Shown here: one piece after another, positions 1-35,935 of the stretch
Layout of the letters: each line of letters begins with the position of its first letter
Numbering within the stretch: the stretch's first letter is position 1
Assembly: GCF_000170755.1 (NCBI RefSeq)
Contig: NZ_ABCK01000038.1
Span: 1 to 35,935, forward strand
Length of the DNA stretch: 35,935 bases
Reading direction: 5' to 3'
From: Lentisphaera araneosa HTCC2155
GTDB lineage: Bacteria; Verrucomicrobiota; Lentisphaeria; Lentisphaerales; Lentisphaeraceae
Made by a program: the position numbers and the translations under genes
Notes under the pieces: generated by a model
Told to the model about the DNA's origin: nothing
The model's input: only the letters and a program-made list of their open reading frames with translations
Database searches by the model: none

Positions 1-154
1 TTCCCTGAATCTAAATTGACATAAGTCCAAGGCCACTCTTTGACCTCCTTTACTAGGCCCGCTTTGACTGGATTATCTAGAATATAATGAATGGCCGTAC
101 AAAAATGTTTTTTCATCTCGAATAAATCGATCCCAATAATCTTCCATCCATATC

Positions 155-253
155 TCCCCTGGGCGCGCGGGCGGCTCGCCCGCATTATTTCCCTCCAGCT
201 GATTTAAGTCCCCTGGGAGCGCGGGCGGCTCGCCCGCATTATTTCCCTCCAGC
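155..253. repeat. Two tandem REP-like units inside the RAYT reading frame
   Basis: Two 45-bp units (155-199 and 209-253) differ at one base (164 C against 218 A) and start 54 bp apart, exactly 18 codons, so the frame is kept. Each contains the 17-bp imperfect palindrome GCGGGCGGCTCGCCCGC (167-183 and 221-237). In the host gene they encode EGNNAGEPPA followed by LPG or RPG, placed between the family segments IKKIL and WMEDYWDR. Confidence 0.9.
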
Positions 254-511
254 AAAATCTTTTTGATTTCATGACTGGTATAACTTTTCCACGAATGCAC
301 CACACGATTTAAGCAATGATTTTCGTAAGTCTTAATCAAAAGATGAACGTGATTCGGCATCACTACATAAGCAATGAGGTCATAACGTTCATCATCGAAA
401 TGTCGCCAATTATCCACCACAACTTGTGCTATCTCCGGCCGTTTTAAATAACATGCTCCATAAGATTGATCGAGATATTTTTCGATAAGCTTTCGTTTTT
501 GGGTTTTTTCA

Positions 512-535
512 GCGGGCGAGCCGCCCGCGCTCCCA
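512..535. repeat. Inverted REP-like unit inside the RAYT reading frame
   Basis: The palindrome core at 512-528 (GCGGGCGAGCCGCCCGC) is the exact reverse complement of the cores at 167-183 and 221-237, and the adjoining GCTCCCAG continues the match. It encodes the AGSAGGSPAEKT stretch of the transposase, again without breaking the frame. Confidence 0.85.
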
Positions 536-711
536 GCAATGACATGCTTAGGTAAACTATCGGCTAAACGGTAAGTAATCATTTGGTATTTATTCGCCAC
601 ATCGTAATTAGGCAAAAATCCTCGGCTATGCCAAGCTTCCCTGTTTTCAAATTCTGGTCGTCTCATTTAAACCTCCACTCAGAAAACCTAATCCCTCGCA
701 AATAAGGAAAC

Positions 712-747
712 AAGTCCCCCGGGAGCGCGGGCGGCTCGCCTGCATTT
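712..747. repeat. REP-like unit upstream of the RAYT start
   Basis: A fourth copy of the palindrome family lies about 50 bp upstream of the transposase start codon, in the same orientation as the tandem pair. The core at 727-743 is GCGGGCGGCTCGCCTGC, one mismatch from the others, preceded by a matching TCCCCCGGGAGC arm. It sits where REP elements usually flank their RAYT. Confidence 0.85.
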
Positions 748-750
748 AAA

Positions 751-1014
751 CAAACAACTTTTTAATGGACTCTGATAATCAAGGTTATTTTTTCTGGATT
801 TTCTCTCTGTCTTTCTCCGTGCGTAAAGTAAATTATATGCAGAATAATAACAAAAAATGAAGAATAACTTCAAGATTAAAAGCTTTTAAACAGCAAATGT
901 ATATATTCTAAATGAAGAACTCTTAGCTAAAGATTCCTTCATTAGAAGTCGTTTATAACTTGTTTTTCGAGTTTAACTCTTCTAAAATATACTTAATTCT
1001 TCTATAGGACTACT
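751..1014. other. AT-rich non-coding stretch before the sigma factor
   Basis: No convincing gene, terminator or repeat. Any short reading frame running into this stretch from the left only translates the REP-like unit. It should hold the promoter of the sigma/kinase operon, but I could not pick a clear -35/-10 pair. An AGGA at 1006-1009 serves the TTG start at 1015. Confidence 0.5.
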
Positions 1015-1587
1015 TTGAATACATACGTCACCAGTCACACTTTGCTTACCCGAACGATGGATCATGAAGATTCGGAAGCCTGGGAAGTTTTTGTCGAGCG
1101 CTATCACCGCTACATCTACAAATTACTGGATAAACTTGGCGTAAAAGAGGAAAAAGACGACGTTTCTCAGGAAGTCATGTTAACGATCTGGAAAAAGTTA
1201 GATACCTATGACCGAGAACGCTCTAAATTTCGGACTTGGCTTTCTTCTATCATTCGTATTACCGTCTTGAAAAGCTGGCAACAAAAGCATAAAAAGCAAA
1301 ATATTGATGGTGGTGACAGTCTGCATGGTATTCCAGATGAAAAATCATTTATGGATTTTGCAGAAGAAGAATGGAAGCATTTTATCATGCAGAGAGCCAT
1401 GGATAACATCAGCAAAGATTTTAAAGGAAAAGCCATGGAAGTTTTTCAGTTAAGTTTAAGTGGCTTGACTGTTGATCTAATTGGCGACAAGCTGGAGCTC
1501 AGCAAATCATCTGTCTATACCCTCAAAAAAAGAGTAAAAAAACGCCTTTTAGAGGAAGTTTATTTCTTACAGAAAGACATGGGCTAG
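1015..1587 (+). CDS. Sigma-70 family (ECF-like) RNA polymerase sigma factor
   Basis: A 190-residue sigma factor directing RNA polymerase to a dedicated promoter set. Region 2 spans roughly residues 20-90 (EAWEVFVERYHRYIYKLL, then DVSQEVMLTIWKKL and FRTWLSSIIR). Region 4 is near residues 125-185, with the helix-turn-helix around LSGLTVDLIGDKLELSKSSVY. I chose the TTG start because AGGA lies 5 bases upstream and because the N-terminal SHTLLTRTMDHEDSEAWEVF resembles the TLLxR lead of PVC-group sigma factors; an ATG at codon 15 would remove it. The stop is one base before the start of the Ser/Thr kinase, so the two are almost certainly co-translated. No anti-sigma factor is adjacent, so the kinase is the obvious candidate regulator (inference). 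Confidence 0.9.
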   Translation: MNTYVTSHTLLTRTMDHEDSEAWEVFVERYHRYIYKLLDKLGVKEEKDDVSQEVMLTIWKKLDTYDRERSKFRTWLSSIIRITVLKSWQQKHKKQNIDGGDSLHGIPDEKSFMDFAEEEWKHFIMQRAMDNISKDFKGKAMEVFQLSLSGLTVDLIGDKLELSKSSVYTLKKRVKKRLLEEVYFLQKDMG

Positions 1588-1588
1588 C

Positions 1589-3607
1589 ATGAGCGATTCC
1601 TATAATAAAAATCTGCTTGATCTCTTTGATATCGTCGAAACTGGCGACGATAATAAAATAGCCAATAATCCCGACTGCGAAGAACTCGAAAATATTGAGA
1701 ATCGTTACGACAAGCATGAACTCGCCGGCCAAGGCGGTATAAAAAAAGTTTGGGCGGCAAAAGATAACTTCTCAAAAAGGATTATTGCCTATGCCGAACC
1801 CCGCGACGACATCCACCCGGTATTTTACGATAGCCTTTTAAAAGAAGCCTGGCTCACTTCCTCTCTGCAGCATCCTAATATCATCAAGATTCATGATGTC
1901 GGCATAAATAGCGATCAAAAGCCTTTTTTCACCATGGACTTTAAGCGTGGCCAAAACCTGGCCTCTTGGCGATTTGCGCAGAAAAAAATTGACTTGGATC
2001 AATGTCTCGACATCTTTTTAACTACCTGCGAAGCCATCGAACACGCTCATTCCAAAGGCATTATCCACCTCGACCTTAAACCGGAAAATATTCAGCTCGA
2101 TTCCTTTTCAGAAATAGTTGTCTGTGATTGGGGTATGGGACAGAAAGTATCTGATGCTGAAATGAGTTCATCTAAAGAAATCTCTGAACTTTCCGAAGCG
2201 ACGGAGAGCACTATTGGCGGTACGCCTGGCTTTATGGCACCAGAACAAATAAAACGGGACGAAACTCCTACTCAAGCTGCAGATATATACGGTCTTGGAG
2301 CCCTGCTTTATTATCTCATTAGCGGAAAAAGGTGCCATGAAGGAGAATCGGCAGAAGAGCTGATAAAGTCTACTTTGGAAAATACTCCGAGAAAATTACG
2401 CGAGCGCTTTCCTGACTTAAAAGTTTCCAAAACTCTCGATCAAATCATCCAGCGCTGCTTACAGCTGAAAGTTAGTGAGCGCTACCAATCAGTCAGTGCC
2501 ATTATAGATGATTTGCGTTTATTCTTAAAACAACGACCAACAAGTTTTGAAAATGAAAATAAACTCTTCTGTACCTGGCTATTCTATAAGAGACAAAACT
2601 TACTTTGTAACTTAGCCTTGGTCATCTTGCTTATTGTAAGTCTAAGTGTCAACTGGTTTTCTCAGAGGATTCAGGCCGAAGCCCAGCAACGCCAACTACA
2701 GGAAGTCAGAGCTTTAAAAGCTGAAAACAAAGCTCTTCTTGCAGAGGATGAAATTCAGCGCAAAATTGAAGAAATTTTTAAAATTAGAGACCAAAGCCGC
2801 GAACAAAAAAAAGCCAAAGCCAATGAACTGAATGATCTGGTAGACAATATAAAACGTAGGACTATGTACTTAAAAACCAAGGAAGCAGTTAATATCATGG
2901 AGGAATTATCGAGCTTGGCTATGACACTGGACCCCGACTCTCATATGGCCAAACATCAAATGGCCGAAGTCCACTTCATTCAACTCAACACGGCTGAAAC
3001 CAAGAGAATGCTCAAGCACTACACGCCGGATTCAGATAAACTTCTGCAAGTCTTTCAAGACTGCCCATCCTTAAATTTCACTAGACATAAACGCCCTTCA
3101 AAGCAAGAGCTTATAGATTTCTTAAAAGCTATAAATTACAATGGACATGGTCATATTTTAGCTCAAAGGGTTATACTATACGATTATGAAATACGAAGCG
3201 AATTCAAACCCGTTAAAGATTATGAGGGTGTAGTTCAAGCTTATTTTGAGGCTGGGGCCCAAGCCATGGCATCTTTTGTCTACGATTACGACAAAGCCAA
3301 TCGCCGCTTGACTCTTAATGTTCATAATCCAGATAAAAACAATCCTGCGCCAAGATTATTTTTAACCCAATACCTTGATCTGGATACTCTTGTCCTGAAA
3401 GGCGACATCTGTAACTTAACCGGCTTAAGACGTGCAAAAATCACCACCCTGGACATTTCTCAGCACTTACCCTTTCTGACTATAGAAATTGATCGTAATC
3501 TTTATAACCACCCAACACTCAAAACTATTATTTTAAAATCCGGAAGCTACCCCGAATCCGTCATCAATCGACTCAAGAGTTTTTACGAACTCGTATTTAT
3601 TCCCTAG
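1589..3607 (+). CDS. Membrane-anchored Ser/Thr protein kinase with WNK-like lysine placement
   Basis: A 672-residue receptor-like Hanks-type kinase. The kinase domain is about residues 40-315: Gly-rich loop GQGGIKKVW (47-55), alpha-C Glu86, HLDLKPEN (160-167, so HLD replaces HRD but the catalytic Asp162 is kept), DWG (180-182) and APE (217-219). The beta-3 site that normally reads VAIK reads IAYA (66-69), so the usual ATP-anchoring lysine is absent. Lys52 in the Gly-rich loop occupies the position used by eukaryotic WNK kinases. A single membrane helix is near residues 337-355, followed by a coiled coil (about 358-405). The C-terminal part, presumably outside the cytoplasm, includes a TPR-like piece (about 425-480) and Leu-rich segments at the end. 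It follows the sigma gene by one base. Catalytic activity is plausible but unproven. Confidence 0.9.
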   Translation: MSDSYNKNLLDLFDIVETGDDNKIANNPDCEELENIENRYDKHELAGQGGIKKVWAAKDNFSKRIIAYAEPRDDIHPVFYDSLLKEAWLTSSLQHPNIIKIHDVGINSDQKPFFTMDFKRGQNLASWRFAQKKIDLDQCLDIFLTTCEAIEHAHSKGIIHLDLKPENIQLDSFSEIVVCDWGMGQKVSDAEMSSSKEISELSEATESTIGGTPGFMAPEQIKRDETPTQAADIYGLGALLYYLISGKRCHEGESAEELIKSTLENTPRKLRERFPDLKVSKTLDQIIQRCLQLKVSERYQSVSAIIDDLRLFLKQRPTSFENENKLFCTWLFYKRQNLLCNLALVILLIVSLSVNWFSQRIQAEAQQRQLQEVRALKAENKALLAEDEIQRKIEEIFKIRDQSREQKKAKANELNDLVDNIKRRTMYLKTKEAVNIMEELSSLAMTLDPDSHMAKHQMAEVHFIQLNTAETKRMLKHYTPDSDKLLQVFQDCPSLNFTRHKRPSKQELIDFLKAINYNGHGHILAQRVILYDYEIRSEFKPVKDYEGVVQAYFEAGAQAMASFVYDYDKANRRLTLNVHNPDKNNPAPRLFLTQYLDLDTLVLKGDICNLTGLRRAKITTLDISQHLPFLTIEIDRNLYNHPTLKTIILKSGSYPESVINRLKSFYELVFIP

Positions 3608-3786
3608 TCCCATACAAATTGACGCTCAGCACGAAAAAAAAATTATGTGCTGTCCCAAAAACTTCTATTACCTGTATTAACTACCAAAATAAGTGTTTGC
3701 AATGACTTAATCATTGATTCACCGAGAGAGCGTAGCTTACACCCAATATCCTATCCTCCCTAAATATCACACTTAAAAGGAATTAA

Positions 3787-5238
3787 ATGAAATTAAAAAC
3801 GCAAGGAACTAACATGAGATTTTTTACCTCTATCGCATTCTTCATATGTGCTGCATTACACGCCGCAGAAAGGCCGAATATTTTATGGATTGTTGTGGAG
3901 GATATGTCATCCCATTTTAATTATAATGGCGAAAAGCTGGTCCATAGCCCACATGTCGACCGCCTAGCCAAAGAAGGTCAAGTTTTCACCAATGCCTACA
4001 TTACCGCGCCTGTTTGTTCTGCAGCAAGATCAGCCATGATTACCGGCATGTATCAGACTGCCATTGGAGCTCATCACCACAGGAGTTCACGGGGAAAAAT
4101 AAAAATCCACCTGCCCAAGCACATCAAAACAATTCCGGAACTCTTTAAAGCTGCCGGTTACTACACCTGTAACGGCAGTGAGCACCCTGGGAAATACGGT
4201 AAAGAAGACTACAATTTCTCCTTCAAGAAAAGTGATCTCTACGATGGCCCTGACTGGTCGGGCCGTAAAAAAGGTCAGCCCTTTTTCGCTCAGATTCAAT
4301 TGCGCGGCGGCAAAATTCGCAATGTCGATAAGTGGTATAAGCAAATTGAACCCGCACTTACAAATGTGATCAGCAAAGATCAGGTCGAGTTACCCCCTTA
4401 TTACCCGGATGTAGAAGCTTTTAAGCAGGACTGGGCCATTTATTTGAACAGCGTGCAGTATACCGACCTGGAGGTCGGCAAAATCATGCAGCGCCTTAAA
4501 GAAGATAAGCTCTTAGACAACACCATCATTTTCTTTTTAACTGACCACGGTATCAGTCAAGCAAGAGGAAAACAATTCTGCTACGATGAAGGTGCTAAAG
4601 TCCCCTTCATCGTCTGGGCTCCCCAAAAATTAAAACCCAAGCTACGCGAAGAACTCATTGCTCATATAGATATGTCTGCTAGTTCTCTGTATTTTGCCGG
4701 CATTGATATCCCCGCTTACATGCAGGGCAGAACTCTATTTGGAGATCAGGCTCAGCAGCGCAATTATGTTATTTCAGCTAGAGACCGCTGCGATGAAACC
4801 GTTGACCGCATTCGCAGTGTCCGCTCAGGGGACTTTAAATACATTCGCAACTTTTATCCAAAGCGCCCTCATCTCCAGCCTTGTCAGTATAAAGATGGGA
4901 AGCCATGGATGCCCGTCCTTCGACAATTACAGGCCGAAGGTAAATTAAATGATCTACAGGAAAAGCTTCTTTTTTCTCCTACCCGACCTGAGGAAGAGCT
5001 TTATGAATTATCTTCAGACAAATGGGAGCTGAAAAATCTCGCAGGCGACCCGAAGTATAAAAATAAATTGCAGGAGATGCGCTGTATATTGGCCAACTGG
5101 ATTATCGAATCAGATGACCAAGGACGTTTTCCTGAAGCTGAAGAACAATACGATAGTGACATGGCCGCAACCAGAAAATCAGAGATAAAAGACAAAAACA
5201 TGGCTCTGATGAAAAAATGGCAATCTGAAGGTAAGTGA
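3787..5238 (+). CDS. Secreted sulfatase (formylglycine-type, N-sulfoglucosamine sulfohydrolase-like)
   Basis: A 483-residue type I sulfatase that hydrolyses sulfate esters or sulfamates on polysaccharides. It has an N-terminal signal peptide (hydrophobic core about 11-26, probable cleavage after ALHA), then [12 protein letters not shown], where E38 and D39 sit at the metal-binding position. CSAAR at 77-81 fits the formylglycine motif C-x-(P/A)-x-R with Cys77 as the modified residue. TDHG further on supplies more metal ligands. EDMS and IGAHHHRS resemble heparan N-sulfatase-like sulfatases of PVC bacteria, but the true substrate cannot be read from sequence. Two ATGs have ribosome sites: 3787 (AAAAGGA upstream) and 3814 (AAGGA upstream). 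The second gives a more usual signal peptide. No maturation enzyme lies nearby. Confidence 0.93.
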
Positions 5239-5307
5239 AATATTGAATGTGCTTTGAACTGAGTTAAATCGGTGGAATAGCAAAGGCTTTTTCTTATCTA
5301 CATTGAG

Positions 5308-5500
5308 TTCGGTCAGACCTACGGCCCTTGAGTATTGTCATCTAATTTTGATCATGCAGCTAGCGCTGCATGCTAGCGTCGGTCGGACCGCTGGCCCTAA
5401 GGGCTGGAAGCCCGATCTATTCCAGCGTGGGGTGCAGCCCCACGACAGGAATGCATATAAAAAATCAAGGTGCAGCGCACCGACCGACCCCAGCGTGACC
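5308..5500. repeat. Left multi-hairpin repeat block flanking the second RAYT
   Basis: This block has four modules in order. (A) GGTCAGACC and then GGCCCTTGAG at 5311-5332. (B) The stem-loop TGCAGC-TAGC-GCTGCA at 5355-5370. (C) CGGTCGGACC followed by GGGCT..AGCCC. (D) One full copy (5423-5490) and the start of a second of the 68-bp unit containing the hairpins CGTGGGG..CCCCACG and GGTGC-AGC-GCACC. The same modules recur in the same order and orientation at 6069-6387. This block accounts for most of the 350 bases between the sulfatase and the transposase. Confidence 0.85.
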
Positions 5501-5588
5501 GTAGACATATAAAGTCTGATCAGATTGGATAAAATTTGTATTCAATTTTTATTTGTCGTAAATTCTGAAAAAATTGAGGAGTTTAATA

Positions 5589-6062
5589 ATGGGGAAGTCA
5601 TTATCTCAAATTTATATTCATACTATTTTTCATATAAGCTTTAGTGATCCTGTGAAAATACCTAATTCACTACAAGATGATTTACATAAATATATAGCGG
5701 GACATTGTAAATCCGAGAGTTGTATACCTATACTTATTAATGGTACAGAAGACCATATTCATTTATTGACTTCTTTATCGAAATCAATAAGTGCTTCATC
5801 CTTCGTTAATAAAATTAAAAGTACTTCTTCCAAGTGGATAAAATCTAATTCGCATGAGCATGGTTTAATTTTGAAGAAATTTTCATGGCAAAAGGGCTAT
5901 GGAGTTTTTTCTGTAAGCCCGAGTATTTTAGATAAGGTGAAAGCCTATGTAGAAAATCAACAAGAGCATCACAAACGCATGACTTTTAAAGAAGAATACA
6001 TGATGTTTCTTGAGCAGTATAAAATTGATTTAGATGATGAGAAATATTTGTGGGTTGATTGA
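5589..6062 (+). CDS. IS200-like / REP-associated Y1 transposase
   Basis: A 157-residue HUH single-strand transposase. TEDHIHLL gives the metal-binding pair H56 and H58, and KAYVENQQEHHKR contains the catalytic Tyr120 in the YxxNQ context usual for IS200-type enzymes. All expected elements are intact and the length is normal. I chose the ATG at 5589 because GAGGAG ends 8 bases upstream; an in-frame TTG at 5574 lies just before that ribosome site. The gene is strikingly AT-rich compared with its GC-rich flanking repeat blocks (5308-5500 and 6069-6387), which are probably the single-stranded hairpin substrates it recognises (inference from the RAYT/REP relationship). No tnpB-like accessory gene is present. 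Confidence 0.92.
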   Translation: MGKSLSQIYIHTIFHISFSDPVKIPNSLQDDLHKYIAGHCKSESCIPILINGTEDHIHLLTSLSKSISASSFVNKIKSTSSKWIKSNSHEHGLILKKFSWQKGYGVFSVSPSILDKVKAYVENQQEHHKRMTFKEEYMMFLEQYKIDLDDEKYLWVD

Positions 6063-6068
6063 ATACTT

Positions 6069-6387
6069 TGGTCGGTCGGACCTCCGGCCCTTGAGTGTAG
6101 GAATATGTTTAGTCATGCACCTAGCGGTGCATGCTGGCATCGGTCGGACCTCCGGCCCTAGGGCTATAAGCCCGCTCTAATTCAGCGTGGGGTGTAGCCC
6201 CACGACAGGAATGCATATAAAAAATAAAGGTGCAGCGCACCGACCGAACCCAGCGTGGGGTGTAGCCCCACGACAGGAATGCATATAAAAAATAAAGGTG
6301 CAGCGCACCGACCGAACCCAGCGTGGGGTGTAGCCCCACGATTAGAATGCTGATATAAAATCAAGGTGCAGCGCACCGACCGAGTTC
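6069..6387. repeat. Right multi-hairpin repeat block flanking the second RAYT
   Basis: The same module order as the left block: (A) GGTCGGACC then GGCCCTTGAG from 6071, (B) the stem-loop TGCACC-TAGC-GGTGCA at 6116-6131, (C) CGGTCGGACC followed by GGGCT-ATA-AGCCC, (D) three 68-bp units. The stem of B differs from the left copy (TGCAGC/GCTGCA) on both arms, so pairing is kept. The block starts 6 bases after the transposase stop. Confidence 0.88.
6183..6386. repeat. Three tandem 68-bp units
   Basis: Units begin at 6183, 6251 and 6319. Each starts CAGCGTGGGGTGTAGCCCCA, forming the hairpin CGTGGGG-TGTAG-CCCCACG, then has an AT-rich linker with GCATATAA in units 1 and 2, and ends with the hairpin GGTGC-AGC-GCACC and CGACCGA. 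Units 1 and 2 are essentially identical; unit 3 has diverged in the linker. One full unit also occurs at 5423-5490. Confidence 0.92.
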
Positions 6388-6400
6388 AAAAAAAATATAA

Positions 6401-6510
6401 ATCCTTCCGTGTTGTTTGGTGATATTTCGTGGTAAAAATTACTTAGATTTATTTCTGTAATGATTAAAAATATCGAACCACTAAAGAGCACGGAAAAGCA
6501 CAAAAATCCT
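6401..6510. repeat. Imperfect inverted repeat pair
   Basis: The arm at 6401-6433 (TCCTTCCGTG, then TTTCGTGGT) is matched in inverse orientation by 6477-6510 (ACCAC, then GCACGG and AAAATCCT). The sequence resembles the short CCACGAA/CACGGAA intergenic repeats seen in many bacterial genomes. The 43 bases between the arms are AT-rich and hold nothing I recognise. Confidence 0.55.
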
Positions 6511-6541
6511 AATGACTTTGCATAAGTAATACGATTGCGAT

Positions 6542-6634
6542 CTATGCGCCGTTCCTTCAGAACGGAATGGGACTTAAATGTAAGGTCCTATGGTTAAAAA
6601 CCATAGGCTGAATTATGCTTCGTGCCTTTGGCAC
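6542..6634. repeat. 93-bp dispersed three-hairpin repeat, copy 1
   Basis: Three hairpins in a row: CCGTTC-CTTCA-GAACGG (6549-6565), CCTATGGTT-AAA-AACCATAGG (6587-6607) and GTGCC-TTT-GGCAC (6622-6634). A same-length, same-orientation copy lies at 8774-8866. The two bracket the ECF sigma/FecR operon. Confidence 0.88.
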
Positions 6635-6686
6635 AATTACAGTTGAATGCTTTAGCTTTGAATAAAAATGCTTGCCAAAACCTTAT

Positions 6687-6740
6687 GTTTCTTCGTGAAA
6701 CCTTGAGCGTAGCGCTACCTTAAGCCGACAGGCGCCACCT
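6687..6740. repeat. Cluster of small palindromes downstream of the FecR gene
   Basis: Contains GTTTC-TTCGT-GAAAC (6687-6701), the perfect palindrome GTAGCGCTAC (6709-6718) within a longer imperfect one, and GGCGCC. It lies just beyond the leftward FecR gene and could contribute to RNA 3' end formation, but there is no clear T-tract. No other feature was seen in 6635-6772. Confidence 0.4.
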
Positions 6741-6772
6741 TGAACCTAATAGATTTAACTTCATTAACAGAA

Positions 6773-8113
6773 TTAAAAGCGACGTTTTCTGATCAGCAGA
6801 CCCTTGAGTTTTTTCTCGGGGATAGCGGTGTAAACTTCGAATTGAACGGATTCGTGATGCTTGGGGTTATTGCGTTGGTTGGCACTATCGAGAATGACTC
6901 CTTCAGCCGTAAAGGTATTATAACCGGGTGGGATATCCCAGGCAATAACGGATGTTGCGTGAGCCGCAATTCCAATGGGGTAATCTATACCATTGACGCG
7001 CAAGGGACCGCCATATATGCCACCATTCACTTCGACCTCAGCATAACCAGCTTTAGTAATTTTCATGGGAAGTTCAGTGAGGCTGAGTTCACCTGCGGGG
7101 CCAATGATTTTTGGGTCAATCCATGCTGAGTGGTCATGATTTTGGCCATTGCCACCGTTACTGACCACTAGATAGAGTGAGCGGGCGCCATGGAGTTCAA
7201 CTTCGATGTCAGTCTTTTTGTCGGGTGTGAAGTAGGTGACAAGTGGACTCTTGTAAAGTGGCTTAGTGTTTCTGTTGAGTTCTAGAGATTCGTCTTGGCT
7301 AGCTGAGGCATAGTGATCGGCTTCGACCATAACGGATTTTTCGCTTTTAATTTTGTTATAGCGTACAGCACCTTCGGTAACATCCAGTAATGAGGAGACA
7401 TTTGAAGAGGATAGGGTGAATTGCGTGCCAATAACCTCACATTCTGAGTGCTCGGTGGTGATGATCATGTCTTTGCCGAGTGGCTGCTTTGCGATGTCCG
7501 CATCGAGCACGCCTGAGAAGAGCTCGACGCGTTTTTGACCTTTTATATCGCTAAGACGCACAAAGGACTGGCTGGAAAGTTTAAGCGTGGAGCCATCCAG
7601 GTACTTCATGCCCAAAGAACTTTCATTCTGGACGTAGATTTGATCCTTGCTATAGAGTGGGTCGCCTTTGCGGATGTTGACTTTTTCTTTTCCGCGCAAG
7701 ACAAAGCTATCGAAGCCCACTTTATCCACATGGCCAATCAAGACTGGGGGAGCTTCGGCTACTTTTGCGGGGGTGAGGATAAAAAAGAGAATGGGGATGA
7801 GAATGATTTGCGCTGCCACTGCTCGTTTAAACCAAACGGGGAATTTGTGAACCTTGGGCTCGGGAAGTTTTTCCATAATCTGATCTTCCATGCCGGAAGT
7901 ATCAATTTCCAAGTGGTTCATGATTTCTTCTTCGAGGGCATGAAATTTAGGGCGCTGGGAAGTGAAGATGAGGCCCTTGATTTCCATGGCGAGGTTGAGT
8001 TCTTGGACGAGCTCGGGGTCTTCTCGTAATTCTTCTAGGAAGCTGATGAGTTCCTGTTCGGAAAGCTCCCCATCCATATATTTTTCGATGGTGAGTTTTT
8101 GCTGATTATTCAT
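6773..8113 (-). CDS. FecR-family anti-sigma-like membrane protein with C-terminal NPCBM-like domain
   Basis: A 446-residue regulator paired with the adjacent ECF sigma factor. The N-terminal cytoplasmic part (1-95) has an anti-sigma/zf-HC2-like start (EKYMDGELSEQELISFLEEL) without an obvious Zn motif. A single membrane helix lies near 97-114. A FecR domain spans about 130-265 (LSSQSFVRLSDIKGQKRVELFSG, then VIGTQFTL and DVTEGAV). The C-terminal part, about 285-435, is NPCBM-like: LYLVVSNGGNG, DHSAWIDPKI, then YPIGIAAHATSVIAWDIP. NPCBM domains are carbohydrate-binding modules of glycosidases, so the likely signal is a glycan outside the inner membrane (inference). Its start overlaps the sigma stop by 8 bp (ATGAATAA), indicating coupled translation. 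Confidence 0.87.
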   Translation of the reverse strand: MNNQQKLTIEKYMDGELSEQELISFLEELREDPELVQELNLAMEIKGLIFTSQRPKFHALEEEIMNHLEIDTSGMEDQIMEKLPEPKVHKFPVWFKRAVAAQIILIPILFFILTPAKVAEAPPVLIGHVDKVGFDSFVLRGKEKVNIRKGDPLYSKDQIYVQNESSLGMKYLDGSTLKLSSQSFVRLSDIKGQKRVELFSGVLDADIAKQPLGKDMIITTEHSECEVIGTQFTLSSSNVSSLLDVTEGAVRYNKIKSEKSVMVEADHYASASQDESLELNRNTKPLYKSPLVTYFTPDKKTDIEVELHGARSLYLVVSNGGNGQNHDHSAWIDPKIIGPAGELSLTELPMKITKAGYAEVEVNGGIYGGPLRVNGIDYPIGIAAHATSVIAWDIPPGYNTFTAEGVILDSANQRNNPKHHESVQFEVYTAIPEKKLKGLLIRKRRF

Positions 8114-8648
8114 GACGGAGTTCTGCGCTTAGGCAGTCCTTGATATTTTTTCTGATTCTAAAGAGTTTTGAGCTGATGGCGTTTTCGGTACTATTAAGGC
8201 GCTCGGCTAAGCTAATCACAGTTTCGTTAGTGTAGTAACGGGATTTGATGATTTCCAAGGCATCTTCGGGGAGTTTGGCAATACAGCTCTGGATATGCTC
8301 CAGCTTGCGTTCACGATCGGGGTCTTCGTCACAAACTTCGGCGACGAGATTTTGGATTTCTTCCTCAAAGGCAAATTTGAGATTTTTCTTAGAATAAGTC
8401 TTTCTCAAATGAGAGTTGAGTTTATTTCGAGCAATGGTGAAAAACCAGGTGCGGAAGTCGTATTTGGGATCAAACTTTTCAATTGATTGAAAAACGGCAA
8501 TAAAGATTTCCTGTGATAAGTCTTCCACAAGGTGGAAATCGCTGAGGCGCCCCGCCAAGTAAGAGCGCAGAGAGGGGGCGAGTTGACGCACGAGTAGGCG
8601 GTACTTATCCGTATCCCCTTGGCGTATCTCATTAATTAATTCATTCAT
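8106..8648 (-). CDS. ECF-type RNA polymerase sigma factor
   Basis: A 180-residue group IV sigma-70. Region 2 spans about residues 8-75 (YRLLVRQLAPSLRSYLAGRL, then EDLSQEIFIAVFQSIEKF and YDFRTWFFTIARNKLNSHLR). Region 4 spans about 115-175 (IAKLPEDALEIIKSRYY, then VISLAERLNSTENAISSKLF). It is the first gene of a two-gene operon with the FecR-NPCBM protein, which probably holds it inactive or activates it on ligand binding, as in FecI/FecR-type pairs. The promoter is probably in 8649-8773, which is AT-rich. The start codon has only a weak ribosome site (GGGACG). Confidence 0.92.
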   Translation of the reverse strand: MNELINEIRQGDTDKYRLLVRQLAPSLRSYLAGRLSDFHLVEDLSQEIFIAVFQSIEKFDPKYDFRTWFFTIARNKLNSHLRKTYSKKNLKFAFEEEIQNLVAEVCDEDPDRERKLEHIQSCIAKLPEDALEIIKSRYYTNETVISLAERLNSTENAISSKLFRIRKNIKDCLSAELRHE

Positions 8649-8773
8649 ATAGGCGTCCCGTAAACTTTATTACTTTATAAAAGATTTCGCGAGGGAATGC
8701 AAATCTTGCGGTGCTTAATATAAAAAAAGACGTATTATTTTTAGTGATTACCTAGTTGACGATTCAATATGAC

Positions 8774-8866
8774 CTATGCGCCGTTCCTTTAGAACGGGAT
8801 GGGGCTTAAAATTTAGGTCCTATGGTTAAAACACATAGGCTGAGTTATGCTTCGTGCCTTCGGCAC
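8774..8866. repeat. 93-bp dispersed three-hairpin repeat, copy 2
   Basis: Matches 6542-6634 over its whole length in the same orientation. Hairpin 1 (8781-8797, CCGTTC-CTTTA-GAACGG) and hairpin 3 (GTGCC-TTC-GGCAC, ending 8866) keep perfect stems while the loops differ. The central hairpin has lost its inner pairs (CCTATG..CATAGG remains). It lies upstream of the ECF sigma factor. The rest of the 8649-8991 gap holds the carA terminator and otherwise nothing I recognise. Confidence 0.88.
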
Positions 8867-8942
8867 GGTCAGTCTCTTTACTGGTACAGCTATTATTGGG
8901 GTAGTGATAGGTGGATAAACATATATGATTTACTATACACAA

Positions 8943-8975
8943 AAAAAGAGCTCTCCGTTGAGGAGAGCTCTTTTT
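8943..8975 (-). terminator. Rho-independent terminator of carA
   Basis: A 14-bp perfect stem, AAAAAGAGCTCTCC (8943-8956) with GGAGAGCTCTTTTT (8962-8975), around a GTTGA loop. It has A and T tracts on both sides, so it could work in both directions. It lies 17 bases beyond the carA stop. Confidence 0.9.
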
Positions 8976-8991
8976 AAAGGTAAAACTTAAA

Positions 8992-10152
8992 TTATTTGTC
9001 GCTATCTACCATGGAGTAGAATTGCTCAAATAAGTAGAAGGGATCGTGGGGGCCAGGAGCCGCTTCTGGATGGTATTGAACTGCAAACATCTTTTCAGAT
9101 TTATGGCGAATACCCGCAACTGTATCATCGTTTAAGTTAATGTGAGTCACTTCGATGAGTTCGTCATTGATTGAGTCAGGGTCAATGGCGAAGTTGTGGT
9201 TCTGTGAGCTGATTTCAATTGTACCCTTGAGAAGGTTTTTTACTGGATGGTTACAACCGTGGTGACCAAACTTGAGCTTATAAGTGGTCGCACCAGAAGC
9301 GAGACCTAAGATCTGGTGGCCTAAGCAAATGCCCATGATGGGGTATTTGCCAATGAGTTCTTTAGCTGCATCAACAGCGTAAGTCACCGCTTTCGGGTCA
9401 GCAGGACCATTTGAGAAGAATACGGCGTCGGGATTCATTGCAATCACTTCGCTAGCGGGAGTTTTTGCAGGAACAACTGTGACTTTAAAACCACTGCGTC
9501 TAAGGCCACGGAGAATATTCCATTTGATACCGAAGTCGTAGGCAACGAGCTTGTATTTAGCTTCTGGAAGTTCATCGCCAGTTCCCCAAGATGATGAGAT
9601 TGAATCATCTGGATCCCATTCGAAAACTTCATCACAACTTACTTTTGCGGCGTAGTCTTGGCCTTCGAGACCTTCCCAGTTTTTAGCAAGTTCGATAGCT
9701 TCGGCTTCGCTTACTGAACCATCTGAACAGATGTAACTCTTCATAGCGCCGTCAGTACGGAGTTTGAGAGTGAGTGCGCGTGTGTCAATACCAGCAAGAG
9801 CGGGGATGCCGTTATCTTTTAGGAATTGAGAAAGCTTATTATCACTTCTCCAGTTACTATCATCATTCGGGTTGTGGATGATTAAGCCGTTTGAAAAAGT
9901 CTTTCTAGCTTCCATATCGACAGGAGTCGTACCATAATTGCCCATTTCAGGGTAAGTCATACAAATGAATTGGCCAGCGTAAGAAGGGTCAGATAAGATT
10001 TCTTGATAACCAGTCATGCCAGTGTTAAATACAGTTTCACCTAAGCAGTTTTTATCTGCTCCGATGGAGTAGCCTCTGAAGATCGTGCCGTCTTCAAGTG
10101 CGAGAAAGGCTTGCTTTTCTCTTTGAACTTTCCAATTCCAACTTTGACTCAT
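8992..10152 (-). CDS. carA: Carbamoyl-phosphate synthase small subunit
   Basis: The glutaminase subunit of carbamoyl-phosphate synthase (glutamine to glutamate plus ammonia, channelled to CarB), feeding pyrimidine and arginine synthesis in the cytoplasm. It has 386 residues, normal for the family. The N-terminal CarA domain includes FNTGMTGYQEILSDPSYAGQ and GIDTRALT. The C-terminal class I amidotransferase has GICLGHQ with nucleophile Cys276, and YHPEAAPGPHD with His361 and Glu363. I chose the ATG at 10152: AAGGTGA lies 8 bases upstream, and the in-frame GTG four codons earlier is part of that ribosome site. carB is not adjacent. A strong terminator follows. Confidence 0.97.
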   Translation of the reverse strand: MSQSWNWKVQREKQAFLALEDGTIFRGYSIGADKNCLGETVFNTGMTGYQEILSDPSYAGQFICMTYPEMGNYGTTPVDMEARKTFSNGLIIHNPNDDSNWRSDNKLSQFLKDNGIPALAGIDTRALTLKLRTDGAMKSYICSDGSVSEAEAIELAKNWEGLEGQDYAAKVSCDEVFEWDPDDSISSSWGTGDELPEAKYKLVAYDFGIKWNILRGLRRSGFKVTVVPAKTPASEVIAMNPDAVFFSNGPADPKAVTYAVDAAKELIGKYPIMGICLGHQILGLASGATTYKLKFGHHGCNHPVKNLLKGTIEISSQNHNFAIDPDSINDELIEVTHINLNDDTVAGIRHKSEKMFAVQYHPEAAPGPHDPFYLFEQFYSMVDSDK

Positions 10153-10274
10153 TGAATATGTCACCTTATTTTTCTATTAATTGTTGGGAATCTAAACGCA
10201 AGTCATATTTTTTCCAGTTGCTTTTATGGCTCCTTTAGGAGTAAAAAAAATATCTTCTTAAAGGGATGAAGTTT

Positions 10275-10973
10275 ATGAAAAATAAATATGTAAAAAGGCT
10301 AATCTGTTTAGCATTGATAAGTGGTCTTTTTAGTTCTTGCTCAACGGGTGAAATTCAATTGGAAAAGACAGAGTTTAAGTTCATGGCTTTAGTTGGCCAC
10401 TTAGATCAAGATATGATTGAAAAACCTCGTGAAGATATAGATGTTTTTCTCTTGAATCAGGTGATCACTGAAAAAGAGCGTGAATCTGCTTTGGACGCAG
10501 GTTACTTTGTCTTTAGTGATGATCGTGAGGTTACACTTATTTCCCGTCGACCTTATGTTAAATATAAGCGTTGGCTGATGTCGACTTTGCCTGGTAAGCA
10601 AGTGCCGGGTGTGATTTATCAATTGTCTTATACTTTCTCAGGTGAGCGTGATTTGGAAGTGTTTGTTGTCACGCTTAATGACCAAGTGGATATTAAGGAT
10701 GTGGCCCAACGGTCGGAAACGATTGATCAGCTTTATTTATCAATTTCAGGCTCGGCGATGTTGATTATTTCTTCTGATGACGATGAATACACCGATGTTT
10801 TAAAGCGAAGAATAGCGAGATGGAAAGATGCAGGAGTTGACGGGGGGGATTATACAATGTATTTCTCTAATGTGAGAGATTGGGAAGTCGATAGTGAACC
10901 TTTACCAAAATTGTTAGGGCGCTACATTGAAGCAGAGTCTCATCAGAAAAAAATATTGAGTACAAGAAAATGA
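10275..10973 (+). CDS. Unrecognised probable lipoprotein
   Basis: A 232-residue protein of unknown family. A basic start (MKNKYVKR) and hydrophobic stretch end in LISGLFSSC, a plausible lipobox with Cys22 as lipidated residue, so it probably sits in the envelope. The rest is mixed, acidic and has no domain I recognise (for example LVGHLDQDMIEKPREDID, later KRRIARWKDAGVDGGDY). I chose the second ATG: AAAGGG ends 9 bases before it, whereas the ATG at 10266 touches that ribosome site. The stop overlaps the next gene's start as ATGA, so the two are translationally coupled and probably work together. Confidence 0.75.
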   Translation: MKNKYVKRLICLALISGLFSSCSTGEIQLEKTEFKFMALVGHLDQDMIEKPREDIDVFLLNQVITEKERESALDAGYFVFSDDREVTLISRRPYVKYKRWLMSTLPGKQVPGVIYQLSYTFSGERDLEVFVVTLNDQVDIKDVAQRSETIDQLYLSISGSAMLIISSDDDEYTDVLKRRIARWKDAGVDGGDYTMYFSNVRDWEVDSEPLPKLLGRYIEAESHQKKILSTRK

Positions 10974-11479
10974 AGTTAGCTACAGTAATATTAAGTCTTT
11001 TTTTAGCTTTGACGATTCAGAGTCAGAGTGTTTTACGTGAAGGTTATATCATTAAGGTGAATAAGCCCGATTCCATTAAAGTGGTGGATCGCTCGGGTGA
11101 GCTTACGACTTTACGTCCAGCGAAGGGCAATAAATTTGTCGTACTCAATTTTATCCTTAGCGAAGGCCGCAGTCTTGGTAAATATGACTACGTCTTAAAA
11201 GTAGGGGAGAAAGATTTCAAGTGTAAGCTTGTGGGGTCGAATACTGAAGCTTTTAATGAGATTAATTGGGAGTTTCACGTTCCCAGTAAATTAGCTCTAC
11301 GCTGGAAGTCTGAGCCCAAGCCCGCTTTGTCAGGTTCACGTACAGTGAAAGAAGGGGCTGGAGTTCGCTTGTTGTTTGAACTGAATAAGAACGTAAAAAA
11401 AGCCCAATTAGTGTATGCAATAGCACCTGTTGGGCTCAAAGCAGATGAAGTATCTGCTAGTTCTGAAATAGAATTTTAA
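10970..11479 (+). CDS. Unrecognised exported protein
   Basis: A 169-residue protein with a signal peptide (MKLATVILSLFLALTIQSQS, cleavage likely near residue 19) and a small domain that looks beta-rich. No family recognised. It starts within the stop of the upstream lipoprotein gene (ATGA overlap). Its TAA overlaps the stop of the convergent yhbY-like gene by 4 bp (11476-11479), leaving no room for a terminator between them. Its role is probably in the periplasm with the upstream lipoprotein, but nothing more can be said from sequence. Confidence 0.75.
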   Translation: MKLATVILSLFLALTIQSQSVLREGYIIKVNKPDSIKVVDRSGELTTLRPAKGNKFVVLNFILSEGRSLGKYDYVLKVGEKDFKCKLVGSNTEAFNEINWEFHVPSKLALRWKSEPKPALSGSRTVKEGAGVRLLFELNKNVKKAQLVYAIAPVGLKADEVSASSEIEF

Positions 11480-11751
11480 TCTTCAGAAGATTTATAAAGT
11501 AGTAGGGCGCTGCCCAAATGCTGTACAATTGTGGCTTCAAATTGAGTCGCAATGTTTTGGACTTCGTCTTTAGGATTTTCGAAAGCTTTCTTACGGACAG
11601 TTACTTTGATTAAATCTTGTTTGAGAAAAGCTTCGTTAATGATTTTTATGTTTTCGTCTGTAAGTCCACGCTTGCCGATGACTGCACTAGCTTCGAGCTG
11701 CGCTCCTTTAGCACGTAATGCGCGAGCTTCGCTACCGCTTATTTTTTTCAT
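11476..11751 (-). CDS. yhbY: YhbY-type CRM-domain RNA-binding protein
   Basis: A 91-residue single CRM (KH-like) domain protein that associates with the large ribosomal subunit precursor in other bacteria. The family lead is clear: GSEARALRAKGAQLEASAVIGKRGLTDE, with the conserved GKRGLT loop (about residues 26-31), then LIKVTV and a final IVQHLGSALLLYK. Length is typical (about 90-100). Its start lies inside the 3' end of mscS (20 bp overlap), so it is probably co-transcribed with the channel gene. AGGATC precedes the ATG. Confidence 0.93.
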   Translation of the reverse strand: MKKISGSEARALRAKGAQLEASAVIGKRGLTDENIKIINEAFLKQDLIKVTVRKKAFENPKDEVQNIATQFEATIVQHLGSALLLYKSSED

Positions 11752-12646
11752 GATGATCCTGTGACTCCTCGATAGTGGTCTCGGAGTTTTGATTGATGTT
11801 TAGTAGATCTGTGTGTTTTATGTTGAGATCTCGTTGCGGGAAAGGTATCTCAATATTGTAATCAATAAAGAGCTTATAGATGATTTTGTTGATATCACTG
11901 ATGATTTGATCGCGTTCAGTGGCTTTTTCAATCCACACGAGTAGTTCAAAATTAAGGCTGGAATCGCCAAATTCCTTGAACCAGATTTGGGGGACGGGCT
12001 TATTGAGGACCAAGTTATGCTTAGCTGCGGCTTCGGCTAAAGCTTTTTCAACGAGGCGTATATCTGATCCATAGGCGACTCCCACAGGAATTTTTATCCT
12101 GATGCGGGGATCACCAAAAGTCCAGTTGATAATTTGATCATCAAGAATTTTTGAGTTGGGTACAATGATCGACATATTATCAGGTGTTTGAATGATAGTC
12201 GTTCTTAAGTTGATGCGAGAGACATCCCCCCAGATTTCCCCAACAGTTAAACGGTCACCTACTTTAATGGGGCGTTCGATGAGCAAAATAATACCACTGA
12301 TAAAATTGGCGGTAATGTTTTGTAAACCAAAACCAATACCCACAGAGAGCAAGGCGAAGATGCCCGCGAATGCACTAACGGGGAGTCCAACAAAGGCAAA
12401 AGCAGTATAGACACCAATGCCGACTAAAACGTATTGAGTTACTTTTTGTATGGCGAATTCAATGCCGCGATCCATTTTCATCTGTCTAGCTAAGCGCTTG
12501 ACTAGGGTGCGATTAATAACGTAAGAAACAAGGACCGAAGCAATGATGATGCCAATAGCGCCAATGATTAGCCAAATCAAAGAACTATTAAAAATCTGCA
12601 AGCCTTCTTTTAGCTGTTCTGAGGGGTTAGTGGGGAGGGGGGCCAT
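11732..12646 (-). CDS. MscS-family mechanosensitive channel
   Basis: A 304-residue small-conductance mechanosensitive channel of the inner membrane, releasing solutes on osmotic downshock. Three membrane helices: about 22-45, 68-88 and the pore-lining helix about 92-122, rich in Gly/Ala (AFAGIFALLSVGIGFGLQNI). The beta domain follows (LIERPIKVGDRLTVGEIWGDV, then TPDNMSIIVPNSKI), then the alpha/beta domain ending with IPFPQRDLNIK near residue 275. The charged tail after 280 is not part of the conserved fold. It is the leftward neighbour of the GH5 gene with a 95-base gap, and overlaps yhbY. Confidence 0.95.
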   Translation of the reverse strand: MAPLPTNPSEQLKEGLQIFNSSLIWLIIGAIGIIIASVLVSYVINRTLVKRLARQMKMDRGIEFAIQKVTQYVLVGIGVYTAFAFVGLPVSAFAGIFALLSVGIGFGLQNITANFISGIILLIERPIKVGDRLTVGEIWGDVSRINLRTTIIQTPDNMSIIVPNSKILDDQIINWTFGDPRIRIKIPVGVAYGSDIRLVEKALAEAAAKHNLVLNKPVPQIWFKEFGDSSLNFELLVWIEKATERDQIISDINKIIYKLFIDYNIEIPFPQRDLNIKHTDLLNINQNSETTIEESQDHHEKNKR

Positions 12647-12741
12647 GATTCTATTCAGTTTTGTTAGTTTCTTTAATATAAAGTCTTAACAAAAATCGAG
12701 AAATCTGAAAGCCTCCGATTTGTACAGAAGCACAGAAGAAA

Positions 12742-13770
12742 TTACTTGGCGAGGATGAGTTGTTTGACTTTTCGACCAGATTCTTTGAGTTGTTGATCAT
12801 TAAAGGGGCCCTTAGCGGTGGTGCCTTGTTTCCAAACGGCACTCGAACGATGACCAGGAGAATAATTCCAATTGCACCAGCTGATTTTGTGTTGGTCGAG
12901 GATTTTGTGCCATTCTTTGACGCTGTGCCAATCATTTTTTCCTTCGCCCGAAGCTTCTTGGCTTCCCCATTCGGTGATGAAGAGTGGTGCTTTGCCCAAG
13001 AATTGTTTAAAGCCATCGCGATAGGTCTTGCCATGAGAGGCGGCATAAAAATGAAAGCTAAACATGACATTGTGAGCGGTTTGTTTATCTAAGGGCTTTG
13101 TAATGATGTCGTGAGCTACTTTATCGCCAGAGAGGCCGAGAGAAGCCCAATCAGGTGTGCCAATGAGGATGATGCCATCAGGATCATTTTTTCTGATGAT
13201 GGGAATGATTTCTTCCGCGTAAGATTTAATTCTAGGCCAGTCAATATTTTTGCCATTGGGTTCATTGCATATTTCGTAGAGAACAGAGCCTTTCTGCGCA
13301 TGTTTTTTAGACATGTAATCAAAAAAGATCTTTGCTTCTTCGATGCGTTTCCAGGGATCCCCGGGTTTTAGGATATGCCAATCAACGATGCTGTAGAGCC
13401 CGCGCTTATGACTCTCTTCGACTAAAGTGTCCACCATGGTTGTGAATTTTTTTGGATTCGATTTATAGCCACCTTCATCGTAGTACATGGCGATTCTCAA
13501 AATGTCCGCCTGCCATTGATGGGCTAACACATCCATATTTTTTTCATTGAGAAAGGTGCCCCACCCATGCCACTGTAGACCGTGAGTACTCATGCCTTTA
13601 AGCTGAACAGGCTTATTGTTTTGGTCACAAAGTTGTGTGCCAATGAGTTTGAGTTTTCCATGCTGCTGAAAAGCTGATTGCGAGTGAAGTGAAAAACTAG
13701 CAAGAGCACAGAGTAAAAAGAAAAATATTTTCATACGATTCATAAGTTTAAAGTTGTTATTTACATACAT
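12742..13770 (-). CDS. Secreted GH5 cellulase-like endoglucanase
   Basis: A glycoside hydrolase family 5 enzyme (about 343 residues) that cleaves beta-1,4-glucans or related beta-glycans by a retaining mechanism. A long, weak N-terminal region leads to a signal peptide (FFFLLCALASFS, cleavage about LHSQS). The catalytic barrel follows, with WQADILRIAMYY, general acid/base Glu170 in YEICNEPNG, the HFYAASH substrate strand, and nucleophile Glu267 in FITEWGS. Overall pattern is closest to GH5_2-type endoglucanases. I chose the ATG at 13770 because GGAG lies 8 bases upstream; downstream ATGs at 13743 and 13734 are alternatives. It has no binding module. With the sulfatase and GH78-like gene it suggests a polysaccharide-degrading lifestyle. 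Confidence 0.92.
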   Translation of the reverse strand: MYVNNNFKLMNRMKIFFFLLCALASFSLHSQSAFQQHGKLKLIGTQLCDQNNKPVQLKGMSTHGLQWHGWGTFLNEKNMDVLAHQWQADILRIAMYYDEGGYKSNPKKFTTMVDTLVEESHKRGLYSIVDWHILKPGDPWKRIEEAKIFFDYMSKKHAQKGSVLYEICNEPNGKNIDWPRIKSYAEEIIPIIRKNDPDGIILIGTPDWASLGLSGDKVAHDIITKPLDKQTAHNVMFSFHFYAASHGKTYRDGFKQFLGKAPLFITEWGSQEASGEGKNDWHSVKEWHKILDQHKISWCNWNYSPGHRSSAVWKQGTTAKGPFNDQQLKESGRKVKQLILAK

Positions 13771-13810
13771 TAATAGCACTCCGAGCTCAAAATTTTACAG
13801 GAAGTAGGGT

Positions 13811-15520
13811 TTAATTCTCTGGATCTTTGCTTTCTATTTCCTCATCCTGATCTGTAATAGATTGTTCTGACGCATACTTATGGCGAATGACTTTCGCAAT
13901 GCGTTTACTGAAATAATAGATGCGGTTGAGTAGTGCGACCAACTCGGTTTGGAGTTTGTAGAGTTCGGTACGAGAAGGAGCATCAGCGAGCAATCTTCCG
14001 TGTAAATGGCTTGTGAGCTCGTCGATTAATTCTTGGATGATCGGTTTTTGCTTAATGATGGTTTTTGCACTTTTTCGATCAGAATTTGAAAGAGCGGTAA
14101 TAGAAAGTGCCACTGAGTGGGTGATGGTGTCGCAGAGCTCGTGAAGTTTATTTGCGGTCTCCGCACTGACCTTTAGATGATGTGAGCTAACAAAACCACC
14201 GAGATTCTGGCTGGCTTCATCGAGGCTTTCAATCATTTGTTGATAGTAGCCTGCAACCGCTAAGAGCTTTTCAACTTGGTCCATTTGTGCACTGGATTGA
14301 GTTCTGACGCCAAGTTTACGAGAGTAGTCGATAAGTGATAAGTAGACTTGTGATGATTGTTTTCTTAGTGCGGTGATATCCGTTTGGCTTTCCTCATCTG
14401 CGTAGATGATCGCTTCGGGCAACTGCTTTAAGGCAGGCGTGATTAATTGTGCTTGGTGAATGATTTCTAGTTGAGTTTGTTGCAGCGCGATGACTGGATC
14501 ACTTAAATACATGTCGTGAATATGTTGTGTGATTTCTTGGCTACTGTCTTTTTTGGGGAGTAGGAACTCCGTTAGTTTTGCGAGCTGATTACAAAAAGGA
14601 AGAAAGAGCAAAGCATTGGCAAAATTAAAAATAGTGTGAGCATTAGCGAGTTGTCGTGGAGTCTCAGCAGCAATGCGATTGGCGTCTAATAATTCGGGGT
14701 GAAGTGGCGAAATGTGCCGTGCGAGTTCAGCAAGCTGTGGAATGAAAAGGAACCACAGGATTACTCCTAAAACATTAAAAATGATGTGAATAAAAGCAAC
14801 GTGAACAGCAGTTCTAGGCTTGCCTATACTCGCGAGCAGGGCGGTTATGCATGTGCCCACATTTGACCCCAGTGCCATGGCAATACCTGCTTCGAGGGTG
14901 ATGATATTTTGACCAGCTAAAATGATCAATAAACCAGTGGTGGCTGCAGAACTTTGGACAAGTGCGGTGAAGAGCGCTCCGACAATGATGCCAAGTAAAG
15001 CGTGGTCCATTTGGCTCATGAGTTCAATGAAAGGCTGGTATTGCCTCAGCGGGGACGTGCTCGAACTCATCATCGCCATGCCAAAGAAAACGAGTCCTAA
15101 GCCGAGTAGGATTTGGCCGTAGTACTGGATGCTTTTATTTTTAGCTAAAGAATAGAGCGTGAAGCCACCCGCAATCATCAGTAGTGAGTATTGGCTTATA
15201 TTGAAGGCGATGATTTGTGCCGTGAAGGTGCTGCCTATATTAGCGCCCATGATGACCCCGATACTTTGACTCAAATTGAGAAGTCCAGCAGAGACAAAAC
15301 CAACCAGTAAGACAGTTGTTACCGACGATGATTGTGTGATGGCAGTGATCAAGGTCCCAGAAATTAAAGACCGAAAGTGATTGCCAGTCATTTTGCTGAG
15401 CAAGTTTTTTAAACTATCACCAGCAACTGACTTTAAGGACTGGCTCATCATGGTCATGCCGAATAAAAAAAGGCTTAGACCACCGGCCATTTCGATGAAA
15501 ATTTGCACCCAATTAATCAT
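13811..15520 (-). CDS. Na/Pi cotransporter family protein with PhoU-like tail
   Basis: A 569-residue inner-membrane transporter of the Na+/phosphate cotransporter II family. Residues 1-320 hold about eight or nine hydrophobic segments with the two inverted family repeats marked by TQSSSVTT (Q63) and VQSSAATT (Q189), plus MGANIGSTFTA and LGSNVGTCITA. Residues about 340-545 are helical and PhoU-like, typical of the bacterial members. Phosphate is the usual substrate, but some bacterial homologues may not transport it. It lies 40 bases upstream of the GH5 gene with no terminator between them. Confidence 0.93.
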   Translation of the reverse strand: MINWVQIFIEMAGGLSLFLFGMTMMSQSLKSVAGDSLKNLLSKMTGNHFRSLISGTLITAITQSSSVTTVLLVGFVSAGLLNLSQSIGVIMGANIGSTFTAQIIAFNISQYSLLMIAGGFTLYSLAKNKSIQYYGQILLGLGLVFFGMAMMSSSTSPLRQYQPFIELMSQMDHALLGIIVGALFTALVQSSAATTGLLIILAGQNIITLEAGIAMALGSNVGTCITALLASIGKPRTAVHVAFIHIIFNVLGVILWFLFIPQLAELARHISPLHPELLDANRIAAETPRQLANAHTIFNFANALLFLPFCNQLAKLTEFLLPKKDSSQEITQHIHDMYLSDPVIALQQTQLEIIHQAQLITPALKQLPEAIIYADEESQTDITALRKQSSQVYLSLIDYSRKLGVRTQSSAQMDQVEKLLAVAGYYQQMIESLDEASQNLGGFVSSHHLKVSAETANKLHELCDTITHSVALSITALSNSDRKSAKTIIKQKPIIQELIDELTSHLHGRLLADAPSRTELYKLQTELVALLNRIYYFSKRIAKVIRHKYASEQSITDQDEEIESKDPEN

Positions 15521-15581
15521 TATTATACCAAATCACTTTGCTTTAATATGACCTATAAGGCGTCGATTTTGAAGAAATAGC

Positions 15582-16115
15582 TTAAAATAAGGACTGCTGT
15601 TGAGGGATGATGAGTTCTCGGCCTTTAGGCTTGCTGAGCAGTTCTAAGCATAAAAGTGCAGCGCCCATTGCATCGTATAAGGCTCGATGAGGTGTGAAAT
15701 GATCATTGACCTTAAGCGTGTTTAAGGACTGGGTTAAATCGAGGCACTCGAGCAAGGCGCTTAGGCTGTAATCAGAGAAGAGGTCTTTGTAGACTTGGCG
15801 ACTAATTTGTAGACTATCAACCGTTCTTTCAATCTCTAAGGCAGGAAATGATTTTTTTAAGATGGCATAGTCGTAGCCGATATTGTGGCCGAGAATGACT
15901 TTGTTTTGCAGATGCTCTTTAATCTGGGGCCAAGTGGAAACGATAGATTCACAGCAGTTTGCGGACTTCGCATAAAGTTGATTGACTGGAGCTGAGGCTT
16001 CGAAGTAATGAAGGATTTGTCCCGCTTCATTAAAAACGACAAGGCCAATTTCCGCTGGGATGGGGCCGTGTTCACCAGGAACAGTCTCGAAATCTATGGC
16101 GGTAAATTCTAACAT
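15582..16115 (-). CDS. DEDDh 3'-5' exonuclease (DnaQ/RNase T-like)
   Basis: A 177-residue exonuclease of the DnaQ superfamily. Exo I is IDFET (Asp8, Glu10), Exo II is GHNIGYDYAIL (Asp in the middle), and Exo III is HRALYDA, giving the DEDDh set for two-metal hydrolysis from the 3' end. Size fits a stand-alone proofreading-type or RNA-trimming exonuclease; which nucleic acid it acts on cannot be told. It is transcribed divergently from the RlmL-like gene. No other replication gene is adjacent. Confidence 0.9.
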   Translation of the reverse strand: MLEFTAIDFETVPGEHGPIPAEIGLVVFNEAGQILHYFEASAPVNQLYAKSANCCESIVSTWPQIKEHLQNKVILGHNIGYDYAILKKSFPALEIERTVDSLQISRQVYKDLFSDYSLSALLECLDLTQSLNTLKVNDHFTPHRALYDAMGAALLCLELLSKPKGRELIIPQQQSLF

Positions 16116-16137
16116 TTCTTAGTCACTTTTTGTTTTT

Positions 16138-16260
16138 ATGATCTTAAGTCGCCAAGAAGATAAGTCAAAAGTCTTTGTTGAAGAGGGATTTATTTTTAAC
16201 GAAAAACTTGTGGTGGCGAGACGAAAAGCACTTTTGCACTACTTTGACAAAAATAATTAG
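16138..16260 (+). CDS. Possible 40-residue ORF upstream of the RlmL-like gene
   Basis: Runs from ATG 16138 to TAG 16258-16260, ending 11 bases before the methyltransferase start. It would encode a basic peptide beginning MILSRQEDKSKVFVEEGF and containing VVARRKALLHYF. No ribosome site precedes the ATG and I recognise no family. It could be a short leader peptide, a real small protein or chance. Confidence 0.25.
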   Translation: MILSRQEDKSKVFVEEGFIFNEKLVVARRKALLHYFDKNN

Positions 16261-16271
16261 GAAATATAAAA

Positions 16272-17435
16272 ATGACTGAATTTAGATATCACAAAACTGG
16301 CTTGTTTTACGGCCAAATTTCAGAAGAGGCCAAAAAGCTTGGCGTTGATGAATTGAAAGAGTTAGGTGCTCAAGAAATCCAACAAGATTACCGTGGGATG
16401 CATTTTCACGCGGATATGGTTACGCTTTTTAAAATTGTTTATTGTTCACGCCTCTTTTCGCGCTTTTTAGCTCCTTTGCACCGTTTTGATGCACTGTCTG
16501 AAGACATGCTTTATCAGCGTGTGAAAACGATGAAATGGGAAGAAATTATCAAGCCGGGTCAAACTTTTGCGATCTTCGCAAACGTAGGCAATAGTAAAAT
16601 CAATCATTCGAAATTTGCGGCGCAAAAAATGAAAGATGCCATTTGTGACCGTTTGCGTGAGAAGCGTGGTGAGCGTCCCGATATTGATCCCAAGAATCCT
16701 GATATATGGCTTAATTTATTCATCAATAAGAATAAGGCGACAATTGCCCTGGATCTTTCTGGTGGATCTCATCACAAGCGTGGCTATCGTCAAGATTCTG
16801 TCGAGGCACCATTGATGGAGAGTTTGGCTGCGGCCTTTATTCGTGCGTCTGAGTGGGATGGAAGAACTCCACTTTATGATCCCATGTGTGGTTCGGGAAC
16901 TATTTTAGCAGAAGCACTCATGCATGCGGCTAGAATACCTGCGGGTTACTTAAGGAAGCGTTTTGGTTTTGAACACATGCCTGACTTTGATGCCGATATT
17001 TGGAGTGAAGTTAAAGCGAAAGCAGATGCCAGAATAAAGCTACCTCAAGAGGGTTTGATTTCTGGTTCAGATATGGATGCGGATGCGGTTCGCGCAAGTA
17101 TAGTCAACTTATCTTACTTACCTGGTGGCGATAAAATCAAAATCATTCAAAGTCGTTTTCAGGATTTAGATGACCTGGAGCCTTGCACAATTATTACGAA
17201 TCCCCCTTACGGTATGCGTTTGATGAAGGATGAAGATGTGGAATCTTTCACGGGTGAGATCGGTGATTTTCTCAAGAAAAAATGTGCGGGAAGCAATGCC
17301 TGGGTTTTCTTTGGTGAGCGTAAATTGATCTTGAAAATTGGTTTGCGACCTTCGCGAAAATTCCCCTTGAGCAATGGTGGTTTAGATGGTCGCCTTTGTA
17401 AGTTTGAGATGTATCGCGGTAATAAGTGGACCTAA
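16272..17435 (+). CDS. THUMP-domain rRNA guanine-N2 methyltransferase, RlmL N-terminal-like
   Basis: A 387-residue SAM-dependent RNA methyltransferase resembling the N-terminal half of RlmL, which makes m2G2445 in 23S rRNA. An N-terminal ferredoxin-like/THUMP part (about 1-160) is followed by the UPF0020 Rossmann domain. Motif I is DPMCGSGTILAEAL (about residue 203), and the catalytic motif is NPPYG (about residue 313). KRGYR before the domain is also family-typical. The C-terminal RlmK half of the E. coli fusion is absent, as in many bacteria. TAGGAAA gives a good ribosome site. The last 4 bases overlap the convergent DoxX-like gene. Confidence 0.92.
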   Translation: MTEFRYHKTGLFYGQISEEAKKLGVDELKELGAQEIQQDYRGMHFHADMVTLFKIVYCSRLFSRFLAPLHRFDALSEDMLYQRVKTMKWEEIIKPGQTFAIFANVGNSKINHSKFAAQKMKDAICDRLREKRGERPDIDPKNPDIWLNLFINKNKATIALDLSGGSHHKRGYRQDSVEAPLMESLAAAFIRASEWDGRTPLYDPMCGSGTILAEALMHAARIPAGYLRKRFGFEHMPDFDADIWSEVKAKADARIKLPQEGLISGSDMDADAVRASIVNLSYLPGGDKIKIIQSRFQDLDDLEPCTIITNPPYGMRLMKDEDVESFTGEIGDFLKKKCAGSNAWVFFGERKLILKIGLRPSRKFPLSNGGLDGRLCKFEMYRGNKWT

Positions 17436-17815
17436 GAACCCCTTTCTTCATTTAAGCATTTTAAGTTAATCAAAGCTAGAGAGAATACGGCTAGATTGAT
17501 TGAAAAGGGATTGAAAGCGTGAGTCATGAGTTGCGGCAATTGGATAAAAATTGCAATCGTCGCAAGTAGGCTAAATGCCATGGCTGGATACAGCAGTTTT
17601 TTGTTTGATGCAAAAATTACTAAAAGAAATGCGTAGAGTACTTCTGCAATCCCTGATGAAACCAGAGCGAAATCTTTTTCCATGAAAGGCATGAAAGTGT
17701 TGTTCATCAATACTTCTTGCTCGCTTTTAAAGAGCAATTTTGGAACGAGGCCATGATAGAAGAAGATGAGCGCAAGAGAGTAGCGCGAGATCATTTTGTT
17801 GCTTAGTTTCTGCAT
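17432..17815 (-). CDS. Small DoxX-like membrane protein
   Basis: A 127-residue integral membrane protein with four hydrophobic segments and the N-terminal RYSLALIFFYHGLVPKLLF typical of DoxX-like proteins. Function unknown; DoxX relatives sit in quinone or redox contexts. I chose the ATG at 17815; an upstream TTG at 17863 adds 16 basic residues (NQKLFGYSLSKKRTH) that do not look like part of the domain. It converges on the RlmL-like gene and has no obvious partner. Confidence 0.7.
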   Translation of the reverse strand: MQKLSNKMISRYSLALIFFYHGLVPKLLFKSEQEVLMNNTFMPFMEKDFALVSSGIAEVLYAFLLVIFASNKKLLYPAMAFSLLATIAIFIQLPQLMTHAFNPFSINLAVFSLALINLKCLNEERGS

Positions 17816-17925
17816 ATGAGTTCTTTTTTTACTTAAACTGTATCCGAAAAGTTTTTGATTCAAAGTTTTCTTGAGCTTAGTCGCATTATAATGAGTAAAG
17901 AAATTATTAATCTTAGGGTGTTTGT

Positions 17926-18879
17926 GTGAAATATTTGATTTTTATGTTGGTAGGAATCTTCTTAGCGTCTTGTCATCCAACTGTAGATAAAAGTGAAGAA
18001 ATGGATTTAAGCAATCAAAAGGTCTTGTTTTTAGGAGATAGCATTACTCAAGCAGGTCAGTATGTGGGCTTTGTTGAGTATGCATTACGTAAGCAGAATC
18101 CCGAAGATGATTTCGATTTTTATAGCTTGGGTTTAAATTCAGAGACAGCGTCTGGCTTATCTGAAAAAGATCATCCCTTTCCCCGTCCTTGCGTTCATGA
18201 GCGTCTAGCTAATGCTTTGGAAAAAATTAAACCCGATGTGGTATTTGCTTGTTATGGAATGAATGATGGCATTTATCACCCCCTCAATGAAAAAATACTC
18301 GATGCCTATCAGAAAGGTATTTTAAGTTTGATAGAAAAGTGTCGCGAGACTGGGGCTGAAGTTGTGATGATAAGCCCTCCGGCTTTTCAAGCTTATGCGA
18401 TTCAAAAGAAACTACGAAGCGCTGATGCAGAAGATTTTAGTTATCGCTTCCCATATGAAAATTATCATCAGACCTTAGAAGCTTTTTCTCAATGGTTAAG
18501 GCTGGGTTTGCCACAAGAAGTGACTTGTGTTGATCTGAATACAGCGATGACGAATTACCTAATTGAAAAGCGCAAAAATGATCAAAGCTTTGTCTTTGCC
18601 AAAGATGGAATTCATCCTGCTTTAGGAGGCCATTTGTTTATGGCTCAAGAGCTGTTGAAAGGCTTAGGTACAAATGCTGATTTATTGGCTCAAGAGAACT
18701 TGGCTGATATCAAAAAAGATGAGCTTTACCAACTTGTTGAAAAGCGTCGCCAATTGCGCTCTAGAGGTTGGTTGAAATATGTCGGCTATACGAGAGGGAA
18801 GGTCTTTAAGACTGATTCAGTATCTGAAACAGAATCCCGTGCATCAGAATTACTCAAAGAGATCGACGCGATTAATTAG
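17926..18879 (+). CDS. SGNH/GDSL-family hydrolase lipoprotein
   Basis: A 317-residue esterase-type hydrolase. The signal ends in VGIFLASC, a good lipobox with Cys16, so it is probably membrane-anchored. The SGNH blocks are present: FLGDSIT with nucleophile Ser39, GLNSETASG, YGMND, and DGIHP with the catalytic Asp/His pair. Many PVC homologues act as carbohydrate esterases, but the substrate is not evident. The C-terminal extension (after about 250) contains a helical LVEKRRQLRSRGWLKYV stretch. GTG start with AGGG 7 bases upstream. A terminator follows at 18916-18950. Confidence 0.88.
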   Translation: MKYLIFMLVGIFLASCHPTVDKSEEMDLSNQKVLFLGDSITQAGQYVGFVEYALRKQNPEDDFDFYSLGLNSETASGLSEKDHPFPRPCVHERLANALEKIKPDVVFACYGMNDGIYHPLNEKILDAYQKGILSLIEKCRETGAEVVMISPPAFQAYAIQKKLRSADAEDFSYRFPYENYHQTLEAFSQWLRLGLPQEVTCVDLNTAMTNYLIEKRKNDQSFVFAKDGIHPALGGHLFMAQELLKGLGTNADLLAQENLADIKKDELYQLVEKRRQLRSRGWLKYVGYTRGKVFKTDSVSETESRASELLKEIDAIN

Positions 18880-18915
18880 TTTCATTATTTAGTTGGCTGA
18901 AATGAATTTGAGCAT

Positions 18916-18950
18916 AAAAAAACCTCAGTGATGATTCACTGAGGTTTTTT
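18916..18950. terminator. Bidirectional rho-independent terminator
   Basis: A perfect 10-bp stem, ACCTCAGTGA (18922-18931) with TCACTGAGGT (18936-18945), around TGAT. An A-tract precedes it and a T-tract follows. It sits between the convergent SGNH and gnd genes and can serve both. Confidence 0.93.
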
Positions 18951-18970
18951 GTCGAGCTAGGGGCTAGTTC

Positions 18971-20419
18971 TTACACGTCGTAAGTCGTAGAAGAAACGTT
19001 GCCGCCTTTACCTGTCCAGTTGGTGTGGAAGAACTCGCCGCGTGGCTTGTCTAAGCGCTCGTAAGTGTGAGCACCGAAGTAGTCACGTTGAGCCTGTAGC
19101 AAGTTAGCAGGAAGAACTTCTGAACGGTAGCTATCGTAGAAAGCTAGGGCAGTCGAGAAGCAAGGAGTTGGAATTCCGAGCTCGATACCTTTAACAACTG
19201 TACGTCTCCAGCCTTCTTGAGATTTATGAATTGCATCTTTGAAGAAGTCGTTGAGTAAGAGGTTTTCTAGGTCAGCGTTTTCGTCGAAAGCATCTTTGAT
19301 GTTGCCGAGGAAAACAGAGCGGATGATGCAACCACCACGCCACATGAGAGCAATAGCACCGAAGTCAAGGTCCCATTTGTAAGTCTCTGAAGCTTCTTTG
19401 AGGAGCATGTAACCCTGAGCGTAAGAAATGATTTTTGATGCGTAGAGAGCTTGTTCAACATCGTTGACAAAAGCTTCTTTGTCGCCATTGAATTTGATAT
19501 CAGGACCATTGAGAACTTTAGAAGCTTCAATACGCTGATCTTTAAGTGCAGATACGCAACGTGCGAATACTGATTCAGCAATGAGTGTTAATGGCATGCC
19601 GAGGTCAAGAGCATTGATGCCTGTCCATTTGCCTGTGCCTTTTTGGCCAGCTGTATCGAGGATGTAGTCAACGAGGTGAGTGCCATCTTCTTGTTTGTAG
19701 CCGAGGATATCTGTTGTAATCTCAGTTAAGAATGAATCGAGAACGCCCGTGTTCCACTTTTTGAAGATCTGGTGCATTTCGTCATTTGAGAAGCCCGCGT
19801 TCTTAAGAAGTTGGTAAGCTTCGCAGATAAGTTGCATGTCACCATATTCGATGCCGTTGTGAACCATTTTTACATAGTGACCAGCGCCACCTTTACCTAC
19901 CCATTCACAGCAAGCTTCGCCACCGTCAACTTTTGCAGAGATATCTTGGAAAATATTTTTTACTGCAGGCCATGCTTCAGGATCGCCACCAGGCATGATT
20001 GATGGGCCGAAACGAGCGCCTTCTTCGCCGCCAGAAACACCGGCGCCAATGTAGCGAAGGCCTTTTGCAGCGAGTTCTTCCACGCGACGGTTAGAGTCAG
20101 TATAGAGTGAGTTGCCGCCATCAATGATGATGTCGCCTGCTTCGAGGTGAGGAACAATTGTGTTGATAAATTTATCGACTACTTCACCAGCTTTCACCAT
20201 GAGCATAACGCGTCTAGGTGTTTTAAGTTGGCTAACAAATTCTTCTACTGAGTGAGTGCCAATGACCTTGCTGTCTTTAGCTGGGCCATTCATGAAATCA
20301 TCTACTTTTGAAGTTGTACGGTTGTAAACAGCGACAGTGTAACCATTGTCATTCATGTTCATGACTAGGTTTTGGCCCATTACGGCAAGACCGATAAGAC
20401 CGATATCTGCTTGAGACAT
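18971..20419 (-). CDS. gnd: 6-phosphogluconate dehydrogenase, decarboxylating
   Basis: A 482-residue cytoplasmic enzyme of the oxidative pentose phosphate pathway (6-phosphogluconate plus NADP+ to ribulose 5-phosphate, CO2 and NADPH). The N-terminal Rossmann domain has IGLAVMGQNLVMNM and NRT for cofactor. Substrate residues appear in GVSGGEEGARFGPSIMPGG and KMVHNGIEYGDMQLI, with catalytic Lys and Asn-His before the helical domain. The tail KPRGEFFHTNWTG completes the active site of the partner subunit. Length is normal and the protein is complete. It is a single-gene unit; no zwf adjacent. Confidence 0.97.
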   Translation of the reverse strand: MSQADIGLIGLAVMGQNLVMNMNDNGYTVAVYNRTTSKVDDFMNGPAKDSKVIGTHSVEEFVSQLKTPRRVMLMVKAGEVVDKFINTIVPHLEAGDIIIDGGNSLYTDSNRRVEELAAKGLRYIGAGVSGGEEGARFGPSIMPGGDPEAWPAVKNIFQDISAKVDGGEACCEWVGKGGAGHYVKMVHNGIEYGDMQLICEAYQLLKNAGFSNDEMHQIFKKWNTGVLDSFLTEITTDILGYKQEDGTHLVDYILDTAGQKGTGKWTGINALDLGMPLTLIAESVFARCVSALKDQRIEASKVLNGPDIKFNGDKEAFVNDVEQALYASKIISYAQGYMLLKEASETYKWDLDFGAIALMWRGGCIIRSVFLGNIKDAFDENADLENLLLNDFFKDAIHKSQEGWRRTVVKGIELGIPTPCFSTALAFYDSYRSEVLPANLLQAQRDYFGAHTYERLDKPRGEFFHTNWTGKGGNVSSTTYDV

Positions 20420-20627
20420 ACGATATTCCTAATTTACTAATATTTATTGTTTCAGTTGATTCCCGACTATAGCCTTAGTTTGTTTTTCGTCTATATAGGG
20501 CTTGTTAATTATGTCACCCTATCGCTGTTGCATGCAATAAATTGAGGGTAAAGTTCTTTGCTATTGTCGTTGTAAGAATGAGCCTTTCGACTATTTTTAT
20601 TTAAAATTTAATATTACAGGTGAATAA

Positions 20628-21431
20628 ATGGCATTAAGCCCTCCAGATGCTTATAGGCGCGGGAAGCTCGAAATTGTAGATTTTGAGGTGAATAAAGCCT
20701 ACCGAGACCAATTAATTGGTGTGGGTTTATTGAGTTTCAAAGACTTCTTCTTTTGCAAGGGCTTAGAGGCGATGCGCGAGGTGCCGGGACGTTTGACAGT
20801 TTCCGTGCTTTGTGAAGATGAGCTGATTTACTTGAAGCGTCATTGGAAAAAAGCATCAATGAGTCGCAAATCTGGGCCTCATCATGAAGCGATTACTGAG
20901 TGGGTCAATACCAAAGCATTACACCAAGATAAAATCAGTGTTCCCACTCCAATGGCTTATGGAGTTGGTAGGATAGGTGGTGAAGCGGTTTCATTTTATC
21001 TTTCAGAAGCGGTAAAAGGCGTACAGGCAGATTATTTTTTAAGAGACAATAATTTGGATCTGAATCAATCTAGGAAGTTCTGGAAACAGTTAGGGGAGTT
21101 CACAAGGGGTTTTCATTCTAAAGGTTATAACCATCGTGATTTTTACTTATGTCACATATTTGTCCATGTGGCCGGTGAAGAGTATAAATTTTCCCTCATA
21201 GACTTACAGCGAGTCCAAAAGAGAAGTAAGTTTCGTCAACGTTGGATTGTAAAAGATTTGGGGCAACTATTTTATTCCTTTCCTACCGATATGTCGCAAG
21301 TTGAGAAAATGCGTTATTTTAAAGCCTATCAAGGGCACGGATCACTTTCTTTATCAGATAAAAAATTATTGTATCAAGTTATGCAACGAGTCGATCGTAT
21401 GAAGAGTAAGCACGGTAACTATATCGTATGA
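20628..21431 (+). CDS. WaaP/KdkA-type LPS core kinase
   Basis: A 267-residue protein-kinase-fold enzyme resembling WaaP (RfaP), which phosphorylates heptose in the LPS inner core at the cytoplasmic face. The active-site signature GYNHRDFYLCHIF has His169-Arg170-Asp171, and LIDLQRV (Asp192) is the metal-binding position. The N-terminal lobe has YLKRHWKK, supplying the ATP-contacting Lys. Length is typical. It is the first gene of a rightward set; its stop overlaps the glycosyltransferase start as ATGA. Whether the acceptor is heptose or Kdo cannot be decided. Confidence 0.9.
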   Translation: MALSPPDAYRRGKLEIVDFEVNKAYRDQLIGVGLLSFKDFFFCKGLEAMREVPGRLTVSVLCEDELIYLKRHWKKASMSRKSGPHHEAITEWVNTKALHQDKISVPTPMAYGVGRIGGEAVSFYLSEAVKGVQADYFLRDNNLDLNQSRKFWKQLGEFTRGFHSKGYNHRDFYLCHIFVHVAGEEYKFSLIDLQRVQKRSKFRQRWIVKDLGQLFYSFPTDMSQVEKMRYFKAYQGHGSLSLSDKKLLYQVMQRVDRMKSKHGNYIV

Positions 21432-22576
21432 AGATCGCTTTTGTTATTGAGCATTTTAAGCCTCAGTATGGTGGGCAACAGGTATACATGAGAGACTTCG
21501 CAAGATTTCTTATTGAGCGTGGTCACGAAGTTACTTTTTTTACTCAAGATAGCAATGTTCAAGATGAAGGTATGAAAATTAAGTTAATCACGATTTCATC
21601 CTTAGCCAAGCTCATGCGATGGACGCAATGGAATAGCTTTTTAAAGCAAGTTAAGAATCTTGTGAAAGAAGGCGATTTTGATATTGTCATGGGAACTGGT
21701 GTAAGTGCTGGGATTAATGTCTATCAGCCACATGGAGGTGTGACTAAAGCGAGCCACCAGCAAAATCGTTTGTTGACTCATCCTGTGCATTGTTTCTTAA
21801 AGGGTTTATCCAACGCAATAAGTCCGAAGCATATCATGGCATCTTTGATTGAACGCGAAATATTTACGAACAATAGAGTGAAGTACATAGCCATAAGTGA
21901 AATGGTTAAAAAGCATATGAAAAAGTTCTACAATTTAGAAGATGATCAGATCGAGCTGGTTTACAATGGTGTGGATGTGGATCGTTTTCAGCCATGTGCA
22001 GCGCAAGAGAGAGAAAAGGCTAAAAAAGAGCTAGGCCTTGATTCACAGAAAATTATTTTTTCACTGGTTGCACATAATTTCAAGCTCAAAGGCTTACGTG
22101 AAATTATTGCGGTCGTCGATCGGCTTAAGGAAAAGCAAGAGGACTTCATTGTACTTGTAGCAGGTAAAGGCAAGAAAAAAGTATACGAAACGATGATTAA
22201 GAGTCGAGGCTTAGGAGCTTACTTCAGTTTTTTAGGAGCCGTAGAGAATCCTGAGCTCGTCTATCGCGCATCTGATGCCTACTTGCAGCCGACGTGGTAT
22301 GATCCATGCTCCTTGGTAGTTCTTGAGGCCATGGCCGCAGGCGTTCCAGTGATAAGTACTGAGTTTAATGGTGCTTCAGAAATGATTCGTAATGGTGAAA
22401 ATGGCTATGTAATTCCACGCCCTGATTCCTTGGGTCAATTTGAAGAGGCGATGCTACAGTTATTTGATTCGAAGAATCGCAAACAGCTCGGTGAGCAAGC
22501 GCGCTTAAGCGTAGAATCTTTAACTCATGAAAAAAACTTCCTTCACATGGAACGAGTCTTTAAAGAGTTTGTTTGA
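21428..22576 (+). CDS. GT4-family glycosyltransferase, WaaG-like
   Basis: A 382-residue retaining GT-B glycosyltransferase resembling WaaG (RfaG), which adds glucose to the LPS inner core. N-terminal MKIAFVIEHFKPQYGGQQVY contains the Gly-rich acceptor-side loop. VYNGVDVDRF is a family mark, and the donor-site EX7E appears in VVLEAMAAGVPVISTEFNGA (first Glu) with the second Glu a few residues on in SEMIRNG. It overlaps the WaaP-like kinase by 4 bp. The pairing with a core kinase, as in the E. coli waa cluster, supports a core-oligosaccharide role. Confidence 0.92.
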   Translation: MKIAFVIEHFKPQYGGQQVYMRDFARFLIERGHEVTFFTQDSNVQDEGMKIKLITISSLAKLMRWTQWNSFLKQVKNLVKEGDFDIVMGTGVSAGINVYQPHGGVTKASHQQNRLLTHPVHCFLKGLSNAISPKHIMASLIEREIFTNNRVKYIAISEMVKKHMKKFYNLEDDQIELVYNGVDVDRFQPCAAQEREKAKKELGLDSQKIIFSLVAHNFKLKGLREIIAVVDRLKEKQEDFIVLVAGKGKKKVYETMIKSRGLGAYFSFLGAVENPELVYRASDAYLQPTWYDPCSLVVLEAMAAGVPVISTEFNGASEMIRNGENGYVIPRPDSLGQFEEAMLQLFDSKNRKQLGEQARLSVESLTHEKNFLHMERVFKEFV

Positions 22577-22723
22577 AGATATTTTTACGAGCTTTTGATA
22601 AAATCTTGAATTAATTGCAGTAGCTTCTTTATGAAGTTGATGAAAGCGACTTTGACGAATTGCTTTCTCCTAAAAATCTATTCAATTATAATCAATTATT
22701 TGAATTTAAATGTTGGTGTTGTT

Positions 22724-24799
22724 TTGCGTTTTAAATGTACTTCTTGCGGGCAGGCTGTTTCAGTAGATGACGGCAAGCCAGGGGAAGCGGTCCAATGTGG
22801 ATCGTGTGGGACGGTTCTCAAGGTTCCGAAGCCATTTGAAAAAGGTTATATCATTGGAGACTTTTGTGTTGAAGAACATATTGGTTCAGGCCGCATGGGT
22901 GAGGTTTACAAAGCCTATCAAGAAACGTTGGTTCGCGATGTAGCCTTAAAAGTTTTAGATAATGATATGGCCGAGCACTCTGAGCATATTTTGGAATTTT
23001 TCAAAGAAGCTCGAGTCGCCGCACGTTTAAATCACCCCAATATTGTACAAGCCTATTCTGTAAATGAAGAAGGTGGGTATTACTACCTAGTTGTAGAATA
23101 TGTATTTGGTCAAAACTTAAGGCAATTAATTGACGATAGAGGTAAATTGCCAGTTAATATGACCATACGTCTGTTGTCACAGATTGCTCATGCACTGGAC
23201 TATGCGTGGACTTCTGAAGGCTTACCTCACTTAGCGGTGAAGCCTGAAAATATTTTGATCGACTCGAAAGCTCAGATCAAAATTTCTGATATTGGTTTAG
23301 CAGGGTCACGATCGAGGTTTTCTGATGGAGATTACAAATACTCGAGTCCAGAACAGATACTTAATTTAAAAGCTGATACACGTGCAGATATTTACGCACT
23401 GGGGATCACAGCTTACGAGGCCTTAACGGGCAATGTTCCTTTTGATGGTAATATCAAAGATGTGAATAAAAAACATTTAGAAGAAGAGGCTTTGCCAATT
23501 AAGGAGCTAAATCCTTCTGTCCCTAAGGATTTAGTTACGGTCATTACTAAAATGATGTCAAAGCACCCTGATGATCGCTACATGAGTTTCGGTGATCTAG
23601 CTAAAGACCTCCGCCTCTTGAGACGCTATGCTGGAGATATGAGCACGACTTCTAGCTTTTCTACTAAAATTTTTAAAACGCGATTTAGCTTTACGGAAAA
23701 GAGGAACCAACAAAGGAAGAAAAGTTTACGGCTACAGGCTTTTACTGCTTTAGTGACGGTCATGTTGTTGATTGGGATCATTGTTTTTAATAGCGATAAA
23801 TCAGTGGATAAGACAGTGAAAGTCGATAAAGGGGATAAGAAACGTTTAGCAGAATTTGCTGTTCTATCTCAGTCAATTGATAAAAGTGTAAGTTCAGTAG
23901 AAGCGTTTACTTTATTTAAGAAAATTGAGGCCTTTTTAGCAAGATATCCTAGTTCACCACAAGCCGAAGAATGTTTAGAATGGCGTGAAGCCGTTTTGGA
24001 GATTTTGATACGAGAACGACGTCAAAATGAATTTTTTAGTGAGGAATCTACTCTAGCAGAAGAGGAGGAGGATGATCTTTTGGCTAATTCAGAGCAAGGC
24101 TTTGTTAGTCAAGACTTGGGAGAGCTGGCTCTTCAAAGTGAACGAGATAGTATGAGAAGGGATATTCTTAGGTTTTACTTAGGAAGGAAAGCTAGTACTG
24201 AACTGTTAACATTCTTGAAAAATAGTGAAGCGTATGATCCTATTTGGTCGGAGCAGATGACAAATATTATTGTTCAGGCAAACGAAGTGCGGAATTCTTT
24301 AGTAGATGAAGACAGCTCCTTGCAGGGTTTGTTGATCAAGCATGGGAAAGATGAAGTCGAAGTACGTTCCATTAAGAGTGATATTCTTATGGGGGTGGTT
24401 GATGGTGAACTTAAAAGTTTAAGTTTAAGTACCTTTGGCTTAAAGAGCCTAGAGTCCTTATTGGCCATTAGTTCTGAGTTCCCAAGAGAAGGGGCATTAA
24501 GTTTATTGTTTTGGTACAGGAATTTTCAAAAGTGTAAACTTAATGAAGGCGTTGAAATGTCTGAATTTGAAGTGTTCTTGGTAGATGAGGCAAATCGTAT
24601 GGCCAAATTTGATTTTGAGAATTATTTAAACGAAGCAAAGAATAGTTGGCAAAGGAATGAAGCTGGTTCTGCTAGGGCACAAATTGTCGCTTTAAAGAAA
24701 AAATATGAAACGAGTGATCTTTATAAACTCAACAAAAAGAGAGTTGACTCTCTAGAAGAAAAAATTAAAAAGAGTGTGAGTCGACGTGGAAAGAAATGA
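22724..24799 (+). CDS. Zinc-ribbon Ser/Thr kinase-like protein, probable pseudokinase
   Basis: About 691 residues. An N-terminal zinc ribbon (C5-x2-C8 and C25-x2-C28) precedes a Hanks-type kinase domain (about 45-300). The Gly loop GSGRMGEVY and VALK Lys76 are normal, and DFG reads DIG (Asp189). The catalytic loop reads HLAVKPEN (169-176): Ala171 replaces the HRD aspartate, and the activation segment is very short with no obvious Thr. I infer weak or no phosphotransfer. One membrane helix lies near 338-355. The C-terminal part is helical and charged (LAEEEEDDLL), ending KKSVSRRGKK. I chose TTG 22724 so the protein starts at the zinc ribbon; an ATG at 22631 would add an odd hydrophobic leader. 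Neither start has a clear ribosome site. Confidence 0.82.
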   Translation: MRFKCTSCGQAVSVDDGKPGEAVQCGSCGTVLKVPKPFEKGYIIGDFCVEEHIGSGRMGEVYKAYQETLVRDVALKVLDNDMAEHSEHILEFFKEARVAARLNHPNIVQAYSVNEEGGYYYLVVEYVFGQNLRQLIDDRGKLPVNMTIRLLSQIAHALDYAWTSEGLPHLAVKPENILIDSKAQIKISDIGLAGSRSRFSDGDYKYSSPEQILNLKADTRADIYALGITAYEALTGNVPFDGNIKDVNKKHLEEEALPIKELNPSVPKDLVTVITKMMSKHPDDRYMSFGDLAKDLRLLRRYAGDMSTTSSFSTKIFKTRFSFTEKRNQQRKKSLRLQAFTALVTVMLLIGIIVFNSDKSVDKTVKVDKGDKKRLAEFAVLSQSIDKSVSSVEAFTLFKKIEAFLARYPSSPQAEECLEWREAVLEILIRERRQNEFFSEESTLAEEEEDDLLANSEQGFVSQDLGELALQSERDSMRRDILRFYLGRKASTELLTFLKNSEAYDPIWSEQMTNIIVQANEVRNSLVDEDSSLQGLLIKHGKDEVEVRSIKSDILMGVVDGELKSLSLSTFGLKSLESLLAISSEFPREGALSLLFWYRNFQKCKLNEGVEMSEFEVFLVDEANRMAKFDFENYLNEAKNSWQRNEAGSARAQIVALKKKYETSDLYKLNKKRVDSLEEKIKKSVSRRGKK

Positions 24800-25592
24800 C
24801 TCTGGCGATAGCCGTCAGTATTGGGAAGAAACTTCCAAAGAATATCAATCTGTCACACGCATCTCAATTAATGATTTTCATTATGGGCCCTTACTGCCAG
24901 GAGATAGTCAAGTTAAAGCTTTGCCTGAAAAACTTGAAGGTTTAAGGTGTTTAGAATTAGGTGCGGGTGCGGGGCAAAATTCGCTATTTCTGGCTTCTCA
25001 AGGCGCAGAATGTTTGGTGACAGATATTTCCGAAGAGCAATTGTCGCATGGTGAAGTTATTGCTAAAGAAGAAGGTTTGAAACTAAAGTTTAAACAACTG
25101 GATTTAGATGAGATCGATCCGGAAGCCCTGGGCGAGTGGGATTTTATACACAGTACTTGGGCTTTGCCTTTTGCGGAGGATCAAAAAAGTGTTTTGCAAA
25201 AATGTGCAGCTATGTTAAAAATTGGAGGTCGCCTGCATATGACAACGGGTCACCCTGTCTTTGCAGGAGAATGGATTCAGTTGGATGATTATGAGGAGGG
25301 GATGTTCGTGAGTAACTATTTTGAACCCCCGCGAGAAGTGCGCTTCACAAAAGATGAAAGTAGCTTTATTAGGACGAGGCAATATCCGATTTCGACCTAT
25401 ATTAATTGGCTTATAGAGCTTGGTTTTAAAATCGAAAAAGTACTTGAACTAAAGCCACTTGAGCTTGAGCTTTTGAACGGTGATGAGCTATTAAAGTGCA
25501 TGCCCTACGATAGTGATGTTTGGAGAGAGATGTACCCACAAATTCAAAAAGTTCCCTTTGTAGTGACTTATATTGCGACTCGTGTAAGCTAA
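24786..25592 (+). CDS. Class I SAM-dependent methyltransferase
   Basis: A 268-residue methyltransferase of the small-molecule/Methyltransf_11-like type. SAM motif I is CLELGAGAGQNSLFLASQGA (about residues 57-76), with the acidic residue after motif II in VTDIS and a post-motif IHSTWALPF. SRQYWEETSKEYQ at the start is common in this group. Substrate unknown. It starts at a GTG 14 bp inside the end of the kinase-like gene, so it is probably translated with it. It may modify an envelope sugar, given its neighbours, but this is context only. Confidence 0.85.
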   Translation: MERNDSGDSRQYWEETSKEYQSVTRISINDFHYGPLLPGDSQVKALPEKLEGLRCLELGAGAGQNSLFLASQGAECLVTDISEEQLSHGEVIAKEEGLKLKFKQLDLDEIDPEALGEWDFIHSTWALPFAEDQKSVLQKCAAMLKIGGRLHMTTGHPVFAGEWIQLDDYEEGMFVSNYFEPPREVRFTKDESSFIRTRQYPISTYINWLIELGFKIEKVLELKPLELELLNGDELLKCMPYDSDVWREMYPQIQKVPFVVTYIATRVS

Positions 25593-25699
25593 ACACATTT
25601 ATAATCTCTGTTAAGATTAAGTAAAAATTATAAGGTTCTCTTCAATGAATTAAATCGAAGTTGTATAGTTCTTAAATTTTTTAAAAAATGAGAGTGAAG

Positions 25700-26389
25700 A
25701 TGAATAAATATATTGCAGAGTTAATTGGAACATTTTGGTTAGTTTTAGGTGGATGTGGCAGTGCTGTGTTGGCGGCAGCCTTTCCAGAAGTAGGGATCGG
25801 TTTAGTAGGTGTATCTTTGGCTTTTGGTCTTACCGTATTAACTATGGCCTTTGCAATTGGTCACATATCGGGTTGTCATTTGAATCCAGCTGTTTCTATA
25901 GGTTTGTGTGCAGGAGGTCGTTTCCCAGTGAAAGATCTCTTGCCTTATATCATTTCACAAGTGATTGGTGGTTTGCTGGGGGCAGGTGTTTTATATCTGA
26001 TAGCGAGCGGTAAAGCAGGCTTCGATTTATCTGCAGGTTTTGCCTCCAATGGTTACGGGGATCATTCTCCAGGACAATATAGCTTAGTTGCTGTTGTGAT
26101 TTGTGAAATAGTGATGACAATGATGTTTTTGATCATAATATTAGGGGCAACAGATGACCGTGCTCCTAAAGGCTTTGCGCCTATCGCAATTGGTTTAGGC
26201 TTAACGCTTATTCACTTAATAAGTATTCCAGTTAGTAACACATCAGTGAACCCGGCAAGAAGTACTGGAGTGGCAGTCTTTGTTGGTGATTGGGCCGTGT
26301 CACAGTTGTGGGTCTTTTGGTTAGCGCCAATTGTAGGGGCTGTTTTAGGGGCTCTGATTTACAATTTCATCCAAAAAGATAAAGCTTAA
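25700..26389 (+). CDS. aqpZ: Aquaporin Z
   Basis: A 229-residue water channel of the inner membrane. Two NPA boxes (62-64 and 184-186), six membrane helices, and the AqpZ N-terminus [20 protein letters not shown]. The selectivity filter reads Phe42, His172, Thr181 and Arg187, matching the water-specific set of E. coli AqpZ (F-H-T-R) rather than glycerol channels. I chose the ATG at 25700, which matches the family start; the ATG at 25688 has no ribosome site. A terminator follows. It stands alone as a transcription unit. Confidence 0.96.
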
Positions 26390-26410
26390 TTAATCTTTAC
26401 ATTTTCATAG

Positions 26411-26438
26411 AAAGAGTAGTGAGTGATCACTACTCTTT
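26411..26438 (+). terminator. Rho-independent terminator after aqpZ
   Basis: A perfect 12-bp stem, AAAGAGTAGTGA (26411-26422) with TCACTACTCTTT (26427-26438), around GTGA, followed by T-rich sequence. It lies 22 bases after the aqpZ stop. Confidence 0.93.
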
Positions 26439-26545
26439 TTTATTGTCTTAAACTCTTTTAGAATGTATCCTTAGAAAGTGATGCTGTTTGTATCACTGCT
26501 GAGATTGATGTATTTTGATTTATAATTTTTATAAAATGGTGTGGT

Positions 26546-27634
26546 TTGAAGATTTTGACTAAAGAGCAGTATTGGCATTTTTTAGGAGTCCTTTTGGTGT
26601 TCTTCTTAGTGTCGTGTGATCAAGCGCCAACAGAGACTGATTCTGATGATGTAGAAAAGAAGGAGCTGATATTATATAATTGGGAAGATTATACTCCTCA
26701 GAATATTCTCGAGCAGTTTGAGAAGGAGACGGGTATAAAAGTCGTTCTTAAAGAATTCCAAACTGCTGATGAGCAAATTGCGGTTTTGCAATCAAAACCA
26801 GATTTTTGTGATTTGTTGATGGTCGATGTTGATGAAGCGATCACAATCCTTGAACCATTAAAAATTATTGAAAAGCTTGACCGGACAAGGATGGTAGTGG
26901 ATCACGAGCCACATGCTTTGTTCAGAGATGCGGAAAGTTACGGAGTTCCTTATGGAATTGGTTTGTTGGGCTTTGCTGTAGATAAGAGATATGTGGACTT
27001 AGCTTTTAAGGATTGTCGTTTTCTTATAGCTGACGAAAAGTTTAAAGGTAAAATATCACTGTTAGATGAGCCGGTTGATATTTTTTATATGCTGATGAAT
27101 GCGGTGGGGGTAAGTATGAATTCAGAAAATGAGACAGATCATCAGCATGCCTATGATTTTGGGACTAGATTAAAAAAGATGATGCCAAAATTTCAGGATG
27201 TCTACTCTGGTCTCGATGATTTGAACGAGGGTGAGGTTTGGATTGCTATGGCATATAGTGGTGATACGTTGTTATATCAAGAAGATAATAGCAATATTGA
27301 GTTCATTTATTCATTAGATCGCCCTTGTGTTTGGCGAGATTTGCTGTGTTTAAATATGAATGCTCCTAATAAAGAAAATGCCTACAAGTTTATGGAGTTT
27401 ATTAATTCTCCACAAGTAGCGGCAGAGATTTCCTTGCAGTTTAAATCCGCACCCGCAGTGGCGGGGGCAGAGAAGTATATGGATAGAGAATCATTGAGTA
27501 ACCCCTTGATTAATATGCCTGATAGTTTGTTGAAGATTTGTGAAAAGCAAGAGCGAGTTAAAGAGAATAATGCGGCCATAAACCGACTTTATCTTCATTT
27601 GTCAAATCAATCGAAAGGTGTGGGAGATGATTAA
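26546..27634 (+). CDS. PotD-like polyamine-binding lipoprotein
   Basis: A 362-residue extracytoplasmic solute-binding protein of the spermidine/putrescine (PotD/PotF) family. Lipobox LVFFLVSC with Cys24. LILYNWEDYTPQNILEQFEKE is the family opening, and PYGIGLLGFAVDK, DEPVDIFYMLMNAVG, GEVWIAMAYSGD and NAYKFMEFINSP follow in order. No potABC permease or ATPase genes are adjacent. Instead the gene overlaps a Cache-domain histidine kinase by 8 bp, which suggests a sensing rather than transport role (inference). The TTG start at 26546 gives a suitable signal sequence, but its ribosome site (GGTGTGG) is weak. Confidence 0.9.
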   Translation: MKILTKEQYWHFLGVLLVFFLVSCDQAPTETDSDDVEKKELILYNWEDYTPQNILEQFEKETGIKVVLKEFQTADEQIAVLQSKPDFCDLLMVDVDEAITILEPLKIIEKLDRTRMVVDHEPHALFRDAESYGVPYGIGLLGFAVDKRYVDLAFKDCRFLIADEKFKGKISLLDEPVDIFYMLMNAVGVSMNSENETDHQHAYDFGTRLKKMMPKFQDVYSGLDDLNEGEVWIAMAYSGDTLLYQEDNSNIEFIYSLDRPCVWRDLLCLNMNAPNKENAYKFMEFINSPQVAAEISLQFKSAPAVAGAEKYMDRESLSNPLINMPDSLLKICEKQERVKENNAAINRLYLHLSNQSKGVGDD

Positions 27635-29102
27635 GGGTAAAGCTTTAAGTTTGAAGCATAGAGTGCTCATTTACTTTGTATTAATTAGCGTAGTTGCCAT
27701 TACATCCTTGTCTCTGGGAGGAGTGCATTTTTTAGAAAATACATTGTTAGATAAGGATTTATCAACCTCAAGAGTGTTGGCAAAAGAAGTCCACTATAAT
27801 GTGAGTCAAGTTTTTACCAGAGCTGAAAGGGATATGAGGGTAATAGCAGCGCATCCGATTATAAATGATAAATCATATTCTATGAAGCAAAAGCTTGAGA
27901 AGCTCAAACAATTACAAGGCTTAATTGGAGATTTTGAAAATGTTTCATTGTTGAGTTTGGAAGGTGAGATCCTGGTTACTACAAATTTTAATTATAGGGG
28001 AGGGGTTAAGTATGCTGCGTATTTTAAAAAAGCTCTTACGGATAAAGAAACTCAGGTTTCACCAGCTTATTTTACATTGGACCCCAAGCATATAGTTTTT
28101 TCCTTCACCACACCTGTTTATGATCAGAGGGGTGAAATAACTTACATCATGTATGCTCAATTAAATGTGAATCAAGTGACCGCCGTTATTGGTCATTTGG
28201 ACTTTGGAGAAAGTGGTGAAGCCCAGTTGATTGATGAGTATGGGAGGTTTATTGCTGGAGTGAGCGATGATGAACTACTGACTCCGGTTAGTGGATCTTT
28301 AAGCGAAAAATTGAGCTTAGATATTCAAGGCTTTCGCTTCGATAGAGAGGGGGTTCGACATGGGAGTACTTATCGTGAAGGAAGGATGACAGTAGTGGTT
28401 TCACAGAGTTATCAGGCCGTTCTTTCAGTTATTGAGAAAAGTTTAAATAAGCTCATAATCTACAGCGTTCTTGTTCTTGTTATTGTGGTGATTGTAGGAG
28501 TTTATTTTTCCTACACGATCTCTCGTCCATTAGACTCTTTGGTTGAAAATATCCGATCATATTCTAAAGGAGATAGGTATCAGACTTCAAATTCATCGAC
28601 AGTACCTGAAGAAATTGGAGTTTTGGGTGAATCATTTAATAATATGCTTGGCCAAATTGAACAGTATCAAGATGAGATGGAGCAGTTAGTTAGTGACAGA
28701 ACTGAAGAGCTTGCACATGCTCGAGATAGGGCTGAGGCAGCTAATAGGACAAAGACATTATTTCTTAAAAATATGAGTCATGAAATTCGAACTCCGATGA
28801 ATGCCATTTTAGGTTTTACTCAACTACTCAAGCAAAAAGAATCTGATTCTAGTAAATTGGATCTTTTAAAGAATGTAATTAACGCAGGGAATACCTTGTT
28901 AAAGATGCTTAATGATCTTCTAGATTTATCAAAAACGAGTACGGCTACAGTTGGAGATAAACTTAGTGTCGTCGATTTAAGGAAGTTTCTTCGCGAGTTG
29001 GAGCTTGTGTTTCTAGGTCCGTGTTCTAAAAAACAATTATTCTTTAAAATTCATGTAGAAGAGGGGCTGCCGAGTTTGCTTTTGTTAGATCGACTAAATT
29101 AA
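27627..29102 (+). CDS. Sensor histidine kinase, N-terminal piece (Cache-HAMP-HisKA)
   Basis: The part of the broken kinase that can be translated as it stands, ending LLLLDRLN at 29102. It has both membrane helices, the sensor, HAMP and the phosphoacceptor His but no ATP-binding domain, so it could sense and dimerise but not autophosphorylate. I chose the ATG at 27627, with AAAGGTG 6 bases upstream, over the GTG at 27618. Confidence 0.6.
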   Translation: MIKGKALSLKHRVLIYFVLISVVAITSLSLGGVHFLENTLLDKDLSTSRVLAKEVHYNVSQVFTRAERDMRVIAAHPIINDKSYSMKQKLEKLKQLQGLIGDFENVSLLSLEGEILVTTNFNYRGGVKYAAYFKKALTDKETQVSPAYFTLDPKHIVFSFTTPVYDQRGEITYIMYAQLNVNQVTAVIGHLDFGESGEAQLIDEYGRFIAGVSDDELLTPVSGSLSEKLSLDIQGFRFDREGVRHGSTYREGRMTVVVSQSYQAVLSVIEKSLNKLIIYSVLVLVIVVIVGVYFSYTISRPLDSLVENIRSYSKGDRYQTSNSSTVPEEIGVLGESFNNMLGQIEQYQDEMEQLVSDRTEELAHARDRAEAANRTKTLFLKNMSHEIRTPMNAILGFTQLLKQKESDSSKLDLLKNVINAGNTLLKMLNDLLDLSKTSTATVGDKLSVVDLRKFLRELELVFLGPCSKKQLFFKIHVEEGLPSLLLLDRLN

Positions 29103-29328
29103 AGCAAGTTTTGATGCATCTCTTAGATAATGCGGTTAAATTTACAGATGAAGGTGGCGTTACTATTTCAGTGTCCTTGCTTAGAGGTAAAAATGAGCGA
29201 ACTAGTATTGATTTACTCTTGAGTGTAAAAGATACAGGTAGGGGAATCGAAAAGGGGCATCAGAAACAGATATTCAATGTTTTGAAAAGCCCAAAGAGGA
29301 TAGTTTTAATGAAGGGAGTGGAGTCGGT

Positions 29329-29859
29329 TTGGGTTTAGCTTTGTGTAAGCAACTTTTGCGCTTTATGGGAGGTAGGCTTAATTTGAAGAGCGATATTGGT
29401 GAGGGGAGTGAGTTTGAGGTTACGATACCTAATGTGGAGATCGCTCTGAAGGAAGTGGAAAATGTACAAAAGCTTGAAGCTGTAGATGGAGATAGCTCGC
29501 GTGTGTTAATCGTAGATAACAAAGAGTTTAATCGAGCGACTATAGAGAAAGTCTGTGAAGCTTACCAGTGTGAAGTCCAGGAGGCGAGTAATGGAGTCGA
29601 GGTTCTGAAGAAGGCTAGGAGTTTTTTACCTGATGTCATTTTTTTAGATATGGAAATATCTAAGCTGAATGGCTTTGAGCTTGTGCGGATTTTAAGAGAA
29701 GATGAGCATATGAACGATGTTCAAATCATTGCTTTAAGTACTGTTGAGCAGCAAAGGGCCCAAGCACTTGAAGTTTGTAATGGTTTTATTTTGAAGCCAA
29801 TTAATCAGCTTGAGGTTAAGTATCTCTTGGAGTCTTCCTTAAACAAAAAAAGCAGCTAA
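29329..29859 (+). CDS. Sensor histidine kinase, C-terminal piece (end of HATPase plus receiver)
   Basis: The third-frame fragment. It begins inside the ATPase G2 box (GLALCKQLLRFMGG), goes through GEGSEFEVTIPN, then a complete receiver domain with LIVDN, phosphoacceptor Asp in FLDMEIS, and the conserved Lys in FILKPI. It has no own ribosome site and is unlikely to be made alone. The fragment between (29111-29338) carries the ATPase N-box. Confidence 0.5.
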   Translation: MGLALCKQLLRFMGGRLNLKSDIGEGSEFEVTIPNVEIALKEVENVQKLEAVDGDSSRVLIVDNKEFNRATIEKVCEAYQCEVQEASNGVEVLKKARSFLPDVIFLDMEISKLNGFELVRILREDEHMNDVQIIALSTVEQQRAQALEVCNGFILKPINQLEVKYLLESSLNKKSS

Positions 29860-29872
29860 GGATAGCTGCTTT
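29849..29872 (-). terminator. Rho-independent terminator of pilT, inside the histidine kinase stop
   Basis: A perfect 10-bp stem, AAAGCAGCTA (29849-29858) with TAGCTGCTTT (29863-29872), loop AGGA. The T-tract (7 or more T) lies on the minus strand, so it serves the leftward pilT gene 25 bases away. The kinase's TAA (29857-29859) is part of the hairpin. Confidence 0.88.
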
Positions 29873-29896
29873 GAAGTTCTACTGATTTAATTAGTT

Positions 29897-30982
29897 TTAG
29901 TCAGCGGAAAGGAAGATGCCTTTCAGGTTCATTTGTAGCGATTCAGGATTGTTGGCAAAGCCCATTGCGGCTTCTTCTGTGATGTCGCCTGCATTCACGA
30001 GTTGTAAGAGTCGTTGGTCAAAAGTGAACATGCCGTATTCACTTCCTTTTGCAATTGCACCAGAAATTTGGTCAACCTTGTCGTCAAGGATGAGTTTCTT
30101 GATGAAGGCCGTGTTAATCATGACTTCATTACAAGGGACCATGCCGCGTCCAGAGGCTCTTGGGACGAGGCGTTGGCAGACAATAGCAGCTACGTTCTCT
30201 GCGAGAGACTTACGGAGTGCTTCGCGCGCCGTAGCAGGAAATGTGTCCAGTAGGCGGGTGATTGATTGGCCGGCATTGGCGGTGTGAAGTGTAGAGATAA
30301 CCATATGGCCAGTGTCAGCAGCGTGAAGGGCAGATTCAATTGAAGTAACATCTCGCATTTCACCAACTACAATGACATCAGGGTCCTGTCGTAGTGCATA
30401 TTTTAGGGCGGCTCCGAATGAGACGGTATCGATACCTACTTCGCGTTGCTCAAAAATAGAGTTTTTGTCTTTGAAGTTATATTCAATAGGGTCTTCCACT
30501 GTGATAATGTGGCGATTCATGTTGGTGTTCATATGCTCGAGCATACATGCCATTGTGGTAGACTTACCTGAGCCAGTAGTTCCTGTTACTAGAATGATAC
30601 CACGTTCGTATTCCGCGATTTTAAGAATGATTTCTGGGAGGCCGAGGGCTTCGAGGGGTGGGACATCACTTTTAACGTGACGAAAAGTCATGGAGAGTAA
30701 GCCACGCTGCCTGTGGATGTTGGCACGGAAGCGACCTGCATTGTCTTCGTCAAAGGCAAAATCCGCATCGCCTGTTTCCAGGTAGAGGTCCAAAACTTTT
30801 TGACCTGCAATTTCTACTATTGCAGAACTTAGAAAATCATAGTCGGGGACAAAGCCGTCGGAGATTTCATAGAGGCCACCATGGACGCGCAAGGCGACGG
30901 GGCTACCTTCTCGTATGTGCCAGTCCGAGGCCCCTTCTTGGACGCCGGTAACGAGTATTGAGTTGAGTTTAGATGTGGGCAT
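29897..30982 (-). CDS. pilT: PilT-family twitching motility ATPase
   Basis: A 361-residue type IV pilus retraction ATPase (PilT/PilU family), working as a hexamer at the inner-membrane base. Walker A GTTGSGKST (134-142), Asp box VEDPIEY, Walker B region DPDVIVVGEMRD, and His box GHMVISTLHTA. N-terminal PAS-like domain with SDWHIREGSPVALRVHG. CAGGAGT precedes the ATG by 9 bases. The C-terminal AIRAGS of E. coli-type PilT is not seen, so it may be a PilT2/PilU-type paralogue. No pilus genes are adjacent. Confidence 0.92.
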   Translation of the reverse strand: MPTSKLNSILVTGVQEGASDWHIREGSPVALRVHGGLYEISDGFVPDYDFLSSAIVEIAGQKVLDLYLETGDADFAFDEDNAGRFRANIHRQRGLLSMTFRHVKSDVPPLEALGLPEIILKIAEYERGIILVTGTTGSGKSTTMACMLEHMNTNMNRHIITVEDPIEYNFKDKNSIFEQREVGIDTVSFGAALKYALRQDPDVIVVGEMRDVTSIESALHAADTGHMVISTLHTANAGQSITRLLDTFPATAREALRKSLAENVAAIVCQRLVPRASGRGMVPCNEVMINTAFIKKLILDDKVDQISGAIAKGSEYGMFTFDQRLLQLVNAGDITEEAAMGFANNPESLQMNLKGIFLSAD

Positions 30983-31054
30983 TATGTTTGACTCCTGAGT
31001 AATTGAAATATTGATCTATATAAAAATTACCGCAGAGAGCACAAGAATAAAAAC

Positions 31055-31092
31055 AAAAAAGCCGAATTTACGTAAGTAAACTCGGCTTTTTT
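31055..31092 (-). terminator. Rho-independent terminator of rplU
   Basis: AAAAAAGCCGA-A-TTTAC (31055-31071) pairs with GTAAA-C-TCGGCTTTTTT (31076-31092) around GTAA, with one A-C mismatch. A and T tracts on both strands. It lies 17 bases beyond the rplU stop and separates it from pilT. Confidence 0.9.
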
Positions 31093-31108
31093 AAAGAGGA
31101 ACTAAGGC

Positions 31109-31414
31109 TTAGGCGTTAATACCAGTGATTTTTACTTCAGTAAACCACTGACGGTGACCTTGAGTCTTTTTGTATCTCTTACGACGTTTCTTTTTGAAAA
31201 CGATAAGTTTTTTACCTTTAGCTTCGTTAACAACTTCAGCGTTTACGCTTGCGCCATCAACTAAAGGTGTTCCAAATTTTGCATCATCTCCGCCAAGGGC
31301 GAGGACTTTATCGAAAGTGTATGCAGCGCCTTCGGCTTTGAGGCGTTCTACGCGAATGACATCACCTTCACGAACGGTGTATTGCTTGCCGCCTGTCTCA
31401 ATAATTGCGTACAT
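31109..31414 (-). CDS. rplU: 50S ribosomal protein L21
   Basis: A 101-residue large-subunit protein binding 23S rRNA. Starts MYAIIETGGKQYTVREGDVI, the usual L21 opening, and ends with the basic KKRRKRYKKTQGHRQWFTEV segment. AAGGAA precedes the ATG by 8 bases. rpmA (L27), its common downstream partner, is not here; a terminator and pilT follow instead, so rplU is a single-gene unit. Confidence 0.98.
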   Translation of the reverse strand: MYAIIETGGKQYTVREGDVIRVERLKAEGAAYTFDKVLALGGDDAKFGTPLVDGASVNAEVVNEAKGKKLIVFKKKRRKRYKKTQGHRQWFTEVKITGINA

Positions 31415-31550
31415 GTTAAAATTCCTTAAAAATTATATTGGTCTCAGTTAAATCGGGACTGTCTTCTGACAAAAGAGGGGTGAATATAACGCAAAGTCAA
31501 TTCCTTGCAAGTGGTTATCGCGACTTTATTATTGAAGAATGGAATTGACC

Positions 31551-34358
31551 TCAATTTCGCCCAATTATGCTAATATTATCACTCAAATGGAAGGATGAGT
31601 TATTGGCAACCTCTTGCTTGAGCTGAGGGATCATGTCGACGGGGTAGGCAGATTCTATGCTGACGTCAACTCCGCCTTCAGGATTCTTGAGCCATTCAAC
31701 TTTGATGTGGCCGTGAATGGTTTTGATTCTTGCACGAGCCCAATCCATTTTATCAATGAGAGGATTAAAGTAGATTTGCTCATAGCCTGGCGCTGCGGGT
31801 CGAATGCCAGCAACCTCATTAATTAAAAACTGAGCTGGGCCACAGCCGATTCCGTGACATAGGCTGGTATTCTCTTTAGAGAAGTCGTTGTAGGGGTCAT
31901 AAAACTCGGGCCATGTACTAAGTTCATCTTTCACCATGGCGCCCCAGTAACATTTTATAACATCAAAGGCCCAGGACCTTAGGTTGATGTTCGTGGCAGC
32001 CTGTGTGACTAAGTCATATAGAAATGGCGATTTCGGGTGGAGGAACTCAAGTTTTAAGTGAGGCTTTTCTTGTGAGGTGGCTTGGTTAAGGAAGTCATTG
32101 ATAGAGTTGCTCGGGATTATGCCTGCATTCATTGCTAAAAAATTACTTTCTACAGAGTGCGTATTACTTTGTGTTCCATCGGAGTTCCAATCAGCAAAAA
32201 GCTTATTGTTACTATCCCAGCAAAGAGATCTGAGGTTTTTGCTGATACGAAGCATTTTATCACGGACTTTCTGTGTGTCCTCATCAAGATCAAGGAATGA
32301 ATAAATCCAAGATACGGCGGATTGCATTCTTAAGTATATACAATTAAAGGAGGTGAAGATTGTGTTCGGGGCCATTGGTGCATCGTCGGGGATTTGAGAA
32401 GATAAGATGGCGACGCTACCAGCTAGGAGCTCGTCATCATTTTCAAAGAAATAGTAATAGTTGACAATCTCTTTAAGTGTCGTGAGGAGTGTTTCGGCGG
32501 TTTCTGTATCATTCGTATGCAGCAGATATTGCTGCAGCCAAATGACCCAATACATGCTTGATTCACCTACAGTATAGAGATAGGAGCTTGGGTAGACAGA
32601 TGGGAGTTCACCTGTTTCATATTGACCATGGGAGAATTCAATTAAGGAAGTTTTGGCTTGCTCGTATTGGCCAGTTGCGGTCATGGCATAGATTGATTGC
32701 AGCGCTGTATCACGAAGGAATTGGGCACGTCGACCAGTGGGGGAGTCCATGTAGCTGTATTCAGAGCATGAATTAAGTGTGCTAAGTGAGCGTTTCCAGA
32801 TTTCGTTCATGTCAGAATCAGGACCTTCAAATTTTGTCCCTGTGGATTCTGGTTTTTGTAGAGCTAGAAGTTGAACGTCGTTAATGTTTATGTCGAAATT
32901 GGCTGCAGATAAGATGAAAACATAGCGCAGTCCTACGGGAAAGAAGTCTTCCCAGTTGTTTCTGCCTGCTTTGAGTTTTACGTGGATGGCTCTTCTGCCG
33001 TGGAGTGGGTGAAGTGAACGTGGGATGCCGTCATTGAAACTTTCAGCAAAGACTAAAAAGATGTCGCTGTCCTGTGGCGTATCGATAGATATTCTGACGC
33101 AACCCGAGCGTATCTGTTCAATATCATAGCAAAGGTATTGGTTAGGGGCAAGGGTGATTGTTTTGGAGCCATCTTCATCGTAAGATTCAGCTTTATATGT
33201 GCAGGCTTGCAAAAAGATAGAGATATCTGAAAAGGAGTTGAGTGGGACGGGTGTAAAGTGAAGGAGGTTAAAGTTTAAGGATCCAGCTAAGTTGGGGAAG
33301 GGGATATTGAGTGGGCCTGCTAATAGGTGGCCTCTTTCTGAGTTTTTGTCGCGTTGAATATGCGGGATGGCTTCTTCCAATGAGAGGCTGACGAAGTTGA
33401 GTGCGAGTCTTTGGCTGTGTTTGTCGGCGTAGGATAGGATTCTCAACGAATTCCATCCTTGTTTTAAAGTGGCGGCACACATGGGGTGTAAATCACCACG
33501 TTCCATAGCAGACATTTCTTGATGCCAGCTAGGGTCTGCGTCGTTGATGAAGGTTTGTGAACCTTGCTCGTTTATTAAAAAGCCATTGATAAAGATTTTG
33601 AATGCACTATCCGAGAATGTCAAAATTTCTGTTTTTACTTCTTCTTCTATATAGAAATATGAAGTTGCAACGTAGGCGCCTGGTTCAGTGTATACAGATG
33701 AGAAGTCAATATGCATAGAGGGAAGGACTTGGTCAAAGAGTCCGAGTGCACGGATTTTAGGGAAAGGGTTGGATGAGCTTTCTCGTAAGGTTTGGCTGTA
33801 GGGATTGAATTGTGTTGCTTCAGCTTTGCGCAAGAGTTGAGCTTGGTTGTTGAGTTCAGATTTGCCGTCAAAAAATTCTTGGAGGTTGTGGTGTCTTAGG
33901 TCAAAAGATTGAACGGGGAGGCAACCCGCTGAACGACGAGGAGGGGCGTTGAGGATATGGCTGGCTGGAGCTGCTTTCCAATCAGGACCAGTGGCAAAGT
34001 GTTCGGACTCATCAATAAGGATTTGAGCCCAGAAGCCTTTGGGAGTTTTAGGTCTACTGTAAAGAGATAGGTCGGGTGCACTTGCGAGAACAGTGATATT
34101 ATTACGACCAGATTGCAGGAGGAAAGTGATGTCGAGATAGTTGATGCTATATATATTGCTTGAGCCTGCGTGGGGGCCATAAGTGAGGTGCATACCATTT
34201 ACATAGATATGAGCAAATTCACCTACAGCAAACCAGAAGTCGGCTGAAGCAGGGATTTCTTTAAGGTAAAATTCATAACTAAGGATGCACTTGTCAGATT
34301 CATCGGATTCCCAGATCCAGCTACCTTCGAAAGATTTTGGGTAGGGGGCAAGTTTCAT
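31551..34358 (-). CDS. GH78-like alpha-L-rhamnosidase family protein, catalytic acid site altered
   Basis: About 935 residues with no signal peptide, so probably cytoplasmic. Beta-sandwich modules come first (FYLKEIPASADFWFAVGEFA, VNGMHLTYGP, GRNNITVLASA, then a second set to about 500), followed by the (alpha/alpha)6 barrel from about 510 and the usual C-terminal GYEQIYFNPL sandwich. The barrel entry reads YMDSPTGRRAQFLRDT (about 537-552). In related GH78-type proteins the corresponding D-x-P-Y-Y-E-Q motif has a Glu as general acid; here that place is Arg. STWPEFYDPYND keeps the second acidic site. The enzyme may use another acid or be inactive. ATG 34358 has GGAG 5 bases upstream; the GTG two codons earlier overlaps that site. 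Confidence 0.8.
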   Translation of the reverse strand: MKLAPYPKSFEGSWIWESDESDKCILSYEFYLKEIPASADFWFAVGEFAHIYVNGMHLTYGPHAGSSNIYSINYLDITFLLQSGRNNITVLASAPDLSLYSRPKTPKGFWAQILIDESEHFATGPDWKAAPASHILNAPPRRSAGCLPVQSFDLRHHNLQEFFDGKSELNNQAQLLRKAEATQFNPYSQTLRESSSNPFPKIRALGLFDQVLPSMHIDFSSVYTEPGAYVATSYFYIEEEVKTEILTFSDSAFKIFINGFLINEQGSQTFINDADPSWHQEMSAMERGDLHPMCAATLKQGWNSLRILSYADKHSQRLALNFVSLSLEEAIPHIQRDKNSERGHLLAGPLNIPFPNLAGSLNFNLLHFTPVPLNSFSDISIFLQACTYKAESYDEDGSKTITLAPNQYLCYDIEQIRSGCVRISIDTPQDSDIFLVFAESFNDGIPRSLHPLHGRRAIHVKLKAGRNNWEDFFPVGLRYVFILSAANFDININDVQLLALQKPESTGTKFEGPDSDMNEIWKRSLSTLNSCSEYSYMDSPTGRRAQFLRDTALQSIYAMTATGQYEQAKTSLIEFSHGQYETGELPSVYPSSYLYTVGESSMYWVIWLQQYLLHTNDTETAETLLTTLKEIVNYYYFFENDDELLAGSVAILSSQIPDDAPMAPNTIFTSFNCIYLRMQSAVSWIYSFLDLDEDTQKVRDKMLRISKNLRSLCWDSNNKLFADWNSDGTQSNTHSVESNFLAMNAGIIPSNSINDFLNQATSQEKPHLKLEFLHPKSPFLYDLVTQAATNINLRSWAFDVIKCYWGAMVKDELSTWPEFYDPYNDFSKENTSLCHGIGCGPAQFLINEVAGIRPAAPGYEQIYFNPLIDKMDWARARIKTIHGHIKVEWLKNPEGGVDVSIESAYPVDMIPQLKQEVANNSSFHLSDNISIIGRN

Positions 34359-34568
34359 AGACACTCCAGATTGTTAATTGTATGTAAATATAGTGTTTAG
34401 AGAGAAATATGAATCTTTGAAAATTAAGATTTTTTGATAAAAACACTTGAACAACAGTTAAACTTATGTATTTTCCTCCTCCTTTTGCCGGGTTGTCCGG
34501 TTTTAAGAGATATTGTTAACTATTAAACCCAACGAAGATCAACAAGTGTTGTGATTCGAGAATCGTAT

Positions 34569-35935
34569 ATGGAATTCATAAACATTGATAATATGCCAAG
34601 CATGGAAGAATTGTTTGGCGCAGAAGAGACTAGCACTAGAAATTACCAAGAAGGTAAACTTATTAAAGGCGTTGTCGTTGATAAGAGAGATAACGGTGCA
34701 CTAATTGACATTAACTATAAGGCAGAAGGTTTCGTACCTTCAGATGAGTTTAAAAACTGGGATGCTGTAAAGGTTGGTGATGAGCTTGAGGTATATCTCG
34801 AAGCTCTAGAAGATGAAAATAGCATGCCGGAAATTTCGGTTGCACGTGCAGAGCTTGAGAAAGCTTGGTCTAACCTCCTCGATAACACTAACGAAGGTGA
34901 CCTCATTAAAGGTCTAGTTAAGTACCGTGTTAAAGGTGGTTTAATTGTTGATGTTGGCGTCGAAGCTTTCCTCCCAGGTTCACATATCGATATCGGTCCA
35001 GTTCGCAATTTAGACGATTTCCTCAATCAAGAGTACGAATTTAAAATACTTAAGATTAACCAAGATAAAAACAACATCATTATTTCACGTCGTGAACTTC
35101 TCGAAGAAGCACGTGAGGAGCAAAAAGATGCGCTTCTTAAAGTGATTAAAATTGGTGATGTTCTTCCTGGTAAAGTTAAAAATATTACAGACTTCGGTGC
35201 ATTCATTGATTTGAACGGCATGGATGGTCTTCTTCACATTACAGACATGAGCTGGGGACGTATTGCACATCCATCAGAGATGCTTGCAATTGGTGATACT
35301 ACAGAAGTAATGATCCTCGACATCGACGAAGAGAAAAAGCGTGTTTCACTCGGTCTTAAACAGAAGAGTAATGACCCTTGGAAAGATATCGCAGGTCGTT
35401 ACCCACTCGGCAAGAAGATTGCTGGTAAAGTTGTTAACATCATGCCTTACGGTGCTTTCATCGAGTTAGAAGATGGTATCGAAGGTCTTATCCACGTTTC
35501 AGAAATGAGCTGGACTAAGCGTATTACTCGTGCAAGCGACGTTCTTATGATTGGTGAAGAAGTTGAAGCTATCATTTTGGATATCCAAGAAGATACTCGC
35601 AAGATCTCACTCGGTCTTCGTCAGACTCAAGATAATCCTTGGGAAGTTATTGCTAGAGATTACCCAATCGGTTCTATTGTTAAAGGTAAAGTTCGCAACT
35701 TAACTACTTATGGTGCATTCGTTGAGATTAAAGATGATATCGACGGTATGATTCACATTTCTGATATGTCTTGGACTAAGAAAGTTAATAACCCTGCAGA
35801 AGTGCTTAAGAAAGGTGATGAAGTTGAGGCGAAAGTTCTCGATATAGATCCAAACGAGCAGCGTATTTCTCTTGGTATTAAGCAGCTTAGCTCTGATCCA
35901 TGGGATGATATTGAGTCAGTATTCCAAATCAATCA
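34569..35935 (+). CDS. rpsA: 30S ribosomal protein S1, 5' part
   Basis: 455 codons are visible before the window ends, without a stop. Tandem S1 (OB-fold) domains: about 28-95, 112-180, 196-268, 283-355 and 370-442, the later ones with repeated marks such as ITDFGAFIDLNGMDGLLHI, MPYGAFIELEDGIEGLIHV and TTYGAFVEIKDDIDGMIHI. Each is followed by an RVSLGLKQ-like end and DPW spacer. This protein unwinds and holds mRNA on the small subunit. I chose the ATG at 34569; an in-frame GTG at 34551 would add six residues, and neither has a strong ribosome site, as is common for S1-regulated rpsA genes. The 34359-34568 gap has no other feature I could support. Confidence 0.96.
   Translation, partial: MEFINIDNMPSMEELFGAEETSTRNYQEGKLIKGVVVDKRDNGALIDINYKAEGFVPSDEFKNWDAVKVGDELEVYLEALEDENSMPEISVARAELEKAWSNLLDNTNEGDLIKGLVKYRVKGGLIVDVGVEAFLPGSHIDIGPVRNLDDFLNQEYEFKILKINQDKNNIIISRRELLEEAREEQKDALLKVIKIGDVLPGKVKNITDFGAFIDLNGMDGLLHITDMSWGRIAHPSEMLAIGDTTEVMILDIDEEKKRVSLGLKQKSNDPWKDIAGRYPLGKKIAGKVVNIMPYGAFIELEDGIEGLIHVSEMSWTKRITRASDVLMIGEEVEAIILDIQEDTRKISLGLRQTQDNPWEVIARDYPIGSIVKGKVRNLTTYGAFVEIKDDIDGMIHISDMSWTKKVNNPAEVLKKGDEVEAKVLDIDPNEQRISLGIKQLSSDPWDDIESVFQIN

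Follow-up and report, generated by a model that had tools for sequence, protein, structure and literature searches.

A WNK-like relocated lysine, apparently convergent, in a family of transmembrane kinases from Lentisphaera and related bacteria

How a protein kinase might work without the beta-3 lysine, which is a hallmark of the Hanks type, is the question raised by a gene of Lentisphaera araneosa HTCC2155. It lies in a window of 35,935 nucleotides (the whole stretch of DNA analysed here, contig NZ_ABCK01000038.1), directly behind the gene for an ECF sigma factor, and its product combines the absence of that lysine with other features of Hanks-type kinases: the Pkinase fold and the HxDxKPxN and DxG motifs. 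The initial annotation of this DNA had proposed that the lysine has moved into the Gly-rich loop, as in the WNK kinases of eukaryotes. The features on which the argument depends are these:

1015..1587, forward strand: ECF sigma factor of 190 aa, one base upstream of the kinase gene (Sigma70_r2, 4e-13; TIGR02937, 2e-19)
1589..3607, forward strand: kinase gene, an ORF of 672 aa for a transmembrane Ser/Thr-type kinase with a relocated lysine
1694..2548, forward strand: kinase domain, approximately residues 36-320 (PF00069; AlphaFold)
1727..1750, forward strand: Gly-rich loop GQGGIKKV, with Lys52 (1742-1744) at the third Gly
1781..1795, forward strand: beta-3 segment IIAYA, with Ala69 (1793-1795) at the position of the VAIK lysine
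1844..1846, forward strand: alpha-C Glu86, invariant, within the model helix 77-91
2066..2095, forward strand: catalytic loop HLDLKPENIQ, with Leu161 at the HRD Arg position, Asp162, Lys164, Asn167 and Gln169
2126..2134, forward strand: DWG metal-binding motif, with Trp181 at the position of Leu369 in WNK1
2600..2659, forward strand: transmembrane segment, approximately residues 338-357, read from a hydrophobic stretch of the sequence
2660..3604, forward strand: predicted C-terminal extracytoplasmic sensor region (AlphaFold, full length)

A domain search with the 672-residue protein places the match to PF00069 (Pkinase) at residues 40-301 (E=9e-37). In the full-length AlphaFold model (pLDDT 80, pTM 0.48) a long helix, residues 337-374, spans the predicted transmembrane segment, and the sensor region follows in the order of long helices, a helical-repeat block (approximately 386-559) and a short strand/helix repeat (approximately 563-671); this C-terminal layout is kept in relatives. 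An N-terminal kinase, one transmembrane segment and an extracellular C-terminus are shared with the Hanks-type, PknB-like kinases, although these possess the beta-3 lysine and have a small amino acid at the loop position, and the PASTA repeats are absent from the window kinase.

Translation confirms the residues on which the proposal was based (G47-Q-G49-G-I-K52-K-V54, I65-I-A67-Y-A69, D162, N167 and D180), and the numbering first given for Lys52, Ala69, Asp162, Asn167 and the DWG aspartate is exact. Lys52 occupies the third glycine of GxGxxG and Ala69 the site of the beta-3 lysine; in an alignment with PknB that is gapless from the loop to beta-3, K52 faces a serine and A69 faces the catalytic lysine. 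The WNK1 motifs given in the initial annotation agree with the deposited sequence, a stretch of 60 residues that contains them being identical, letter for letter, to the WNK1 chain in the PDB. In the window kinase and in WNK1 alike, the beta-3 site lies 17 residues after the loop lysine, ungapped, and the WNK-like arrangement claimed for this protein stands. An AlphaFold model of the kinase domain (pLDDT 89.7 from a 37-row alignment; model residue + 25 = protein residue) has K52 as the first residue of beta-2; A69 falls within beta-3 (64-71) and E86 within helix C (77-91). The WNK lysine is likewise described as lying in beta-2 in a 2025 review of bacterial pseudokinases (PMC12599244).

The arrangement is not peculiar to this gene. 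The 6.02 Mb genome has 105 Pkinase matches, and 61 of its kinases are swapped, with the lysine in the loop and alanine at beta-3. The paralogues and relatives that were read first fell into two states without exception. For a wider tally we added the best loci from named genomes, 289 genomes of the same phylum, ten chosen genomes and 294 genomes drawn as Planctomycetota. This yielded 271 non-redundant kinase domains, of which 151 combine the loop lysine with beta-3 alanine and 119 combine the beta-3 lysine with Gly, Ala or Ser in the loop; no domain has both lysines, and the only one with neither is degenerate. Homologues with a GGxK loop and no beta-3 lysine, on which the initial annotation had wished to see its alignment checked, are thus plentiful, and the canonical relatives carry lysine at the aligned beta-3 position, never together with a loop lysine. 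Although the relatives are only about 30-50% identical to one another, K52, A69, E86, H160, D162, K164, N167, D180 and G182 are invariant in all 151 swapped domains. The beta-3 residue is alanine in every swapped domain, never the cysteine of the WNK type, and all 107 canonical DWG relatives have lysine there. Arg64 is also invariant, equally so among the canonical relatives; among the positions examined, no invariant basic residue other than Lys52 sets the swapped clade apart. Since both residues are invariant in 151 relatives, chance or misalignment is ruled out as the source of the Lys52/Ala69 arrangement. A further swapped paralogue of this genome (L028, G000:C7:244019-245518) carries a TAA codon in frame that separates its N-lobe part from its catalytic-loop part.

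Is the enzyme then alive? The orthologue in L. marina is about 80% identical to the window kinase, and dN/dS between the two is 0.12 for the full coding sequence and 0.10 for the kinase half alone. These low values rule out a decaying gene and indicate that it is kept for its protein function under purifying selection. In the L. marina copy (L125, in genome G002, ~2175) the frame is broken by a single additional base close to codon 148, perhaps through an error of sequencing, perhaps through loss of the gene there in recent times. From the invariance of the alpha-C glutamate, HxDxKPxN and DxG, taken with Lys52, we infer that the enzyme is active and that Lys52 stands in for the beta-3 lysine, both in contacting the ATP phosphates and in the salt bridge to Glu86. 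A contrary explanation is that catalysis was lost with the beta-3 lysine and that the family now serves as a ligand-controlled scaffold, holding or releasing the sigma factor. The beta-3 lysine is indeed absent throughout, the HRD arginine is lost and position 169 is polar, and bacterial pseudokinase families with changes at beta-3 are known (PMC12599244). Nevertheless, one would hardly expect an inactive enzyme to keep every catalytic residue (Asp162, Lys164, Asn167, the DxG aspartate and the alpha-C glutamate) at such low overall identity, with a compensating lysine at the WNK position; the bacterial pseudokinase families described are without such compensation and most have lost several motifs (PMC12599244). 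We therefore consider a pseudokinase family unlikely, in keeping with the original view that this is no simple pseudokinase.

The family differs from its canonical relatives in more than the lysine. The HRD arginine position is leucine (Leu161) in 97% of swapped domains. Position 169 is methionine in 89% of canonical relatives, as against Gln (57%), Arg or His in the swapped clade, and Thr262 (94%) is among the strongest of the further differences. The tryptophan of DWG, found in 99% of the swapped family, is common to the canonical relatives too. Position 169, two past the catalytic asparagine, we take to be equivalent to Leu173 of PKA, a C-spine residue located beneath the adenine ring. Polar side chains are unusual at such a position and, as far as sequence can tell, the nucleotide pocket differs beyond the lysine. 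Coupled changes at K52, A69, L161 and residue 169 could be read as the remodelling of the pocket for another nucleotide or another reaction, such as AMPylation, in place of ATP-dependent Ser/Thr phosphorylation, yet the phosphotransfer set of HxDxKPxN and DxG is unchanged, and we regard such a switch as improbable.

The resemblance to WNK had also suggested a link with chloride, through sensing of the ion in the vacated pocket. In WNK1, chloride is bound by the backbone amides of Gly370 and Leu371 and surrounded by Phe283, Leu299, Leu369 and Leu371, and the substitution L369F makes the kinase insensitive to chloride (PMC7606576, PMC13397483); the displaced lysine has been proposed to permit chloride binding (PMC7606576), and in the inactive form the alpha-C glutamate bonds with the HRD arginine (PMC1821047). 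A marine host genus might lend the idea some appeal, but neither of the WNK contacts is kept: the swapped family has the DWG tryptophan at the position of Leu369 and leucine at that of the HRD arginine, in the proportions given above. Nor is the tryptophan an adaptation around an anion, since canonical relatives commonly have it. This part of the initial annotation is not supported, and chloride sensing of the WNK kind seems very improbable here.

The origin of the swap was examined in trees made up of bacterial kinase domains. A quick tree of 123 domains placed the swapped set on one side of a single branch. The trait columns could themselves drive such a grouping, so the loop, beta-3 and HRD-Arg columns were removed for later trees. 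Without them, a quick tree of 172 rows required two changes, the sole intruders, inside or beside the swapped clade, being L047, L054 and L137 (the sequences of L047 and L137 are identical), which are canonical kinases with HLD; a careful tree of 74 rows required one change of lysine label. In the latter, support is strong for the swapped clade joined with these three (100/92) and moderate for the swapped clade by itself, with the three as its sister (81/57). As the nearest outgroup, with HLD in place of HRD and the beta-3 lysine retained, L047, L054 and L137 look like a stage that possibly preceded the swap, although they may also be reversals from the swapped state. The swapped clade, as placed by these sequences, fits a single origin. 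It follows that the 151 sequences represent no more than about one event; they demonstrate a lasting constraint, not 151 independent tests of the coupling between the lysines.

Since this clade nests, in trees of bacterial domains, within the canonical DWG kinases, much the most probable explanation of its likeness to WNK is convergence, one of the two possibilities (parallel or convergent) first raised for this gene. The closest solved sequences are those of PknB-type bacterial kinases (E 5e-27) and the closest fold is that of PknB (Z 33), with WNK among neither the best 60 sequence matches nor the best 50 fold matches. Homology to WNK finds no support in these results, and true kinship, for instance by gene transfer between bacterium and eukaryote, seems very improbable, for all that the position and spacing of the lysine are identical, given PknB-type best matches and a clade that sits beside sequences with HLD and a beta-3 lysine.

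WNK1-4 of eukaryotes and the swapped kinases thus share a lysine at the third loop glycine, the lack of one at beta-3 at a distance of 17 residues, the alpha-C glutamate and the catalytic aspartate. They differ in that the swapped family is bacterial, spans the membrane once and clusters with bacterial kinases, and has alanine instead of cysteine at beta-3, HLD instead of HRD and DWG instead of DLG, with loss of the chloride-pocket residue. According to Kannan et al. (2007, PMC1821047), no functional ePK family other than WNK lacks the beta-3 lysine, and the CAK-chloro group shows an analogous shift of charge; the bacterial pseudokinase review cites WNK and POMK as examples (PMC12599244). POMK and CAK-chloro likewise draw a positive charge from the Gly-rich loop, but lack the alpha-C glutamate that the swapped family keeps: POMK has no alpha-C Glu and has DLD instead, while CAK-chloro has a loop arginine and Phe for that glutamate (PMC1821047, PMC12599244). 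In the parts consulted, the review lists no bacterial family with a WNK-like lysine (PMC12599244), and we found none in the searchable literature, where the 42-family classification was covered through the review of pseudokinase families. A WNK-type relocation in bacteria is apparently undescribed, and the relocation seems to have arisen twice independently.

Swapped kinases occur in Lentisphaerota, in Kiritimatiellota (Pontiellaceae and others) and in some Verrucomicrobiia; two Verrucomicrobiota lineages that have them are an Akkermansiaceae MAG, with about 35 related matches in its genome, and strain JB023. In other Planctomycetota, in Myxococcota and in Thermodesulfobacteriota, the top-scoring loci that were read are canonical; the sampling favours such loci, so that rare swapped cases elsewhere are possible. 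The genome G340, drawn as Planctomycetota, gives no fewer than eight strong matches to the swapped profile, and the one that was read (L258) is swapped; this may reflect transfer or a mis-binned MAG.

What might such a kinase act upon? The ORF coordinates bear out that the kinase gene starts one base past the sigma factor ORF, and the pairing recurs: in this genome a sigma gene lies directly upstream of 35 of the 61 swapped kinases, as against 1 of 17 canonical ones. The remaining 26 adjoin sulfatase, prepilin-like or other genes, or lack a long same-strand ORF immediately upstream. Phosphorylation of the sigma factor is established for PknT and EcfP and has been proposed for more groups, several of them in Planctomycetes, in which the acidic region 2.2 is kept (PMC8999054); PknS, described as a typical Hanks-type kinase, phosphorylates its paired sigma EcfK (PMC13147305). 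In EcfP/PknT and EcfK/PknS, as here, an ECF sigma gene stands beside that of a membrane Ser/Thr kinase with no anti-sigma gene between, and the Planctomycetes sigma-kinase groups ECF59, 61, 62 and 217 likewise have sigma and kinase genes adjacent without an intervening anti-sigma. By analogy, the swapped kinases probably phosphorylate the paired sigma factor. All 66 paired sigmas have an acidic residue (D/E) at position 49 in region 2.2 (DDVSQE in the window sigma), unlike the ECF43 sigmas, in which a phosphorylatable motif takes the place of the acidic (DAED) one. Thr6 is invariant in the paired sigmas and position 9 is Thr or Ser; these may be candidate phosphorylation sites, or may be structural. 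Listed sulfatases occur within 5 kb of 20 of the 61 swapped kinases, with 13.7 expected (p 0.03, from an incomplete list), and in view of this weak enrichment a sulfatase regulon is kept as a guess.

Elsewhere in the window, a different sigma pairing is seen on the reverse strand at 6773-8648, where an ECF sigma gene is followed by that of a FecR/NPCBM membrane protein. At 22631-24799 (forward strand), adjoining Kdo-kinase and glycosyltransferase genes, there is a second Ser/Thr kinase-like protein of 722 aa with an N-terminal LysW-like zinc ribbon; it keeps VALK and DIG but has HLAVKPEN for HRDxKPxN, the catalytic aspartate being replaced by alanine, and from these motifs it looks like an ATP-binding pseudokinase. 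Small ORFs at 73-666 (reverse strand) and 5574-6062 (forward strand) resemble, by eye, REP-associated or IS200-type transposases (motifs PNHVHLL and DHIHLL).

The explanation that we favour, and hold to be rather probable, is that the swapped proteins are active transmembrane sensor kinases that use Lys52, have reached the WNK solution independently and act on the paired sigma factor. We propose that the lysine gripping the ATP phosphates would have moved once, in an ancestor within Verrucomicrobiota, leaving beta-3 for the site of the third loop glycine. An extracytoplasmic signal, received through the helical-repeat sensor region, would switch the kinase on; the kinase would phosphorylate the upstream ECF sigma, or stimulate it by another phosphorylation-dependent route; and the sigma would then turn on nearby genes, possibly including the sulfatase at 3787. 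Against this stand the changes at position 169, the 26 of 61 kinases without a sigma gene and the retention of an acidic region 2.2, unlike ECF43.

A bolder version, to which we would give only a small chance, is that the WNK site evolved independently together with coupled changes at four positions of the pocket (the loop lysine, the beta-3 alanine, HRD Arg to Leu, and C-spine Met to Gln, Arg or His) and that the pocket so vacated has its own regulatory ligand or nucleotide. If that were true, every one of these sensor kinases would have a second input built into its remodelled pocket. Pipelines that score the VAIK lysine would mislabel the whole swapped family as dead. Because canonical sisters resemble a pre-swap stage, the route of the relocation is open to test: the clade could reveal which change came first, whether an intermediate with two lysines or with none is viable, and whether a vacated pocket always brings ion sensing with it.
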